Of a stretch of DNA of 64,000 nt, positions 1 to 64,000 are shown piece by piece. This DNA comes from Sphingobacterium paludis (GTDB lineage Bacteria > Bacteroidota > Bacteroidia > Sphingobacteriales > Sphingobacteriaceae). Made by a program: the position numbers and the translations under genes. Every line of letters begins with the position of its first letter. The first letter of the stretch is position 1. Location of the stretch: the NCBI RefSeq assembly GCF_004364125.1, contig NZ_SNZV01000003.1, positions 1 through 64,000 on the forward strand, read 5' to 3'. The notes under the pieces were generated by a model. It did no database searches. It was not told the DNA's origin and worked only from the letters and a program-made list of their open reading frames with translations.

Positions 1-150
1 GCAACTTTACATTAGGTTTGGGGATAGACTCAAGCTCAATAGAGGCTTTTAGGGTTAGATTAATTATCCACTGACACAGTTGGAGTTACACTCCCGAACG
101 TTTAGCGGTTCCTAGTGCGCTATTGAACCACTATTGATCATCCTCATAAG
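1..150. other. Left edge, no gene assigned
   Basis: Two plus-strand frames enter from outside the window and stop early: one at the TAG at 50-52 (ending LNRGF), the other at the TGA at 72-74 (ending RLIIH). Either could be the last residues of a gene upstream, but the stretch is too short to choose. No RNA gene is recognisable. Confidence 0.3.
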
Positions 151-151
151 T

Positions 152-182
152 AAAACGAGCGCGGTTTTGCCGCGCTCGTTTT
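152..182. terminator. Bidirectional terminator after the efflux operon
   Basis: A perfect 13-bp stem (152-164 with 170-182) closes a 5-base loop. A-runs and T-runs flank both sides, so it can terminate in both directions. It lies 20 bases beyond the stop codon of the minus-strand efflux gene. Confidence 0.85.
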
Positions 183-202
183 ATTATTCGTTCCTGTTTT
201 GC

Positions 203-3200
203 TTATCGCCAACCTCCGCCGAGTGCTTTATAAATCACGATTTCGTTGAGCAGTTCTTCTTTCTGAATTTCAACCTGATCAATTTCTGCAACGATGGCAT
301 CCTTCTGCGCTGTAATGATGTCTAAGTAAGACACCCTGCCCGCTATAAACAATTCATTGGCGGCATCGACCGCCCCGCGCAGCGCCACAACTTGATCTCG
401 AATATGCTGCTCTCTATTGAGGATAAACTCCTGTGTATTTACTGCATTGGAAACCTCATTATAGGCTTGCAAAACCCGCTTTTCATATTCCAGAAAGCTG
501 AGTCCGTACGTAGCCTTATACGTTTCATATTGGCTTCTTAATTGCCGTTGATTAAAAAGAGGCGCCGTAAGCCCGCCAAGCAAACCATAGGTTAGCGATT
601 TATCGAAGTCCACAAGCTTACTGAAGCTAAAGGTTTGTAAGCCCATATAAGGAGATAAAACCAACGTAGGCAAAAAGGACGCCTTCGAAGCTTTAACATC
701 TTGTTCCGCACCCAAAAGTAGAAACGAGGCCTCCCTAATATCGGGACGAGCAGCCAACATCTGGAAAGGGGTACCCACCTGCAGCTTTTCGAACAGCCGC
801 TTATTGGCAAACCCGTCTGCGGAACGTTCAACCGGCTGGTTGTAGCGGCCTACCAAATAATTAATATGATTTTCTAAAATTGCAATCTCTTGCTTGACCT
901 TTTCACGTTCCGCTTTTGCACCAGCTACGATTGCCGTAAATTGGCGAACACCCAACTCCGATTTACGCCCAGCTTCTTTCTGTAAAATGGAGATTTCCAA
1001 GGCGCGCTCGTTAAGTTCAATATTACTATCAAACACCTTGATTTTTGCATCCAGACTTAGCAAATCATAGTAAGCAGAGGCTACGTTAGTCACCAGCTCC
1101 GTCTCGATCAACCTTCTCGCTTCATTCTCTGCCAATAAGGAGTTAAACGCAGAATTTTTCTGGCTCTTAAGCTTACCCCAAAGATCCAGCTCCCAGGAGG
1201 CGCGCACACCGATGAAATAATCAGGAACCGCCGGTTCAGGAATTTTCTCATCATCCCGAAGGTTTTCAGAAAAGTTGGAATCGTAGTTACCAATCCCGGC
1301 TTCGGTATAAAACCCATACTTCCGCAAACCCGCTTCCGCGGCCAAATCTAAGCTCGGTAAGAGGGCCGCCTTGCGCTGTTTGAAACTTGCTTGCGCAATC
1401 TCGATACGCTTAATGGCCTGCTGCAAATCATAATTATACAGCAAAGCGGAGTCAATAAGCATTTTCAAATGCACATCCGTAAAGACTGCTTCCCAAGGTT
1501 GGTGAGCGATAGTGCTACTATCCATGTCCGCAGTCAAGCTGTCAAGGGAAAAAGCTGTAGGCAGCGATTGCACCTGTTCCTTCTCCAGCTGTTTAGGAAC
1601 ATTGCAGGACACGACGAAGCCAAGAAACAGCAATAGGGTGGCCACCGCCGGAATAGTCTTCTTTTTCTTTTTTTCGCGTGATACCAGAACGAATAAACCG
1701 GGGATAATAATGACGCCTAGTAGCGTACCGATTACCATACCTCCGACAGAAGCTGTACCGATGGTTCGGTTACCAATGGCACCGGCACCGGAAGCCACCA
1801 TAAGTGGAATCAAACCGGCAACAAAGGCAAAGGAAGTCATCAAGATTGGTCGCAACCTCGCATAAGCCCCCTCGATAGAGGCCTGGATGATACCCATGCC
1901 CTGCTTCTGTTTTAACACCGCATATTCTACAATCAGGATTGCATTTTTACCCAATAAACCAATCAGCATGACTAGGGCCACCTGCGCATAGATGTTATTT
2001 TCCAACCCAAAAATCTTCAAAAACAAGAAAGATCCAAACACACCCGCCGGCAAACATAAAATGACAGGAAGAGGTAACAAGAAACTTTCGTATTGAGCGG
2101 AAAGCAATAAATACACGAAAACGAGACACAATGCGAATATATAGATTGCTTGGTCGCCGGAGATCACCTGCTCACGCGTCATCCCAGACCATTCTATGGA
2201 ATACCCCTGCGGCAGGTTTTCTGCTACGCGCAAAACGGTCTCGATGGCTTGGCCGGTGCTAAAGCCGGGCGCTGGTTGTCCGGTGATCATGGCCGATGTA
2301 AACATATTGTATCGGGTAATCTGTTCTGGTCCGTAGATTCGTTTCATCGTGATGAATGAGGAATAGGGCACCATCTCGCCATCCGACGTTTTAAGATATA
2401 ACTTCAAAACATCCTCCGGTGTCTGGCGGTAATTGGGGTCTGCCTGCACCATGACCTTGTACATCTGACCGAACCTAATGAAATTCGTAGCATAAAAACT
2501 GCCCATTAAGGTCTGCAGCGTGTTCATAGCATTCTCCACCGATATGCCTTTTTTCGCCGCTAAATCGTAATCGATATTTAACATATACTGTGGGAAGGAC
2601 ACGTCGAATCCAGAGGAAGCACTTTCTATCGCATCTGTTTCCGTTAAATCGGCCAAAAACTGGTCTAACACCTCAGCCGTTTTACCCAGATCTTCATTGC
2701 CACTTCGATCCAATAGCCGCAACTCAAATCCGGAAGCATTACCAAATCCCGGTACGGTGGGTGGCGGAAAGAATTCAATTTCGGCATCGGCAATATGCGC
2801 GGTCTTCAGCCGAAGTTCATTGATCATATCGTCAACGGTCTCCGCACGCTGATCCCATGCTTTTAAATTGATCATCCCCATGCCGTATGATGCACCGGAA
2901 ACTTCCGTCAGTATGCTGTAACCCGCTAGCGTGGATACGGTCTCAACCGCCTCGAGATTTCGGGCGATAGCGTCCACTTCGTCCAATGCTTTCTCTGTCC
3001 GATCGACAGTAGCCCCGGGCGGTGTAGTCACGCTGACATAAATCATACCTTGATCTTCGGTAGGAATAAAGCCGGAAGGCAAAACACTGCTGGCTCCCCA
3101 GGTTACCACGAAAAACGCCACGAGCAAGCCAATCGTTATTATCCTTCTACCAACGATCCTGGCTAAAAGGCTACGGTAGCGTCCGGCCGTCTTATCATAC

Positions 3201-4765
3201 GCAGCATTAAATGCTTTAAAGAATCGCGCCAGTAAACTGTTAGACTCCTTCTTATCGTGTGGAGAGCGTAAAATAATCGCACATAAGGCGGGTGTCAACG
3301 TCAGAGCATTGATTCCTGAGATCACGATGGCGGATGCCAGTGTTAAGGAGAACTGCCGGTAAAATATCCCGACGGGGCCAGATAAAAAGGCCACCGGCAC
3401 AAACACGGCAGACATCACGAGCGTGATGGCAATAACTGCAGCGCCCACTTCTTTAATAGCGGCTAAGGTCGCTTCCATCGGTTGAAGATGTTCTTCCTCC
3501 ATTTTTGCATAAACGGCCTCTACCACCACAATCCCGTTATCGACCACAATACCGATGGCCAAGACAAGCGCAAATAACGTTAATAGGTTGATGGAAAAGC
3601 CCATCATCAACATGAAAAACAGCGCACCAATTAAACAGACAGGCACCGCCAAGATGGGAATAATCGTGGCCCGGAAATCTTGTAGGAATATAAAAACAAC
3701 GAGGAATACCAAGATAAAGGCTTCGATCAGGGTTTTCACCACACTGGAAATGGACGCGTCCAAAAAGCGGGATACGTCATAGCCCATCGTATAGGTCATG
3801 CCCGACGGAAAATTTGTCGTTTTCAATTCCTCCATGCGATCTTTTACCCGCTGGATAACGTCTTGGGCATTCGATCCCGGCAACTGTTTTACCATGATGG
3901 ATGCTGACGGACGACCGTCCGTTTTGGAAACCATTTCATAATCCAGCGAGCCGAATTCTACATCGGCAATATCACGCACGCGGATAATGGAGCCGTCTGC
4001 ATTGGCACGAATAGCGATGTTGGCATATTCTTCTGGTTCGGAAAATTTCCCTGGATAGCGAAGCACATACTGTTGCATGTTGGTGGTCTTATCCGAACTG
4101 ATACCGGTCTGCCCGGGTGCAGCTTCGATGTTTTGCCTGCGCAAGGATTCGATCACTTCATCCGTAGAGATTTGATAGGCTGCCAAACGATCTGGCTTTA
4201 ACCAAACGCGCATGGCATAGTCGCGCATCCCCATAATCTGGGCAAAACCAACACCTTCGATACGTTTTAGCTCCTTTAAGATATTAATATCCGTAAAGTT
4301 GTAAATGAAGCGTTCATCAGCCGTTTCATCCGATGTATAGATATTAAGATACATCAGCATACTATTCACTTCTTTCTCGGTAGTGACACCCGCCCGAATA
4401 ACTTCTTCCGGAAGCTCATCCAGTACGGTAGTAACCCTATTCTGGACGTTAACCGCCGCAATGTCGGGATCCACGCCGACCTGGAATGCAACCTGAATTA
4501 ATGTCGTACCGTTATTGGTTGTCACGGTATTCATGGATGTCATGCCGGCAACACCATTAATTGCTTTTTCAAGCGGAATGGCAACCGCATTTGTACTTAC
4601 ATCTGCATTGGCGCCCGTATAGTTTGCTGTAACAACCACAGAGGGTGGTACAATATCGGGAAACTGCGTGATCGGTAAGCTAAACAATGCCAGTAATCCC
4701 AGCAAAGTAATAAATATGGATATGACCAGCGATAATACTGGCCTTCTTATGTATGTTTCAAACAT
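203..4765 (-). CDS. Fused RND efflux pump and outer-membrane factor (AcrB-OprM type)
   Basis: Residues 1-1030 form a full HAE1/AcrB-type RND permease of normal length. It has the amphipathic start MFETYIRRP, two large periplasmic regions and about twelve membrane segments, and would drive proton-coupled export from the inner membrane. The frame then continues without a stop through a lysine run (1032-1036) and a hydrophobic segment (1037-1053) to a lipobox ending VVSC with Cys1054. After that comes a complete OprM/NodT-type outer-membrane factor (1054-1520). The junction therefore looks like an intact lipoprotein signal peptide (basic n-region, hydrophobic core, Cys) inside a longer protein. 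The two halves are normally separate genes. The adaptor gene lies immediately upstream in the same operon, so the unit encodes a whole tripartite pump. Substrate unknown. The junction DNA is an A7-G-A5 tract, so slippage or a sequencing error could also join the frames. Confidence 0.9.
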   Translation of the reverse strand: MFETYIRRPVLSLVISIFITLLGLLALFSLPITQFPDIVPPSVVVTANYTGANADVSTNAVAIPLEKAINGVAGMTSMNTVTTNNGTTLIQVAFQVGVDPDIAAVNVQNRVTTVLDELPEEVIRAGVTTEKEVNSMLMYLNIYTSDETADERFIYNFTDINILKELKRIEGVGFAQIMGMRDYAMRVWLKPDRLAAYQISTDEVIESLRRQNIEAAPGQTGISSDKTTNMQQYVLRYPGKFSEPEEYANIAIRANADGSIIRVRDIADVEFGSLDYEMVSKTDGRPSASIMVKQLPGSNAQDVIQRVKDRMEELKTTNFPSGMTYTMGYDVSRFLDASISSVVKTLIEAFILVFLVVFIFLQDFRATIIPILAVPVCLIGALFFMLMMGFSINLLTLFALVLAIGIVVDNGIVVVEAVYAKMEEEHLQPMEATLAAIKEVGAAVIAITLVMSAVFVPVAFLSGPVGIFYRQFSLTLASAIVISGINALTLTPALCAIILRSPHDKKESNSLLARFFKAFNAAYDKTAGRYRSLLARIVGRRIITIGLLVAFFVVTWGASSVLPSGFIPTEDQGMIYVSVTTPPGATVDRTEKALDEVDAIARNLEAVETVSTLAGYSILTEVSGASYGMGMINLKAWDQRAETVDDMINELRLKTAHIADAEIEFFPPPTVPGFGNASGFELRLLDRSGNEDLGKTAEVLDQFLADLTETDAIESASSGFDVSFPQYMLNIDYDLAAKKGISVENAMNTLQTLMGSFYATNFIRFGQMYKVMVQADPNYRQTPEDVLKLYLKTSDGEMVPYSSFITMKRIYGPEQITRYNMFTSAMITGQPAPGFSTGQAIETVLRVAENLPQGYSIEWSGMTREQVISGDQAIYIFALCLVFVYLLLSAQYESFLLPLPVILCLPAGVFGSFLFLKIFGLENNIYAQVALVMLIGLLGKNAILIVEYAVLKQKQGMGIIQASIEGAYARLRPILMTSFAFVAGLIPLMVASGAGAIGNRTIGTASVGGMVIGTLLGVIIIPGLFVLVSREKKKKKTIPAVATLLLFLGFVVSCNVPKQLEKEQVQSLPTAFSLDSLTADMDSSTIAHQPWEAVFTDVHLKMLIDSALLYNYDLQQAIKRIEIAQASFKQRKAALLPSLDLAAEAGLRKYGFYTEAGIGNYDSNFSENLRDDEKIPEPAVPDYFIGVRASWELDLWGKLKSQKNSAFNSLLAENEARRLIETELVTNVASAYYDLLSLDAKIKVFDSNIELNERALEISILQKEAGRKSELGVRQFTAIVAGAKAEREKVKQEIAILENHINYLVGRYNQPVERSADGFANKRLFEKLQVGTPFQMLAARPDIREASFLLLGAEQDVKASKASFLPTLVLSPYMGLQTFSFSKLVDFDKSLTYGLLGGLTAPLFNQRQLRSQYETYKATYGLSFLEYEKRVLQAYNEVSNAVNTQEFILNREQHIRDQVVALRGAVDAANELFIAGRVSYLDIITAQKDAIVAEIDQVEIQKEELLNEIVIYKALGGGWR

Positions 4766-4794
4766 AGACTAAAACTCGTAAAATGTGTAACCTT

Positions 4795-5898
4795 CTATTT
4801 CTGTGCTATGGGCTTAATTTTCATACCGTCACGAAGGCCTTGTACGCCTTCATACACAATACGGTCATTTGCATCCAGACCGTCCGTAACGATATAATAA
4901 TGTCCCACACGCTGCCCGGCAATAAATGGTTTCATTTTTACGGTTGCATCATCCATCACGACGTAGACATATGCTTTATCCTGAATTTCAAAAACCGACT
5001 TCTGGTGTACGAATTGAGTAAGACCTGTGGATATCGGCACCGCGATTTTACCGGAGGAGCCATGTTTTAACAAACCGGCCTCATTCGGAAATTTGGCGCG
5101 CAATGAAATGGAACCTGTGGTTGGTTCGAACGCGTTATCCACCAAACGGGCTTCACCCGTATGCGGATATTCTTGACCATTGGCCAACTCCAGCTTGACC
5201 TTCCTTTTAAAATTGCTGCTGCTAAACGTTGAGTCGGTAGCCAAGTTGAGATATTCGGCCTCAGAAATATCGAAATAGACATTTAAGTCGCTGACATCCG
5301 ACAGGCTTGTTATAAGCGCACCTTCTTCTAAAAGTGATCCGGCTTTCAACAAGATCCTATTGATCCGTCCGCTAAATGGGGCTCTGATGAGTGTACGGGC
5401 TAAGCGAGTTCCAGTCTGATTGACAACAGCCTTGGCTTGCGCAACTTTGGATTGCGCAGCTTTATATTGCACAGCAATAAGCTCCTGTTCCGTTGTCGAG
5501 ACGATATCTTTTTCAACAAGTTTTTGAGTGCGTTCTTTTTCCAGTTCCACTTTTTTTGCTTCAGCAATTGCGGTGTTTAACGCCGCTTCTGCCTTCGCAT
5601 GATCCGCTCTGTACTCTTCGTCATTTATCCGAAAAAGAACCTGTCCGGCTTTCACCATTCGGCCTTCATCAACATAGATCTCTTCCAAAAAACCACTTAA
5701 CCTCGAGCGCAGCTCAACATTTCGGGTGGCCTGTATGTCGGCTATATAATATTGATAAATAGTCGTATCCATGGTTAACAAACCACCAACGGGGACTTCA
5801 CGTAAGGACGTAGATTTATTTTCGGCACTTTGTCCGTTACAACTGGCAAATAGCCACAGCATCCCCACGACGGGGAAAAACAAAAAGGATTTATTCAT
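4795..5898 (-). CDS. RND efflux periplasmic adaptor (membrane fusion protein)
   Basis: This 367-residue lipoprotein has a signal peptide ending in the lipobox FASC (Cys20). Next come a beta-strand, a biotinyl-lipoyl half-motif and a long alpha-hairpin rich in Ala, Lys and Glu (roughly residues 95-165), and then the second lipoyl half and beta-barrel domains. This is the AcrA/MexA layout and usual length. The protein would bridge the RND permease and the outer-membrane channel in the periplasm. It ends 29 bases before the fused pump gene and is the first gene of the same operon. No drug specificity can be read from the sequence. Confidence 0.92.
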   Translation of the reverse strand: MNKSFLFFPVVGMLWLFASCNGQSAENKSTSLREVPVGGLLTMDTTIYQYYIADIQATRNVELRSRLSGFLEEIYVDEGRMVKAGQVLFRINDEEYRADHAKAEAALNTAIAEAKKVELEKERTQKLVEKDIVSTTEQELIAVQYKAAQSKVAQAKAVVNQTGTRLARTLIRAPFSGRINRILLKAGSLLEEGALITSLSDVSDLNVYFDISEAEYLNLATDSTFSSSNFKRKVKLELANGQEYPHTGEARLVDNAFEPTTGSISLRAKFPNEAGLLKHGSSGKIAVPISTGLTQFVHQKSVFEIQDKAYVYVVMDDATVKMKPFIAGQRVGHYYIVTDGLDANDRIVYEGVQGLRDGMKIKPIAQK

Positions 5899-5952
5899 TT
5901 ACTTTTTTTGTTAAAAACATATAATCACACAGGGATAAGACCCAAGAACTAA

Positions 5953-5974
5953 CATCAACTCTTCGCCGTTGATG
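5953..5974. promoter_or_regulatory. Inverted repeat upstream of the efflux operon (possible operator)
   Basis: A 7-bp inverted repeat (CATCAAC / GTTGATG) with an 8-base spacer lies 55 bases upstream of the adaptor start codon, where a repressor of an efflux operon would be expected to bind. A second smaller palindrome, CCTA-N4-TAGG, lies at 5987-5998. No regulator gene is adjacent, so the operator role is inferred from position only. Confidence 0.35.
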
Positions 5975-6021
5975 CCCAAAGCTAAACCTAGAATTAGGAA
6001 ACTATTCGGAATAGCCGATGA

Positions 6022-6402
6022 TTAAAATGGTTTTAACCGATATAAAAAAGCATAATAGCCGGGAATGATTTGACGCTTCTTCGCGTCATACACGGGGTGC
6101 TTTTGGTCTTGGGTTGGGGGCCTGAACAAAAACAGGGTACCCAAAATAAGCACAAAAATAGGAAGGATATAATCGGAATACGGAATGGCACGATACTCTT
6201 CGTACCTGATCTCTACATCATCAGTCTCTTTGTTGACCGGCAGGTCAAGCACATCATCCAGCACAAACTCTAAAAGGGATTCCCCATTTAAAAGATAATC
6301 ATCTTCAATCTCAGGAATATTTGCGCTAGCTTCATATCCAAGGATATTTAGATAGCTCAACAAAACCAAAAAATGAATCAACTTGTGTAACATGCTTGAC
6401 AA
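6022..6402 (-). CDS. Small envelope protein of unknown function
   Basis: I do not recognise a family. The 126-residue protein begins with a hydrophobic segment (about 9-22) followed by Ala-Ser-Ala, so it is probably exported or membrane-anchored. The middle (31-75) is very acidic, a second membrane segment covers about 77-93, and the tail is basic. The likely topology is an acidic periplasmic domain with a basic cytoplasmic end. A second ATG three codons in is an alternative start. It stands alone between the efflux operon and a small lipoprotein gene on the same strand. Confidence 0.6.
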   Translation of the reverse strand: MSSMLHKLIHFLVLLSYLNILGYEASANIPEIEDDYLLNGESLLEFVLDDVLDLPVNKETDDVEIRYEEYRAIPYSDYILPIFVLILGTLFLFRPPTQDQKHPVYDAKKRQIIPGYYAFLYRLKPF

Positions 6403-6488
6403 AACTAAGAAGCCTGTATCATGCTGGCAATGCCTATTTGTAAAAAACCTGTTAAAAGAGAAGCAGATTGGTCAAAAAAATGTTACAT

Positions 6489-6524
6489 CGTGGCTGTCAA
6501 GACGAGATGGTGCGGACAGCCACG
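6489..6524 (-). terminator. Likely terminator after the small lipoprotein gene
   Basis: A perfect 10-bp stem (6489-6498 with 6515-6524) has a 16-base loop. Read on the minus strand it is followed a few bases later by a run of seven T. The rest of 6403-6613 shows no gene. Confidence 0.5.
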
Positions 6525-6613
6525 ACTTATACCTGACTTTGCTTCGGTGGGAAACTCGACATATACAGTTTCTCCAATGGGCTAGTCGTATTGGTTTTCG
6601 AGGCGTAAACGTG

Positions 6614-6790
6614 TTAGCGTTTTCCGCCTCCGGCAACTTTTGCAATAATCCAAACAATAATCGCGATGACCACGACCACTAGAATAACACCAGACCAAAC
6701 GCCAGCTTTAAAAATATCGCCTATAAGTTGACAACTCGTTAACATCGTGATTGCAAAAGCGAACACGGTAAAATAAGAGAATCTTTTCAT
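6614..6790 (-). CDS. Small lipoprotein with one membrane segment
   Basis: The start is the ATG at 6790, giving 58 residues beginning MKRFSYFTVF. The longer frame to 6844 adds residues unlike a signal peptide. The signal ends in the lipobox MLTSC (Cys20). A short GDIFKAGVWSGV segment follows, then one strongly hydrophobic helix (about 33-51) and a Gly/Lys/Arg tail. Small proteins of this design (lipobox, an IFKAGVW-like motif, one helix, GG-basic end) are common in Bacteroidota, but I know of no established function. Confidence 0.7.
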   Translation of the reverse strand: MKRFSYFTVFAFAITMLTSCQLIGDIFKAGVWSGVILVVVVIAIIVWIIAKVAGGGKR

Positions 6791-6867
6791 CGTAGTTTTT
6801 TTATAAAGAACAACCGCGTGCGGAAAATGTTGCGCGCAAAACACTTTTTGTATCTAATCTAAAAAAA

Positions 6868-6895
6868 ACAGCCTGAAATATACATTTCAGGCTGT
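6868..6895 (-). terminator. metE terminator
   Basis: An 11-bp stem (6868-6878 with 6885-6895) with a 6-base loop is followed on the minus strand by eight T residues, 30 bases after the metE stop codon. Confidence 0.85.
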
Positions 6896-6924
6896 CGCTT
6901 ATTTTATAATTCTAATTGCTGATT

Positions 6925-9237
6925 TTACTCAGCGCGCAAGATTTTTGCGGCTTCCACCATGGATTCCAAGGCTGCTTTGGTTTCTGGCCAAGCTCTCGTT
7001 TTCAAACCACAGTCTGGATTTACCCAAAGTTGCTCTGCAGGAACTACGGCTTTTGCCTTCCGCAATAAGTTCACCATCTCTTCGGTACTAGGCACACGTG
7101 GCGAGTGAATATCGTAAACGCCAGGTCCAATATCATTTGGATATTTGAAATCAGCAGCGAAAGCATCCAACAACTCCATTTGTGAACGCGAAGTCTCGAT
7201 CGTAATCACATCAGCATCCATAGCGGCGATATCTTCAATAATATCGTTAAACTCAGAGTAACACATGTGCGTATGGATTTGCGTATCGTCATCTACATTG
7301 GATGATGAAACACGGAAAGCACGTACCGCCCAGTTTAAATAATCTTGTTGATCAGCTTGACGCAATGGTAAACCTTCACGGATCGCAGGCTCATCGATCT
7401 GAATGATTTTGATTCCTGCTTTTTCCAAAGCCTGTACCTCATCCAAAATAGCCAACGCAATTTGGTAGGTTGTCGTCGAGCGAGGCTGATCGTTACGAAC
7501 GAATGACCATTGCAAGATCGTAACCGGACCGGTTAGCATTCCTTTTACAGGACGATTGGTCAACGATTGCGCATAGGCAGACCAGCGCACCGTCATATCT
7601 TCCGGACGGTATACATCTCCATAAATTACAGGCGGTTTAACGCAACGTGAACCGTACGACTGCACCCATCCATTTTTCGTGAAGGCATAGCCGGCTAATT
7701 GCTCACCGAAATACTCGACCATGTCGTTACGCTCGAACTCGCCATGCACCAATACATCGATGTCTAGCTCCTCTTGCAAACGAATCGTTCTTTCTGTCTC
7801 TTCCGCAATTTCTTTATCGTATTCTTCTTGGCTGATAGCGCCTTTTTTAAGATCTGCTCTCCACTTACGCACATCTTTGGTTTGTGGAAATGAACCGATG
7901 GTCGTTGTTGCAAAGGATGGTAAGTTGAACTTCGCTTGCTGTGCTTCTTTACGCGCTGCAAAAACCGACGTACGTTTTGCGTCCTCGTCTGTGATGTTGC
8001 TTACACGCTCTTTGACTTCCGGTTTGTGGATCAACGGTGAGGTACGGCGACTTTCAGCAGCAGCTTTATTCGCTTCGAAGCGTTCGGCTGTTTTGGAGTC
8101 GACTTCACCATCAGCCAATACCGCTAGATCTTTTACTTCTGCCAGTTTTTGCTTCGCAAAAGCTAACCAGTTTTTTACTTCTGCGGGCAACGACTCTTCA
8201 TTATCCTCATTGTCCAAATCAAAAGGCACGTGCAACAACGATGAGGAAGGAGCGACCCATACGCGTTCAGCACCTAAAGCATCCACCGCTTGCTTAATTT
8301 TACTTAATGACTTCTCGTAGTCATTTTTCCAGATGTTTCTACCTTCGACAACACCAAGGGAAAGGGTTAATGACGCTGGAACTTTTGCTAAAACGCTATC
8401 CAATTGGTTTTCACCACGCACCAGGTCAAGATGAAGGGCATGAACAGGAAGGTTCACGGCTGTGTCTTCGTTATCGCGAAGCGCTTCAAAATAAGTTGCT
8501 ACAATTAATTTTACACCTTTCGCGGCTGCCGCCAATCTTTCGAAAACAGTCGCATAAAGACTACGCGTTGATGCATCAACATCCAAAGCCAAAAATGGCT
8601 CGTCGATTTGTACATACTGCGCACCCGCTGCTGCCAATTTCGTTAAAATCTCTTCGTAAACAGGTAAAAGCGCATCTATCAAATCAATTCGATTGAAATC
8701 AGCCTCTTTCTCTTTTCCTAATAGCAGGTACGTAATAGGCCCGATCAATACTGGCTTTGTTTCGATACCTAATGACTTTGCCTCGTTATATTCGTTTAAA
8801 AACTTCTCCGAAGTTAATTTAAAGGTTTGTCCTTTCGTAAATTCCGGTACGATGTAATGGTAATTGGTATCAAACCATTTCGTCATTTCCATCGCCGTAA
8901 CGTCAACACCATCCTCCTGAAAACCCCGCGCCATGGCGAAGTACAGATCCAAATTGTATTGACGGTCAATTTTGTCCAATAAGGAGTTATAGCGTGCTGG
9001 AATAGCTCCTACGGTCAACGACAAATCCAACACTTGGTCATAAAATGAAAAGTCGTTAGAAGGAATCAGGTCGATACCTGCATCCTGCTGTGTTTTCCAG
9101 TTGTTCTCACGAATGTTGAGCGCGGCTTGCAATAAGTCATCAGCGTTAATCTTCTTTGCCCAATATGCTTCATTAGCCTTCTTCAATTCGCGGAATGCAC
9201 CTACGCGAGGATATCCTAAATTGTTTGTTAATAACAT
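6925..9237 (-). CDS. metE: Cobalamin-independent methionine synthase
   Basis: The enzyme transfers the methyl group of 5-methyltetrahydropteroyl-polyglutamate to homocysteine, the last step of methionine synthesis, in the cytoplasm. The protein has 770 residues, the usual length, with the N-terminal MetE domain (start LGYPRVGAFRELKKA) and the catalytic C-terminal barrel. The zinc ligands are visible: His657 and Cys659 in HTHMCYSEF, and Cys743 in NPDCGLKTR. It is a single-gene transcript with its own promoter, a SAM-I riboswitch in the leader and a strong terminator, so expression should fall when S-adenosylmethionine is abundant. Confidence 0.98.
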   Translation of the reverse strand: MLLTNNLGYPRVGAFRELKKANEAYWAKKINADDLLQAALNIRENNWKTQQDAGIDLIPSNDFSFYDQVLDLSLTVGAIPARYNSLLDKIDRQYNLDLYFAMARGFQEDGVDVTAMEMTKWFDTNYHYIVPEFTKGQTFKLTSEKFLNEYNEAKSLGIETKPVLIGPITYLLLGKEKEADFNRIDLIDALLPVYEEILTKLAAAGAQYVQIDEPFLALDVDASTRSLYATVFERLAAAAKGVKLIVATYFEALRDNEDTAVNLPVHALHLDLVRGENQLDSVLAKVPASLTLSLGVVEGRNIWKNDYEKSLSKIKQAVDALGAERVWVAPSSSLLHVPFDLDNEDNEESLPAEVKNWLAFAKQKLAEVKDLAVLADGEVDSKTAERFEANKAAAESRRTSPLIHKPEVKERVSNITDEDAKRTSVFAARKEAQQAKFNLPSFATTTIGSFPQTKDVRKWRADLKKGAISQEEYDKEIAEETERTIRLQEELDIDVLVHGEFERNDMVEYFGEQLAGYAFTKNGWVQSYGSRCVKPPVIYGDVYRPEDMTVRWSAYAQSLTNRPVKGMLTGPVTILQWSFVRNDQPRSTTTYQIALAILDEVQALEKAGIKIIQIDEPAIREGLPLRQADQQDYLNWAVRAFRVSSSNVDDDTQIHTHMCYSEFNDIIEDIAAMDADVITIETSRSQMELLDAFAADFKYPNDIGPGVYDIHSPRVPSTEEMVNLLRKAKAVVPAEQLWVNPDCGLKTRAWPETKAALESMVEAAKILRAE

Positions 9238-9310
9238 AAATGTGTTTGTTAAATTTTTCTTTCCTTAAATATTGCTGCTTGGAGAGAAGGACACTAGGAC
9301 TAGTGATCTC

Positions 9311-9414
9311 AGCTTATCTTTCCCCAGCTTATCCGGAGTAGAATGTAGCACCTTGTCTAGTGACAGGTTGCTAAGGCTTCAGCGGGTCTATTCCCTCGGC
9401 CTTTCTCTATAAGC
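9311..9414 (-). promoter_or_regulatory. SAM-I riboswitch (S-box leader) of metE
   Basis: Read on the minus strand, the leader carries the S-box core in order: AGAGAAAGGC, GAGGGAATAGACCC, GAAGCC, GCAACC, then AAGGTGCTA and a closing GATAAG. P1 is formed by GCTTAT (9409-9414) with ATAAGC (9327-9332). A second ATAAGC copy lies at 9312-9317 and could compete for the same 5' strand. Further down, CACTAGTCCTAGTG (9295-9308) is self-complementary and also matches the CACTAG in the P3 hairpin. No clear intrinsic terminator follows, so translational control is possible. Confidence 0.9.
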
Positions 9415-9418
9415 GGTG

Positions 9419-9450
9419 CTAAGATAAGAATTAAGTTTTGATATAACAAA
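9419..9450 (-). promoter_or_regulatory. Promoter of metE
   Basis: A TTTG box (9447-9450), a 20-base spacer and TATCTTAG (9419-9426) match the Bacteroidota pattern TTTG-N19/20-TAnnTTTG with one mismatch. Transcription would begin near 9412-9415, at the first strand of riboswitch P1. Confidence 0.6.
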
Positions 9451-9512
9451 ATCTATTTACACAAATCGTATAATACCTACCGGTACAGGATGGTATTTTC
9501 GCGAATAGTGCG

Positions 9513-9520
9513 TATCTTCG
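9513..9520 (+). promoter_or_regulatory. Possible -7 box of the lactate dehydrogenase-like gene
   Basis: TATCTTCG differs from the Bacteroidota TAnnTTTG box at one base and lies 28 bases before the start codon at 9549. No convincing -33 TTTG is seen, so this is a weak call. Confidence 0.35.
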
Positions 9521-9548
9521 TCTGTTAAAATTTTAAACCGTCGTTTAC

Positions 9549-10718
9549 ATGAGTAAGAAAATTCTCTATAAGTACAATCCAAAATATCCGTCCATTGCAG
9601 ATCTTAAGAGCAAGGCTAAAACGCGAATTCCTAAATTTGCATTTGATTATTTGGAAGGTGGTGCCAATGAAGAGTTAAACCTCGTAAGAAATGAAAGCGA
9701 TTTCGACGATATCTTACTTAAGCCGCAATATTTACATGTCGCGGGTGATATCGATATGTCGGTCGAACTATTCGGGCGACGTTACAGCGCCCCCTTTGGG
9801 ATTTCTCCCATTGGCCTACAAGGCCTAATGTGGCCTAATGCACCTGAGATTCTGGCCAAAGCAGCCGCTAAACATGACATCCCATATACGCTAAGTACTG
9901 TTTCTACAAGCAGCATCGAGCGCATCGCGGAAGTTTCAGATGGTAAAGCTTGGTTTCAACTTTACCACCCTACTGAAGACCGGTTACGCGATGACATCCT
10001 TCGCCGCTTGAAAGAGGTAGAATGCCCAGTATTGGTTGTGCTGGTAGACGTTCCGTCCTTTGGATTGCGATACAGGGAGATTAAAAGCGGACTGTCCATG
10101 CCTCCGAAAATGAACATAGCAAATGTGGTACAAGCGATGTTAAGACCCTTGTGGGGCATAAAAACCTTGCAACACGGAATCCCGTCTTTTGCGACCCTCA
10201 AACCTTATATGGAAAAAGGCCTGGACCTCAGCCAGCTTGGGCAGTTTATGAACCGCACGTTTACTGGGAAAGTAAACGTCGAAAAGGTAAAAGCAATCCG
10301 CGACATCTGGAAGGGGCCGTTGGTATTGAAAGGTATCACGACAGAAGAAGATATGCAGGCATCCATTGATATTGGTGTTGATGGCGTTATCGTGTCTAAC
10401 CACGGTGGTCGACAAATTGACGCAGGCGAATCTTCTATCAACTCATTAATCCGTTTAGCGCAAAACCCATTGTATACCGGAAAAGTTAAGATCATGCTGG
10501 ATGGCGGTATCCGCTCGGGTGTAGATTTGGCAAGAGCCCACGCCGTGGGCGCCGACTTCAACTTTATGGGGCGACCATTTATGTATGGCGTAGGTGCTTT
10601 GGGCGACGAAGGTGCAGAACACACCATCAATCTCTTCAAAGCGCAGCTTTATCAAGTTATGCAGCAGCTGACCTTGGAAAACATCAGTCAGTTTCCGGGG
10701 CGTCTTATTCAAAAATAG
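9549..10718 (+). CDS. lldD: FMN-dependent alpha-hydroxy-acid dehydrogenase (L-lactate dehydrogenase type)
   Basis: This 389-residue TIM-barrel protein belongs to the LldD/glycolate oxidase family, which oxidises L-2-hydroxy acids to 2-keto acids with FMN. Visible landmarks are the N-terminal FAFDYLEGGANEE, the SPIGLQGLMWP flavin region, the catalytic base His285 in VSNHGGRQID, and the C-terminal DGGIRSGVDLARAHAVGADF phosphate-binding stretch followed by MGRPFMYG. Length and motifs fit LldD, but related family members act on other hydroxy acids, so the lactate assignment is likely rather than proven. It is monocistronic and ends at a strong terminator. Confidence 0.9.
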   Translation: MSKKILYKYNPKYPSIADLKSKAKTRIPKFAFDYLEGGANEELNLVRNESDFDDILLKPQYLHVAGDIDMSVELFGRRYSAPFGISPIGLQGLMWPNAPEILAKAAAKHDIPYTLSTVSTSSIERIAEVSDGKAWFQLYHPTEDRLRDDILRRLKEVECPVLVVLVDVPSFGLRYREIKSGLSMPPKMNIANVVQAMLRPLWGIKTLQHGIPSFATLKPYMEKGLDLSQLGQFMNRTFTGKVNVEKVKAIRDIWKGPLVLKGITTEEDMQASIDIGVDGVIVSNHGGRQIDAGESSINSLIRLAQNPLYTGKVKIMLDGGIRSGVDLARAHAVGADFNFMGRPFMYGVGALGDEGAEHTINLFKAQLYQVMQQLTLENISQFPGRLIQK

Positions 10719-10740
10719 GCATACGACACATCCTTTGATT

Positions 10741-10793
10741 AAAAACAGCATGGCTATACAAGGCTTCTCCGAGTATAGCCATGCTGTTTTTTT
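10741..10793. terminator. Terminator after lldD
   Basis: A stem of about 18 bp (10741-10758 with 10774-10791) is followed by a T-run on the plus strand. Confidence 0.9.
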
Positions 10794-10820
10794 AGACACG
10801 AGGCTCTAAAAATCAATTTG

Positions 10821-10828
10821 TATCTTTG
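10821..10828 (+). promoter_or_regulatory. -7 box of queD
   Basis: TATCTTTG is an exact TAnnTTTG box only 5 bases from the ATG at 10833, so the transcript should be almost leaderless. It also shows that the in-frame TTG at 10818 cannot be the start. No matching -33 element was found. Confidence 0.6.
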
Positions 10829-10832
10829 CCCC

Positions 10833-11258
10833 ATGATAGTTGCTGAACGATACCACGATATTTCCTGCGGCCACCGGGTCGTTGGCCACGAAGGAAAATG
10901 CCGCTTCCTGCATGGACATAACTACCGTATACACTTTACGATAGCCGCCGAACAGCTGGACGAGATTGGAAGGGTGGTTGATTTTTCAGTGATCAAATCA
11001 ACCCTATGTGCATGGCTCGAAGAGCACTTCGACCATAAGTTTTTAATTTGGGAAGCTGATGAGTTATTGCCACAGCTGCAAGCTATTACCGAAGACAGCC
11101 TAGTTATCGTGCCCTTCAACCCGACAGCAGAAAATATAGCCCGTTATCTGGTAGAGGAAATCGGCCCGCAACAACTACAGGCACATGCCGTGACATTGCT
11201 CTCCTGCAAAGTAGAGGAAACGGCGAAATGCTCGGCTACCTTCACGCGAACTTCTTAA
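10833..11258 (+). CDS. queD: 6-carboxy-5,6,7,8-tetrahydropterin synthase (QueD/PTPS family)
   Basis: This enzyme family converts dihydroneopterin triphosphate to 6-carboxytetrahydropterin on the way to queuosine and other 7-deazapurines. The 141-residue protein carries the zinc ligands His14, His27 and His29 and the catalytic Cys23 in the pattern CGH-N8-C-N3-HGH. It also has the family motifs VVDFSVIK, DHKFL and PTAENIARYL. The start at 10833 was chosen because the upstream TTG lies inside the promoter -7 box. No other queuosine gene is nearby. It converges on the exonuclease gene, with a hairpin between them. Confidence 0.92.
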   Translation: MIVAERYHDISCGHRVVGHEGKCRFLHGHNYRIHFTIAAEQLDEIGRVVDFSVIKSTLCAWLEEHFDHKFLIWEADELLPQLQAITEDSLVIVPFNPTAENIARYLVEEIGPQQLQAHAVTLLSCKVEETAKCSATFTRTS

Positions 11259-11260
11259 AA

Positions 11261-11283
11261 GCTTGAGCTAGCGCAGCTCAAGC
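11261..11283 (-). terminator. Hairpin at the 3' end of xth
   Basis: A perfect 9-bp stem (11261-11269 with 11275-11283) with a 5-base loop overlaps the last codons of xth. On the minus strand it is followed by TTTTAAG, so it probably ends the xth operon. It has no T-run in the queD direction. Confidence 0.5.
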
Positions 11284-12032
11284 AATACCGGGCAATGATC
11301 GGAGTGTATTGCGGTAGGGATAATCGCTGCGGATACCAAACGCGTTTCAAGCGGTTTGGATATCATGTTGTAATCGATACGCCAGCCCAGATTCCGCGCT
11401 CTTGCTCCCGCGCGGTAGCTCCACCAGGTGTAATGGTGAGGATCCGGATTCAGGTGTCGGAAGGAATCGATATATCCTGAATGGATAAAGTTTTCCATCC
11501 ATTCGCGCTCCGCGGGCAAAAAGCCAGAACTATTAGCGTTTGATTTTGGGTTATGGATATCGATCGCCCGATGACAGATATTGTAATCGCCCGAGATGAC
11601 CAGGTTAGGTTTCTCGGTGAGAAGCTTATCGCTGTATTCCTGAAAATCGGCTAAAAATTTATACTTAAAATCTTGACGAATATCACCGGTTGTTCCAGAC
11701 GGAAAATAAACGCTCATTACGGATACATCGTCAAAATCTGCGCGAATCATCCTACCCTCAAAGTCATAGTCTTCATGGCCACATCCATACTCGACGTGCT
11801 TTGGTGTGATCTTGGTAAAGATAGCCGTACCACTATAGCCCTTTTTTTGCGCTGGGTACCAGTAGTGCTCGTAGCCCATCTCCTCTAAAAACAAAATCTC
11901 GGGAATCTGGTCTTGACTTGCTTTGATCTCTTGCAGGCAAATAACATCGGGATTAACTGTCTTCACCCAGCCTAGCCAATCTTTTTTCAAAGCGGCACGT
12001 AGGCCATTCACATTATAAGTAATAATTTTCAT
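11268..12032 (-). CDS. xth: Exodeoxyribonuclease III (AP endonuclease)
   Basis: The enzyme cleaves DNA at abasic sites and degrades one strand 3' to 5' in base-excision repair. The 254-residue protein fits the endonuclease/exonuclease/phosphatase fold. It has the start MKIITYNVNGLRAA, metal-binding Glu35 in CLQEIK, the SGDYNICH motif and catalytic His246 in SDHCPVLLEL at the C-terminus. Its ATG overlaps the stop codon of the cyclophilin gene (TAATG), so the two are translationally coupled. Confidence 0.96.
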   Translation of the reverse strand: MKIITYNVNGLRAALKKDWLGWVKTVNPDVICLQEIKASQDQIPEILFLEEMGYEHYWYPAQKKGYSGTAIFTKITPKHVEYGCGHEDYDFEGRMIRADFDDVSVMSVYFPSGTTGDIRQDFKYKFLADFQEYSDKLLTEKPNLVISGDYNICHRAIDIHNPKSNANSSGFLPAEREWMENFIHSGYIDSFRHLNPDPHHYTWWSYRAGARARNLGWRIDYNMISKPLETRLVSAAIIPTAIHSDHCPVLLELR

Positions 12033-12799
12033 TAATATTTTTTTGAGGAAAACAGATCAAAAAATCGCGTAATCACATCGGTCTTTGGCGGCAGTCCAGC
12101 AGCCTCGCGTTCCAGGTTCAATGCTTCCCGACGTGTCAACAAGGTCATTGACATGCGTACATCCTGAACCGGACGATCGCTGTCATCTGTTTTTACCGCC
12201 GCAATATTGTCTATTGTTTCCACGCCGTTCAGTAACTCGCCGAAAACCGTATAGTTACCATCCAAATGGGGAGTACCTCCTACTGTCGTATAGGCTTTAC
12301 GCTGTGCATCGCTAAGCTTCTTCCCGTTCAAGCGAAATTGCTCGAGCGAATCAAGCCCTGCGTTGCTAAACACTCGGCCCTGCACCAGGTAAAACTGAGA
12401 TCCAGAGGATTGCTTAGCGGGATTGTTATCACGTGCCGCCCCAATAGTCCCCTTTTTATGGATAAGCCCTTCCTGCATTTCTGCCGGAATGGTATAATCC
12501 GGCCCGCCATTGCCAAGGGCTTGCTTCTCGGCTGCATATCTCGAGTCTGGATCGCCGCCCTGCACCATAAAGTTGTGGATGACACGATGGAAAAGAAGAC
12601 TATCAAAAAAGCCGTTATCAACTAATTTGACGAAGTTGTCCCGGTGTTTAGGCGTTTCATTGTAGAGCTTTAATAAGCAATTACCCTTATCTGTTTTAAT
12701 GACTACGTAATGGAAGACTGGCGTCTTCGCAAAAACTACGCTTCCAAAAAACAGCGTAAAAACGATGGTTAAAATTTTTCTTAAATGTTGATTCATCAT
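12032..12799 (-). CDS. Exported cyclophilin-type peptidyl-prolyl isomerase
   Basis: Cyclophilins speed cis-trans isomerisation of peptide bonds before proline. The 255-residue protein starts with a signal peptide (about 1-25, ending VVFA), so it should act in the periplasm. The cyclophilin core shows FHRVIHNFMVQGGDP, the loop with GTIGAARDNNP, SSGSQFYLVQG and the later GGTPHLDGNYTVFGELL segment. The last 35 residues are an extension without a recognised domain. The gene sits between a hypothetical gene (5-base gap) and xth (1-base overlap) in one operon. Confidence 0.93.
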   Translation of the reverse strand: MMNQHLRKILTIVFTLFFGSVVFAKTPVFHYVVIKTDKGNCLLKLYNETPKHRDNFVKLVDNGFFDSLLFHRVIHNFMVQGGDPDSRYAAEKQALGNGGPDYTIPAEMQEGLIHKKGTIGAARDNNPAKQSSGSQFYLVQGRVFSNAGLDSLEQFRLNGKKLSDAQRKAYTTVGGTPHLDGNYTVFGELLNGVETIDNIAAVKTDDSDRPVQDVRMSMTLLTRREALNLEREAAGLPPKTDVITRFFDLFSSKKY

Positions 12800-12804
12800 G
12801 CTGC

Positions 12805-13152
12805 TTAATTGGTATACGTATCTTCGAAATAGTCTACGATTAATGACTTTATAATAAGTTCCTGCTCTAACAGCGTATAGTTCGGGATGGGTTTAACAAG
12901 TTCCCAGTGTGGCCAACCTTCCTCGTCCAACCCCCTGAGCTCATAAAAACCCATTGCACTGAACAGACGGCAGGTTGCGATGTGCATCAGCTCCTCTTTC
13001 TCGCGCTTGGAGAACGTTTGTGGTCCTTTGCCGAGCTCCTGTACACCAATTAGAAACAACACCACCTTGAGGTCTGGCGTGTCCATATCGAATTCCGTCG
13101 CTAATGTGCGCTGCAATTCACTCCATTTTTTATTTACTTCTGCTATTTTCAT
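12805..13152 (-). CDS. Conserved hypothetical protein, first gene of the xth operon
   Basis: The start is taken as the ATG at 13152 (MKIAEVNKKW, 115 residues), because the frame further upstream overlaps the promoter and leader. The protein is soluble and mainly helical, with the stretch LKVVLFLIGVQELGKGP, a central KREKEELMHIATCRLFSAMGFYEL helix region, and the later GWPHWELVKPIPNYTLLEQELIIK. Such proteins look conserved in Bacteroidota, but I cannot name a function. It is 5 bases upstream of the cyclophilin gene. Confidence 0.7.
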   Translation of the reverse strand: MKIAEVNKKWSELQRTLATEFDMDTPDLKVVLFLIGVQELGKGPQTFSKREKEELMHIATCRLFSAMGFYELRGLDEEGWPHWELVKPIPNYTLLEQELIIKSLIVDYFEDTYTN

Positions 13153-13190
13153 TTTTAATGTGCTATAGCCCGTGTAGGGTGGCCTGCACA

Positions 13191-13198
13191 CAAAAGTA
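13191..13198 (-). promoter_or_regulatory. -7 box of the hypothetical-cyclophilin-xth operon
   Basis: On the minus strand the sequence is TACTTTTG, an exact TAnnTTTG match, 38 bases upstream of the chosen ATG at 13152. No matching -33 TTTG was found. Confidence 0.5.
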
Positions 13199-13286
13199 GG
13201 AAATTATTAAAGACTTTCTACTGTAAGCTGCCCGGCCGACCGCAGTCCTGCCAGAAAAGCCATCAGATAGATGAGCGGATAGTCCG

Positions 13287-13736
13287 CTAACGGTAGTGTT
13301 CACTCTTTAGCTCGTCAATAAGCTCCTGGCAACGATCTGCAATAAGCTGATAAACGGGTTCAAATTGTGTTTCATCAAAATACGGATCAGGAACAATACC
13401 TTCCAGCAAAAACATTTTTACCTTGTTGCGATCTGCCTCGTGTCGAGCAAGTGAGAGCACATCACGGTAGTTCTTATCATCCATCACAAAGATATAGTCG
13501 TATTGATCAAAAAACGTCTGCGCGAAATGGCGCGCACGTTGTGCAGATATGTCCACGCCATATTTTTTAGCTACGCTGACAGAACGCCTATCCGGTGCGT
13601 GCCCGATATGCCAATCACCCGTACCGGCAGACTCTACTATCCAATCCAAACCATTCTCGCGAACGAGGTGCGCCAATATACCGTGAGCAAGTGGTGAACG
13701 GCAAATATTGCCTAAGCAAACCATTAGAATTTTCAT
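13287..13736 (-). CDS. Low-molecular-weight protein-tyrosine phosphatase
   Basis: The 149-residue protein carries the P-loop CX5R at its N-terminus (Cys7, Arg13 in CLGNICRSP), and the general-acid Asp in VPDPYFDE near the C-terminus. Both are diagnostic for the LMW-PTP family, which dephosphorylates protein tyrosines in the cytoplasm. No tyrosine-kinase or exopolysaccharide gene is adjacent, so the partner is unknown. It lies alone between the xth operon and the htrA terminator. Confidence 0.93.
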   Translation of the reverse strand: MKILMVCLGNICRSPLAHGILAHLVRENGLDWIVESAGTGDWHIGHAPDRRSVSVAKKYGVDISAQRARHFAQTFFDQYDYIFVMDDKNYRDVLSLARHEADRNKVKMFLLEGIVPDPYFDETQFEPVYQLIADRCQELIDELKSEHYR

Positions 13737-13762
13737 TCGGCTAAAATAGCATATTCTGGAAA

Positions 13763-13795
13763 TAAAAAGGGCAGACCGCTCGCGCGATCTACCCC
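13763..13795 (-). terminator. Terminator after htrA
   Basis: An imperfect stem of about 10 bp (13769-13780 region with 13785-13794 region) is followed on the minus strand by CCCTTTTTATTT, 25 bases after the protease stop codon. Confidence 0.6.
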
Positions 13796-13819
13796 TAATC
13801 TAATCAACCAAATCTTCAA

Positions 13820-15370
13820 TTAATACTCAATCGGAAAGTTGAATTCCACCGTTCCACTTTCGGATACACCTGTAATACGGACGATGTTGCGTTTTGTACT
13901 CGCTAGCGCAGACTCTACGTCGTCTACGTTATTCACCGGCTTACCGTTTACATGGGTAACCACCAACCCTTTTTCCACACCGAAATATTCAAACATGCCT
14001 CCGCGGTGTACTTGGGTAATCACCACACCTGAATTCGCGCCAAATTTCTTTTTCTGTGCATCAGATGCAGGCGTGAAGCTTGCTCCTAATTTGTTAAAAA
14101 TTTCTGTCGCGCTTTTGCTGCTTGCCTCTTCTTCGGCAGACTTCTTCGTTTCTTGCGCTTTCAACGTTAGGTTCACTTCTTTCTCTTTACCATCGCGTTT
14201 GTAGGTCAATTTTAATTTGTCGCCAGGGCTCAACCTTGCTACGCGTTCTTGCAAGTCTGCTGAAGACAAAATGGTAGCTCCATCAATTTTAGTGATAATA
14301 TCACCCTTCTTGATCCCTGCTGCCGCTGCAGCACCATCTTTAACCGTGTCAAAGACGTACAAACCATTAACATCCTCGAGATTAAATTCTTTACGGATAC
14401 TCGCATCCATTTCGCGGAAGTTGATGCCCACATAACCGCGCTGTACCGCTCCGAATTTTTTGAAATCGTTAACGATCTTTTTAACCAAATTCACAGGGAT
14501 CGCAAAGCCATAGCCGGCATACACACCTGTTGGAGAAGCAATCGCAGCATTGATACCGATCAATTCGCCTTGCGCGTTAACTAGCGCTCCACCACTATTA
14601 CCCTTGTTAATAACAGCATCGGTCTGGATAAACGACTCTACAGCGGTACGTACCAGCGGCTCCTGCGGCTGTCCGTAGCCGTAAGGCGATCCTTGCCCCT
14701 GACCCTGCTCACCTAAAATACCGATCTGACGGCCTTTTGCGCTGACAATACCTGCCGTCACAGTTGATTGTAAACTTAACGGATAACCAACTGCTAACAC
14801 CCACTCGCCGATCCGTACATTATCCGAATCACCGAATTTCACAAACGGCAGATCCTTTGCATTTACCTTCACGAGTGCCAGATCAAAATCCGGATCACGA
14901 CCAATAACTTTCGCTTCTAATGTACGTTGGTCCGTCAACTGCACTTCTATTTTATCCGCGTCTTCCACGACGTGGTTATTTGTCACGATATATCCATCGG
15001 GAGACACCAGCACCCCCGACCCCGATGCCATAGCCTGGCGAGGCTGTGCACGTCGTTGCTGCGGCATACCAAAAAACTCTTCGAACATATCAAACGGCGA
15101 ACCGCCCCCACCGCCACGTTGCGAGTTACGAGCTGACATCGTTACCTTAAGGTGAACTACACCGGGCGACACCGATGCTGCTGCCTGTGTAAAATCTGGG
15201 TTCCCCGTCGATGACACAATCTCCGCACCTGGATTGTTTGCAAAATAAACTTTCTGTTGCTCTTCGAAAGTCATCTTATCCATCTGCTTGTTCTCAAAAA
15301 ACTTATACCCCCCAATTGCCACGGCTCCACCGACAAAAGCCGTCAATAAACTTACTCCTATCTTCTTCAT
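13820..15370 (-). CDS. Do/DegP (HtrA) family serine protease
   Basis: This periplasmic protease/chaperone degrades or refolds damaged envelope proteins. The 516-residue protein has an N-terminal membrane anchor or signal (about 5-21) and a trypsin-like domain with the catalytic triad His133 (TNNHVVED), Asp163 (DPDFDLALVKV) and Ser259 (GNSGGALVN). Two PDZ domains follow, at roughly 300-385 and 430-516. A Gly-rich loop with an acidic FDMFEEFFG segment (about 86-101) resembles the regulatory LA loop. Single gene, divergent from dapF. Confidence 0.96.
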   Translation of the reverse strand: MKKIGVSLLTAFVGGAVAIGGYKFFENKQMDKMTFEEQQKVYFANNPGAEIVSSTGNPDFTQAAASVSPGVVHLKVTMSARNSQRGGGGGSPFDMFEEFFGMPQQRRAQPRQAMASGSGVLVSPDGYIVTNNHVVEDADKIEVQLTDQRTLEAKVIGRDPDFDLALVKVNAKDLPFVKFGDSDNVRIGEWVLAVGYPLSLQSTVTAGIVSAKGRQIGILGEQGQGQGSPYGYGQPQEPLVRTAVESFIQTDAVINKGNSGGALVNAQGELIGINAAIASPTGVYAGYGFAIPVNLVKKIVNDFKKFGAVQRGYVGINFREMDASIRKEFNLEDVNGLYVFDTVKDGAAAAAGIKKGDIITKIDGATILSSADLQERVARLSPGDKLKLTYKRDGKEKEVNLTLKAQETKKSAEEEASSKSATEIFNKLGASFTPASDAQKKKFGANSGVVITQVHRGGMFEYFGVEKGLVVTHVNGKPVNNVDDVESALASTKRNIVRITGVSESGTVEFNFPIEY

Positions 15371-15585
15371 GTTACTATTTGCTATAAATCTCTATATTAA
15401 AAAAAATCTTTAGTTTTACGTTGTTTAAAGGTTAGGTCAAATGTAATACCATTAGAAATGTTGTGTCTACTTTTGGCAGTTAAAAAATGTTAACTAAAAT
15501 GCCGATACGAGCTTTTTAACATCATTTAACAAACGAAACTTCTTTTGTAACAAGAATATTAATTTTAATCGAAAATTTCAAGCAA

Positions 15586-16371
15586 ATGAGCGGAAAACTG
15601 CTTTTCTCGAAATACCAGGGAGCTGGCAATGATTTTATCCTAATCGATAACAGATCGGCTATATTCGGCCCCACAGATGTAGATTTTATTAAAAAGCTCT
15701 GTGATCGAAAATTTGGGATAGGTGCGGACGGACTGATGCTACTTCAAGATATAAAAAATTTTGATTTTGAGATGTTGTACTTTAATGCCGATGGTCGGGA
15801 AGGAACGATGTGCGGCAATGGAGGACGTTGCATTGTCGCATTTGCCAGAGACTTAGGCATAATCAATAGTGAAACTGCCTTTTTGGCAGTGGACGGCGAT
15901 CACGACGCCAAAATATCAGCTAACCAGGTAGACCTGGGTATGATAGATGTGCAGCAGGTCACAACCGATGGTGAAGCGTATGTACTGAATACCGGTTCGC
16001 CGCATTATGTATCGTTCGTCGAGAATCTTTCCGAACTGGATGTGTACACGGCGGGATATAGGATCCGAAATAACGAACGCTATAAAGAAGAGGGCATAAA
16101 CGTGAACTTTATTGAAGCGGAAGGAAACGGCTATTTCGTTCGTACGTTTGAACGCGGTGTGGAAGACGAGACGCTGGCTTGTGGTACCGGCGTTACTGCA
16201 GCAGCAATGGCAGTCGCAGTGCAACAACAATGGGAAGGAGATATCGAGATTCCGATACGCGTACTGGGCGGACAACTGTATATCAGCTTTAATAAAAATG
16301 GTTCGCATTTTACCAACGTGCGTTTGAAAGGACCAGCAGATTTTGTATTCCGAGGGGAAATTACTCGGTAG
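15586..16371 (+). CDS. dapF: Diaminopimelate epimerase
   Basis: DapF converts LL- to meso-diaminopimelate for lysine and peptidoglycan synthesis. The 261-residue protein shows both catalytic cysteines: Cys76 in MCGNGGRC and Cys199 in ACGTGVTAAA. It also has the N-terminal KYQGAGNDFILID signature and the FNADG motif just before the first cysteine. Length is typical of the family. The 215-base gap to the divergent htrA gene must hold promoters for both, but no convincing TAnnTTTG box is evident. Confidence 0.97.
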   Translation: MSGKLLFSKYQGAGNDFILIDNRSAIFGPTDVDFIKKLCDRKFGIGADGLMLLQDIKNFDFEMLYFNADGREGTMCGNGGRCIVAFARDLGIINSETAFLAVDGDHDAKISANQVDLGMIDVQQVTTDGEAYVLNTGSPHYVSFVENLSELDVYTAGYRIRNNERYKEEGINVNFIEAEGNGYFVRTFERGVEDETLACGTGVTAAAMAVAVQQQWEGDIEIPIRVLGGQLYISFNKNGSHFTNVRLKGPADFVFRGEITR

Positions 16372-16377
16372 TTCGAC

Positions 16378-16455
16378 AAAACATCAACTGTTTTGGAGAT
16401 AAAGCAGATGTTTTGCTCCAATTTATGTATATTAGAGCCTTTTTTTAGGGCTCTA
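16378..16455 (+). other. Two weak hairpins between dapF and the SNF2 gene
   Basis: An 8-bp stem (16378-16385 with 16407-16414) and a 7-bp stem (16433-16439 with 16449-16455, loop of mostly T) fill the gap. The second ends 9 bases before the SNF2 start codon. They could be a weak terminator or a leader structure. Confidence 0.3.
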
Positions 16456-16464
16456 TTTCATTTA

Positions 16465-19341
16465 ATGCAACAGGTCGACAATACATTACCATTTAAATTA
16501 GTTTACGCTTTAGGAGAACATCCTTACTTGGGCTTTCTGATCGAACCCCACATCGTCCAGTTAAACCCCAACGGCTCTTACTCATTAAGCTATAAGCGTA
16601 TTTTCACCAACACCGCTGGTGATTTTGCGGCCGCATTGGACGAAACCGATCGCCAACTGATTCAACTGCTTGATGAAATAGAGCAGACAAATATCATCAA
16701 ACGATACAATAAGAAGGCCATGCGACCGGTCGATTTTTTTGGTAAAATCTTTGATCAAAAGATCTTTGCCTTCATTCGCCCCAAGATCGAACAGAAAATG
16801 CTTTCGGTATTGGCCCTTCTCCCCGGAAAACCACTCTTTCTAATGAGTAAGGATGGCTATCCCGCCGATCAGCCGCTACAGATCGCGACACAACCAACAT
16901 CTATCCTCTTTCACTTTAGACGGAATGACGAAGAAACGCGTTATTTCCCGACGCTGAAGTATGAAGGAAACAGGCTGGATTTCATGTACAAAGGCGCGCA
17001 GGTCGTGATTAATAAACAAGCTTGGCTGCTGCTGGAAAACACCCTATACCATTTTGATCAGGAAATTGACGGCAAAAAATTAAGTCCATTCCTTCAGAAA
17101 CGCTATATCGCGGTGCCACGCTCGACGGAGAAGAAGTACTTTGAAACCTTTGTAACCGGGCTGATCGAAAAGCATAATGTCTATGCGGAAGGCTTTACGA
17201 TCAAAACACACAAAGAAAATGCGACACCGCTTTTAAAGTTGTTCTATGTCTCGTCAGGGCAATCGTTTGTTCAGCTCTCCTTCTATTACGGGCCTTATGA
17301 ATTTGCATCAGGAGCGGAGTATCCCGTTACGGTAAGGCTGGAACATATCGAGGAGACGGATGATTACATCTTTCATCGCATAAAACGATCATTAGCTTGG
17401 GAGCAAAAGCAGGTGAGCTACTTGGAACAATTGGGCTTGCAAAAAAAAGATGCCTTATTTGGCAGCTATATATTTCCTCAGGAAGGTGCCAGCATTTTGG
17501 AATGGCTAAACACCCATGAAGAACAATTGCTGGCTGTTGGTTTTCTCATCAAGCAGGCAAAAGGTGATAAACGTATTATCATTGGGAAGACCACGCTTGA
17601 AATTAGCATCGAGGAAGGAAATGATTGGTTTGACATTCATGCCGTTGCCTATTTCGGAACACACGAAGTGCCCTTCATTGAGCTGCGTGAGCATATACTC
17701 AATAAAATTCGCGAGTTTCAGCTGCCTACTGGAGAAATCGCGATTATACCGGAAGAATGGTTCTCTCAATACGAGCACCTATTTCAATTTACCACAAGAA
17801 AAGACAGCTTAAAGCTTAGCAAAACGCACATTGGCTTACTTTATGAAATCTCAGAACATACGCAGATTTCTTTTCACCGAAAACTGGAACAATTGCTTAA
17901 CTTCGATCAGATCGACGAAGCCCCGCTTCCCCAGTCTTTTAAAGGTGAACTCCGCGCATACCAACGAGCAGGCTACAACTGGTTTCATTTTTTGCAGCAT
18001 TATAAATTTGGCGGATGCCTGGCCGATGACATGGGCTTGGGTAAGACCGTACAAACTTTAGCTTTGCTCCAACAGCAGAAGGAGATGCTTCATAAAACCG
18101 ACCAAACGAAAGTATCGCTATTGATCCTCCCAACCTCCCTCATCTATAACTGGCAAAAAGAAGCGGAAAAATTTGCACCGGAGCTGCGTTTGCTGATCCA
18201 TGCCGGGAGCAATCGATTACGCGACCCATTTGGCTTCTCGCATTTTGACTTGATCATTACCACCTATGGCATAGCGCGTAGCGACGAACAATTGTTCAGC
18301 AAGTTCTTTTTTAACTACATTATTCTGGATGAAAGTCAGCATATTAAAAATCCAACATCCAAATCATTCAAAGCAATTAAAGCCTTAAAAAGCCGTAATA
18401 AATTAGCGCTTAGTGGTACACCAATAGAAAATTCTGTAGGCGATATTTGGTCGCAAATGCATTTCGCAAACCCAGGCTTGCTGGGGTCGTACAGTTATTT
18501 TCAAAAGGAATTTGTGACACCCATCGAAAAGAAGAAAGACGAAGATAAAGCAACCCGCCTACAGGCGATCATCAAACCATTTATCTTACGCCGCACGAAA
18601 GATCAGGTCGCGAAAGAACTACCGCCGAAAACGGAACAAACGATTTACTGTGAGATGCTTGAGGAACAAGCGGAACTGTATGAAAGCACCAAATCAGAAT
18701 ACCGAAATGCCATACTCGACAATGCGTTGAAGCAAAACGGCAAGGGGAACCAGATTATCTTGCTGCAGGGTTTAACGAAATTACGGCAGATTGCCAATCA
18801 CCCGCACATGCTTGGCGAGGACCACGCGCTTCCGTCGGGAAAATTTGAAACGGTGGTCGAAATGATCAACTCCGTTTCGGCAGAAGGACATAAAGTGCTC
18901 ATTTTTTCGCAATTCGTAAAACACCTGCATTTGTTTAGAACGTATTTCGAAGCGAAGAACATGTCCTATGCCTATCTGGATGGCAGCACCCGCGATCGTG
19001 CTGAAGCCGTTTCTACGTTCAAAGAGAACCCGGGCACGAATCTCTTCCTAATCTCTATCAAGGCCGGAGGCGTAGGCCTTAACCTAACCGAAGCCGATTA
19101 CGTATTCATTCTAGACCCTTGGTGGAATCCTGCTGTAGAACAGCAGGCTGTAGACCGCTCACATCGCATCGGACAAACGAAAAATGTATTTATCTATAAA
19201 TTCATTAGTAAGGATACCGTCGAAGAGAAGATATTAGCACTTCAAAACCGCAAGAAAGCAATATCTTCTACATTGATCACCACAGAAGAGAGCTTTGTGA
19301 AATCGCTTTCCACAGAAGATATACAGGAATTGTTACGCTAG
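16465..19341 (+). CDS. SNF2-family DEAD/DEAH-type helicase
   Basis: This 958-residue ATP-dependent DNA translocase has a long N-terminal region of about 470 residues without a recognised motif. The SNF2 ATPase core follows: Walker A DDMGLGKTVQ (Lys527), a DESQ box at 622-625 in place of DEAH, SGTPIEN motif III, and the C-terminal helicase lobe with DGSTRDRAEAV, GGVGLNLTEADYV and motif VI QAVDRSHRIGQ. The start at 16465 (MQQVDNTL) was preferred to 16393, because the upstream residues lie within hairpins and lack family character. Role in transcription or repair is not evident from its neighbours. Confidence 0.93.
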   Translation: MQQVDNTLPFKLVYALGEHPYLGFLIEPHIVQLNPNGSYSLSYKRIFTNTAGDFAAALDETDRQLIQLLDEIEQTNIIKRYNKKAMRPVDFFGKIFDQKIFAFIRPKIEQKMLSVLALLPGKPLFLMSKDGYPADQPLQIATQPTSILFHFRRNDEETRYFPTLKYEGNRLDFMYKGAQVVINKQAWLLLENTLYHFDQEIDGKKLSPFLQKRYIAVPRSTEKKYFETFVTGLIEKHNVYAEGFTIKTHKENATPLLKLFYVSSGQSFVQLSFYYGPYEFASGAEYPVTVRLEHIEETDDYIFHRIKRSLAWEQKQVSYLEQLGLQKKDALFGSYIFPQEGASILEWLNTHEEQLLAVGFLIKQAKGDKRIIIGKTTLEISIEEGNDWFDIHAVAYFGTHEVPFIELREHILNKIREFQLPTGEIAIIPEEWFSQYEHLFQFTTRKDSLKLSKTHIGLLYEISEHTQISFHRKLEQLLNFDQIDEAPLPQSFKGELRAYQRAGYNWFHFLQHYKFGGCLADDMGLGKTVQTLALLQQQKEMLHKTDQTKVSLLILPTSLIYNWQKEAEKFAPELRLLIHAGSNRLRDPFGFSHFDLIITTYGIARSDEQLFSKFFFNYIILDESQHIKNPTSKSFKAIKALKSRNKLALSGTPIENSVGDIWSQMHFANPGLLGSYSYFQKEFVTPIEKKKDEDKATRLQAIIKPFILRRTKDQVAKELPPKTEQTIYCEMLEEQAELYESTKSEYRNAILDNALKQNGKGNQIILLQGLTKLRQIANHPHMLGEDHALPSGKFETVVEMINSVSAEGHKVLIFSQFVKHLHLFRTYFEAKNMSYAYLDGSTRDRAEAVSTFKENPGTNLFLISIKAGGVGLNLTEADYVFILDPWWNPAVEQQAVDRSHRIGQTKNVFIYKFISKDTVEEKILALQNRKKAISSTLITTEESFVKSLSTEDIQELLR

Positions 19342-19372
19342 CGGCAATGTTGACTTCGGCCGGCCACTAGCG
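19336..19372. terminator. Possible bidirectional terminator between the SNF2 gene and the pigment operon
   Basis: The two convergent genes are 25 bases apart. CGCTAGCGGC (19336-19345) pairs with GCCACTAGCG (19363-19372) with one mismatch. It includes both stop codons but has no clear T-run. Confidence 0.35.
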
Positions 19373-20662
19373 TTTGTCAATAAAAGTAATAGGCTTTCGG
19401 CTCATGGGATTAAAGATTATCTTTTGCAACTCTTCCGCGGCACGCCATTCTATACGGGGGGTAACGCGCAGCTTAGCGCGAAAATGATCTTTAATATCGG
19501 ACAAGAGCTCATCTGATGGATTTTTAGCGCTGATATATACGACAATCTCATCCGTTCCGATAGCATTGCCTAGTATCTCGATGACATGCTGGTCAATTTG
19601 CGGAAAACCCGCTAAAAGATCATGCATGGCTGGTGGATACAAGGTGGTACCCTTATATTTAACCATATGCTGTTTACGCCCTTCTACCGGGCCAATCCGG
19701 TAGGTATTGCGCCCACATGTGCACGGTTCGCTATAGCGCCTAACCACGTCGCCAGTTTTAAAGCGAAGCAATGGAACAGCCTGTACACCGAGCGTGGTAA
19801 TCACAAGCTCACCGCTTTCGCCGTCAGGAACAGGGTTTTCGAATTCATCAAGCACCTCCGTGATGATAAGATCTTCATGTACATGCCCTCCCTGAAACGC
19901 AGCACATTCGGTAAACGCCGCGCCCATCTCTGTCGATGCATAGGTAGAATGCAGGTGTATCGGCCATTTTTCTCGGATGCGCTTCGTTAACAGCGTATCT
20001 TGAAGATGCTGATCGCGCAAGGACTCGCCGATGCAAAGCACACGCTCTACGCTGCTATTTCGATAATCTATACCATGTTGTTCTGCATATTCAATCATCT
20101 TCAAGAGGAATGACGGAACAGCGATCAAAAAACGAGGCTTGTATTGTAAAATAGAATCCCATTGCATTTGAGGTACGCCGGAACCCACGCGCAAAATACC
20201 GGCTCCCAACTTACGCAAGCCTAAAAAATAAGCAAGCCCAGCCATAAAGCGTCGATCCATCGTCGTCATCAGCTGTACGATGTCACCTTTCGCTATACCT
20301 ATCGTTCTAAAGGAACGACTTTCATTGTAGGCCAAACGCTCCAGATCGTGCTCTGTAAGGCCGAACGAGACCGGACGCCCCAACGTGCCGGATGTGGAAC
20401 AATAGTCAATGACCTCGCTCGGTTCTACGCAGAAAAATTCTTCGTTATGCTGTTGTATGTCGTCTTTGCTTGTCGTAGGAATACGGGAGAGATCTTCCAA
20501 TGTCTGGATACGCGATACATCAATCTCGTGCTTAGCAAAAAGTGCCCGGTAATACGGGGATTTTTCGTTCAGATAATGTAGTTGCCTTCGCAACAGTTCT
20601 TCCTGATAAGCTTTTATCTCGACAGCTGTTTGCCTCTCCATCGCCATTTCTTCCATTTTCAT
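19367..20662 (-). CDS. PaaK-like AMP-forming ligase of the pigment cluster
   Basis: This 431-residue member of the phenylacetate-CoA ligase/AMP-binding family shows the nucleotide loop STSGTLGRP (about 89-97), STYASTEMGAAF, the FKTGDVVRRY motif and a PCTCGRN cysteine motif usual in PaaK-type enzymes. In a flexirubin cluster it would adenylate the aromatic starter acid (4-coumarate from the ammonia-lyase) and load it onto an acyl carrier protein or CoA. The substrate is inferred from context. It is the last gene of the cluster and the only one preceded by a gap over 100 bases (120 bases), so it may have its own promoter. Several ATGs near the start make the exact N-terminus uncertain. Confidence 0.88.
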   Translation of the reverse strand: MKMEEMAMERQTAVEIKAYQEELLRRQLHYLNEKSPYYRALFAKHEIDVSRIQTLEDLSRIPTTSKDDIQQHNEEFFCVEPSEVIDYCSTSGTLGRPVSFGLTEHDLERLAYNESRSFRTIGIAKGDIVQLMTTMDRRFMAGLAYFLGLRKLGAGILRVGSGVPQMQWDSILQYKPRFLIAVPSFLLKMIEYAEQHGIDYRNSSVERVLCIGESLRDQHLQDTLLTKRIREKWPIHLHSTYASTEMGAAFTECAAFQGGHVHEDLIITEVLDEFENPVPDGESGELVITTLGVQAVPLLRFKTGDVVRRYSEPCTCGRNTYRIGPVEGRKQHMVKYKGTTLYPPAMHDLLAGFPQIDQHVIEILGNAIGTDEIVVYISAKNPSDELLSDIKDHFRAKLRVTPRIEWRAAEELQKIIFNPMSRKPITFIDKR

Positions 20663-20782
20663 ATTTTTTGCTAGCCCGCATGTAAGGCTAAGAATTTTTG
20701 TTAAAAGCCCTCAAAACACATGCTCTGTGAAGATATAAAAATCTTCTTACATACCTCATACCGGAAATCTTATTGCGCGTAA
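20663..20782 (-). promoter_or_regulatory. Only large gap inside the pigment gene run
   Basis: A 6-bp hairpin (GAAGAT / ATCTTC, near 20729-20746) and a TTTTG box further toward the ligase lie here. No good TAnnTTTG box is seen. The gap may hold a weak promoter or an attenuator that sets ligase expression apart from the rest. Confidence 0.3.
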
Positions 20783-22327
20783 CTACAGATCTGTTTCTTG
20801 ACTTGTTGCAGCTTTGATTTTTTCGAATAGATACGACTTTCCCAATATCTCGGAGCAGGTCGCCATCGCACCAACGGTAACTCCTAATATGCCGTGCATG
20901 TACACCGCATGGCCGGTCATATAGAGATTATCTATTTTCGTTTTGGGAGAGATGAAGGTTTTCAGCGGATCGTTTGCATCTTTTTGATGTCCATAGAGAT
21001 TCCCTCTATGCACGCCGATGTAGTCACGGTAAGACAAGGGTGTTGATACGTACTGCTGGGCAACGCTGTCGCGCAGGCCAGGCAAATGCACGCTCGCTTT
21101 GTCGAGTAATTGCTGGGCTTTTTCATGTTTAAAAGCGGCATAGCTTTCACCACGCGAATCAGGGCTTACCGCCGTATTGAAACTATTTTCCCATGCTTTT
21201 ACTTCGTCGAAATGCATGTAGGTAAGGATCGTTATCGTATCGGCGTATTCAGGTTGTGCTGGATCCGCAGTCATAGACAGCATAAACATCGTTGGCCAAT
21301 CAGCTGGCGCGTAGCGCGTCGCTGTCCACACGGACTCGACACTATCGTGATAATACAGGTTTTGGGCCTGATAGCGTACTGCCTTTGGTTTGAGCACAAG
21401 GTGCAAACTAAAACAAGAGGTGGTAACCGGTAGATTTTGGATACGATCAAAATAGCTGCTTCGGAAATGAGATCTCCCGACGAGCTCTAGGGCGCGCTTG
21501 GGGTCAATATTCAAGACAAAAAGATCGGCGACAAAGCGCTTCTTATGTTGGGTGCTTACACTCGCAATTTTACCCGCCTCCGTTTCCACGGCCAAAACTT
21601 CGGCACGGTTGATCGCCACGCCACCAAGGTTCCGCAATTCTTTAACAAGCAATTTACTGATTTGACTTCCGCCAACCCTACAACGATAAGCACTAAGCAG
21701 GTACGAATTTACTGCAAGGGCATGAACATAAAAGGGTGTTTTATCATCGTCTCCAGCATATAAAAAATTGTTGCCGATCAAAACTGCACGTAGTGTTTCG
21801 TTGCTTGTCAACGCTTCCATATAGGCCTTCACACTCTGCTGCATAACCGCCGATTTGTATCCTTCACCCTCCGCTACGTAATACAGCGGAAAGGCATGGC
21901 AGGTGTATTCTAAATCGTCGACGTACTGCGCGAGTGCAGCGCGCTCGGCGGGAAAAGACGCAGCAAGATGTTCTATAAAAGCCCCGTAGCCTTGCGCAAT
22001 GGGATAGCTTGCAGCCTCATCGCCAAATAAAATACGATCAAAAACAACCGGCATCTGCTGGAGCTGCAAGCGCGGCATAATACCGAGGTACGAAAAATAT
22101 TGGAAAAGATTTTGTCCGGGCGCAAGCCCCCCAATGTAGTGTACACCGGTATCAAAAAGCTTTTTGTTGCGGGCAAAAGTCTGGAGGTTTCCGCCAAACT
22201 GATTGTTTTTTTCCAATACACAAACGCGTTTCCCCTCTTTTGCTAAAGTGACTGCCGTAACCAAGCCGCCTAGGCCACTACCAACGATGACAACATCATA
22301 TTTCTCTTGATCCGGATTGTTTTTCAT
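20783..22327 (-). CDS. FAD-dependent retinol 13,14-reductase/phytoene desaturase-like oxidoreductase
   Basis: The 514-residue protein begins with a dinucleotide-binding fold VVIVGSGLGGLVTAVTLA followed by VLEKNNQFGGNLQTF, the pattern of CrtI and all-trans-retinol 13,14-reductase relatives. The C-terminal flavin segment YMTGHAVYMHGILGVTVGA is also present. Such enzymes reduce or desaturate conjugated polyenes, which suits a polyene pigment, but whether it saturates, desaturates or isomerises here cannot be told. Its start overlaps the end of the MMPL fusion gene by 32 bases. Confidence 0.87.
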   Translation of the reverse strand: MKNNPDQEKYDVVIVGSGLGGLVTAVTLAKEGKRVCVLEKNNQFGGNLQTFARNKKLFDTGVHYIGGLAPGQNLFQYFSYLGIMPRLQLQQMPVVFDRILFGDEAASYPIAQGYGAFIEHLAASFPAERAALAQYVDDLEYTCHAFPLYYVAEGEGYKSAVMQQSVKAYMEALTSNETLRAVLIGNNFLYAGDDDKTPFYVHALAVNSYLLSAYRCRVGGSQISKLLVKELRNLGGVAINRAEVLAVETEAGKIASVSTQHKKRFVADLFVLNIDPKRALELVGRSHFRSSYFDRIQNLPVTTSCFSLHLVLKPKAVRYQAQNLYYHDSVESVWTATRYAPADWPTMFMLSMTADPAQPEYADTITILTYMHFDEVKAWENSFNTAVSPDSRGESYAAFKHEKAQQLLDKASVHLPGLRDSVAQQYVSTPLSYRDYIGVHRGNLYGHQKDANDPLKTFISPKTKIDNLYMTGHAVYMHGILGVTVGAMATCSEILGKSYLFEKIKAATSQETDL

Positions 22328-25300
22328 AGCGTATCAGCGTTGCGTTTAGCGTTACCGATTTCCAACCTTCATTTTGTAGCAGCGCTTCTTCCTTAAAAGT
22401 ATATATTTCTTGAAATTCTCGCAATAGACCAACCGGAAAAAGAGCGAGGTCTGTCTCCGGATGTATCACCAATGTTTCTGCATCGCAAGCCCTAATACCT
22501 GAAAACCGAACCTGTCGCTGCTGCTGCCAATAGATACTACTTGCCACGGAACGCTTCTCTTCGTCTTGAATAAATCCAAGGATATGACGTCTGCCTTGTT
22601 GCAGCGATAACAGGTAATCAAAATGTCCATGCGTATCGGAGTAGTGAGCAATTTTTATCTGATCGGAGAGATACGCATCAAGCATGCGGTAATATTTCGC
22701 ATACTGCTCGAAATCCTTTTTTACGGCATACACAATATCTTCATCTTTGAAATAATACGCTAACAGCAGTTTGTTCTTGAAGTAATTTGCATCTTCAATC
22801 TGATAGCGCCACTCCTTATATTGCTTGCGAAAGTAACTGTTGATACGCTTCGTACGACCAACGTAGTCATTCCCAAAACGCTGATCGTTTGGCGAAATAC
22901 GGTCACCGATAACCGGGTTGAGTGCGCCTCCAAAGATCATCATATCGCCTTTGGGTAATACATCAGCATTGCCAAGTAAATAGACCGGAACGATATCCAG
23001 GTTAAATTCTTGTGCGAGGTAGAATGCTCCTTTATGAAAACGCTTGACCACATTAGTATACGATCGCGTGCCTTCCGGAAACACAATTAGTGAATAGCCC
23101 GCATCTACTTTATCTTTCAACACATTCTTGCCATTTTCCAAGCCTTGGCTTACAGGATAGAAACCTAAAGCTTTCACAGCACGCCCAAAAATTGGCGAGT
23201 TCCACACCCAATCGTTCACCAGAAAGATCCCTTTGGGGATCAGCATACCCAAAGATAAGGTGTCTAAAAAAGAACTATGGTTGGCGATGATCACGGCAGG
23301 TTTGCGAAACGACTCTTGATAGGGATTCCAAGTTTTGTTCGCTGTACGCGGATCCATATATAAAACAGACTTCATAAAAAGCGCCATTAGCTTTCTAAAG
23401 ATGTAGTCTTTTCGTTCCGCTGTCCATGGCAGAATCATCAAAATGGTTCGACATAGAAACGACAGAATGATGGTGCCAAGCCCATAGTACACAAAAAATA
23501 ACGTCGAAAACAACAGTGTCGTGATCGTAAAGGGAGATTTTCCCTGCTTCGCCCGGTTAGAAATAAAAAACCGAAATAAGATGGGGTAAAACACGAAGGT
23601 AATAACAACCGCTGCGAAAACCCCGATGAGGGATACCGACGCGATGGACAGCAAAGCCGGATGCTTTGCAAAAATAAGTGCGCCGATAGCCAATATCGTC
23701 GTAAGCACAGCCAACAGGATGGATGTTCGATAGGTTTGCAATTCATCTTTGCCTGTGCTGTACTGCTTTTGCAGTGCCGCCGTCATAAAAATGCTGAAGT
23801 CTACGCCGTGTCCGAAAACCAGCGTACACACAATCGCGCTAAAGATATTAAACTCCAAACCGAATAGGCCCATCAGCCCGGCAGTCATCAACCCCGTTAA
23901 AGCGATGGGGATAGCGCTCAGTAGCACTAATTCTACGCGCCGGAAAAACACCCATAAGATCAGCAGTACGGCGATGAACGAATAACCAATAAGGCGATTA
24001 AAATCGTCTCGTAACTGCCCAAGGAAACGTTCGTTCAAGTTTTGCCGATCGACCACCAAAACATCATTGGTTTTTTCGATCTTTTGTAAAAAAGTATCCC
24101 GCTGATCGGGGTCGACCTTCACCAACGTCGATATCGTATAGAAGCCATCACGAGCAGCCATAAAATCGCCAGCCCCCAAAAAATTGGCTTCCATCAACCC
24201 ATCGAAGGTAAGCCCAGGTTGTTTACTGTTCAAGCGTGCGTAAAATTCATCGTGTGTATCTGGCGCGAAGTCATACTGTTGTCCTGCTGCTACCAGGCGA
24301 GAGCGCAGATCAGAAATGCGCGCGCTTGTCCAAAAGGATTGCCAAGCTTGGATATGCCTATGTTGAGCAGTTTCTGCAAGCGGCACCGCTGTTAGCCCGG
24401 AATAATTTAAAATTTCCCCGGCTTGCTTTGCCCGGGTCAGAGAAACGTAAAGTTGATCAGCCTTCCGTGCAACCTGCTGAAAGCTGTCTCCAGTGGCTAC
24501 AAGATAAAGCGACTTGGATGAGGTATTGAGTAGTGAATCCAATTTCTGCTCCGCTTTACGCAAATCTTCCGGCATGAAGTTTAACGCGGCTAAGTTGTTA
24601 TTGTAACCGACCCACCTGCTACTGAACACACTTATAACGAGCAGCAGCACACAGATCGCGATCAGCGGCTTGTTACGCTCAAACGAAAAGGCAGCGATTT
24701 TATCGATCAACGAATTGTATCGAAGCTCCTTTTTCGGTCGGTAAAGGTGAGGAATGATAAGCAATGTGAATACCGCAGAGGAGAAAATACAGATCGACGC
24801 AAATATACCAAGGTCAATAAGGGCGGATGAGTGCACAAAGAGCAGGCAGATAAACGCCACCGCATTAGTAGCGCCACTCATCAAAAGCGGACGTGTCAAT
24901 TCCTTATAGAGCGTCTTTACATCGGCCGATTTCTTAAAATGTGTCAACACGTGTAGCGTGTAATCAATGGTAATACCTAGCAGTACAGCGGCGATACTGA
25001 GCGAAATGGCGGAGATCACTGGTTTATACATATACAAGCAAGCCAATGAAAAGGCCACGGCAAATATGGTCGGTATAAATACCAGGACAGGGATGTATAT
25101 CTTTCGGTAAAAAAAGACCAATAGTACCATCAGCACCGCTGTGGAGATCAAAACCGTTGTTGAGATATCATGCTTTATCTGCTTAGCGTTTGCCACGGCA
25201 ACAACGCTGGAGCCGTAATACGATATAGACTGCTTGGCAAACTTTTTTTGAAGATCTTCACGAAGCGACTCCAGATAAGCGACTAAGGCCGTATTGTGTT

Positions 25301-25964
25301 CCGTATCAGCTCCTTGAAAAACCGGATCGAGAAACAACAGGACTTTGCTGCTATCTTTACTGGCGATGAAGCCGTCAAGCAATATAAAATGCTCGCCGAT
25401 ACCCTGCCCACGGAGCTCTTGCAAGGCAATAAACCCTATCCCTAACGGATCTTTCTGAATAAATCGGCTTGTCACGAATCCGGTCGGTGCCATCAATGCT
25501 CGATAATTTCCGGCCGTTCGCTGCACGACAGAGTCCGGTTGAATACGCTGCTCAATCGTGGCGTAGGACGATGAGTCTAAAAAATACGGCAGGTTTCGGT
25601 ATACAAAATCATAACTTTCTTCCACCTCGTCCTGCCCTACTTTGCCCGAGATACCTTTTATAAATGCGGTGTCGCGACCCAAGGAATCTATGAACGCATC
25701 CGCCATCGCCGTTAGACGATGTGTTGCTATAGCCCCCTCGACTTCGAAAATGACGGTAACTTTATCGGAGAAGTTAAGCTGTTTCAATGCTCTGGATAGT
25801 TCATCAGCATCTTCGTTTTTGGGCAGTATTTGGGTAATATCTTCTTCAAATCGAATCTGCACAGCCAGAAAGCTACAGCCTATTAAAAAAACGAGTGCGC
25901 AGATCGCAGCGAGCAATTTACGCCTTTGTACGGCTGTATAGATATGGTAGAATAGCGCTTCCAT
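22296..25964 (-). CDS. Trifunctional MMPL transporter / PlsC acyltransferase / methyltransferase-like protein
   Basis: Three parts are fused in 1222 residues. Residues 1 to about 830 form an RND-superfamily MMPL exporter: a first membrane segment, a periplasmic domain, five to six helices, then a repeat of the same layout. Residues about 870-1075 form a PlsC-type lysophospholipid acyltransferase with HX4D (His896-Asp901 in NHSSFLD) and the FPEGTRS motif (Glu964). Residues about 1085-1222 resemble a class I methyltransferase fold, but the SAM loop reads SDTHGHF instead of a Gly-rich GxGxG. The likely role is to acylate or handle the pigment lipid and move it across the inner membrane. It abuts the glycosyltransferase gene (1-base overlap). 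Confidence 0.92.
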   Translation of the reverse strand: MEALFYHIYTAVQRRKLLAAICALVFLIGCSFLAVQIRFEEDITQILPKNEDADELSRALKQLNFSDKVTVIFEVEGAIATHRLTAMADAFIDSLGRDTAFIKGISGKVGQDEVEESYDFVYRNLPYFLDSSSYATIEQRIQPDSVVQRTAGNYRALMAPTGFVTSRFIQKDPLGIGFIALQELRGQGIGEHFILLDGFIASKDSSKVLLFLDPVFQGADTEHNTALVAYLESLREDLQKKFAKQSISYYGSSVVAVANAKQIKHDISTTVLISTAVLMVLLVFFYRKIYIPVLVFIPTIFAVAFSLACLYMYKPVISAISLSIAAVLLGITIDYTLHVLTHFKKSADVKTLYKELTRPLLMSGATNAVAFICLLFVHSSALIDLGIFASICIFSSAVFTLLIIPHLYRPKKELRYNSLIDKIAAFSFERNKPLIAICVLLLVISVFSSRWVGYNNNLAALNFMPEDLRKAEQKLDSLLNTSSKSLYLVATGDSFQQVARKADQLYVSLTRAKQAGEILNYSGLTAVPLAETAQHRHIQAWQSFWTSARISDLRSRLVAAGQQYDFAPDTHDEFYARLNSKQPGLTFDGLMEANFLGAGDFMAARDGFYTISTLVKVDPDQRDTFLQKIEKTNDVLVVDRQNLNERFLGQLRDDFNRLIGYSFIAVLLILWVFFRRVELVLLSAIPIALTGLMTAGLMGLFGLEFNIFSAIVCTLVFGHGVDFSIFMTAALQKQYSTGKDELQTYRTSILLAVLTTILAIGALIFAKHPALLSIASVSLIGVFAAVVITFVFYPILFRFFISNRAKQGKSPFTITTLLFSTLFFVYYGLGTIILSFLCRTILMILPWTAERKDYIFRKLMALFMKSVLYMDPRTANKTWNPYQESFRKPAVIIANHSSFLDTLSLGMLIPKGIFLVNDWVWNSPIFGRAVKALGFYPVSQGLENGKNVLKDKVDAGYSLIVFPEGTRSYTNVVKRFHKGAFYLAQEFNLDIVPVYLLGNADVLPKGDMMIFGGALNPVIGDRISPNDQRFGNDYVGRTKRINSYFRKQYKEWRYQIEDANYFKNKLLLAYYFKDEDIVYAVKKDFEQYAKYYRMLDAYLSDQIKIAHYSDTHGHFDYLLSLQQGRRHILGFIQDEEKRSVASSIYWQQQRQVRFSGIRACDAETLVIHPETDLALFPVGLLREFQEIYTFKEEALLQNEGWKSVTLNATLIRYEKQSGSREI

Positions 25965-27142
25965 TACCGGGTTGAAATCGTTCGCTGCTGATTAAACTTC
26001 ATAAAGAAGTAGCTGGAGAAGCCGATCAATACAGACATGCCGGCCGCCAATATAATGCTGCCTACGATATACTGCCAAAGATGCGACTTCACCGTATCCA
26101 TCGTGATGCGATCCAAGTCGAGCGTCGCATCAGAAGGGTAAAGTAAACCGCCCACAAGCAGCGAAGCATAAATAACCACGGGAATAAATGGCGCAAAGCT
26201 GATGTTGGAAAAGGCGAATGCCAACACTTTGTTTAACCGCAAGAACACGGCTAAAGTAATGGTGATTGCTGTTTGAAAGCCCCAAACCGGAGCAATACCC
26301 ATAAAGACACCGAGTCCTATAGAAAGTGCTTTCTTCTCTGGCGAATCCTGACTTCCTAAAATGTTTTGCTTAATAAAATCTTTTAGATTTTTTTTTTTGA
26401 AGCTTCTAAAAAAATTGCGCGGAAGGATATAGAAAAAGGTCAAAAAAACCAATACCGTATTCAAGATGCTAATACGCGTAAAATCCTTGAAAGGCCGAAA
26501 ATGCGACACACGTTCTGCAGGATCATAAAGCACTTGGATAGGAATATTCCTCACCTCAATACCACGCCAGGCGGCGCGTACGATGATTTCGATTTCAAAC
26601 TCAAACTTTTTGGTGTAAAACTTTTTGGAAATGGCCTTTAAGGGATAAGCACGAAATCCAGACTGGGTGTCTGTGAGCTTAATTCCGGTTTCAAACCAAA
26701 ACCAAAAATTTGAAAAGCGATTGCCAAAGCTGCTTTTGCGAGGAACCGAGTCGTGGTTCATATTTCGGCTGCCAATCAATAACACTGGCTTCGTGGCCTG
26801 TTGTAGCACCTCATTAAACGCAGGGATATCTGTCGGAAAGTGCTGCCCATCGGAATCGATACTTATGGCGTAGTCATAGTCCTGTTTTCTGGCCTTGGCT
26901 ATACCCGCCCGCAACGCAGCACCCTTTCCCTTGTTTTGCGCAAATGTAATGATATCTAGTCCCGGGTAGCGAAGAAGAATATCGGCCGTGCCGTCGGTAG
27001 AACCATCGTTGACCACAATAATGCGGTTCGTGTAAGCATGAATACCGTCCAAAACACGTACAAGCGTTTTCGCATTATTGTAGGTGGGTACAATAATGAC
27101 AACGGCTTGCTTTTCTCTGGCTTCTGCTACCTCTTCCTGCAT
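25964..27142 (-). CDS. Family 2 glycosyltransferase with C-terminal DUF2062 domain
   Basis: Residues 13 to about 240 form a GT-A fold: VVIIVPTYNNAKTL, VVNDGSTDGT and the metal-binding DSDGQH motif (Asp96, Asp98), as in dolichol-phosphate mannosyltransferase-like enzymes. The second half (about 270-385) is a DUF2062 membrane domain with three or four helices and the segment GIAPVWGFQT. It may transfer a sugar or similar group to a lipid carrier or to the pigment; the acceptor is unknown. Genes of this architecture are usual members of aryl-polyene and flexirubin clusters. Confidence 0.9.
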   Translation of the reverse strand: MQEEVAEAREKQAVVIIVPTYNNAKTLVRVLDGIHAYTNRIIVVNDGSTDGTADILLRYPGLDIITFAQNKGKGAALRAGIAKARKQDYDYAISIDSDGQHFPTDIPAFNEVLQQATKPVLLIGSRNMNHDSVPRKSSFGNRFSNFWFWFETGIKLTDTQSGFRAYPLKAISKKFYTKKFEFEIEIIVRAAWRGIEVRNIPIQVLYDPAERVSHFRPFKDFTRISILNTVLVFLTFFYILPRNFFRSFKKKNLKDFIKQNILGSQDSPEKKALSIGLGVFMGIAPVWGFQTAITITLAVFLRLNKVLAFAFSNISFAPFIPVVIYASLLVGGLLYPSDATLDLDRITMDTVKSHLWQYIVGSIILAAGMSVLIGFSSYFFMKFNQQRTISTR

Positions 27143-27154
27143 AGTTGAATACCC

Positions 27155-27640
27155 CTAGTTCCCTATTTTTTTCGCGTCTTCCGCCGTAAAAAATGCCGAC
27201 TGTTTCGCATACCGCTTGATCATGGACTTCACCTCGGCAGGTTGCGCCGCAAAATTAGCAACTATCAGCTGCTTGTCTTCCTGCATGTTCATCTTGTACT
27301 TCAGAATTTTAGGAGAATTTTCTTGTACGGCTAGTCGTATCAAACGAAGTTCTATATTTTTAGGTGCTAATTTTATCGCCCCTTCTACTGTTTTAATCCC
27401 TTGCGCCACCATCTCTCGTTTTTCCGATCGTCCTTGCTCATAACGCGCCTTCAGCGTAAAGGAAGCACCTTTATAACCGATAAGCAAGGGATCGTCTTCT
27501 CGGTAGTTGCACAACATCGTGTAGAGTTTTTCTGTAACTGCCTTCGAATCTTTGGCTTCTTCAAAATTTTTTCTCACGGAAGTCAAATCTACCGCTCCAC
27601 GCGATACCATTATTAGAAAAACCAACAATACCGTTTTCAT
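27155..27640 (-). CDS. Exported protein of unknown function in the pigment cluster
   Basis: I do not recognise a named family. The 161-residue protein has a short signal peptide (MKTVLLVFLIMVSRGAVD) and is otherwise helical and basic. It contains a TPR-like segment around 75-105 (KTVEGAIKLAPKNIELRLIRLA) and ends KKIGN. It is probably periplasmic. Its place between the glycosyltransferase and the FabZ-like gene, with gaps of 12 and 3 bases, makes it part of the pigment operon and possibly a helper in assembly or export. Confidence 0.7.
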   Translation of the reverse strand: MKTVLLVFLIMVSRGAVDLTSVRKNFEEAKDSKAVTEKLYTMLCNYREDDPLLIGYKGASFTLKARYEQGRSEKREMVAQGIKTVEGAIKLAPKNIELRLIRLAVQENSPKILKYKMNMQEDKQLIVANFAAQPAEVKSMIKRYAKQSAFFTAEDAKKIGN

Positions 27641-27643
27641 TTG

Positions 27644-28024
27644 CTATGCTTCCTTATTTTTATAAACGTTTGTCAATTTCAATGCCACAGTGTCGCCAAA
27701 TGTAGTCACGTTTTTAACCTTCAATGTGCCGTCGTCCCCTTCACTGAGATCGAGCTCCAGCCGCAACAGCGGATTGTGTTCCGGATTAATGAGCGCCATA
27801 AATTTTACGTTGGACGATTTGCATAAAAAAAGAGGCCGGTCCACAATAAGCTCGCTGAGCTCCTTTATGATATGCATCATGCACACGCCTGGCGTTACCG
27901 GATTACCAGGAAAATGACCTTGAAATATGGCGTGATGCGGATTTAAACGCACTGATGCCACATGTTTGCCAGCTCCCTGTTCAACAAATTGCTCCACTTG
28001 ATAAAATCCCTGTAGTAAACTCAT
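27644..28024 (-). CDS. FabZ-like hotdog dehydratase subunit carrying the catalytic histidine
   Basis: This 126-residue hotdog protein keeps the FabZ histidine motif GHFPGNPVTPGV (His37). The acidic residue that follows in FabZ (PGVLIIE) is replaced: the aligned position is His51 (PGVCMMH). It is the counterpart of the short ApeI-type dehydratase subunit in aryl-polyene clusters. It should act with one of the two hotdog proteins at 38128-39017, which keep a Glu but lack this histidine, to dehydrate 3-hydroxyacyl-ACP. That pairing is inferred from motifs. Confidence 0.83.
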   Translation of the reverse strand: MSLLQGFYQVEQFVEQGAGKHVASVRLNPHHAIFQGHFPGNPVTPGVCMMHIIKELSELIVDRPLFLCKSSNVKFMALINPEHNPLLRLELDLSEGDDGTLKVKNVTTFGDTVALKLTNVYKNKEA

Positions 28025-28032
28025 TCTTCGTA

Positions 28033-28659
28033 TTATAAATTACTTTGTTTCCTGTCCAACTTAAAATCCAATGTGATCGGATACTTGGCATGTGTAACCC
28101 GTATAGCCTCCGCGATACGTTGGTCAACATCCAAAAATTCTATCGTAAATCTTTCTTTCCCTGCTTTTGTGCGCAAGATCTGCGCCACATGCCGCTCCTT
28201 TAGCGTATAATAAGTATGGTCGACCTCATAGACCGGAAAGTGCTGTTTGTCCATGAATAAAAGCGCAGACTGGGCATAGCGACGAGCGGTCAGCGTTCTA
28301 AAAATATCAGTAACCTCCCGTAAAAGCAGCTTTTTATTCAGGTCAGGCATCGCATAATGCAAATCATACCGATCCGGATAAATGCTGATATCAAAAAGTG
28401 TCTGACCGAAATCGCTGATCATCGCTATGCGATGAATTTCGGGTGCCTGCGTCTCTATTAGAAGATTACCGTTTTGCGCCTGCTTAAAGGCCTGCATATT
28501 GAACCGGTATACATACGTTTGCGTCGTATCTACATAGTAGCTATTAAGCTCCTGCTGCGTAGACTCCCGCACGCCAACAGCATTCGGAAATTTATACGTC
28601 CCACAGGAACTAAATGAAACAATAAGCACTACACTAAAGATTAAAAACCGCATCTTCAA
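28033..28659 (-). CDS. Lipoprotein of unknown function in the pigment cluster
   Basis: The 208-residue protein has a clear lipoprotein signal with lipobox SFSSC (Cys19), so it should be anchored in the outer or inner membrane. The mature part is mostly beta and polar and has no motif I recognise. It overlaps the 3' end of the LolA gene by 26 bases, so the ATG two codons further in is equally possible. Being paired with a LolA paralogue suggests a LolB-like role as acceptor for exported lipid or pigment, but no sequence motif proves it. Confidence 0.75.
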   Translation of the reverse strand: MKMRFLIFSVVLIVSFSSCGTYKFPNAVGVRESTQQELNSYYVDTTQTYVYRFNMQAFKQAQNGNLLIETQAPEIHRIAMISDFGQTLFDISIYPDRYDLHYAMPDLNKKLLLREVTDIFRTLTARRYAQSALLFMDKQHFPVYEVDHTYYTLKERHVAQILRTKAGKERFTIEFLDVDQRIAEAIRVTHAKYPITLDFKLDRKQSNL

Positions 28660-29260
28660 TTCCTGTATTTATTTTTCTATTTGTTAAAACAAAGCGGGTA
28701 TAGTCATTGGATGGCTCAATCAGCTTCACTTCTTCTACCTGCCCATCCTTCGTCGAGAATAAAAGCTCGATTTCTTTTACATATTTTTTGGCGTCATTCA
28801 ACTTCGGAATAAGTTTCACCAGATCGGCATTTCCTTTTTTGAAATAGGATACTGCAAACTCTTTCTCATCATAACCGCCGCCCTTCATGCTGGAAGAAAT
28901 CAACGTACTGATCTTCTCAAACTGCTTGCTATTTCCAATGTCGAGCGTTTTTTTATTACCCTGATCATTGATAAAGACCTTCCCATCTCTAAACACCATT
29001 TTGTATTGAAACGGACTTACATACGCCCAACTCAATTTATTGGGTTGCTTGACGTACACCTTTCCTGCGGATTCTACAGGCTTTTTCATAAAGCTCACAT
29101 GTTTATACTGAACAAAATCAGCAGACAGGCTCTTCACTTCGGCCACCTTCTTAAGCTTTTGCTGAAAAGTGGTGACCTCTGCCGCGGTCATCTTTCGTGT
29201 CTGCGCCCCGAGAAAAAAGGGGACGAAAAAAAGAAAAAAATAAAATGCGCTAGTCTTCAT
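28634..29260 (-). CDS. LolA-family periplasmic lipid carrier
   Basis: The 208-residue protein has a signal peptide (1-20, ending FLGAQ) and the LolA beta-sheet pattern: an early SLSADFVQYKHVSFMKKPVES strand pair, GKVYVKQPNKLSWAYVSPF, then KMVFRDGKVFINDQ. LolA proteins shuttle lipidated cargo across the periplasm. A copy inside the pigment cluster, next to a lipoprotein and an MMPL transporter, is likely specialised for moving the pigment lipid rather than general lipoproteins. It overlaps the deacetylase gene by 11 bases. Confidence 0.87.
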   Translation of the reverse strand: MKTSAFYFFLFFVPFFLGAQTRKMTAAEVTTFQQKLKKVAEVKSLSADFVQYKHVSFMKKPVESAGKVYVKQPNKLSWAYVSPFQYKMVFRDGKVFINDQGNKKTLDIGNSKQFEKISTLISSSMKGGGYDEKEFAVSYFKKGNADLVKLIPKLNDAKKYVKEIELLFSTKDGQVEEVKLIEPSNDYTRFVLTNRKINTGIEDAVFNL

Positions 29261-30023
29261 ATAAGGGCAAATTTAACAAATCATCTACAGAAACGCAGGC
29301 ATAACCTTCAGCTTTCATATCCGCCAACAGCTTTGATACTGCATAAACACTACGCTGCGATGTGTCGTGCAATAAGATAATATCACCAGAGCGAAGCCTC
29401 GACTTTACGCGTTCGTAAATTTTATCCGCATTCGTGATGACGGTATCCAATGAACGATTACTCCAACCGATAAGCTGCTTATTCAATACTTCGACTGCTT
29501 TCGCCACCGAAGGATTAGTCACGCCGAACGGCGGGCGGAACAAAGCCGGCGTATGGCCTAAAAATTGGGCGATAATGGTATCACAATTTTCGATCTCAGC
29601 GATAACCTGCGCGGTATTTAAAAAACCAAAACGATGCGAATGTGTACGGGTATGGTTTCCAATGCTGTGCCCTTCTTCGATAATCCGTTTAAAAATAGTG
29701 GGGTATTGCTCGATCTGCTTGCCAATACAGAAAAAAGTGGCCTTAGCCTGATAGCGAGCCAAAAGATCAAGTATCTCAACGGTGTGCGACGATGGCCCAT
29801 CGTCAAAAGTCAAGGCGATGACCTTTTGCGGTGGGTTGTTTTTCCGGAACTTCGCGGTAGTAAAATACCCTAGGCGGATGTCAAAAGAGCCCCATGCAGT
29901 AACAGCAAGAGCCACACCAATAGTTGCAATAAAAAAGCCCCACGTTCCGGACCGCAGTGCATATAGCAAAGCGGCAATGCCAAGCACCGCAAATACCGGA
30001 AACAGAAGCTTATGCTTTAGCAT
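29250..30023 (-). CDS. Membrane-anchored polysaccharide deacetylase-like (NodB) protein
   Basis: The 257-residue protein has two N-terminal membrane segments (about 7-22 and 28-45) and then a NodB-type carbohydrate esterase domain. It keeps the metal and catalytic residues Asp74-Asp75 (TFDDGPSSHT) and His124/His128 (SIGNHTRTH), plus the RPPFG motif and the later HD pair in ILLHDTS. It should deacylate an amide or ester at the outer face of the inner membrane. In this cluster its substrate may be the pigment lipid or its glycosyl part. It overlaps the ketosynthase-like gene by 7 bases. Confidence 0.88.
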   Translation of the reverse strand: MLKHKLLFPVFAVLGIAALLYALRSGTWGFFIATIGVALAVTAWGSFDIRLGYFTTAKFRKNNPPQKVIALTFDDGPSSHTVEILDLLARYQAKATFFCIGKQIEQYPTIFKRIIEEGHSIGNHTRTHSHRFGFLNTAQVIAEIENCDTIIAQFLGHTPALFRPPFGVTNPSVAKAVEVLNKQLIGWSNRSLDTVITNADKIYERVKSRLRSGDIILLHDTSQRSVYAVSKLLADMKAEGYACVSVDDLLNLPLYED

Positions 30024-31078
30024 GACCTGACAAGAACCAATGAATGATCTTCACCACGAAACTGGTTGTACAGCAATACATTTTTAAGTGGTCTATCTAA
30101 GGTTGTGGTGTTATATTGCGCAGTCTCCGGTATAGCTTGGTCGCTAACAAACTGTGCAGCCATAGCTAAACCAAACGCGGAGCTCGTATCGCACTGCCCA
30201 ACAAGATGTTTGTAGTATAACGATACTGTAGCATCAAAAAGCTGCTCTGCCTGTTCATACCATCCATCAAAATCGGAATCACCGCTGTAACCTAATACGA
30301 GAGCGTCTATATCCTGTAGCTGTAAGCCATTCTTTTTCAGAAATTTGTCTACAAATGTAGGAAGTTCGGACTGCGACACCTTGTTTTGCAAGCACAGATC
30401 CAAAATTTCGCAATACGATTGCGCCGTCTTTTCTTGCGACAGCGTAAAAAACGTCGCGGATTCCGCGTAATTTGCGCCCGGGCTTTTACTTTCCTTCACC
30501 GTTTCATGCACATCCGATGGTTTAATATACCCGATAAGCTGCAGCAAACGAGCTGTATGATCCGAAATTTCGTCTACCGCACCGACAAGAATGGAGCTTG
30601 CCTCCCCATCGTGTAGCTGCATCAAGGCGTCGAGCACAGCAGATTCGAAAGACACCGAACGATTGACGTAGGTAAAATTATATCCCTTGCAGCCTAAACG
30701 CAACGCAATCTGCGCAGCTACTGTGTTATGTGTAGACTGGATGAAAGCGGTTGGGGTCAGAAACTGCTCCTCGTTATCTAAAACATTGCGTAAGAATTTT
30801 TCGGAGTCTTCCGAGCAACCTAAACCGGTTCCCGTGATGATGGCATCAGGGATGGTAATATGCGCCTCATCAAGGGCTTGCTGCGCGGCATAGATCCCCA
30901 TTTTGATACCCCTCGACATGCGCCGCGCCATGGCTGGACTAATCAGCTCCTTGTAAGATGGCTGTTGTACAGCGTTCACAGCATGCTGTAGGGGATGCGA
31001 TTCAACAAAGAAATCTGCCCGCCAAACACCTTGTGCGGTCACCGCTCCTATGCCGTTGATGTATATACTTCTTTTCAC
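30017..31078 (-). CDS. Catalytically dead ketosynthase (chain-length-factor-like)
   Basis: The 353-residue protein has the thiolase fold of FabF-type ketosynthases but lacks all three catalytic residues. The Cys position is Ser141 (VNRSVSFES), the first His position falls in LVLGYSGDSD, and the second reads VGQCDTSS instead of GH. This matches chain-length-factor subunits, which pair with an active ketosynthase. The adjacent active one at 31075-32274 is the obvious partner. Translation starts at a GTG that overlaps the TGA of that partner (GTGA), suggesting near-equal synthesis of both subunits. Confidence 0.87.
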   Translation of the reverse strand: MKRSIYINGIGAVTAQGVWRADFFVESHPLQHAVNAVQQPSYKELISPAMARRMSRGIKMGIYAAQQALDEAHITIPDAIITGTGLGCSEDSEKFLRNVLDNEEQFLTPTAFIQSTHNTVAAQIALRLGCKGYNFTYVNRSVSFESAVLDALMQLHDGEASSILVGAVDEISDHTARLLQLIGYIKPSDVHETVKESKSPGANYAESATFFTLSQEKTAQSYCEILDLCLQNKVSQSELPTFVDKFLKKNGLQLQDIDALVLGYSGDSDFDGWYEQAEQLFDATVSLYYKHLVGQCDTSSAFGLAMAAQFVSDQAIPETAQYNTTTLDRPLKNVLLYNQFRGEDHSLVLVRSC

Positions 31079-32274
31079 GCCTTTGAAAAAATTAGAGATG
31101 AACAGTTACCTCCAAAGCCAAATGAGTTTGATAGCACGTGCTCCAACTGCGCGGGACGCGCTTCGGTCTGGGGAGAGCAATCCAGTTCTTCCATCTGCGT
31201 TTTGAAATTAAGATTTGGAAACACGATTTGCTGTTGCAGCGCCACGATACAAAATACGGCCTCTATGGCCGCGGCCGCCGCCAACGTATGTCCGGTAAAT
31301 GCTTTTGTCGAACTGAAGAGAGGCATATCATCCGAAAAAATACGCTGCAAAGCTCGTCCCTCCGATAGGTCGTTATTCGGGGTAGCGGTGCCGTGTGCGT
31401 TGATGTAGTCAATCGCCGAAGCTGACAAACCTGCTACGGTAAATGCTTTCTCCATCGCTAAGAACGCCCCTTCTCCATTGTCAGATGACGCGGTTTGATG
31501 AAATGCATCATTCGCATTACCATAACCAGCAAGATAGGCCAGTGGCTTGCGATTTTCCTTACGAACCACTTCCTCAGATTCCAATACCAAATAAGCGGCG
31601 GCTTCACCAAGATTAAGCCCCTTACGATCTTGGTCAAATGGCTGACATAGCTCATCACTCAAGATCATCAACGTATTAAAACCGTTGATGGTAAATTTGC
31701 TCAGGGCATCCGTTCCACCGACAATCACGCGGTCTAATCGTCCATGTTTAATTAACCGCGCCCCCATCATGATGGCGTTAGCGGCAGAAGAGCAAGCCGT
31801 GCTGATTGTAGTCACCAATCCCTGAATGCCCAGGTAGTCGGCTATTTTGTGCGAGGAATCACCTGCATCATGCGTGCTGATATAAGGATGTAGCGCCGGA
31901 TCTTCCAAGTATTTATAAAAATATCGTTCTGTGTAATCCATACCTCCCACGCTGGTGGACGAAATAAGACCCGTTTTGTAGGCATCCATATCGCAGCTTC
32001 CTAAAGATGCTACTGCTGCTTGCGCGGCATAGCACCCCAACATGGCTGTGCGTGTGTAATTATGCCCAGCCGGTAGTTTCAAAAGGTCGGCAAGCTCTGC
32101 GTTGGAGTATTTGATCTCCCCAACCCATATATTGTCTCGCAGCTTGGTGTCAACATGTTCAATACGAGAAATGCCATGAGTACCAGACAATAGTGCCTGT
32201 TGACTCTCTTCCATCGTTTTTCCTATCGATGAAATGATCCCTATTCCGGTGATGGCAACGCCCGCCCCCGCCAT
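31075..32274 (-). CDS. FabF-type beta-ketoacyl-ACP synthase (active)
   Basis: The 399-residue ketosynthase has the complete triad: Cys161 (STACSSAANA), His294 (INAHGTATPNND) and His329 (AFTGHTLAAA). It would condense malonyl-ACP with the growing aryl polyene chain. It sits directly before the dead ketosynthase-like gene, and the pair resembles the ketosynthase/chain-length-factor complexes of aryl-polyene and type II polyketide systems. Its ATG overlaps the ACP stop codon (TAATG). Confidence 0.94.
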   Translation of the reverse strand: MAGAGVAITGIGIISSIGKTMEESQQALLSGTHGISRIEHVDTKLRDNIWVGEIKYSNAELADLLKLPAGHNYTRTAMLGCYAAQAAVASLGSCDMDAYKTGLISSTSVGGMDYTERYFYKYLEDPALHPYISTHDAGDSSHKIADYLGIQGLVTTISTACSSAANAIMMGARLIKHGRLDRVIVGGTDALSKFTINGFNTLMILSDELCQPFDQDRKGLNLGEAAAYLVLESEEVVRKENRKPLAYLAGYGNANDAFHQTASSDNGEGAFLAMEKAFTVAGLSASAIDYINAHGTATPNNDLSEGRALQRIFSDDMPLFSSTKAFTGHTLAAAAAIEAVFCIVALQQQIVFPNLNFKTQMEELDCSPQTEARPAQLEHVLSNSFGFGGNCSSLIFSKA

Positions 32275-32531
32275 TACTTCGTGCGGTTTTCGGCAATGTA
32301 AGCCGCCATGGTATCGATTGATTGAAAAATCGATTTTCCCTGTTTCGGGTCTGACAACTTAATACCGTATTCCTTATCCATCAATACGATTAATTCCAAT
32401 GCATCAATAGAGTCTAAGCCCAAGCCTTCGCCAAATAATGGATCGCTATCAGCAATATCTGCCACAGCGATATCTTCAAGATTCAACACTTCGATAATCT
32501 TCCCCTTTAATTCTTCTTTTAACTCTGCCAT
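32274..32531 (-). CDS. Acyl carrier protein 1 of the pigment cluster
   Basis: The start at 32531 (MAELKEELKG) gives 85 residues, the usual ACP length. The longer frame overlaps the preceding gene and adds unrelated residues. The 4'-phosphopantetheine attachment site is Ser41 in LGLDSIDALEL. The protein is acidic and helical. Position beside the ketosynthase pair suggests it carries the polyene chain or its malonyl extender. Confidence 0.94.
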   Translation of the reverse strand: MAELKEELKGKIIEVLNLEDIAVADIADSDPLFGEGLGLDSIDALELIVLMDKEYGIKLSDPKQGKSIFQSIDTMAAYIAENRTK

Positions 32532-32586
32532 TTCTATTTTATAAATAATATTGTTCGGTTGTTGCATCGCACAATTTCGTAAATGC

Positions 32587-33186
32587 CTATGCAAATAACG
32601 CTTTAATGTTTTCTGCTGTGTGTTTTTTGGTTCCTTTAGGGGAAACAAGATACAAAACAGCCTCATATTTTTCTTCAAAAAGTTCAACCCAGCCGCACAG
32701 CACCTGTGATGCCTTTCCGGATTTCAACAGGTATTCGGTATAGGAAAACGCCGTATCGATCGGATAGTTTTCCGAAACAAAGAAGGCATTCTCGGTCTGC
32801 AAACCATGCCGAATACTTATTTCACCGGCGCATATATTGGCTAAGGTGTACACAAAGGTCGCCGGGCTAGGGAAATATTCCCCTTCATGCTGAATAGCTG
32901 CTTGATGACGAACATCGGTATCTAAGCTCCCTGAGCGATTCGCCAAGACCAATGCCAAATCATCTAGGCTTTCACCTTCCAGCAAATATTCGGCGGCTAA
33001 AACGGCAAGCTTGCTGAGGGCATCCATCTTAAAGAACTTTGGATAGTCGGGGTTCAGCTCTCGAAAGGCTTTTTTGTAAAAATCCACGAATGATGCATCG
33101 TCGGACGAGAAACGCGAAACCGCATCCACGACAACCTCCTTTGCACGCACGACACACACCTTTTGTATATACGCTGCTTCTACCAT
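32587..33186 (-). CDS. Half-length ketosynthase-like protein without catalytic cysteine
   Basis: The 199 residues match only the N-terminal half of a ketosynthase. The stretch NICAGEISIRHGLQ lines up with the helix before the active site, and the Cys position is Asn140 (VSENYPID). The protein ends soon after the WVELFEEKYEAVLYLV strand, so the second half with both catalytic histidines is missing. Overlap with the next ketosynthase gene (7 bases) and closeness to the ACP argue for a retained gene, not debris. It may be a structural or chain-length partner of the ketosynthase at 33180-34283. Confidence 0.78.
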   Translation of the reverse strand: MVEAAYIQKVCVVRAKEVVVDAVSRFSSDDASFVDFYKKAFRELNPDYPKFFKMDALSKLAVLAAEYLLEGESLDDLALVLANRSGSLDTDVRHQAAIQHEGEYFPSPATFVYTLANICAGEISIRHGLQTENAFFVSENYPIDTAFSYTEYLLKSGKASQVLCGWVELFEEKYEAVLYLVSPKGTKKHTAENIKALFA

Positions 33187-34283
33187 ATCTTCTCGATCAA
33201 TATTGCTGCATTGCTACCTCCAAAACCTGAGGCCGTTTTTAAAACACGTTGAACCTTTTTTTCCGTCACCCCGCCCAAAACGTTTAGTGGCTGCGACGTT
33301 CCTAAACGTTCAAAGCCCAACGTAGGAAGTAAAATTCCTTCCTGCATGGATTTCAACGTGATGACCGTTTCCAATAGTCCGGAGGCACCAAGGGTATGAC
33401 CATAGTAGCCTTTTAAACTGTTTATCGGCACGCCTGATAGGCCTAAGCGATTAAAGGCGATGCTTTCCATTTCATCGTTATAGACTGTTGCGGTGCCATG
33501 CGCAGCAATGAATTCTATCGCGCCTGCTTCCCATTTAGCCTCATGTAATGCGGTGCCAATACTTCTAAAAAGACCTTCGCCTGTACGTGACGGTCCGGAA
33601 ATATGGTTCGCATCATTGATTGCCCCCTCACCGCGGATCGTAAACATACTGGGCTCCCGAGATAAGAACAAACATGCGCTGGCCTCTCCTAAAGAAACTC
33701 CTGCCCGATCCGCATCGAACGGCTTACAGGGAAAAGGACTTAGGGCCTGAAATGCTTGAAATCCGGACAGCACAAATGCGCTCAATTCATCTCCCGCCAA
33801 AACAATGGCTTCGTCATATTGATTCATTTGAATCAGCCTTTTCGCCGCATTGATGGCTAAAACGCCGGAAACGCAAGCATGGGACACCACAATAGGCTCT
33901 GTCCGTATGCCTGCTTTTGCCGCTATCTTTTTTGCTAGTCGATAAAGCTCAGCTTCTTTTTTCTCTCCTTTTTCCAAATAGCCTATTTCACCTTTTGTAG
34001 ACGCTAATACCAGTGCCGTACGTGGCGTGGGCCTATGTTTGTCTAATATCGGTGCCATGGCTTGCGACAGCATATAGGCCAAACGGCCTTCCCCAACTGC
34101 CTCATCCACTTCCGCTATGGAAGTGCCGATCTGCGAGGCATACACCTCGTCTAGAAAGCCAATCTTACGGGGTTTGATGGCGCCATAGCCTGCCACAAGC
34201 GCTGCCCAGTTTGCGTCAGCATCCTTGCCCAGCGGCGTGAAGCAGTTAAAATCATGGATATATACAGCGCCCCCGAAGCTCAA
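33180..34283 (-). CDS. Beta-ketoacyl-ACP synthase (second active copy)
   Basis: This 367-residue ketosynthase has Cys137 (SHACVSGVLA), His262 (IAAHGTATVYND) and His296 (YGHTLGASG). It is shorter than FabF and has many deviations, as is common for KS enzymes of aryl-polyene clusters. The start is a TTG whose last bases overlap the thioesterase stop (TTGA). No ATG nearby would keep the N-terminal strand VYIHDFNCFTPLG. The dead half-length gene follows directly and may be its partner. Confidence 0.92.
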   Translation of the reverse strand: MSFGGAVYIHDFNCFTPLGKDADANWAALVAGYGAIKPRKIGFLDEVYASQIGTSIAEVDEAVGEGRLAYMLSQAMAPILDKHRPTPRTALVLASTKGEIGYLEKGEKKEAELYRLAKKIAAKAGIRTEPIVVSHACVSGVLAINAAKRLIQMNQYDEAIVLAGDELSAFVLSGFQAFQALSPFPCKPFDADRAGVSLGEASACLFLSREPSMFTIRGEGAINDANHISGPSRTGEGLFRSIGTALHEAKWEAGAIEFIAAHGTATVYNDEMESIAFNRLGLSGVPINSLKGYYGHTLGASGLLETVITLKSMQEGILLPTLGFERLGTSQPLNVLGGVTEKKVQRVLKTASGFGGSNAAILIEKIW

Positions 34284-34726
34284 AGCAAACCTACCTTTCT
34301 TTTCCAGTCAAGCATAAAATCTGGCGTGTTTAATACCAAATTGTTATCCCGGTCTAAGAATACCTGTATTGTTTCACCTTGGCAAACCAAGTCGTTTTGT
34401 TCATTGAAAATCTGATAGGAGAAAATCATCTTCGCAGCCGGTGTATCCGAGAAGGTGGTCACAATACGTGCGCTCTCGCCATACCGTAGGGGCAGTTTAT
34501 GTTCACATGTCGATTTTACTATCGGCGTTGTATAGCCCATTTTCTGAACCGTCAGGTAATCGATTCCGTATGTCTTACCAAATGCCTCTCGACCTTGTTC
34601 AAAATATAAAATATAATGCCCATGCCACACGATACCTAAGGAGTCTACCTCACTAAAGCGCACCGGTATAGTGACGCTCTCGGTCAAGGCCGTTTTTACA
34701 TTATATGGTTTTCTTCTTTTTATCAT
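34280..34726 (-). CDS. 4HBT/YbgC-type hotdog acyl thioesterase
   Basis: The 148-residue hotdog protein has the YbgC/4-hydroxybenzoyl-CoA thioesterase signature VRFSEVDSLGIVWHGHYILYF with the catalytic Asp28. It would hydrolyse or transfer an acyl chain from ACP or CoA, for example releasing the finished polyene acid or editing stalled chains. It overlaps the ABC permease gene by 26 bases and the ketosynthase by 4. Confidence 0.88.
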   Translation of the reverse strand: MIKRRKPYNVKTALTESVTIPVRFSEVDSLGIVWHGHYILYFEQGREAFGKTYGIDYLTVQKMGYTTPIVKSTCEHKLPLRYGESARIVTTFSDTPAAKMIFSYQIFNEQNDLVCQGETIQVFLDRDNNLVLNTPDFMLDWKRKVGLL

Positions 34727-35981
34727 AGGTTACGGCAATAAATAGGGTCAGTATAAAAAACGAAAATAACAAAAGTATAGCAGGAACAATTGACATAATT
34801 CCTCCCTGCCGCAGCAGCACATCATAAAAAGCGCTTAGGGCCCAGTTCATCGGCGATAGCACGGCCAGTTTTTGCATCATTGTCGGCATTAAGAACACCG
34901 GCACCCAAACGCCGCCAACAGCAGCCAAGACTACGGTAAGCGTAGCACCAAGCGGTGCTGATTGTTCCTGTGTGCTGGCAACTGTACCAATCAATATACC
35001 TAAACCTACGGCCGCCAAACCGCTGAAAAGCGCGATAAGGCTTAATAAGAAAAAATAATGGCCGACCTGAAAAGGGTGCAGCCCCATATAGGGAAAAACG
35101 TATACCCCTACGAGCAACATCAGATAAAACTGGATGAGGCTTATCAACACATAGCTGACTGTCTTCCCGAATAAAAAATGTGCGTAAGAAGTTGGACTGG
35201 TTCGAATACGAACCATCGTTCCTTGCGATTTCTCCTTTACAATATTGATGGAAAGCGGAACGACAATAAAAAAAATAGCGAAAAGAGCCCAAGCCGGCAC
35301 GTTGTGTTGAGCGGCAGTGGGAATGGTCTGTATGGTATCGTCTGCATCATCGACCTCCTTAAAAGAAATGAATTGCTGTTCCTGAAAATGCCGATCAGCA
35401 CCCTCACCTAGTTCTTCTTGGAACATACGGTAGATGGTCTGGGATTCAATATTAGACACTAACTTGTCGATGGACATCTTGACGGCCGTTTTGAAAGAGG
35501 CCTGCGTTGCCGGATCAAAGTAGAGTTTAATTTCTTTTGGGGCCACAGCGATAGGCTTTTTCTGCGTACTGTCACTACTGAAATCAAATTCCGCTAAAAT
35601 GTTATCAACGTTCTGTTTAACGTGTACGTTCAGATCGCTACTTAACTCCCGCGGTAACACAATGGCAAGTTGATAAGCACCCTCGTGCACGAGCCGTTTA
35701 GCGGCTAGCTCATCGATGGGTTTTCCATCAAGAGTGGTCACCAATGACAAATTATCATCATCGCTAAAGCGGTCCTGTATGCGTTTAGCGATGTCCCCCC
35801 CATCGTTATCCACCAATAGCACGTCCATATGGCTTCCCAAAAGGGAATCAAAGGAACCGCTTTGCACCATGGTAACCGCTAGCAGCAATATCATGGGCAT
35901 AACAAAAAGAATGACAATACCGCCCGTATCGCGAGCTAGTAAAAGCATTTCTTTGCGGATAGACATCATAAACTTAGACAT
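34701..35981 (-). CDS. ABC-2 type exporter permease of the pigment cluster
   Basis: The 426-residue membrane protein has one N-terminal helix (about 19-40), a large extracytoplasmic domain (about 45-225) and then five or six helices (about 230-420). This is the ABC2_membrane_3 layout found in exporters of polyketides and lipids. The C-terminus is basic (DKKKK). With the ATPase encoded just upstream (8-base overlap) it forms an exporter, probably for the pigment or a precursor. Confidence 0.92.
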   Translation of the reverse strand: MSKFMMSIRKEMLLLARDTGGIVILFVMPMILLLAVTMVQSGSFDSLLGSHMDVLLVDNDGGDIAKRIQDRFSDDDNLSLVTTLDGKPIDELAAKRLVHEGAYQLAIVLPRELSSDLNVHVKQNVDNILAEFDFSSDSTQKKPIAVAPKEIKLYFDPATQASFKTAVKMSIDKLVSNIESQTIYRMFQEELGEGADRHFQEQQFISFKEVDDADDTIQTIPTAAQHNVPAWALFAIFFIVVPLSINIVKEKSQGTMVRIRTSPTSYAHFLFGKTVSYVLISLIQFYLMLLVGVYVFPYMGLHPFQVGHYFFLLSLIALFSGLAAVGLGILIGTVASTQEQSAPLGATLTVVLAAVGGVWVPVFLMPTMMQKLAVLSPMNWALSAFYDVLLRQGGIMSIVPAILLLFSFFILTLFIAVTYDKKKKTI

Positions 35982-36726
35982 CCCGAAATCCCTTTCCTGT
36001 TAGATCAATAAATACATCCTCTAAACTCTTCGCGCCAGGAACAGATGAAATAAGGCTATCGGGCGTGCCGATACGCCATAACTGCCCCGATTCGATAATA
36101 CCCACCCGGGTACAGAACTCCTGTGCTTCCATCAGATGATGTGAGGTATACACAATGGTTGTCCCGCTTTCATTGAGCCTCTGGAGATAATCGAGGATAG
36201 CTTTTTTGGAATGGACGTCTACACCTACGGTCGGTTCATCCAAAAAAAGTACAGCAGGCTTATGTAGCACCGCCGCCAATAGATTCACCCTTCTTTTCAT
36301 TCCTCCGGAAAATGTCTGCACGCGTTTGCCGCTATGAGCGGCAAGTCCTAAGCTTTCTAATGCCTGATCGACTTCTGTCGATAGGGCTCTGCCCTTGAGG
36401 CCATACATCGCTCCGAAATACAGCAGGTTTTCCTTCGCCGTTAACGAAGGATACAATGCGAAATCCTGCGGCACGATGCCAATAGACGCTTTTAGCTGTG
36501 CCGCAGACGTTCCGTAGGAAAACCCCTGAATAGTGAACGATCCGTAACTTGGGCTTATCAAACCACATAGAATAGAAATAAGCGTAGTCTTACCAGCGCC
36601 ATTCGGACCCAACAACCCAAAGACTTCACCTCGAAAGATATCCAAACTCAGCCTTTCCAGGGCAAAACTATCGGCGCCTCGGTACTTTTTAGAAAGCTCG
36701 CTAATATGTATAACGATTTCGCTCAC
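35974..36726 (-). CDS. ABC transporter ATPase of the pigment cluster
   Basis: The 250-residue ATPase shows Walker A GPNGAGKTT, a Q-loop IGIVPQDFALYPSL, the ABC signature FSGGMKRR, Walker B VLFLDEPTVGVD and the switch His in TSHHLMEAQEF. It belongs to the DrrA/NodI-like drug and lipid exporter group and powers the permease encoded next. The start is a GTG overlapping the stop of the BtrH-like gene (GTGA). Confidence 0.95.
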   Translation of the reverse strand: MSEIVIHISELSKKYRGADSFALERLSLDIFRGEVFGLLGPNGAGKTTLISILCGLISPSYGSFTIQGFSYGTSAAQLKASIGIVPQDFALYPSLTAKENLLYFGAMYGLKGRALSTEVDQALESLGLAAHSGKRVQTFSGGMKRRVNLLAAVLHKPAVLFLDEPTVGVDVHSKKAILDYLQRLNESGTTIVYTSHHLMEAQEFCTRVGIIESGQLWRIGTPDSLISSVPGAKSLEDVFIDLTGKGFRDV

Positions 36727-37718
36727 ACGGACTTTTTCAATTTTCTAAAAAAAGCTTCTTCTAAATCTGCTAAGTGCAGCAAATCATTGGATAGCTTATT
36801 ATACACATCATCATGATTGCTTCTGTTCTTGTATACGCGAGAAGCATCCACGGCAAAATCGCGCCACAGATCACCGATGCTGGTCATCTCTTGCGAAAGC
36901 GCTACCAATGCCGGATTGTTGATTTTCTGACCCGCCTCCTGTAAGAAAGCCGAATAGATGTAGCGAAATCCGCCGCCGCCGGTCCCGATCTCTTCTTGCA
37001 TGCGTACCATTTGCGCTAAATAATAGTTCGCTTTCTTTACACCTACCTTTTTAGGCCAATTTCGTATCGCGCGAGCCACCATACGCATGCCGCGAACGCC
37101 TATAATAGGTACCGGGGCCAACATGTCGCTACAGGTTTTCTTTATCGCTTTCGTAATAGCTTTCTCCCAGTCAATTTTCTCTGGAATGTATATCGGGTAA
37201 TAAATATGTCCTCGCGGCGCGAGTACCCCTTTTGCAAAACGCACTTTCTCCAACTCGGCTTCGGTAAGTGTATGTACGCTTTCCATAGTCGGATCACTAA
37301 TGAGGTACTTACCATTTTCTTTTCCATAAACCACAAGGTTATGCGCATTGAAATGAAAGCGGTAATCTTCCGGAAAATACGGAAGATGGTACACGCCCAC
37401 TTGCAATCCACTAGGAATATTATTGGCCAGATTCTCATCGAGCACCTGTTGCGCCTTTTTCTTGTCCGAGAATTTGAGTCTTTTGATCTTCAGCCCAAGC
37501 CTTTTCGCCAAACGATTAAAGATCCATCCCGGGGCGGGGCGGTAACTTAAACCTGGCGCATGGTTGACCTTGAGAAAGGGTAAGTACACATAAAAAAGTC
37601 CGGATCCGATACCGAAAACCATAGGCTCGCTAATGGGCAGCCCTTTATTTTTAAGTAGATTGGATGCAACGCCGTTCTCACAATGCGCCGTTATCTGGTG
37701 TTCAAAATTCAGTTGCAT
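36723..37718 (-). CDS. BtrH-like acyltransferase/peptidase-fold protein
   Basis: The N-terminal domain (about 1-150) matches the BtrH type: Cys13 (HQITAHCENGVASNLL), His126 (FHFNAHNLVVYG) and Asp142 (LISDPTM) make a plausible papain-like triad. BtrH in butirosin synthesis moves an acyl group from an ACP to an amine. Here the protein could move an ACP-bound acyl chain to the resorcinol or a lipid acceptor. The second half (about 160-331) is helical and unassigned. Its ATG overlaps the previous stop (TAATG). Confidence 0.86.
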   Translation of the reverse strand: MQLNFEHQITAHCENGVASNLLKNKGLPISEPMVFGIGSGLFYVYLPFLKVNHAPGLSYRPAPGWIFNRLAKRLGLKIKRLKFSDKKKAQQVLDENLANNIPSGLQVGVYHLPYFPEDYRFHFNAHNLVVYGKENGKYLISDPTMESVHTLTEAELEKVRFAKGVLAPRGHIYYPIYIPEKIDWEKAITKAIKKTCSDMLAPVPIIGVRGMRMVARAIRNWPKKVGVKKANYYLAQMVRMQEEIGTGGGGFRYIYSAFLQEAGQKINNPALVALSQEMTSIGDLWRDFAVDASRVYKNRSNHDDVYNKLSNDLLHLADLEEAFFRKLKKSV

Positions 37719-38122
37719 TAATCGCCTTTATAATTTTTTAATTCTTCCACACTGATATCGAATGTATCCGCATATTTCGCGAGTGTCCGATCGTTCAACT
37801 TTTTAAATACCGCCGGCTTAGCATGTCGTTTTACACGCCATTTCCAAAAGCCGGTGTAATCTGCTAACAACTGCCAATCCATTCGACGCAACTCCATAAA
37901 GTATACGATAGGACTTACCTCACCTTTGCGGACATCTTGCTGAGCTTTGTCTATCCGTTCCTGCAGCGCTAACATCGTCTGATCTTGAACAACGGTTTTC
38001 GCATCCCAGCCGGTACTTAACTGCGTGGTATACTGCCCGTCGTCGTCAACTGCGTAATAGAGCTCCCTCGATCCTTTTTCAAAAACCCGCCCATTATCTT
38101 GAGGTACTTCTGATTTTTTCAT
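37718..38122 (-). CDS. Small cytoplasmic protein with HTH-like C-terminus
   Basis: The start is taken at 38122 (MKKSEVPQDN, 134 residues). This leaves a 5-base gap after the hotdog gene, whereas the longer frame overlaps it by 82 bases. There is no signal peptide. The last 30 residues, RTLAKYADTFDISVEELKNYKGD, read like the recognition part of a Cro/CI-type helix-turn-helix, but the upstream half of that fold is not clear. It might be a cluster regulator or a small scaffold. I cannot assign a function. Confidence 0.7.
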   Translation of the reverse strand: MKKSEVPQDNGRVFEKGSRELYYAVDDDGQYTTQLSTGWDAKTVVQDQTMLALQERIDKAQQDVRKGEVSPIVYFMELRRMDWQLLADYTGFWKWRVKRHAKPAVFKKLNDRTLAKYADTFDISVEELKNYKGD

Positions 38123-38127
38123 CGCTG

Positions 38128-38589
38128 TTATTGCTTTTTTAAATACAAATTTATCTCGGCTGTAGACAACAATTCCTGGTCTTGCTTCGCTTTTACAACC
38201 ATGGTGCAAATGGAGTAATCGTCGCCATCAAATTTTGATGTTAGCGTTGACTCGGTCAAAATCCGCTGGCCTACCACAGGCAGCTTCAGGATCGTCATGT
38301 TTTTCACGCCCGAGATAAATCCTATTATTCTCTTGTCAGAAGCAGGATCATAGTCTGCACTGTAGAATCGCTGTCCCACAATGGACGAACAGGTTTGTGC
38401 CATATTCTCCATAAGGCCGACTTCCTGAAAATAACCATCTTCTAAAAAAATATTATCCGACTGAACAACAAAGCTACAGACTACATGGTTTTCTGAAATA
38501 TCCAAAATAGAATCGACCATCAGCATGGGCGATCTATGGGGGAGAAAATCCTCGATATGGATAAGGGTATTGTATACGTATTCAGCCAT
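38128..38589 (-). CDS. ApeP-like hotdog protein, copy 2 (catalytic Glu, no His)
   Basis: This 153-residue hotdog protein keeps the FabZ N-terminal pattern LPHRSPMLMVD and a Glu in GLMENMAQ (Glu61). The FabZ histidine motif GHFPG is replaced by DNIFLEDG. It resembles the larger ApeP-type subunit that completes a dehydratase with a short His-bearing partner. It overlaps the next hotdog gene by one base (TAATG) and so is probably made in step with it. Confidence 0.82.
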   Translation of the reverse strand: MAEYVYNTLIHIEDFLPHRSPMLMVDSILDISENHVVCSFVVQSDNIFLEDGYFQEVGLMENMAQTCSSIVGQRFYSADYDPASDKRIIGFISGVKNMTILKLPVVGQRILTESTLTSKFDGDDYSICTMVVKAKQDQELLSTAEINLYLKKQ

Positions 38590-39017
38590 TATGTTTCTGC
38601 TATTACCGTCTTCATTTGCGATTTGGCAATGATCACTTCATCTAATTTAGTAATAATTTCTACCAAAGTGACACCCATAAACTCTTGAATGAGTTGCACA
38701 TTCGTGTAGATCTGCTCGCCAACCGTTGGCAAAGCAAAAATCTCCACCTGCTGCATCGCACCGATGTAGCCTACAGGAGCCGTCTCGCCACGCAAATGGT
38801 AACCAAAGCCCGTATGCAGGGCAACCGATTGTGCCATATGCTCCAATAAACCGCTCTCGACAAGGGTGTTTTCCTGAACAAAAATATTGTCAGCTTCGAT
38901 GAGGAAACTCGCCGTCAAATCGGCTGCAGAATACAATTCCAGACCGGATACCATCACCATCGGCGGACGTTGCGGGATAAGGTTTAGGAGCTGGGGCCCG
39001 GCTATCGGCAAATTCAT
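38589..39017 (-). CDS. ApeP-like hotdog protein, copy 1 (catalytic Glu, no His)
   Basis: The start at 39017 (MNLPIAGPQLL) gives 142 residues and a TAATG overlap with the DarB-like gene. The longer frame only repeats coding sequence of that neighbour. It has IPQRPPMVMV (Gln in place of the usual His) and Glu59 in SGLLEHMAQS, with no GHFPG histidine. It is a tandem relative of the next gene, so the cluster has two Glu-type subunits for one His-type subunit. Confidence 0.82.
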   Translation of the reverse strand: MNLPIAGPQLLNLIPQRPPMVMVSGLELYSAADLTASFLIEADNIFVQENTLVESGLLEHMAQSVALHTGFGYHLRGETAPVGYIGAMQQVEIFALPTVGEQIYTNVQLIQEFMGVTLVEIITKLDEVIIAKSQMKTVIAET

Positions 39018-40150
39018 TAGCACACGGTTAGATAAGCGTAAGCGTACGTAAACCGAGCGCTTTCCGGAACACAAAGCATGATGTGTTGCCCTTTTTTCAA
39101 CTTTCCACTATGGAAAAGCTCTTCTAAAACCAAGTACACCGATCCCGCACCGACATTACCCACGTCACGCAAATTCATATACCATTTACTTCGTTCTATT
39201 TCAATACCCGCATCGGCAAAACCTTGGTATAAACCGTCGACGAAATACTGCGAAGAAACATGAGGAAGCAGGTAGTCAATATCAGCAGGGCTAATGTTGT
39301 TTTTTTCCATAGCAAGCTTCATGCTTTCCACGCCCTTGGATAGAATATGTTTATCCAACAGCTTGGTATCCTGCTTCACGGCGAATATGGATTTCGACAA
39401 CCATTCCTCAGACGTATAGTCCGAAAATGATTTTAAAGCGCCCGTTTCGGTTTTGTCGGCGCCTGCGTACATACATACGTCGAGTTCATGCGCATAGGAG
39501 TAGCCTTCCATCCATTCGATTTTTAGAGACATCTCGCCTTTGGCTTCGTTTTCCAAAAGCATAGCTCCAGCACCATCAGACAACATCCACCTTAAAAAAT
39601 CCTTATTAAAACCGATGATAGGCTGTTGCTCCAATTGTTTAAGATTCTCGACCTCTTTATTGAAATGGTCTGCTAACATCCAGGAAGACATTCTTTCCGA
39701 ACCGGTACAAACAGCATTGTTCGTATTACCTGATTTTACAGACAAAAATCCAAATTTCAACGCATTCATACCTGCACAACAGTTTCCGGCAGCAGAATTC
39801 ACTTCTACATTTCGATTTCCGAGCTCGCCATGTACCATCACCGCATGCGAGGGCATTAAATAATCGGGCGAAGAGGTGCCACAGGACAGCAACTCCATAT
39901 CCGTTGCTTTAAAAGCATCGTCGAAAAGGCCGTTGATCGCCTCAGCGGTAAGCTCAGCATTCGTATGGGTGGGTGATCCGGATTCGGTCAACGCGTAATA
40001 ACGGGTTTTTATACCATTGTTGCGCAGCACAATTCGTCTGGCTTTTGATTCCCGGTCATTTATCTTCCCGAGAAAAGACTCCATACCCTCATTGTCAACA
40101 GGAGCGTTGGGCAGAAATTTCGCTATTTTATTTATATAAACTTCGTTCAT
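39017..40150 (-). CDS. darB: DarB-like ketosynthase III (dialkylresorcinol synthesis)
   Basis: This 377-residue KAS III-type enzyme has the active-site Cys125 (GNCCAGMNAL), a His in LLPHVSSQYF and the Asn motif DVGNVGAGS. It lies beside the DarA-like gene. In dialkylresorcinol pathways DarB condenses a beta-ketoacyl and an enoyl thioester to a cyclohexanedione, which DarA then aromatises. The product would be the resorcinol that esterifies the aryl polyene acid in flexirubins. Motifs and neighbours support the call. Confidence 0.88.
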   Translation of the reverse strand: MNEVYINKIAKFLPNAPVDNEGMESFLGKINDRESKARRIVLRNNGIKTRYYALTESGSPTHTNAELTAEAINGLFDDAFKATDMELLSCGTSSPDYLMPSHAVMVHGELGNRNVEVNSAAGNCCAGMNALKFGFLSVKSGNTNNAVCTGSERMSSWMLADHFNKEVENLKQLEQQPIIGFNKDFLRWMLSDGAGAMLLENEAKGEMSLKIEWMEGYSYAHELDVCMYAGADKTETGALKSFSDYTSEEWLSKSIFAVKQDTKLLDKHILSKGVESMKLAMEKNNISPADIDYLLPHVSSQYFVDGLYQGFADAGIEIERSKWYMNLRDVGNVGAGSVYLVLEELFHSGKLKKGQHIMLCVPESARFTYAYAYLTVC

Positions 40151-40151
40151 G

Positions 40152-41057
40152 TTAAATTCCTTCGTAATGTTGCCTTTCTCGCCTATACTTCAAAAAGTAT
40201 AAAAGCGGATAAAGGAACAGCTCTATGAGATAAACTATCGGGGAAATTCCATAAATGGCAAACACCACATAGTATTTAAATAGGCTGATGAGGCGCTTCC
40301 TTTTCCTTGGATTTCGGAGAATAAGGGACGACCAAATTTTAAACATTCGGTTTCCTTTTTGATCCATGGATACCAAAAAAAATCGGTAGTCAATTGCGCC
40401 TTCTTGCACCAGTTGCTTTTGCAAACCTTCAAAAATACCTTTTTTTAGGCATGTTAACACAACTTTCCCATATTTATCTGCTGTTTGTATTTCTTTTTCT
40501 GAAACACCCGGCTTCGGAAAAACCCCGTAAGCCTTTCGTTTCTTGCCAGAAAACATCCAATCTACAATGGTAATCACCGATACCAAATTGTGGTGGCGAT
40601 CCGTTAGGGCAATGTTGCCCACTAAAAGCGCTTCATTCTGCTGCAGCAAAACCTTGACCTTATCTTGTGCCAACGCCCACATATTTCGGCTGCCGCTCAC
40701 GGTGACTACCGGCGTATTGGCCAATATCTTCTTTGCGTAGTTGCTTTTCAAAAATGAATTTATAGGGATAGACGGACTCAAATACCAAACCTGATAATGC
40801 AAAACGACCAGATCATAAGGTGTATCAAGCACATGATTTGCTGGGGGATGTATCTCCTCCGGAATTTGTGCAAATGTCTCCGGGAACGTATTGAAAAAAG
40901 CGTCGGATGTCCAAGGAAAAGGAAAACGATGCACCATCTTTATTTCGTAAAAGTCGACCGCTATGGATGCATCGTCGAAAAAGGGTTTTGCGATAGATTT
41001 AGCAATCTCTTCGAGTTGCCCGGATTGAGAAAAATAAATAAACAGAACCCTTTTCAT
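40152..41057 (-). CDS. darA: DarA-like dialkylresorcinol-forming enzyme
   Basis: The start at 41057 (MKRVLFIYFSQSGQLEEIAKSI) gives 301 residues and an AGAG ribosome-binding stretch 5 bases before the ATG. The N-terminus is a flavodoxin-like fold whose SQSGQLEE loop fits FMN phosphate binding. The C-terminus has a basic patch (NPRKRKRL) and one or two membrane segments (about 250-285), so it may sit on the inner membrane. DarA enzymes oxidise the DarB product to the aromatic resorcinol. It stops one base before the DarB start. Confidence 0.87.
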   Translation of the reverse strand: MKRVLFIYFSQSGQLEEIAKSIAKPFFDDASIAVDFYEIKMVHRFPFPWTSDAFFNTFPETFAQIPEEIHPPANHVLDTPYDLVVLHYQVWYLSPSIPINSFLKSNYAKKILANTPVVTVSGSRNMWALAQDKVKVLLQQNEALLVGNIALTDRHHNLVSVITIVDWMFSGKKRKAYGVFPKPGVSEKEIQTADKYGKVVLTCLKKGIFEGLQKQLVQEGAIDYRFFLVSMDQKGNRMFKIWSSLILRNPRKRKRLISLFKYYVVFAIYGISPIVYLIELFLYPLLYFLKYRRERQHYEGI

Positions 41058-41065
41058 TGTCTCTT

Positions 41066-41953
41066 TTAATTGTTTTTGTTCGATGACCAAAAATCGAAAA
41101 AGTTAAACCACTGCAGCGGGTATCGTGCTAACATCTGCTCCACGCTAGTGCGATAGGCTTCCAAGTAAGATTGTGGATCTCTTCGCTTGACCTGCTCTGC
41201 GCGACGTGCGTACAAATGATAATGTAGATTCTTCTCTTTCATTACATAGACAAAGATTACCGGCACACCCAAGCGCGAAGCGATATGGAAGGGCCCGGCA
41301 GGAAACGAAGTCTCCTTGCCAAGAAAGCTACACTCCAATGTCTTCATACCCTCGAAATATCGATCGCCAGTGAAACAAATGAGCTCGTTATTGGATAACG
41401 CATCCCCAATTTCGAAAACATGTGACATATCTTCTTTGATATGGATAAACTTCACAGACGACTCCGCATTTATCCTTTCCAGATACTCTTTGATTAGTGT
41501 TCGTTCTTGATCCACCGTCACCAAATTGATCTGAAAATTAAGATCGATATCGGCAAAGAACTTATCGGCTATCTCGAAGTTGCCGACATGCGCAGATATT
41601 AAAATACCCCCACGTTGGGCGTCTAACGCGTCCTTCAGTGTTTCAATGCCATCAAATTCGTACGTGAACCGATCACGCAACCCTGCAGAAATAGCGACTT
41701 TGTCAATGATGGTCTGACCGAATACAAAATACAAGCGATAGACAGCGCAAAATGCCGTCCAAAAGCCGTAACCTTGACGCTGCCGGAGGTAATAGTATAC
41801 CGCTCGGAAACTTTTCGGATTGAAGAGGAAATAGTACAGTGCCACGAAGATAAGGAGAGCATACGCCGCCCTGACACCTGCTTTTTTTATCAGAAATACA
41901 AATATCTTATAGCCAAGGAGTGTTCCTTTAGATTTTCCGTCCCATTGGCTCAT
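41066..41953 (-). CDS. LpxL/HtrB-like lipid acyltransferase
   Basis: This 295-residue protein of the lipid A acyltransferase family has an N-terminal membrane anchor (about 28-45) and the catalytic HX4E motif His122-Glu127 (SAHVGNFEIA). Later motifs include CFTGDRYFEGM and PAGPFHIASRLGVPVIFVYV. In a pigment cluster it more likely acylates the pigment or its glycerol/sugar part than lipid A, since such genes recur in aryl-polyene clusters. Confidence 0.9.
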   Translation of the reverse strand: MSQWDGKSKGTLLGYKIFVFLIKKAGVRAAYALLIFVALYYFLFNPKSFRAVYYYLRQRQGYGFWTAFCAVYRLYFVFGQTIIDKVAISAGLRDRFTYEFDGIETLKDALDAQRGGILISAHVGNFEIADKFFADIDLNFQINLVTVDQERTLIKEYLERINAESSVKFIHIKEDMSHVFEIGDALSNNELICFTGDRYFEGMKTLECSFLGKETSFPAGPFHIASRLGVPVIFVYVMKEKNLHYHLYARRAEQVKRRDPQSYLEAYRTSVEQMLARYPLQWFNFFDFWSSNKNN

Positions 41954-41962
41954 TGCACGTTG

Positions 41963-42217
41963 TTAGTTTTTTGCTCCTATCTTGCGTGCTACTACATCAT
42001 AAAAATCCTGGAACGTTACCATCTCTGCGAAATCTGCTTCAACGAGTTTTACGCCAAAATTCGATTCAATAATAACAACCAAATCAACATAGTCCAAGCT
42101 ATCTAGGTCGAGCGATTCTTTCAAAGATGCATCCGGACTGATAACCTCCTCGTCAACCTCAAACTCCTCAATCAATATTTCGTTTATCTTTTGATGTATG
42201 CTCACCTTATTATTCAT
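41963..42217 (-). CDS. Acyl carrier protein 2 of the pigment cluster
   Basis: The 84-residue ACP has the phosphopantetheine site Ser40 in LDLDSLDYVDL. It is the second ACP of the cluster and clearly diverged from the first. Two ACPs fit one for the aromatic starter and one for extender units, but their roles cannot be told from sequence. It overlaps the upstream ketosynthase gene by 8 bases. Confidence 0.95.
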   Translation of the reverse strand: MNNKVSIHQKINEILIEEFEVDEEVISPDASLKESLDLDSLDYVDLVVIIESNFGVKLVEADFAEMVTFQDFYDVVARKIGAKN

Positions 42218-43436
42218 TATTAAATTTCTTGACTACCAATGCGGAATTGGTTCCTCCAAAACCGAAAGAGTTAGACAAATATATATCAAATTCTTGTTTT
42301 ATTGTGTGGGAAACGAAATTTAAATCGTGTAGATCATCATCGGGTTCTTCCAAATTGATGGATGGTGCGATAAAGCCGTGCTGCATCATCAACGTGGAGT
42401 AAACAATCTCGGATGATCCTGCCATCCAGCACTCATGCCCTGTCATTGACTTTGTCGAGCTTACAAATGGCCTACTGCCAAAAACCTCCAATATGGCTTT
42501 CGCTTCATTGGCATCGCCAATGGGTGTAGACGTAGCGTGCGCGTTAATGTAATCAACGTCTTCAGGTTTCACGTTAGCTTGTTCCAGAGCCCTTCGCATA
42601 GCCTTTGCGGGGCCTTCGATATTGGGCGTAGATATGTGGCCAGCGTTGGAGGAAAAACCATAACCGAGTACCTCTGCGATGATGGGCGCGCCACGCGCGA
42701 TTGCCGATTCGTAGCTTTCCAAGATAACCGTTGCCGCACCGCCACTAGGGACCAAGCCTGTACGCTTTTTATCAAATGGGCGCGAGGCTTGTGTAGGGTG
42801 TTCGATATCGGTAGCAAAAACGCCAAGTCCGTCGAAACTTGCCATTGCATAGGGGTTGATTTCTTGCGCCCCTCCACAGATGATCAGATCTTGCAAGCCC
42901 TGTTGAATAAACATAAATCCCAAGCCGATCGCGTGTGAACCACTGGCACACGCCGCACTAATCGTCATATTAACACCCGATAAACCAAAAATTGTCGCCA
43001 AATTCATCGTCACGGTGGAGTTCATGGATTTGAAAATAGCGCCTGAACCAATCAATTGTGTATCTTTCTTTTCTCGAGCGATATCCGTGGCATCGATAAC
43101 AGCTTTTGATACACTGTCGTTGCCGTACAGGATACCCACTTCTCGGCTGAGGACGCTTTCTTCATCGAGATGCGCATTCCGAAGAGCTTCCACCGTCGCC
43201 ATATAGGCATATTCCGATTCTTCACCCATGCTAATGCGCTGTCTCCGGCTCAGCACTTTCTTGAGGTCGGGCGTGGGCACCATACCGGTTAATGGCGACT
43301 TAAACCCGAAATCCAAACGCTCCTGATCCACAACAATTCCCGATTTTCCATCAAAAAGGGACTGCCTGACTTCGTCTAAGTTTGTTCCGATACAGGAATA
43401 GATCCCCATTCCAGTGATCACCACGCGCTTATTCAT
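42210..43436 (-). CDS. FabF-like beta-ketoacyl-ACP synthase (third active copy)
   Basis: The 408-residue ketosynthase has Cys163 (SAACASGSHA), His300 (INAHATSTPIGD) and His334 (SMTGHECWMAG). Of the cluster's ketosynthases it is the most like housekeeping FabF in length and motifs. It lies with ACP 2 and FabG at the promoter-proximal end, so it probably does the elongation cycles of the polyene chain. Confidence 0.94.
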   Translation of the reverse strand: MNKRVVITGMGIYSCIGTNLDEVRQSLFDGKSGIVVDQERLDFGFKSPLTGMVPTPDLKKVLSRRQRISMGEESEYAYMATVEALRNAHLDEESVLSREVGILYGNDSVSKAVIDATDIAREKKDTQLIGSGAIFKSMNSTVTMNLATIFGLSGVNMTISAACASGSHAIGLGFMFIQQGLQDLIICGGAQEINPYAMASFDGLGVFATDIEHPTQASRPFDKKRTGLVPSGGAATVILESYESAIARGAPIIAEVLGYGFSSNAGHISTPNIEGPAKAMRRALEQANVKPEDVDYINAHATSTPIGDANEAKAILEVFGSRPFVSSTKSMTGHECWMAGSSEIVYSTLMMQHGFIAPSINLEEPDDDLHDLNFVSHTIKQEFDIYLSNSFGFGGTNSALVVKKFNNE

Positions 43437-43444
43437 ATGTTCTC

Positions 43445-44176
43445 TTACGAATAAATTCCACCATTGATATTAATCACCTCGCCGGTGATATAGCTTGATT
43501 TTTTGGACGCCAGAAAACAAACGAGGTCGGCAACCTCATCCACTTCTCCAAAGCGGTTTAGCGGAATCATTTTCGTAAGTTCCTTTTCGTCCATATCTTG
43601 CGTCATATCTGTCCGTATAAATCCGGGCGCTACAGCATTCACGGTAATATTACGTTTGGCAACTTCTTGTGCCAATGCTTTGGTAGCACCAATCACGCCG
43701 GCCTTCGCCGCCGAATAATTCACCTGCCCTGCGGTACCCTTTACACCAGATATCGAGACAATATTGATAATCCGACCGTACCTGTTACGTAACAGTTTTT
43801 GAATAAAAAAGTTTGTGACGTTATAAAAGCCTTGTAGGGAAATGTGTAAAACGGAGGACCAATCTTCCGGAGTCATCCACATAAACAAACCGTCTTTCGC
43901 AATACCGGCATTGTTCACAATCACTTCCACTATCGCATCCGCATTTTTGGCCGACCACGCCCCAAGCACATCCAACACGTCTTTGGCGTTGCTCACATCG
44001 AATTGTAGCAATTCTCCCGAGCCGCCGGCCGCCTGAATGTGGTTCAAGGTTTCCATCGCCGCCGCCTCATTTCCTTTATAATTTATCAGTACGTGATAGC
44101 CTAACTCAATAGCCAATTTGTGACAAACTGCACGACCTATACCACGTGACCCCCCTGTTACCAATGCACTTTTCAT
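43445..44176 (-). CDS. fabG: 3-oxoacyl-ACP reductase (FabG type)
   Basis: This 243-residue short-chain dehydrogenase has the NADPH loop GGSRGIGRAV (8-17), NNAG (88-91) and the catalytic Ser141, Tyr154 and Lys158 (YSAAK). It reduces the beta-keto group after each condensation. It lies 2 bases after the ammonia-lyase gene and 8 bases before the ketosynthase, so it is the cluster's own reductase and not the chromosomal fatty-acid gene. Confidence 0.95.
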   Translation of the reverse strand: MKSALVTGGSRGIGRAVCHKLAIELGYHVLINYKGNEAAAMETLNHIQAAGGSGELLQFDVSNAKDVLDVLGAWSAKNADAIVEVIVNNAGIAKDGLFMWMTPEDWSSVLHISLQGFYNVTNFFIQKLLRNRYGRIINIVSISGVKGTAGQVNYSAAKAGVIGATKALAQEVAKRNITVNAVAPGFIRTDMTQDMDEKELTKMIPLNRFGEVDEVADLVCFLASKKSSYITGEVININGGIYS

Positions 44177-44178
44177 AA

Positions 44179-45696
44179 TTATTTCATCAAATATTCTTTT
44201 ACCTGCTGTATTGCCGGGTAGAGCGGTTTATCCTCAGAAAATGCTGGAATGATGGTTCTAACATCTTGATAAACCTGCTTTGTTTTTGAAGATACAAAAT
44301 TTTGATAATTTAACAGGTCGATCGCCTGGCATACCGATATCATCTGAATAGCTAGTACTTCAAACGCATTGACAATGACCTTATGGGCGATAACAGCCGC
44401 ATTGGTTCCCATACTCACGATATCTTGATTATCGTTGTTATTCGGGATACTGTGGATATACATGGAAGTAGAAAGCGTTTGGTTTTCCGCGGTGGTCGAC
44501 GTTGCGGTAAACTGGGCACCCTGCATTCCAAAATTGAAACCAAGCTTGCCCATATTCACAAATGGAGGCAAAATCTCGTTTATCTTACTGTTCATTAAAT
44601 AATTGAGCTGCCTTTCGGACAACATGGTCAACCGCGTTACAGCAAGTTTTAACTTATCCATTTCCAATGCAATGTAATCGCCGTGGAAGTTTCCGCCATG
44701 GTATACGTTTCTATCATCCACAGCGATGATCGGATTGTCGCTGACGGAGTTTAATTCATCTTCCAGAATTTGTCCAGCTTGTGTAATGGTCTCCAACACG
44801 GGTCCTAAAATCTGCGGCACACAGCGCAGGGAATAGTATTCCTGTACTTTGTCTTTAAAAATCTCTTCTTGGTTATTTCCAGAGTATAGATCCTCTTCTC
44901 GCTTCTTAATAAGCTTACTATCCGCTAGATGCTCACGCATTGCGGAAGCCACGGCCTGCTGCCCTTGGTGAAGTTTAACTCCGTTTAACGTGGCCGAGTA
45001 ATGGTCATCATGTGCTTTGACCACTTCATTCATCGTACACGCTAGCCAAATAGACCAGTCGTAGAGTTTACGCGCGTAAAAGAAATTGACCAGTCCAATC
45101 CCCGTCATCACCGAGGTGCCATTGATTAGGGAAAGCCCTTCGCGAACCACCACTTCGATCGGCTTTAAACCTAGCTCTTCAAAAACCGTTGAAGTAAGTC
45201 TGCGCTCGCCCTTATACAGCACCTCGCCCTCGCCTATTAATACCAAGGCCAAATGCGCAAGTTGTACTAAATCGCCGCTCGCTCCTACGCCACCGTGCGC
45301 AAAAATAACAGGCGTAATGTCTTGGTTGACAAACACCTGCAAAAGATCTATAACGCTCCTGTGCACCCCACTTTTCCCTTTCGAGATATTGGTGAGGCGA
45401 GTCAACATTGCTGCCTTAACTTGCAGCGGCGAAAGCAAATCACCTGTGCCAGCGGCATGACTTCGTATTAAATTATATTGTAATTGATGCGTATCTTCAT
45501 CTTTAATACGGTACTGCGCCATCGGGCCGAAACCAGTATTTACACCATAAATTATTTTATTTGCAGCAAATTCTTTTAGAAACGAATGGCTCTTTTCAAC
45601 AACGTCGATCACCTCGTTTTGTACACGTAGCGGTTCATCATTAAATAGCACCTCATAAACTTGAGATAAGGTAAGTTTTTTATCAACTGAAATCAT
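44179..45696 (-). CDS. Tyrosine ammonia-lyase (HAL/PAL/TAL family)
   Basis: The 505-residue enzyme forms the MIO cofactor from Ala139-Ser140-Gly141 (GVGASGDLVQ) and has the catalytic Tyr50 (YGVNTGFGPMAQ). It would convert L-tyrosine to 4-coumarate, the aryl starter of flexirubin. The selectivity position reads Ser79-His80 (LIRSHAAGTG), which in HutH marks histidine. The same residues occur in the characterised Flavobacterium johnsoniae tyrosine ammonia-lyase, which this protein closely resembles from memory throughout. Cluster context also favours tyrosine. It is the first gene of the operon. Confidence 0.9.
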   Translation of the reverse strand: MISVDKKLTLSQVYEVLFNDEPLRVQNEVIDVVEKSHSFLKEFAANKIIYGVNTGFGPMAQYRIKDEDTHQLQYNLIRSHAAGTGDLLSPLQVKAAMLTRLTNISKGKSGVHRSVIDLLQVFVNQDITPVIFAHGGVGASGDLVQLAHLALVLIGEGEVLYKGERRLTSTVFEELGLKPIEVVVREGLSLINGTSVMTGIGLVNFFYARKLYDWSIWLACTMNEVVKAHDDHYSATLNGVKLHQGQQAVASAMREHLADSKLIKKREEDLYSGNNQEEIFKDKVQEYYSLRCVPQILGPVLETITQAGQILEDELNSVSDNPIIAVDDRNVYHGGNFHGDYIALEMDKLKLAVTRLTMLSERQLNYLMNSKINEILPPFVNMGKLGFNFGMQGAQFTATSTTAENQTLSTSMYIHSIPNNNDNQDIVSMGTNAAVIAHKVIVNAFEVLAIQMISVCQAIDLLNYQNFVSSKTKQVYQDVRTIIPAFSEDKPLYPAIQQVKEYLMK

Positions 45697-45745
45697 CTGA
45701 TTGCTGGTTCTTTTCTACTTTTTAGATTAACGCCCAAAAAAAGCA

Positions 45746-45753
45746 CAAATATA
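45746..45753 (-). promoter_or_regulatory. Promoter -7 box of the pigment operon
   Basis: The minus strand reads TATATTTG, an exact TAnnTTTG box, 50 bases before the ammonia-lyase start. Transcription would start near 45739, giving a leader of about 43 bases. No good -33 box is present, which may mean an activator is needed. The 126-base region is shared with the divergent flavoprotein gene. Confidence 0.55.
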
Positions 45754-45822
45754 ACTCTTACATTTGTGGGATATTTAGACACCTGCAAAAGTAATATAAT
45801 TTAATAGTAATCTGTTACCTAT

Positions 45823-47079
45823 ATGCATATCGAGGAAGTAGATATTTTAATTATCGGGGCTGGTCCGTCCGGATGCGTTGCTGCAGGTTATCTCCAGCAA
45901 AAGGATGTTCGTGTGAAGGTTATTGAAAAATCGAAATTCCCCCGGCTTGTTGTGGGTGAAAGCCTTATACCGCGTGTGATGGACCATTTTGCAGAAGCTG
46001 GTTTGATGGATGCCTTGCAAAAGCAAAATTTCCAGAAAAAACCGGGGGCACGTTTTATTCGCGGTGAAGTGATCAGCATCTTTGATTTCAGCAATAAATT
46101 TGGTGAAGGCTGGGATTATACTTGGCAGATTCCGAGAGCTGATTTTGATTTAGCGATGACGCAAGAATTACAGCGCAAAGGTGTGGACATTGCTTTCGAA
46201 ACCACCGTGACGGCAATCGCATTTCACGGCGGGGAATCGGTTACGACTATCCAGGATCAATCTGGCAATGTTTCCCAGATTCGCGCTCAATTTGTGATTG
46301 ACTCGAGTGGTTACGGTCGTGTGCTGCCGCGCTTATTGCATCTGGATAAGCCATCACAACTTAATCCGCATTCCGCTATTTTCGCACATGTTAAGGATAT
46401 TAACCGGCCTGCCGGCATCGAGGGCACACAAATATCGTTCGATGTCTTAGAAACAGAGGTGTGGCTTTGGGTGATTCCCTTCTCAAACGGAAACACCAGC
46501 TTGGGTATTGTCGCCCACACCGACTTTATAGAGAAATTGAAAGGGGATTCCAGCACCGCTGAGGCCTTGAAAAAAGCGATTCTTCTATCTGATTTTTATG
46601 TCAAGCGCTTCGCCGACACGACATTTGAGTTTGAACCTATTCACTTGAAGAACTATTCGGCGGCAGTGAACAAAATGTTTGGAGATGGGTTTGCCCTGAC
46701 GGGCAATAGCTCGGAGTTTCTGGATCCTGTATTTTCTTCAGGTGTATGTTTTGCTACGGAATCGGGAATCCTGGCAGCAAAGCTAGCGTTTAGACAACTA
46801 AAGGGAGAACGCGTAGATTGGCAAGTAGAGTTCGCGGACTATATGCAGCGTGGTATCGATGTGTTTACGACCTATGTGCGGGAATGGTATACCGGAAATT
46901 TGCAAACACTATTTTTTCATCGGCCTGAAAACCAAGATGTTAAACGAAAAATATGCGCTGTTCTTGCTGGTTATGTGTGGAACGAGGAAAATCCGTTTGT
47001 CAGGAAACATGATCGCGTAATACGTACGATGGCCTATATGCTAGAAAACAATAAAACGTTTTCGCATGATATGCTTTAG
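45823..47079 (+). CDS. FAD-dependent halogenase/monooxygenase-like flavoprotein
   Basis: The 418-residue protein has the FAD fold LIIGAGPSGCVAAGYL, the GESLIPRV motif (45-52) and a WxWxIP motif (Trp214, Trp216, Pro219 in VWLWVIP). These are features of flavin-dependent halogenases and their monooxygenase relatives. A GNSSEFLDPVFSSGV flavin segment follows. Some flexirubins carry chlorine or extra oxygen on the ring, so it probably modifies the aromatic head. WxWxIP alone does not prove halogenation. It is divergent from the pigment operon and ends at a strong terminator. Confidence 0.85.
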   Translation: MHIEEVDILIIGAGPSGCVAAGYLQQKDVRVKVIEKSKFPRLVVGESLIPRVMDHFAEAGLMDALQKQNFQKKPGARFIRGEVISIFDFSNKFGEGWDYTWQIPRADFDLAMTQELQRKGVDIAFETTVTAIAFHGGESVTTIQDQSGNVSQIRAQFVIDSSGYGRVLPRLLHLDKPSQLNPHSAIFAHVKDINRPAGIEGTQISFDVLETEVWLWVIPFSNGNTSLGIVAHTDFIEKLKGDSSTAEALKKAILLSDFYVKRFADTTFEFEPIHLKNYSAAVNKMFGDGFALTGNSSEFLDPVFSSGVCFATESGILAAKLAFRQLKGERVDWQVEFADYMQRGIDVFTTYVREWYTGNLQTLFFHRPENQDVKRKICAVLAGYVWNEENPFVRKHDRVIRTMAYMLENNKTFSHDML

Positions 47080-47103
47080 CCTGCCCTTATCCTCTACATA
47101 AGC

Positions 47104-47143
47104 AAAAAACCGCGGTGCCTTGGAAAAAGCACCGCGGTTTTTT
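47104..47143. terminator. Bidirectional terminator between the flavoprotein gene and gltX
   Basis: A perfect stem of about 15 bp (47104-47118 with 47129-47143), with A- and T-runs on the two sides, sits between the convergent genes. Confidence 0.9.
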
Positions 47144-47163
47144 GTTGGACAACGCCGTTTGCT

Positions 47164-48684
47164 TTACCCCAGGTGAGGCAACGCCAACGACACACGTGAT
47201 GCAACTTCTTGTTTACCCAGCAGCTGAACAATGGCAAACACGTCGGGGCCGAACTTTCCGCCAACCAACATAATTCGAAAAGGCATCATCAATTCGCCAA
47301 GTTTAATACCCGAAACGGAAACCTTTTCTTTGAAAAACTTTTCAATTTCCGGCGCCTCCCAGTTATCAATCGCTGTGAATTCCTGCACAAACGATTCAAA
47401 AAAGCTTGCTTTCTCCGCATTCCACTTAGGTTTTACAGCATCAAAATCATAGGTTACGGGCCTGTCTATAAAGAACGAAGCTTGTGCCCAAAAATCTTCA
47501 ACAAAAGTTAGTCGTTCTTTGACTAGGGAAAGAACGGCTTGTAAATAATCATCGGATACCTTTTTATCGCTATGGGCAGCAACAATGTCTTTGATCTGTG
47601 GCAAAAGTTGGTCGTTTGTTGCTTGCTTAATCCACTCATGATTGAACCATTTTGCTTTTTCGAAATCAAATTTTGCTCCTGCTTTGCTGATCCTTTCGAT
47701 GGAAAATTTTTCGATAAGCTCTTCCATGTTAAAGATTTCCTGTTCGGTGCCATCATTCCACCCTAATAGCGCCAACATGTTCACAAAAGCTTGCGGTAGA
47801 AACCCCATCTCTCTGAAACCTTTTACTACATCACCCGACTTTGTATCGGCCCAATTCATAGCGTATACAGGAAATCCTAAGCGATCACCGTCGCGCTTGC
47901 TTAGCTTGCCATTTCCGTCGGGCTTTAAAATCAATGGTAAATGTGCCCATTGTGGCATCTCGGTCTTCCAACCCAAATAATCCCACAAAAGGATATGCAC
48001 AGGTGCCGACGGCAACCATTCTTCACCCCGGAAGATGTGCGAGATATCCATCGCTTTATCATCAACAACAACGGCCAAATGATAGGTTGGCATACCATCC
48101 GCCTTTAACAACACCTTATCATCCACCAAATTAGTCTCAAAAGAAACACGACCTCGGATCAAATCGTCGAAGTATACGGTTTCGTCGATCGGTATTTTAA
48201 TACGGATTGTGTGCGGTGTCTGCGCGCTTAAAAGCGTTGCCGTTTCCTCTGCGGATAAGCTTAACGAGTTCCGCAAACGCATTCTATTTTCATGCGAATA
48301 GCGAAAATTAGGTTGTGTTTTTCGCTGCTCATCCAATTCCTCCGCTGTATCAAACGCATAATAAGCGTAGCCTGCTTGTACCAGCTGCTCTGCATATTTG
48401 CGATAGGAAGGCTTCCGCTCGCTTTGTCGGTAGGGGCCGTATTGTCCTGGTTTTTCGGGGCTCTCATCCGGCGTCATACCGCACCAACTTAAACATTCGG
48501 AGATATATTCTTCTGCGCCGGGCACGAAACGTGTCTGGTCGGTATCTTCAATTCTCAACACAAAATCGCCACGGTGCTGGCGCGCAAAAAGGTAATTGAA
48601 CAAGGCGGTGCGCACGCCCCCAAGATGTAAACCGCCCGTTGGACTAGGCGCAAAACGGACTCTAACTTTTCTTTGCAAACTCAT
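47164..48684 (-). CDS. gltX: Glutamyl-tRNA synthetase
   Basis: The start at 48684 (MSLQRKVRVRFAPSPTG) gives 506 residues; the upstream extension lacks homology character. Class I synthetase motifs are present: the HIGH-type sequence HLGG (20-23) and KLSKR (260-264). The enzyme charges tRNA-Glu in the cytoplasm. Length and motifs are ordinary for Bacteroidota. Confidence 0.97.
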   Translation of the reverse strand: MSLQRKVRVRFAPSPTGGLHLGGVRTALFNYLFARQHRGDFVLRIEDTDQTRFVPGAEEYISECLSWCGMTPDESPEKPGQYGPYRQSERKPSYRKYAEQLVQAGYAYYAFDTAEELDEQRKTQPNFRYSHENRMRLRNSLSLSAEETATLLSAQTPHTIRIKIPIDETVYFDDLIRGRVSFETNLVDDKVLLKADGMPTYHLAVVVDDKAMDISHIFRGEEWLPSAPVHILLWDYLGWKTEMPQWAHLPLILKPDGNGKLSKRDGDRLGFPVYAMNWADTKSGDVVKGFREMGFLPQAFVNMLALLGWNDGTEQEIFNMEELIEKFSIERISKAGAKFDFEKAKWFNHEWIKQATNDQLLPQIKDIVAAHSDKKVSDDYLQAVLSLVKERLTFVEDFWAQASFFIDRPVTYDFDAVKPKWNAEKASFFESFVQEFTAIDNWEAPEIEKFFKEKVSVSGIKLGELMMPFRIMLVGGKFGPDVFAIVQLLGKQEVASRVSLALPHLG

Positions 48685-48761
48685 AACCACAAAACTACAC
48701 ATTTCTCCGTGAAAGAGAACATCGCACTTAATGCATCCCCTTCTTTTCGGAATCCCAAAAA

Positions 48762-50024
48762 ATGTCTATTTTGCATTCCATGATCATCAATAAGGACCGT
48801 CTTTATCAATACGAGGCCAGACAAAGGTGGAAGGTGTTTCTCTTTACATTTGCCGCACTCATCGCGGGCGCGTCGTTGTTTTACACCAACTACCTCGTCA
48901 AAAGCCTTTCGCAGTCAGAAAGGACGAAAGCTGAAGTATGGGCAATGAGTACGCGCAGCATCGTGACGATGCCGGATGTCGACGACCAGTTTATAAGCTT
49001 CGTGTATGCCGTTCGAGACAGCCTATCTATCCCGGCAATCATTACGAACGAAAAAGGAAACATTATATTTTGGCGAGGGCTCGATTCTACAAAAACGAAC
49101 ATTAAAGAGCTGGTGGATACTGCAGATCAGAACCTTGTCTATGACCCCATCTATTTTGAAAAGCAATTGGCGAGGATGAAGCGAAACCATAGCCCTATCG
49201 ACCTTCAGCTGGATACGGGAGAAGTGTGGTCGGTTTACTATCGCGATTCCGATGCACTGCGCCAGCTGCGCATCTTTCCGTATCTACAACTATCGCTTAT
49301 CGCGCTCTTCCTCATCATCGCGTACACGGTTTTTAACTCTATTAAAAAAACGGAGCAAAACCTCGTGTGGGTAGGTATGGCAAAAGAAGCTGCACATCAA
49401 TTGGGCACGCCCATATCGTCGCTTATGGGCTGGCTGGAGCTCGTAAGAACAAAGTTTGACGCCGAGGAGGATAATATATTGAACGAAATGGAACGGGATG
49501 TAAAAAGGCTGGAGATTGTTGCGGACCGATTTTCAAAGATCGGATCCACGCCAACGCTAAGTAGCCATATGGTTTTCCCCGTTATTCAAGATTTTGTACA
49601 GTACTTCCGTGTTCGAACAAGCGAAAAAATTACGTTCCAACTCACGGGTGACAAGACGGTGGAAGCGAAACTAAACGTGCCCCTGTTTGACTGGATTATA
49701 GAAAATTTGTTAAAAAATGCCGTTAATGCGATTGAGTCAGAAGGAAAAATAGTGGTTAACATTATCGATAACATTGCAAAAGAGGAAATTTTTATAGACA
49801 TTAGCGATACGGGAAGAGGCATTCCAAAATCAAATTTTGATACCGTCTTTCAACCCGGATTTACAACACGAAAACGCGGATGGGGATTAGGTCTTAGCTT
49901 AACAAAGCGTATGGTAGATTATCATCAAGGCCAAATATTTGTGAAGGAATCAGAACTAGGTAAAGGAACAACATTTAGAATTATACTTAAAAGCAATCTT
50001 CGATATGAACCCACTCAAGTCTGA
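48762..50024 (+). CDS. Orphan membrane sensor histidine kinase
   Basis: The 420-residue kinase has two membrane helices (about 27-45 and 180-197) enclosing a periplasmic sensor domain of about 130 residues. A dimerisation helix with the phosphorylated His212 (GMAKEAAHQLGTP) and a HATPase domain with ENLLKNAVNAI, DTGRGIP and GWGLGLSL follow. No response-regulator gene is in the window. The ATG at 48780 is an alternative start and may be the true one, because a TATTTTG box (near 48767-48773) lies between the two. It overlaps the DinB gene by 20 bases. Confidence 0.9.
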   Translation: MSILHSMIINKDRLYQYEARQRWKVFLFTFAALIAGASLFYTNYLVKSLSQSERTKAEVWAMSTRSIVTMPDVDDQFISFVYAVRDSLSIPAIITNEKGNIIFWRGLDSTKTNIKELVDTADQNLVYDPIYFEKQLARMKRNHSPIDLQLDTGEVWSVYYRDSDALRQLRIFPYLQLSLIALFLIIAYTVFNSIKKTEQNLVWVGMAKEAAHQLGTPISSLMGWLELVRTKFDAEEDNILNEMERDVKRLEIVADRFSKIGSTPTLSSHMVFPVIQDFVQYFRVRTSEKITFQLTGDKTVEAKLNVPLFDWIIENLLKNAVNAIESEGKIVVNIIDNIAKEEIFIDISDTGRGIPKSNFDTVFQPGFTTRKRGWGLGLSLTKRMVDYHQGQIFVKESELGKGTTFRIILKSNLRYEPTQV

Positions 50025-50547
50025 TGAATATCCAGCAATATACACAGATTACATAGAAAATGTAGTCGGCTCTGTACTAGAGGAACTCCAACATCAGCTG
50101 ACAACTTTCCCGGAATTTATACAGGGCATACCTGAAGACAAAGGCGATTTTACCTACGCAGAAGGAAAATGGAGCGTTAAAGAGGTGCTGTGCCACATCC
50201 TTGATACCGAGCGTGTGATGGCTTATCGTGCTTTGCGATTCGCTAGGAACGACATGACCGAACTCGCACCATTCGAGCAAGATGAGTTCGTGCAAAACGC
50301 GCGACACAATGAACGTTCCTTTGAAAGCATAAAAGAAGAGTTTACCTTCTTACGCAAATCGAACCTCCTCCTATTTGATACATTCAATGAAACCGAGTTG
50401 TCCCGCAAAGGCATGGCATCCGGTCGTTTAGTGACTGTTAAAGCCTTCCTCTATGTTATTGCAGGGCATCTGACACATCACCGCATCATCCTTCAGGAGC
50501 GTTATTTAAACAATGAAAGCAAAGAGCATGCAGAAAATTTGGTTTAA
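50005..50547 (+). CDS. DinB-family four-helix-bundle protein
   Basis: The 180-residue protein matches the DinB/YfiT fold. It has an early GKWSVKEVLCHILDTERVM segment with one metal-binding His and the later pair in AGHLTHHRIILQERY. Members are metal-dependent, often thiol transferases or hydrolases, and few have a known substrate. The start lies inside the kinase gene, giving translational coupling. The following thioesterase gene overlaps it by up to 35 bases. Confidence 0.87.
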   Translation: MNPLKSDEYPAIYTDYIENVVGSVLEELQHQLTTFPEFIQGIPEDKGDFTYAEGKWSVKEVLCHILDTERVMAYRALRFARNDMTELAPFEQDEFVQNARHNERSFESIKEEFTFLRKSNLLLFDTFNETELSRKGMASGRLVTVKAFLYVIAGHLTHHRIILQERYLNNESKEHAENLV

Positions 50548-50956
50548 AGATCACTCCATTGCGGAGATTAATCTTATTTTCAAAACATACATGACAGGTT
50601 ATCTTGAGATAAAAGCAACAGCGATCCACGATAATATGCTGATCGCTAGTATGCCTATAACCGACAAAGTCAAGCAGCCTTTTGGCATTTTGCACGGTGG
50701 CGCCTCCGTGGTCTTAGCTGAATCCGTAGGGAGCGTGGCGTCCAACCTCGTGGTTGATGACGAAAAATATGCGGGCGTGGGGATGGAGGTCAATGCAAAT
50801 CACCTTAAATCCGTCCATGAAGGGACTTTATTTGCTTATTGCACACCCTTACACTTAGGAGCAAAAAGCCACGTATGGGATATTAAAATAAAAAACGAAA
50901 AAGACGTGCTGATCTGTGTATCGCGACTGACGGTGGCGGTCATTGAAAAAAAATAA
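50513..50956 (+). CDS. PaaI/MenI-type hotdog thioesterase
   Basis: The 147-residue hotdog protein has the family signature PFGILHGGASVVLAESVGSVAS, in which the Glu after VVLA is the catalytic acid of MenI/YdiI-type thioesterases. It hydrolyses an acyl- or aroyl-CoA. No menaquinone gene is next to it, so a MenI role is only one option. An ATG at 50528 is an alternative start. It ends the kinase operon; a terminator follows. Confidence 0.87.
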   Translation: MKAKSMQKIWFKDHSIAEINLIFKTYMTGYLEIKATAIHDNMLIASMPITDKVKQPFGILHGGASVVLAESVGSVASNLVVDDEKYAGVGMEVNANHLKSVHEGTLFAYCTPLHLGAKSHVWDIKIKNEKDVLICVSRLTVAVIEKK

Positions 50957-51036
50957 TATTTTTTTAAAACAATATGCGCAGCATCGTTGTACTATATACA
51001 AATACCATTAATTGGTTTTATGATACGGTTTAGGTT

Positions 51037-51076
51037 TTAGAGAGACTCCGCCCAACGTAGTCTCTCTAACTTTTTA
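51037..51076 (+). terminator. Terminator of the kinase-DinB-thioesterase operon
   Basis: A perfect 11-bp stem (51037-51047 with 51059-51069) with an 11-base loop is followed by CTTTTT. Confidence 0.8.
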
Positions 51077-51155
51077 CATAGAGCAACCGTTTGATCACGA
51101 CTTCCTATTCTAAATGTCAATATATTTTATTAGTCTTGTATAAACAAAGAAGTGC

Positions 51156-51167
51156 GTAAGCGCTTAC
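51156..51167. promoter_or_regulatory. LacI-type operator before the sugar transporter
   Basis: GTAAGCGCTTAC is a perfect 12-bp palindrome with the central CG typical of LacI/GalR operators. It lies 36 bases upstream of the transporter start codon, and a TAGTCTTG box (51131-51138) resembling a -7 element is just upstream. Repression at or just after the transcription start is inferred. No LacI gene is in the window. Confidence 0.6.
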
Positions 51168-51203
51168 CGTATCACGACACACAAAGACTAACAAATTAAA
51201 AGA

Positions 51204-52481
51204 ATGAGTTCAACAACCTCCGGAAAAACTGAGTTCCGCCCCATGGCTATATGCTGTGCACTTTTTTTTATTCTTGGCTTTATTACATGGGCTAATGGCA
51301 CACTGATTCCATTTCTGAAAATTGCCTGTAACCTTGAAACGGATTTGCAAGCATTTTTTGTGACATTTGCCTCTTACATCGCCTATTTTTTCTTGGCAAT
51401 ACCAAGCTCTTGGATTCTCAAAAAAATTGGCTTTCAGAATGGGTTGGTGGCCAGCTTGATCATCCTTGGATTAGGCTCGTTGATCTTTATTCCTGCTGCG
51501 GATAACAGAAGCTACGGACTTTTCTTGACGGGCATCTTTATTCAGGGATCCGGAATGGCTTTGTTGCAAACGGCAGTTAACCCCTATTTAAGCATTATCG
51601 GACCTATCGATAGTGCCGCACAACGGATTTCCATTGCCGGATTTTTTAACAAAACTGCCGGTATTATTGTTCCTATCCTTTTTGGTACATTGTTTCTGAA
51701 AGATGCCGGCAAGGTAACCGCGCAGCTTGAGGCTGCTACGAATGTGGCAGAGCAGAATGCTATTTTAGACGTACTTATTGCTCGCGTGCACACGCCATAC
51801 ATTTCCCTCGCCGTTATATTTGTCGTCTTTGCGATTTTCTTAAAGTTCACGAAGCTACCAGAGGTAGACGTCGATGCGGAAGAAGAGGTGGATCCTTCAC
51901 AAGTTGTGCTGCGTAAAACCAGCGTATTTCAGTTTCCTCACCTTTTCCTAGGGTCGCTAGCTATTTTCTTTTGTGTAGCCGTCGAAGTAATGGCCGGAGA
52001 TATCATTGGGGTGTATGGTAGAGAGTTGAATGTGAGTAGCTTCTTCGTGACCTATGCTACGGCCTTCACATTACTGTGTATGCTAGTAGGATACATCATT
52101 GGTATCATCGCAATTCCAAAATTTGTTTCGCAGCAATTTGCCCTTCGTATCTGTACCCTTGTAGGTATACTATTCACAACGATTTCTGTCTTTACTACAG
52201 GTACTATATCTTTTATTTTTGTGGCACTACTTGGGATTGCGAACTCTTTGATGTGGCCTGCTATATTTCCTCTAGGAATTAAAGGTCTAGGACGATTTAC
52301 AAAAACAGGGTCTGCCATTATGATTATGGGAATCGCCGGAGGAGCGATATGGCCGCTAGTGTATGGATATTTAAAAGATTCTTTGCAAGTTGATTTCCAA
52401 CATGCTTTTCTGTACGCCATGATACCAGCATACTTATACATTTTGTTTTTCGCTGTTAAAGGACACAAAGCCGGAAAATAA
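51204..52481 (+). CDS. Sugar:H+ symporter, FucP/GluP family MFS transporter
   Basis: This 425-residue protein has about twelve membrane helices in two halves of six with a charged central loop (about 218-240). The N-terminus FILGFITWANGTLIPFLKIACNLE is typical of the FucP/glucose-galactose transporter family. It imports a hexose such as glucose, galactose or fucose; the sugar cannot be told. It stands alone, with a LacI-type palindrome upstream and a strong terminator downstream. Confidence 0.9.
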   Translation: MSSTTSGKTEFRPMAICCALFFILGFITWANGTLIPFLKIACNLETDLQAFFVTFASYIAYFFLAIPSSWILKKIGFQNGLVASLIILGLGSLIFIPAADNRSYGLFLTGIFIQGSGMALLQTAVNPYLSIIGPIDSAAQRISIAGFFNKTAGIIVPILFGTLFLKDAGKVTAQLEAATNVAEQNAILDVLIARVHTPYISLAVIFVVFAIFLKFTKLPEVDVDAEEEVDPSQVVLRKTSVFQFPHLFLGSLAIFFCVAVEVMAGDIIGVYGRELNVSSFFVTYATAFTLLCMLVGYIIGIIAIPKFVSQQFALRICTLVGILFTTISVFTTGTISFIFVALLGIANSLMWPAIFPLGIKGLGRFTKTGSAIMIMGIAGGAIWPLVYGYLKDSLQVDFQHAFLYAMIPAYLYILFFAVKGHKAGK

Positions 52482-52519
52482 ATCAGCAGTTACATACTCC
52501 CAATGTTTACGGGAAAGCG

Positions 52520-52564
52520 GCCCGATGAGCTTAGCGTAAAATCGTTAAGCTCATCGGGCTTTTT
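52520..52564 (+). terminator. Terminator after the sugar transporter
   Basis: A 14-bp stem (52520-52533 with 52546-52559) is followed by six T residues. Confidence 0.9.
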
Positions 52565-52565
52565 T

Positions 52566-52824
52566 ACACTCCTCTTCAACAGCTGCCACGAATACCCTCA
52601 TGAGCGCTTGGCTCCTCTACGCGCGCTTACGCTCCGCAGATATCTGGCTGAACAACGAGAACGCGCAAGCGCATAACATGCATGCGTACACCACCACCGT
52701 CCCTCAAAAAACAAACGTTTACGTTAATCTGGAGTAGTTGGAGCCGTTACCCCGTTCCTTGTAATCACAACCTTATACCTGTAATTGGTTGGCGATATGC
52801 TTAAGCGAACAGTCGTCCTGCTAA
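52566..52824. other. Intergenic stretch without a gene
   Basis: About 260 bases between two terminators, richer in GC than other gaps here. No reading frame with a credible start and ribosome-binding site, no RNA gene and no repeat was recognised. Short CG-rich motifs (GCGCGC, GCATGCATGC) occur near 52620-52690. Confidence 0.4.
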
Positions 52825-52830
52825 TGAAAA

Positions 52831-52861
52831 AAGGGAGCTACTCGCGTTGAGCAGCTCCCTT
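52831..52861 (-). terminator. Terminator after the tail-specific protease
   Basis: A perfect 9-bp stem (52831-52839 with 52853-52861) is followed by a T-run on the minus strand, 31 bases after the protease stop codon. Confidence 0.8.
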
Positions 52862-52891
52862 CGGTAAAACCAACATTGCGTTGGATAATGA

Positions 52892-55012
52892 TTATTTCTT
52901 GACCAAATTTATCATATCGGCCATCACATTTAAGCTTTCATCCAATACGAAATCGAAATCGGTTTTGGGCTGTGCTTCGCCTTCTTTCCAGAGTGGAAGG
53001 CCACGCAATTCCAATCCCTTATTGATACGTGCGCGGTTTTTTGCCTTGGCTTTATCGCGTTCCTTTTGTAACTCCACTTGATTTAAACTGATCTCTTGGA
53101 GCGAATCAAGCTTTTTAAATTCATCGATATCTTCCAAAAGATATTGGTATTCAGGTGATTTTTTCATTCGCGCTTGATGGATGCTGTTCAGCTTTTGATT
53201 GACACTGGCCAAATCAGCTACACGTTTAAACGACGAAGGCTTTATTTGATCCCACGGAAGGGCGGATGGCTCCGAACTCTCACCAAACTTCTCAGCGGTA
53301 TACTGCGTCGGGAATACTACATCCGGCGTTACGCCCCTATGCTGTGTACTGCTACCCGTCACACGATAGAATTTACCCATCGTGATGTTGATCTGCCCAA
53401 ATTCTGGCGCGCCATTCGGGGTATCAGGATCTTTGTCTTCGCCTTTCGCCTTTAACAGGAGTTTGTTGGTTGCGCTGATAAACCTGGACATTTCAATGGC
53501 CGATTGTACGGTTCCCTTTCCGTATGATTGCGAGCCTAATACCACCCCTCTTCCGTAATCTTGAATTGCACCAGCAAAAATTTCAGATGCTGAAGCGGAA
53601 AAACGGTTAATAAGTACGCCGAATGGTCCGTCCCATGATACACCAGCTTGTTCGTCGCTATCGACCTCAACGCGATCACGCACATCGCGTACTTGAACAA
53701 CCGGTCCTTTATCAATAAATAATCCGGTCAACTCTATGGCTTCCTGCAACGATCCGCCACCATTGTTGCGCAAATCCAACACGACCGCATCAACCTTCTC
53801 TTGGCGCAGCGTATCCAAGATTAAACGTACATCACGCGTGGTGCTCTTATAGTTAGGATCGCGCTTGCGGTAAGCGTCGAAGTCGATATAAAACTTCGGC
53901 AATTTGATAAGCCCAACTTTATAGGTTTTACCATCTTCACCTTTGATCTGTTTGATCTCCTTCTGCGCGGACTCCTCGGCGATAACGATCTTTTCACGCT
54001 TTAATGCCACTATTTTGGGCTGCGCCGTTAACTCTTGTCCGGCAGGAATGATTTTAAGACGCACGGTTGTGCCTTTCGGGCCCTTTATTTTGGCTACCGC
54101 AGCGTCCAGCCGCCAGCCAATGATATCATCAAACTCCCCATCCCCTTGTGCGACACCAATAATACGGTCATCCACATTTAGACTTTTGTCTTTAAAAGCC
54201 GGACCGCCGGCAATGACTTCTTTGATCGTGACCATTTCATTTTCCATTTGCAGGCGGGCACCGATTCCTTCGAACGTATTGGACATCCCTTCGTTAAATG
54301 CCTGCGCAAAAGATGGATTGTAATATGTGGTATGCGGATCAACAGCATCGGTCAATGAGGTCATCACCAATTGAAATGCATCATTAGAATTTGTCTTCTT
54401 CGCCTGCGAGATAATATTTTGGTAACGCTTGCGCAACGTTTCTTTGTGTTTTTCCACATCAACGGAATCTTTTTCCGTACTTGTCAACCGCAAGTTTAAC
54501 AAATCATATTTCACCCGTTTACGCCATTGATCTTTCAATTCTGCATCATTCTTGAAATAGGGAAGTTTCTCCCTATAGGCTACATAATTCTCGTTCACGT
54601 TGAAATCATGCTTGGCATCAATTTGCGTGAGTGCGTATTCCATCGCTTCCAAATAGCGCTTAGAATAAACATTAAAGATATAGAACGGAGCAGATAGATC
54701 TCCCTTTCTAAAGTCCTGGCTGATGGTATTTTCAAATTTCTTGAAATCGTCTATATCAGACTGCAGCAGGTAGTTGCGACCTTGATCCATAGACTTTAAC
54801 AGATTGGCAAAAACAATACGTGACAGCGAGTCTGTCATCGGCACCTTCTTGTAGCTGTAATTTTCCAGAAGATTAGCGACCTCCGAAGCAATCACCTGAT
54901 GCTGGGCAGAAGGCTTTAATTCCAACATCCCTTCTTCCAAATTCACACGGGGCTTTGATCCACAGGCTACGACCGAAATCAAAGCCAGACCAAATACTAT
55001 ATTCTTAAACAT
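52892..55012 (-). CDS. prc: Carboxy-terminal processing protease (Prc, family S41)
   Basis: The start at 55012 (MFKNIVFGLA) gives 706 residues and puts a lipobox VVAC at Cys17, so it is an exported lipoprotein. The upstream frame start at 55045 spoils the signal peptide. An N-terminal helical domain, a PDZ domain (about 245-330) and the S41 protease domain follow. The catalytic pair is Ser474 (FSASASEIF) and Lys499 (SYGKGTVQ), 25 residues apart as in E. coli Prc. It trims or degrades periplasmic proteins from the C-terminus. Confidence 0.95.
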   Translation of the reverse strand: MFKNIVFGLALISVVACGSKPRVNLEEGMLELKPSAQHQVIASEVANLLENYSYKKVPMTDSLSRIVFANLLKSMDQGRNYLLQSDIDDFKKFENTISQDFRKGDLSAPFYIFNVYSKRYLEAMEYALTQIDAKHDFNVNENYVAYREKLPYFKNDAELKDQWRKRVKYDLLNLRLTSTEKDSVDVEKHKETLRKRYQNIISQAKKTNSNDAFQLVMTSLTDAVDPHTTYYNPSFAQAFNEGMSNTFEGIGARLQMENEMVTIKEVIAGGPAFKDKSLNVDDRIIGVAQGDGEFDDIIGWRLDAAVAKIKGPKGTTVRLKIIPAGQELTAQPKIVALKREKIVIAEESAQKEIKQIKGEDGKTYKVGLIKLPKFYIDFDAYRKRDPNYKSTTRDVRLILDTLRQEKVDAVVLDLRNNGGGSLQEAIELTGLFIDKGPVVQVRDVRDRVEVDSDEQAGVSWDGPFGVLINRFSASASEIFAGAIQDYGRGVVLGSQSYGKGTVQSAIEMSRFISATNKLLLKAKGEDKDPDTPNGAPEFGQINITMGKFYRVTGSSTQHRGVTPDVVFPTQYTAEKFGESSEPSALPWDQIKPSSFKRVADLASVNQKLNSIHQARMKKSPEYQYLLEDIDEFKKLDSLQEISLNQVELQKERDKAKAKNRARINKGLELRGLPLWKEGEAQPKTDFDFVLDESLNVMADMINLVKK

Positions 55013-55047
55013 ATAAGAGATTTTATTTAAACACATGTACTGCAATA

Positions 55048-55102
55048 TTTTCAGTATACAAGCACCATATCCGGTTTTTGCTTGCGCTAAAAATACTGAA
55101 AA
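55048..55102. repeat. Nested inverted repeat in the leader of the protease gene
   Basis: TTTTCAGTAT (55048-55057) and ATACTGAAAA (55093-55102) are perfect inverted repeats 35 bases apart. Inside them AAGCA (55060-55064) pairs with TGCTT (55079-55083). It lies 36 bases upstream of the prc start. The rest of 55046-55406, about 300 AT-rich bases shared with the divergent TPR gene, shows no gene and no clear promoter box. Confidence 0.5.
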
Positions 55103-55406
55103 CGAACTATAAAATAACGGCTGACTTTTAAAATAATTTCATCAAGATACCGATTTCAAGTTATATTACGTTCAGATAACCAAATATCCAGCCAAAATTT
55201 ATGTAAATATTCAATTACAACAACTTGAAGGCACTTTTAAGCATCTTTCATGCAGATGTTAAAGTAAGTTAAATCACCGCTACAGTTGTATGCAGTATGT
55301 TCATTTAGCGTAGCACTGGCGATAATTGTTGTTTAATGACCCTATGCATCCACAGCGTCAATAAGAAACTTTTTATACATTTGATAAAACAGCAAACGAT
55401 TAAACT

Positions 55407-56519
55407 ATGCAATCATTCGTGAAATACGTTATCTATATATCCTCGATCACGCAGTGCCTAGCGGCAGCAATACCTGCCGTGGCTCAGAAAAAAAACGAGC
55501 CGCTAGACCCCGCAGGCTATATCACGAAATATGACACAACATTTCATGGAATTGGTCCCGCCGTGTATGTCTTACCTGCACCGCGCACGCGGCAAGAGCT
55601 TCTGACAGACTCTTACGCGGCCAAAGTCGATTTCCAAGACAGCATTGACCGTGCGCTGGACTTTCAGCGCCTTTTGGAAGATTTTAAGCCGACAGGCAAT
55701 TTGTCTAACATACAATATTTATTAAGTCCGCAACCTGCTTCTGCCTTAGCTTGGAATTCCCTGATCGAAAAAGAGCTCAAGCGCGGTAACTACAATACGG
55801 CTTATGGGATCATACATGCGTACGCCGCCGCGTCACTCCGCGATGGATCGGTTTCACAAACACTTGGCTTGTTGCAAACTGCACTTCAACACGCTCAAAA
55901 GACCACTAATGCGGTTGACGTGGGTATTATACAATACAACTTGGGCAATCTGTATCTATTTGATAAAAACATACAGCAGGCCGGATATTTTCAGGAAGCG
56001 TTTTATAACAGTGCCATGAAACAGCATAGCATTGTGGAGCAGGCGAATTCATTGGTCAAAATTGCATTGATACAAGCACATGACAAGGACTATCGTTCCG
56101 CGGAAAACAATATCATTCGAAAAGCGATTCCTCTCCTCAATCGTGCCAAAGCGTACGACAGAAAGATTATCGCTTGGGAAAGCTTGGCAAAAATCTATCA
56201 AATGCAAAATAAGCATACAGAGGCGCAATGGTTTCTGATCCAGGCAAGAGACCTCGCTAAAAGTAAAAATTACATGAGTGAACTGGCGGAGATTGAATAC
56301 ATGTTAGCCTTTTCTAAATTCATCCAACAGAACTATCGAGTAGCGCAAAAAGAATTTATTCAAGCCAATGCCCTTGCCGAAACAGAGGATAATAAACTTT
56401 TGCAGCTGGCTATAGCCGATAAGCTAGGCCAAATTTATATGCAGCAGCTTGACCTAAACCAAGCAGAGGATGCACTTGAACGATACAAAAGCCTTCGTCA
56501 AGAATTATTTAAGAACTAA
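55407..56519 (+). CDS. Exported TPR-repeat protein of unknown function
   Basis: The 370-residue protein has a signal peptide (about 1-27, ending AVAQ). From residue 120 onward it carries about five tetratricopeptide repeats, seen as repeated helix pairs with the usual small and aromatic positions (for example GIIQYNLGNLYLFDKNIQQAG). TPR arrays bind proteins; the periplasmic partner is unknown. The N-terminal 90 residues match nothing I know. Its stop overlaps the end of the convergent phosphopantetheinyl transferase gene by 11 bases. Confidence 0.8.
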   Translation: MQSFVKYVIYISSITQCLAAAIPAVAQKKNEPLDPAGYITKYDTTFHGIGPAVYVLPAPRTRQELLTDSYAAKVDFQDSIDRALDFQRLLEDFKPTGNLSNIQYLLSPQPASALAWNSLIEKELKRGNYNTAYGIIHAYAAASLRDGSVSQTLGLLQTALQHAQKTTNAVDVGIIQYNLGNLYLFDKNIQQAGYFQEAFYNSAMKQHSIVEQANSLVKIALIQAHDKDYRSAENNIIRKAIPLLNRAKAYDRKIIAWESLAKIYQMQNKHTEAQWFLIQARDLAKSKNYMSELAEIEYMLAFSKFIQQNYRVAQKEFIQANALAETEDNKLLQLAIADKLGQIYMQQLDLNQAEDALERYKSLRQELFKN

Positions 56520-57156
56520 TATCATCAACGACATAGCCCAGCATATAGTCCTGAAATTTTTCGTAGTATACCTGAAAGGCAAAAGATTTCGACTCTTTCC
56601 GCAACAACAGTGTCATCACGCCCTGCGGCCGGTATTGAAAGGGTAATATCGTCATATCGTCCAAAAACGATACTCCTTTATTCCCTTGCAATTTATACAC
56701 CGCTTCTTTTGCACACCAACAGGCATACAATTGCTCTACATTATGCTCTTGTATAAATGCCAGTTCGTTGGGCTTCAGAAATTTTTCCTTAATACGCAGC
56801 ACCTTATCTTTTATAATTTCTAAATCTATCCCGCACTTACCGTTGCCACTCATCAATACCCCGGCATACTCGTAGGAGTGCGTTAGGGAAATCTCAAAGG
56901 GATAATCCGGCAGGAAAGGCTTTCCGTTTTCGTCAGATGGACACGCGATGTAACCCTCCGTTTTCAGCAAATAACGCAACAAAACACGCGTCGTTAACCA
57001 ATGTAAAGTACGCTTGCCTTTCGATAAACTCTCGAGTTTCGCTTTCTCCCTTTCGTCAAGTTGTAAGCGGCCCAACAGCTCCTCTACGGTTTCCTCAATT
57101 TTCCAAATCGCAAACTTGGTATCACTATTTAGCTCCCGGAGATATACTAGCCCCAT
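56509..57156 (-). CDS. Sfp-type 4'-phosphopantetheinyl transferase
   Basis: The 215-residue enzyme has the family motifs GIDLEII (magnesium-binding Asp and Glu) and WCAKEAVYK, in the Sfp layout of two similar halves and of usual length. It transfers phosphopantetheine from CoA to a serine of acyl or peptidyl carrier proteins. No carrier protein is adjacent. The two pigment ACPs 14-25 kb away are plausible clients, because Sfp-type enzymes often serve secondary pathways. It may equally be the cell's only such enzyme. Confidence 0.92.
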   Translation of the reverse strand: MGLVYLRELNSDTKFAIWKIEETVEELLGRLQLDEREKAKLESLSKGKRTLHWLTTRVLLRYLLKTEGYIACPSDENGKPFLPDYPFEISLTHSYEYAGVLMSGNGKCGIDLEIIKDKVLRIKEKFLKPNELAFIQEHNVEQLYACWCAKEAVYKLQGNKGVSFLDDMTILPFQYRPQGVMTLLLRKESKSFAFQVYYEKFQDYMLGYVVDDISS

Positions 57157-57251
57157 ATCATAAAGTAAATTAGAAATTTAACGCCCAATATATGTTTAAA
57201 AATTGAAGATTGGTAACAATGAATGGCGTGCTACAAAATTAAAAGTTAAAG

Positions 57252-57282
57252 TTGCTGAAATTGAAGCAATAGTGTATTTTTG
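57252..57282 (+). promoter_or_regulatory. Promoter of dcd
   Basis: TTG (57252-57254), a 20-base spacer and an exact TATTTTTG box (57275-57282) fit the Bacteroidota promoter pattern. The transcript would start near 57288 and open with a hairpin: CCCCTTTCAG pairs with CTGAAAG-CA-GGGG (57287-57312). Confidence 0.6.
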
Positions 57283-57328
57283 AAGTCCCCTTTCAGAACC
57301 TGAAAGCAGGGGTCTTGACGTATGACAC

Positions 57329-57865
57329 ATGATATTATCAGATAAAAGAATTTTAGAAGAAATCGATAACGGGATGATTGTTATCGAGCCGTTCGATAGA
57401 AAATGCTTAGGAACAAATTCTTACGATGTCCATCTGGGAAAATATTTGGCAACGTACAAAAGCGAAGTACTCGATGCGAAAAAGCATAATGAAATCCATC
57501 ACTTTGAAATTCCTGAAGAGGGCTATATATTACAACCTGGCACCTTGTACCTGGGTGTGACGGTGGAGTATACAGAAACACATGCCCACGTTCCCTTTCT
57601 CGAAGGCAAATCCAGCACCGGCCGTTTAGGTATTGACATCCACGCGACAGCCGGCAAGGGCGATGTAGGTTTTTGTAATACGTGGACATTGGAGATCTCA
57701 GCGGCACAGCCCGTGCGCGTATACGCAGGAATGCCCATAGGTCAGCTTATTTACTTCGTTGTGGAAGGTGATATTGAAACGCCATACAACAGTAAGGGCA
57801 ACGCGAAATATAATAACAAGACCATTCGACCCGTCGAAAGTATGATGTGGAAGAATTCCTTTTAA
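57329..57865 (+). CDS. dcd: dCTP deaminase
   Basis: The enzyme deaminates dCTP to dUTP, feeding dUMP and then dTMP synthesis. The 178-residue protein has the dCTP deaminase/dUTPase trimer fold. The nucleotide-binding stretch is GKSSTGRLGIDIHATAG (Ser95/96, Arg99) and the catalytic Glu122 is in WTLEIS. The Gln-Leu-Ile motif and the C-terminal tail are ordinary. It is monocistronic and ends at a strong terminator. Confidence 0.95.
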   Translation: MILSDKRILEEIDNGMIVIEPFDRKCLGTNSYDVHLGKYLATYKSEVLDAKKHNEIHHFEIPEEGYILQPGTLYLGVTVEYTETHAHVPFLEGKSSTGRLGIDIHATAGKGDVGFCNTWTLEISAAQPVRVYAGMPIGQLIYFVVEGDIETPYNSKGNAKYNNKTIRPVESMMWKNSF

Positions 57866-57868
57866 TAA

Positions 57869-57906
57869 AAAGAGACGCGGTTTGCACGAGCACACCGCGT
57901 CTCTTT
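57869..57906. terminator. Bidirectional terminator between dcd and prfB
   Basis: A perfect 13-bp stem (57869-57881 with 57894-57906) with a 12-base loop separates the convergent genes. Confidence 0.9.
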
Positions 57907-57916
57907 CGATAAGCCT

Positions 57917-59000
57917 CTAGCCTCCAAATTCCATTAAGTACGATTTCAAAAACTCATCCAGATCCCCATCTAATACCGCCTGCGTATTAGACGTTTCCGT
58001 ACCTGTTCTTAAATCTTTGATCAGCTTATAGGGATGTAATACATAGTTTCGAATTTGCGAACCCCATTCTATCTTTTTCTTGGAACCTTCTATTGCCGCT
58101 GTAGCTTCCTGCCGTTTCCGCATCTCTATTTCATAAAGCTGCGATTTTAGCAACCGGAGTGCATTTTCCTTGTTTTGCAACTGCGAACGGGACTCCTGGT
58201 TTTTGATAATGATACCTGTAGGTTTATGGTGCAAACGAACCGCCGTTTCCACTTTGTTCACGTTTTGTCCACCTGCACCGCCCGAGCGGAAGGTATCCCA
58301 TTCTATTTCGGAATCCTTCACATCGATTTCGATGTTATCATCCACTAATGGATAAACGTAAACCGAAGCAAATGATGTGTGTCGCTTTGCATTTGAATCA
58401 AACGGTGATATGCGCACTAGCCGGTGCACACCGTTCTCCCCTTTTAAGTAGCCATAGGAGAAGTTTCCTGAAAACTGCAGCGTAACCGTCTTGACCCCCG
58501 TAACGTCACCTTCCTGATGATCTTGCTCGGTAACTTTACAGCCATGCTTTTCGCCCCACATAATATACATCCGCATCAACATGGCCGCCCAGTCACAAGA
58601 CTCGGTACCGCCGGCACCAGCCGTTATCTGCAGAATGGCATCAAGTTGATCTTCTTCGGCACTGAGCATGTTCTTAAATTCCAGCTCTTCAACTTGATGT
58701 AAAGCCTCTTGATACTGCAACTCTACATCGTTTTCCGTAGCATCGCCGGACTGCAGAAACTCATACATCACCCCGGCATCCTCCACGGCAGCGCTGACGG
58801 CATCGAAATGTTCGGTCCAAACCTTCAGGTTCTTTATTTCGTGCAACACCTTTTCCGCCGCTTTAGGAGCATCCCAAAAATCAGCTTGTAACGTAATCTC
58901 TGTATTCGCAGCTATCTCTTCTTTCTTGGCATCAATGTCAAAGATGCCTCCTTAGGGATGTTACTCTATCCCTCAAGTCCTGAATCTGTTCTTTGGTCAT
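57917..59000 (-). CDS. prfB: Peptide chain release factor 2, with programmed +1 frameshift
   Basis: RF2 releases finished proteins at UGA and UAA codons. The gene starts at the ATG at 59000, reads 20 codons ([20 protein letters not shown]) and meets an in-frame TGA at 58938-58940. A +1 shift at CTT-TGA-C continues to 57917, giving about 360 residues, the usual RF2 length. The GGQ motif is present in [13 protein letters not shown]. Read without the shift, the second frame looks like a 310-residue truncated protein starting inside the gene, which it is not. Divergent from pgi. Confidence 0.95.
58937..58952 (-). promoter_or_regulatory. prfB autoregulatory frameshift site
   Basis: On the minus strand a Shine-Dalgarno-like AGGAGG (58947-58952) is followed by CAT and then CTT-TGA-C. 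When RF2 is scarce, ribosomes slip +1 on CTT at the slow UGA and make more RF2. Spacing and bases match the classic site. Confidence 0.93.
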
Positions 59001-59019
59001 AGCCAAAAATAGAAAGTAA

Positions 59020-60777
<1,758 letters not shown>

Positions 60778-60815
60778 GACGTATTGCATACTGTCCAAGA
60801 ATAACTTCACGTTGA

Positions 60816-60857
60816 AAAAGAGGGCTATCTGCTTTTTAGATAGATAGCCCTCTTTTT
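60816..60857. terminator. Bidirectional terminator between pgi and the small barrel protein
   Basis: A perfect 15-bp stem (60816-60830 with 60842-60856) with flanking A- and T-runs separates the convergent genes. Confidence 0.9.
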
Positions 60858-61338
60858 ATTTCCAGGAGTACCCTATTCCTACACCGATCCAGAAGGGCAT
60901 CGCACCGTCGACCGTATTAAATAGCGGCGTGTAGGTCGCCTGAAAACCAAAGCCATTCGTTGTAGGCGTATACCTGTACCCTATGTCAGCCGAAAAAATA
61001 ACCGATTTGAAATCGCCTGATTTTTTCTCTTTGGGCTCGCCGTTGATGGCGAAAACACTATTTGCCCCAACGATAAGACCGCTTTTCCCTTTTCCAAACA
61101 CGTAGTTTATTCCTACCGGAGCCGTGTATATTTTATCCATATCGAACGCGCCGAAACTACTCCCAAAACCTACACGAAAGCCCAAGCCATCCGGGTTCTC
61201 TTTATTAACTCGCATGTCGAAATTTAGGGAAGTAAAAACACTTGTGCCGCCTAACTCAACATAGCCAAATTTTCGGTGTTGTGCAAATAAACTAAAAGAC
61301 ACAACGGATAGTAAAAATAGTAATGGTATTCTTTTCAT
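60856..61338 (-). CDS. Small outer-membrane beta-barrel-like protein
   Basis: The 160-residue protein has a signal peptide (1-19, ending SLFAQ) and then alternating hydrophobic strands separated by turns, for example RVGFGSSFGAF, GLIVGANSVFAI and IFSADIGYRY. It ends WIGVGIGYSWK. This is the pattern of a small eight-stranded outer-membrane barrel. No motif gives a function. It lies 10 bases after the M48 protease gene on the same strand and may be co-transcribed with it. Confidence 0.7.
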   Translation of the reverse strand: MKRIPLLFLLSVVSFSLFAQHRKFGYVELGGTSVFTSLNFDMRVNKENPDGLGFRVGFGSSFGAFDMDKIYTAPVGINYVFGKGKSGLIVGANSVFAINGEPKEKKSGDFKSVIFSADIGYRYTPTTNGFGFQATYTPLFNTVDGAMPFWIGVGIGYSWK

Positions 61339-61348
61339 TTATACAAAT

Positions 61349-62212
61349 TTAAGTCCTTGAATGTTTTTTAATAAATTGAATTCTTTCATCTAGGGTTGGG
61401 TAGCTTAATGATTTTTTGTTTAACAATCCTTGAGTAGCTGTATTCATCCGCTTTAAGGCGTCTATTACATAAGGTTTGCCAGTCGAGTGAAGGGAGAACA
61501 GGTCTGCCACATGCTCTTGTTTCTTCGAAATCAGACCGACTAGGGTCACGTTTAATCCGCCGTACAATCCCCCCATAATGGCGGTTAGCAAATATTCATC
61601 TATTATATCAGATTGATTAGCGGAATACATGCAAAAAGCAAACACGATCGTTAATCCAACTTGTAGCATATACCTTTTAAGCAAATCATGATGTTGAAAA
61701 TGAGCAACCTCATGCATAATTATTCCATATCGCTCCTCTTTATTTAATAATTCGTATAGCTTTTTAGAAAAAAGGATCTGCCTTGTATTAGAAAACACCC
61801 CGGTAGAATAAGCGTTAAATTCTTTGTCATCGTATTCATATACGCTGATGTTACGGTTAACCAAATTTGCTTCCGAAAAGAGCTCCGTTATTTCCTTCTT
61901 TTTGTTGAGATAGGTGTCAATTGTATAATAAAAAAAATAGGAATAAAAGTGAACAATAACTGACACCACACTCAAATAGAGGATATATTGGAATTCGGAA
62001 GAGAGGGCAAAAACAGACGAAACTAGCGTACAACAGGAAATCAAGACACATAACGCAAGTAAATTAAAGAAGAATTCTATGACAAGATTGATTAGTGCAG
62101 TCTTTCGAAAAAAAGTGGCAACCCGTTCATGTGGGTTGAGCACTAAAAACATGAGCCGGGTAAAAACGGAAACAATAAGAATAACAAGATTTATTTCAAT
62201 AATAAATTGCAT
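61349..62212 (-). CDS. Membrane M48-family metalloprotease
   Basis: The 287-residue protein has four N-terminal membrane helices (about 5-24, 40-66, 72-95 and, after the active site, 185-225). The zinc motif is HEVAH (His167, Glu168, His171), with the third ligand Glu233 in KKQEHVADLF, as in HtpX and BlaR1-like peptidases. The NAYSTGVFSNTRQILFSKKL strand before the motif also fits. It may cleave membrane or regulatory proteins. The surrounding DNA is AT-rich compared with the rest of the window, a possible sign of recent transfer. Confidence 0.85.
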   Translation of the reverse strand: MQFIIEINLVILIVSVFTRLMFLVLNPHERVATFFRKTALINLVIEFFFNLLALCVLISCCTLVSSVFALSSEFQYILYLSVVSVIVHFYSYFFYYTIDTYLNKKKEITELFSEANLVNRNISVYEYDDKEFNAYSTGVFSNTRQILFSKKLYELLNKEERYGIIMHEVAHFQHHDLLKRYMLQVGLTIVFAFCMYSANQSDIIDEYLLTAIMGGLYGGLNVTLVGLISKKQEHVADLFSLHSTGKPYVIDALKRMNTATQGLLNKKSLSYPTLDERIQFIKKHSRT

Positions 62213-62235
62213 ACTATGAGCTGTTGAACATTACA

Positions 62236-62265
62236 AAAAGCAAGAACCAAACAATCCTTGCTTTT
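62236..62265 (-). terminator. Hairpin downstream of the small membrane protein gene
   Basis: A 9-bp stem (62236-62244 with 62257-62265) with a 12-base loop is followed by a short T-run on the minus strand. It may end the short transcript or attenuate read-through into the M48 gene. Confidence 0.55.
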
Positions 62266-62348
62266 CCTAGCGGCTTAATGGCTTATAGTGCTCCAGCCGT
62301 GCGTCCAAGAACGGAAAGTTTTGCCCGAGTCTTTATTCAGAAATATTA

Positions 62349-62498
62349 TCAAATCAACAATGCAATAGCAATGGCTAAGAGCGCGACTAGCGCGTAGTCG
62401 GCTGCTCCAACATGATTGATTTTTATTCCCTGATTATATTTATACGCCGTTCGTATTAAAACAACAACGATCACACATACGATTAATCCTGTAGACAT
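62349..62498 (-). CDS. Tiny membrane protein, unknown function
   Basis: The ATG at 62498 gives 49 residues with two hydrophobic helices (about 4-15 and 32-49) joined by a basic loop (RTAYKYNQGIKINHVG). The longer frame to 62561 adds 21 unremarkable residues. No family is recognised. Neighbourhood with the M48 protease suggests it may be a partner or substrate, but a chance reading frame cannot be excluded. Confidence 0.4.
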   Translation of the reverse strand: MSTGLIVCVIVVVLIRTAYKYNQGIKINHVGAADYALVALLAIAIALLI

Positions 62499-62561
62499 AT
62501 ATAATTCTGTATTAAATGGTTTCAAAAATGAATTTTTAAAAAGCGTTAAGGGCATTGACAA

Positions 62562-63228
62562 TGAGTATCGTTGCCTTTATTTGCTTTTTTGTCAAATTCA
62601 TGGAAGACAATTCTTATCTTGCTTATTCATAATTCAGTATTTGCGTTTGGCTATTCACACTTCTGCAATCGGGTTTCTGAGATAAAAATCGTTTGTTTTC
62701 TATCTGCTTCGCTCGTGCGGTAAATCAGTTTACGAAATGTCTTTATTACCAAGCATTTCATTCAACATACCGCACACACAAACCAAGCAAGGGTTAAACG
62801 ACTAAACTCCAATGAACTAAATATAGCGAAAAATAGCAATTAAGTCAATTTATTATCTTATAAGAATTATTTCAACTAAAATAATTCAACATACTTTCTA
62901 CTTAATGTTCCGCTAATAAAAATCAACGAAGAAGACAAAAGACATTTTGGTTAACCTAATTAGTCAAAACACGGATGCGAATGATCTTGTTAAATAGCGA
63001 ACCAAAAATTTAATTATAACATTGCCATAAACTTGGCTATTTCAGCTTACGTAATCTTAACGCGCTAAGATCTTAGGATCGAACATTTGCGGCCATTTGC
63101 GGAAGAATTTGCAGCTTTCGCATGCGCATCGCGCGCTAGCTTATTAAAGGATCGTAAAAATCTAGTCACAGACTGCCATTTTCCGTAAAAATTAGCGAGA
63201 TTTAAAGCGACAACTAATCAACGCATAC
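62562..63228. other. 667-base AT-rich stretch without a recognised gene
   Basis: No frame of useful length with a start and ribosome-binding site was found. The DNA is AT-rich in the first 450 bases. Near 63085-63110 the octamer ATTTGCGG occurs twice in a short space, followed by a GC-rich palindromic patch (GCATGCGC, GCGCGC). The last 100 bases are the probable leader of the M28 peptidase gene. Confidence 0.5.
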
Positions 63229-64000
63229 ATGATCACACATCAAAAACTACGAATAGCGCTCTGCGCTATGGCTCTCTTTGCTTACGGCAGCTCCTTCGGA
63301 CAGTACGGGCGGCAAGAAGCGCAGCAATTGGACCCTATCGTACAAAAAATTGTTCAAGAAGCTAATGAAAACTCGCAATTAGAAAACCTGGCTTTCCAAT
63401 TACTGGACGTCGTCGGACCACGACTCGTGGGTACCCCCCAAATGAATAAAGCCAATGATTGGGCAGTAAAAACCTTCCAAAGCTGGGGGATTGATGCGGA
63501 GAAACAACAATTCGGCGAATGGCGCGGCTGGGAGCGCGGTATCTCTCATATTGATATGACATCGCCGCGGTTAAAAACACTTGCCGGAACGCAGCTAGCT
63601 TGGAGCCCGAGTACGAAAGGAAAAGCCATCGAGGGTGAAGTAATTGTTTTGCCTACATTTAAAGACTCTGCTGATTTCGTCGCTTGGCTTCCGAAGGTGA
63701 AAGGGAAATATGTCATGACATCGATGTACCAACCAACAGGTCGACCAGATCACGACTGGGAAAAATACGCCCGCCCAGAATCTTTTGAACACATGAAACA
63801 AGAGCGCGATTCGTTGGTTCGCGTGTTCAATGCCAATATCGCCAAAACAGGATATTCTGCTAATTCCATCCCGGCGAAGCTGGAGGAAGCCGGTGCCTTA
63901 GGTGTCCTTTCCAGCTTTTGGTCGCGAGAATTTGGGGCAAATAAGATTTTTGGCGCACGCACCAAAAAAGTGCCTTCTGTCGATATCTCCCTAGAAGATT
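63229..64000 (+). CDS. M28-family exported peptidase, N-terminal part
   Basis: The ATG at 63229 opens a frame that continues past the right edge; 257 residues are visible. A signal peptide (about 1-25, ending YGSSFGQ) is followed by LLDVVGPRLVGTPQMNKANDWAVKTFQSWG, the usual start of M28 aminopeptidase-like proteins. A PA-type domain (about 100-257) follows. The zinc-binding catalytic domain should lie beyond the window. Function as a zinc aminopeptidase is inferred from this N-terminal half only. Confidence 0.85.
   Translation, partial: MITHQKLRIALCAMALFAYGSSFGQYGRQEAQQLDPIVQKIVQEANENSQLENLAFQLLDVVGPRLVGTPQMNKANDWAVKTFQSWGIDAEKQQFGEWRGWERGISHIDMTSPRLKTLAGTQLAWSPSTKGKAIEGEVIVLPTFKDSADFVAWLPKVKGKYVMTSMYQPTGRPDHDWEKYARPESFEHMKQERDSLVRVFNANIAKTGYSANSIPAKLEEAGALGVLSSFWSREFGANKIFGARTKKVPSVDISLED

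Follow-up and report, generated by a model that had tools for sequence, protein, structure and literature searches.

A conserved gene fusion in Sphingobacterium paludis joins an RND permease to an outer-membrane factor through an internal lipoprotein signal peptide

The efflux pumps MexAB-OprM, AcrAB-TolC and CusCBA combine an adaptor, an RND permease and an OprM/CusC-like lipoprotein channel, and in these systems the permease and the channel are encoded by separate genes with their own starts. A locus in Sphingobacterium paludis has the same three parts, but its permease and channel share a single reading frame. We analysed a window of 64,000 nucleotides (contig NZ_SNZV01000003.1, positions 1 to 64,000). 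The original prediction described a full RND permease (residues 1-1030) that runs through a lipoprotein signal (five lysines, a hydrophobic core and Cys1054) into a full OprM-type protein (residues 1054-1520). Matches to PF00873 and TIGR01845 bear out both the coordinates and the description.

The frame starts at an ATG and continues for 1520 residues without an internal stop (Table 1). Residues 1-1028 cover the whole Pfam ACR_tran profile (PF00873, 984 bits), and the permease part scores 1038.7 bits against TIGR00915, whose cut-off is 940.35. This full-length domain, together with a family score above the cut-off, identifies an HAE1-type RND permease, and the pump is a putative drug-type efflux pump. 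The channel half matches the NodT outer-membrane subunit family (TIGR01845) over residues 1060-1518, to the end of the profile, with 239.6 bits (cut-off 210.05). It also matches OEP in two stretches and resembles OprM and CusC at the sequence level; with the OprM/CusC fold described below, these are the features of a NodT/OprM outer-membrane factor. The adaptor gene lies directly upstream and has a lipobox of its own (FASC), so that two genes, arranged as an operon, encode all three parts of the pump.

Table 1. Features of the fused locus, in window coordinates, and two related fusions elsewhere in the same genome.
Feature	Location	Strand	Basis or remark
Fused RND permease / outer-membrane factor gene, 1520 aa	203..4765	-	Stop codon 203-205; ORF, domain matches, conserved fusion
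HAE1-type RND permease part, residues 1-1030	1676..4765	-	PF00873 and TIGR00915
A7-G-A5 tract, proposed slippery	1662..1674	-	Not conserved
Internal signal peptide, residues 1031-1053	1607..1675	-	n-region EKKKKK, h-region TIPAVATLLLFLGF, lipobox VVS
Lipobox Cys1054, predicted N terminus of mature outer-membrane factor	1604..1606	-	Invariant 61/61; CusC 3pik alignment
NodT/OprM-type outer-membrane factor, residues 1054-1520	206..1606	-	TIGR01845; OprM/CusC by sequence; Foldseek to CusC
Periplasmic adaptor (RND_mfp) of the same pump, upstream of the fused gene	4795..5898	-	TIGR01730 above cut-off
CusA/CzcA-type fusion L014	G000:C8:57088		Internal signal-peptidase-I (A-Q) joint
CusA/CzcA-type fusion L015	G000:C5:83564		Internal signal-peptidase-I (A-Q) joint

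The joint reads R1030-E-K1032..K1036-TIPAVATLLLFLGFVVS-C1054. A charged n-region and a short hydrophobic core lead into a lipobox of the form [LVI]-x-[GAS]-C (FVVSC in the window), which is the anatomy of a lipoprotein signal. This signal is not at the N terminus of the chain; it is internal and follows 1030 residues of RND permease. We called the signal peptide from its anatomy and conservation rather than with a trained predictor.

Alignment of the joint with relatives, as had been proposed, showed that the fused reading frame is real and is conserved in Sphingobacterium and related genera. Among the 80 congeneric genomes, 71 have a fused ortholog, and every match crosses the joint without a stop; in the remaining genomes, the ortholog is absent or only distant paralogs are found. 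Sampling across the family gave 30 genomes with an ortholog, spread over six genera, and the joint is open in every one of them; many Sphingobacterium species and five Pedobacter are among the named relatives with the fusion. A split ortholog occurred in none of the 80 genus genomes and in none of these 30 family genomes. Relatives that all carry two separate genes, the outcome that the original prediction had set against itself, thus did not occur, all orthologs found being fused. All 24 fused loci that were read over their full length (L049-L072) also contain the adaptor ORF. Tabulated open-frame length by itself was not taken as proof of fusion: open frames of 1573-1624 aa in L155, L160, L165, L170 and L171 were candidate fusions that turned out to be separate genes when the frames were read.

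Among 61 distinct fused proteins, aligned with the lipobox as anchor, the Cys never varies (entropy 0). At position -1, 50 proteins have S, 6 have G and 5 have A, and position -4 is nearly always L or F. The Cys is preceded by a hydrophobic core and, ahead of it, a Lys-rich stretch, in both of which single residues are free to vary. The last charge lies 13-20 residues ahead of the Cys, a distance usual in signal peptides; a membrane anchor is generally longer. An intact lipoprotein signal is present at the joint in every relative read, and the one chain is therefore most likely cut into two subunits.

The linker varies widely in length among the fused homologs, with indels of whole codons only. 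In Pedobacter quisquiliarum (L069), an acidic, Gly-rich insert of about 35 residues (DDDNGSGAGGSG...) lies between the permease and the signal peptide, on what is predicted to be the cytoplasmic side, and SSC is kept after it.

Mature CusC is reported to be triacylated at Cys1, its outer-membrane anchor (PMC3017539). Residue 13 of the CusC structure 3pik aligns with residue 14 counted from Cys1054, so that Cys1054 and mature CusC Cys1 are at most one residue apart. We modelled residues 1000-1520 with AlphaFold2 (mean pLDDT 73, with the joint at low confidence). In this model, a helix ends at model residue 53 (residue 1052) and is followed by coil and then by an OprM/CusC fold, with about 38 low-confidence coil residues between the joint helix and the first channel helix. 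The best Foldseek match of the model is CusC (E 1.8e-20, TM 0.84 on the target), and 3pik and 1wp1 are among the matches.

The same genome contains two RND genes of the CusA/CzcA type, 1466 and 1444 aa long, each with an outer-membrane factor at its end that is preceded by an internal signal peptide with A-Q (LQAQ). Database entries for CusA-type proteins in Bacteroidota include lengths of about 1450 aa. In our phylum-wide sample (E <= 1e-40), fusions of the CusA/CzcA type occur in 40 of 198 genomes; this class is widespread in the phylum. Like the gene in the window, these fusions place an RND permease in frame with an outer-membrane factor and have a signal peptide at the joint. They differ in that they belong to the heavy-metal RND class, have a non-lipid channel and end the joint with [AS]-Q, a signal-peptidase-I site, which stands at the expected position in all 31 joints read. 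According to Bochtler and colleagues, most Bacteroidetes signal-peptidase-I substrates expose Gln after cleavage (PMC5837995), and the CusA/CzcA joints (31/31) fit this Q-rule. A joint Q kept in proteins that are about 30% identical would be hard to explain without cleavage. Given the lipobox at HAE1 joints and [AS]-Q at CusA joints, the type of signal appears to follow the type of channel, lipoprotein or non-lipid. That two predicted signal-peptidase classes occur, each matched to its channel, is strong support for a polyprotein whose internal export signal works.

On this comparative evidence, we consider it very probable that the gene encodes a polyprotein of two pump subunits, which signal peptidase II would cut at Cys1054. 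This cut had been proposed at the outset, and the comparison strongly supports it (invariant Cys, CusC Cys1 register, Q-rule class); the cut itself, lipidation, export through the internal signal and a benefit from equal supply are steps that we infer. AcrB-type RND proteins have 12 membrane helices and a cytoplasmic C terminus. The RND part would insert normally, with its 12 helices and its C terminus in the cytoplasm, and because of this C terminus the joint would have the topology of an export signal. The Lys-rich stretch and hydrophobic core would then serve both as internal signal peptide and as 13th helix (N-in/C-out) that sends the outer-membrane factor through Sec. Lgt would add diacylglycerol to Cys1054 and LspA (signal peptidase II) would subsequently cut before it; both enzymes are encoded in the genome. 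Cleavage would release the channel as a lipidated outer-membrane protein. It would be supplied 1:1 with the permease, in keeping with the trimer-to-trimer build of the pump, while the spent signal may be degraded or left as a permease tail.

How such a fusion could arise is suggested by the unfused relatives. In a quick tree of 82 permeases, in which long branches are present, the fused proteins require two origins. The first is a single clade of 25 Sphingobacteriaceae sequences (SH-aLRT 100). The second is L082, from a single Muribaculaceae metagenome-assembled genome, whose nearest relative in the tree has separate genes; this HAE1 fusion also has a lipobox, TSC. In the closest unfused relatives (Hymenobacter, Mucilaginibacter and Pontibacter), the permease gene ends in a stop and the channel gene starts at an ATG close by, with a lipoprotein signal peptide; these separate channel genes have the same lipobox after the ATG. 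A paralogous pump in the same Sphingobacterium genomes as the fusion (L212-L215) has its permease and channel in the same frame with a single stop codon between them (KSSDE*RMNTMTLKRLVYITAVLVSLSAC), one change short of fusion, and it too has an ATG followed by that lipobox. This pump is a natural control: the stop is kept there and is never found in the fused family. Loss of one stop codon could be enough to create such a fusion. In L024, L025, L028, L029 and L031, an in-frame ATG is found just ahead of the hydrophobic core of the joint. It is probably a relic of the former channel start; the window has ACT.

Other readings of the joint fare less well. The fusion could stay uncut, with the internal helix as a permanent 13th anchor and the permease covalently tethered to the channel, trimer to trimer, but we think this improbable. 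A 1:1 fusion would be compatible with the pump because the RND permease and the outer-membrane factor are both trimers, and the coil that follows the helix in the model is in principle long enough to reach upward; yet in CusC the extension from the N-terminal Cys at the outer membrane to the equatorial domain spans only about 25 A (PMC3017539). Geometry alone allows a tethered pump, but the conserved cleavage signals would then have no explanation: a tether needs neither the invariant Cys nor S/G/A at -1 nor the Q of the CusA class, all of which are kept.

It is less likely still that translation starts anew within the joint and so yields the channel as a product of its own. Some homologs have an in-frame ATG before the hydrophobic core, as in KKKKMIPK of L025, and since an in-frame ATG, GTG or TTG able to start a short signal peptide is present in 22 of the 61 homologs, internal initiation may add product there. 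However, neither the window nor the other 39 have such a codon that would leave a charged signal peptide, and on these counts we reject initiation as a general route. Moreover, it would not require an open frame from permease to channel, yet the whole frame is kept open.

The original prediction also offered slippage on the A7-G-A5 tract as a second route, which would release a separate permease besides the fusion. Gain of one A does lead to a stop 27 codons later, in line with the roughly 30 codons predicted, but after loss of one A the stop comes only at 46 codons. We regard this route as highly unlikely and reject it for want of a conserved tract: homologs have anywhere from 3 to 8 A in the longest run at the joint, and in close relatives the tract is interrupted by other codons. 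Any change of frame soon runs into a stop, and the Lys codons are accounted for by the n-region of the signal peptide and the positive-inside rule. Finally, an error in sequencing or assembly, by which a stop was lost or the frame shifted between two genes, can be dismissed, for although the homopolymer-rich joint is a typical error site, the same open joint is found in independent genomes of many species, with linker indels that are all whole codons, and these fused relatives refute it.

A polyprotein cut at an internal signal peptide has a precedent in FbcH (cytochrome b/c1 of Bradyrhizobium), for which this organization is experimentally established. In both cases, one open frame encodes two subunits, with a polytopic inner-membrane protein, an in-frame internal signal peptide and an exported subunit. 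The FbcH chain is cut by signal peptidase into two subunits of one complex, as we predict for the RND fusion. FbcH differs in that it belongs to a respiratory complex, uses signal peptidase I and has both of its parts at the inner membrane, whereas the RND fusion has a lipoprotein signal and a channel whose final place would be the outer membrane. The domains of the fused gene are RND and OEP only, with no cytochrome b/c1 homology; the fusion would work like an FbcH-type polyprotein without being a member. To our knowledge, bacterial polyproteins are rare. We found no literature on RND-outer-membrane-factor fusions or their processing among open-access papers, the only ones covered, so its absence is not proven.

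It is tempting to go further and speculate, though we hold this to be rather doubtful, that Bacteroidota repeatedly made polyproteins of their tripartite efflux pumps, each with the class of signal peptidase that suits its channel, and that a late or regulated cut lets the joined precursor serve as an assembly intermediate enforcing equal supply and correct pairing of permease and channel.

If the predicted cut occurs, this gene would encode a polyprotein that delivers its two halves to two different membranes, and signal peptidase would be expected to cut within a multi-pass precursor of great length. When such a gene is annotated simply as 'RND permease', its outer-membrane channel goes unnoticed, and the fused family would offer a natural system for co-translational assembly and stoichiometry of multidrug pumps.
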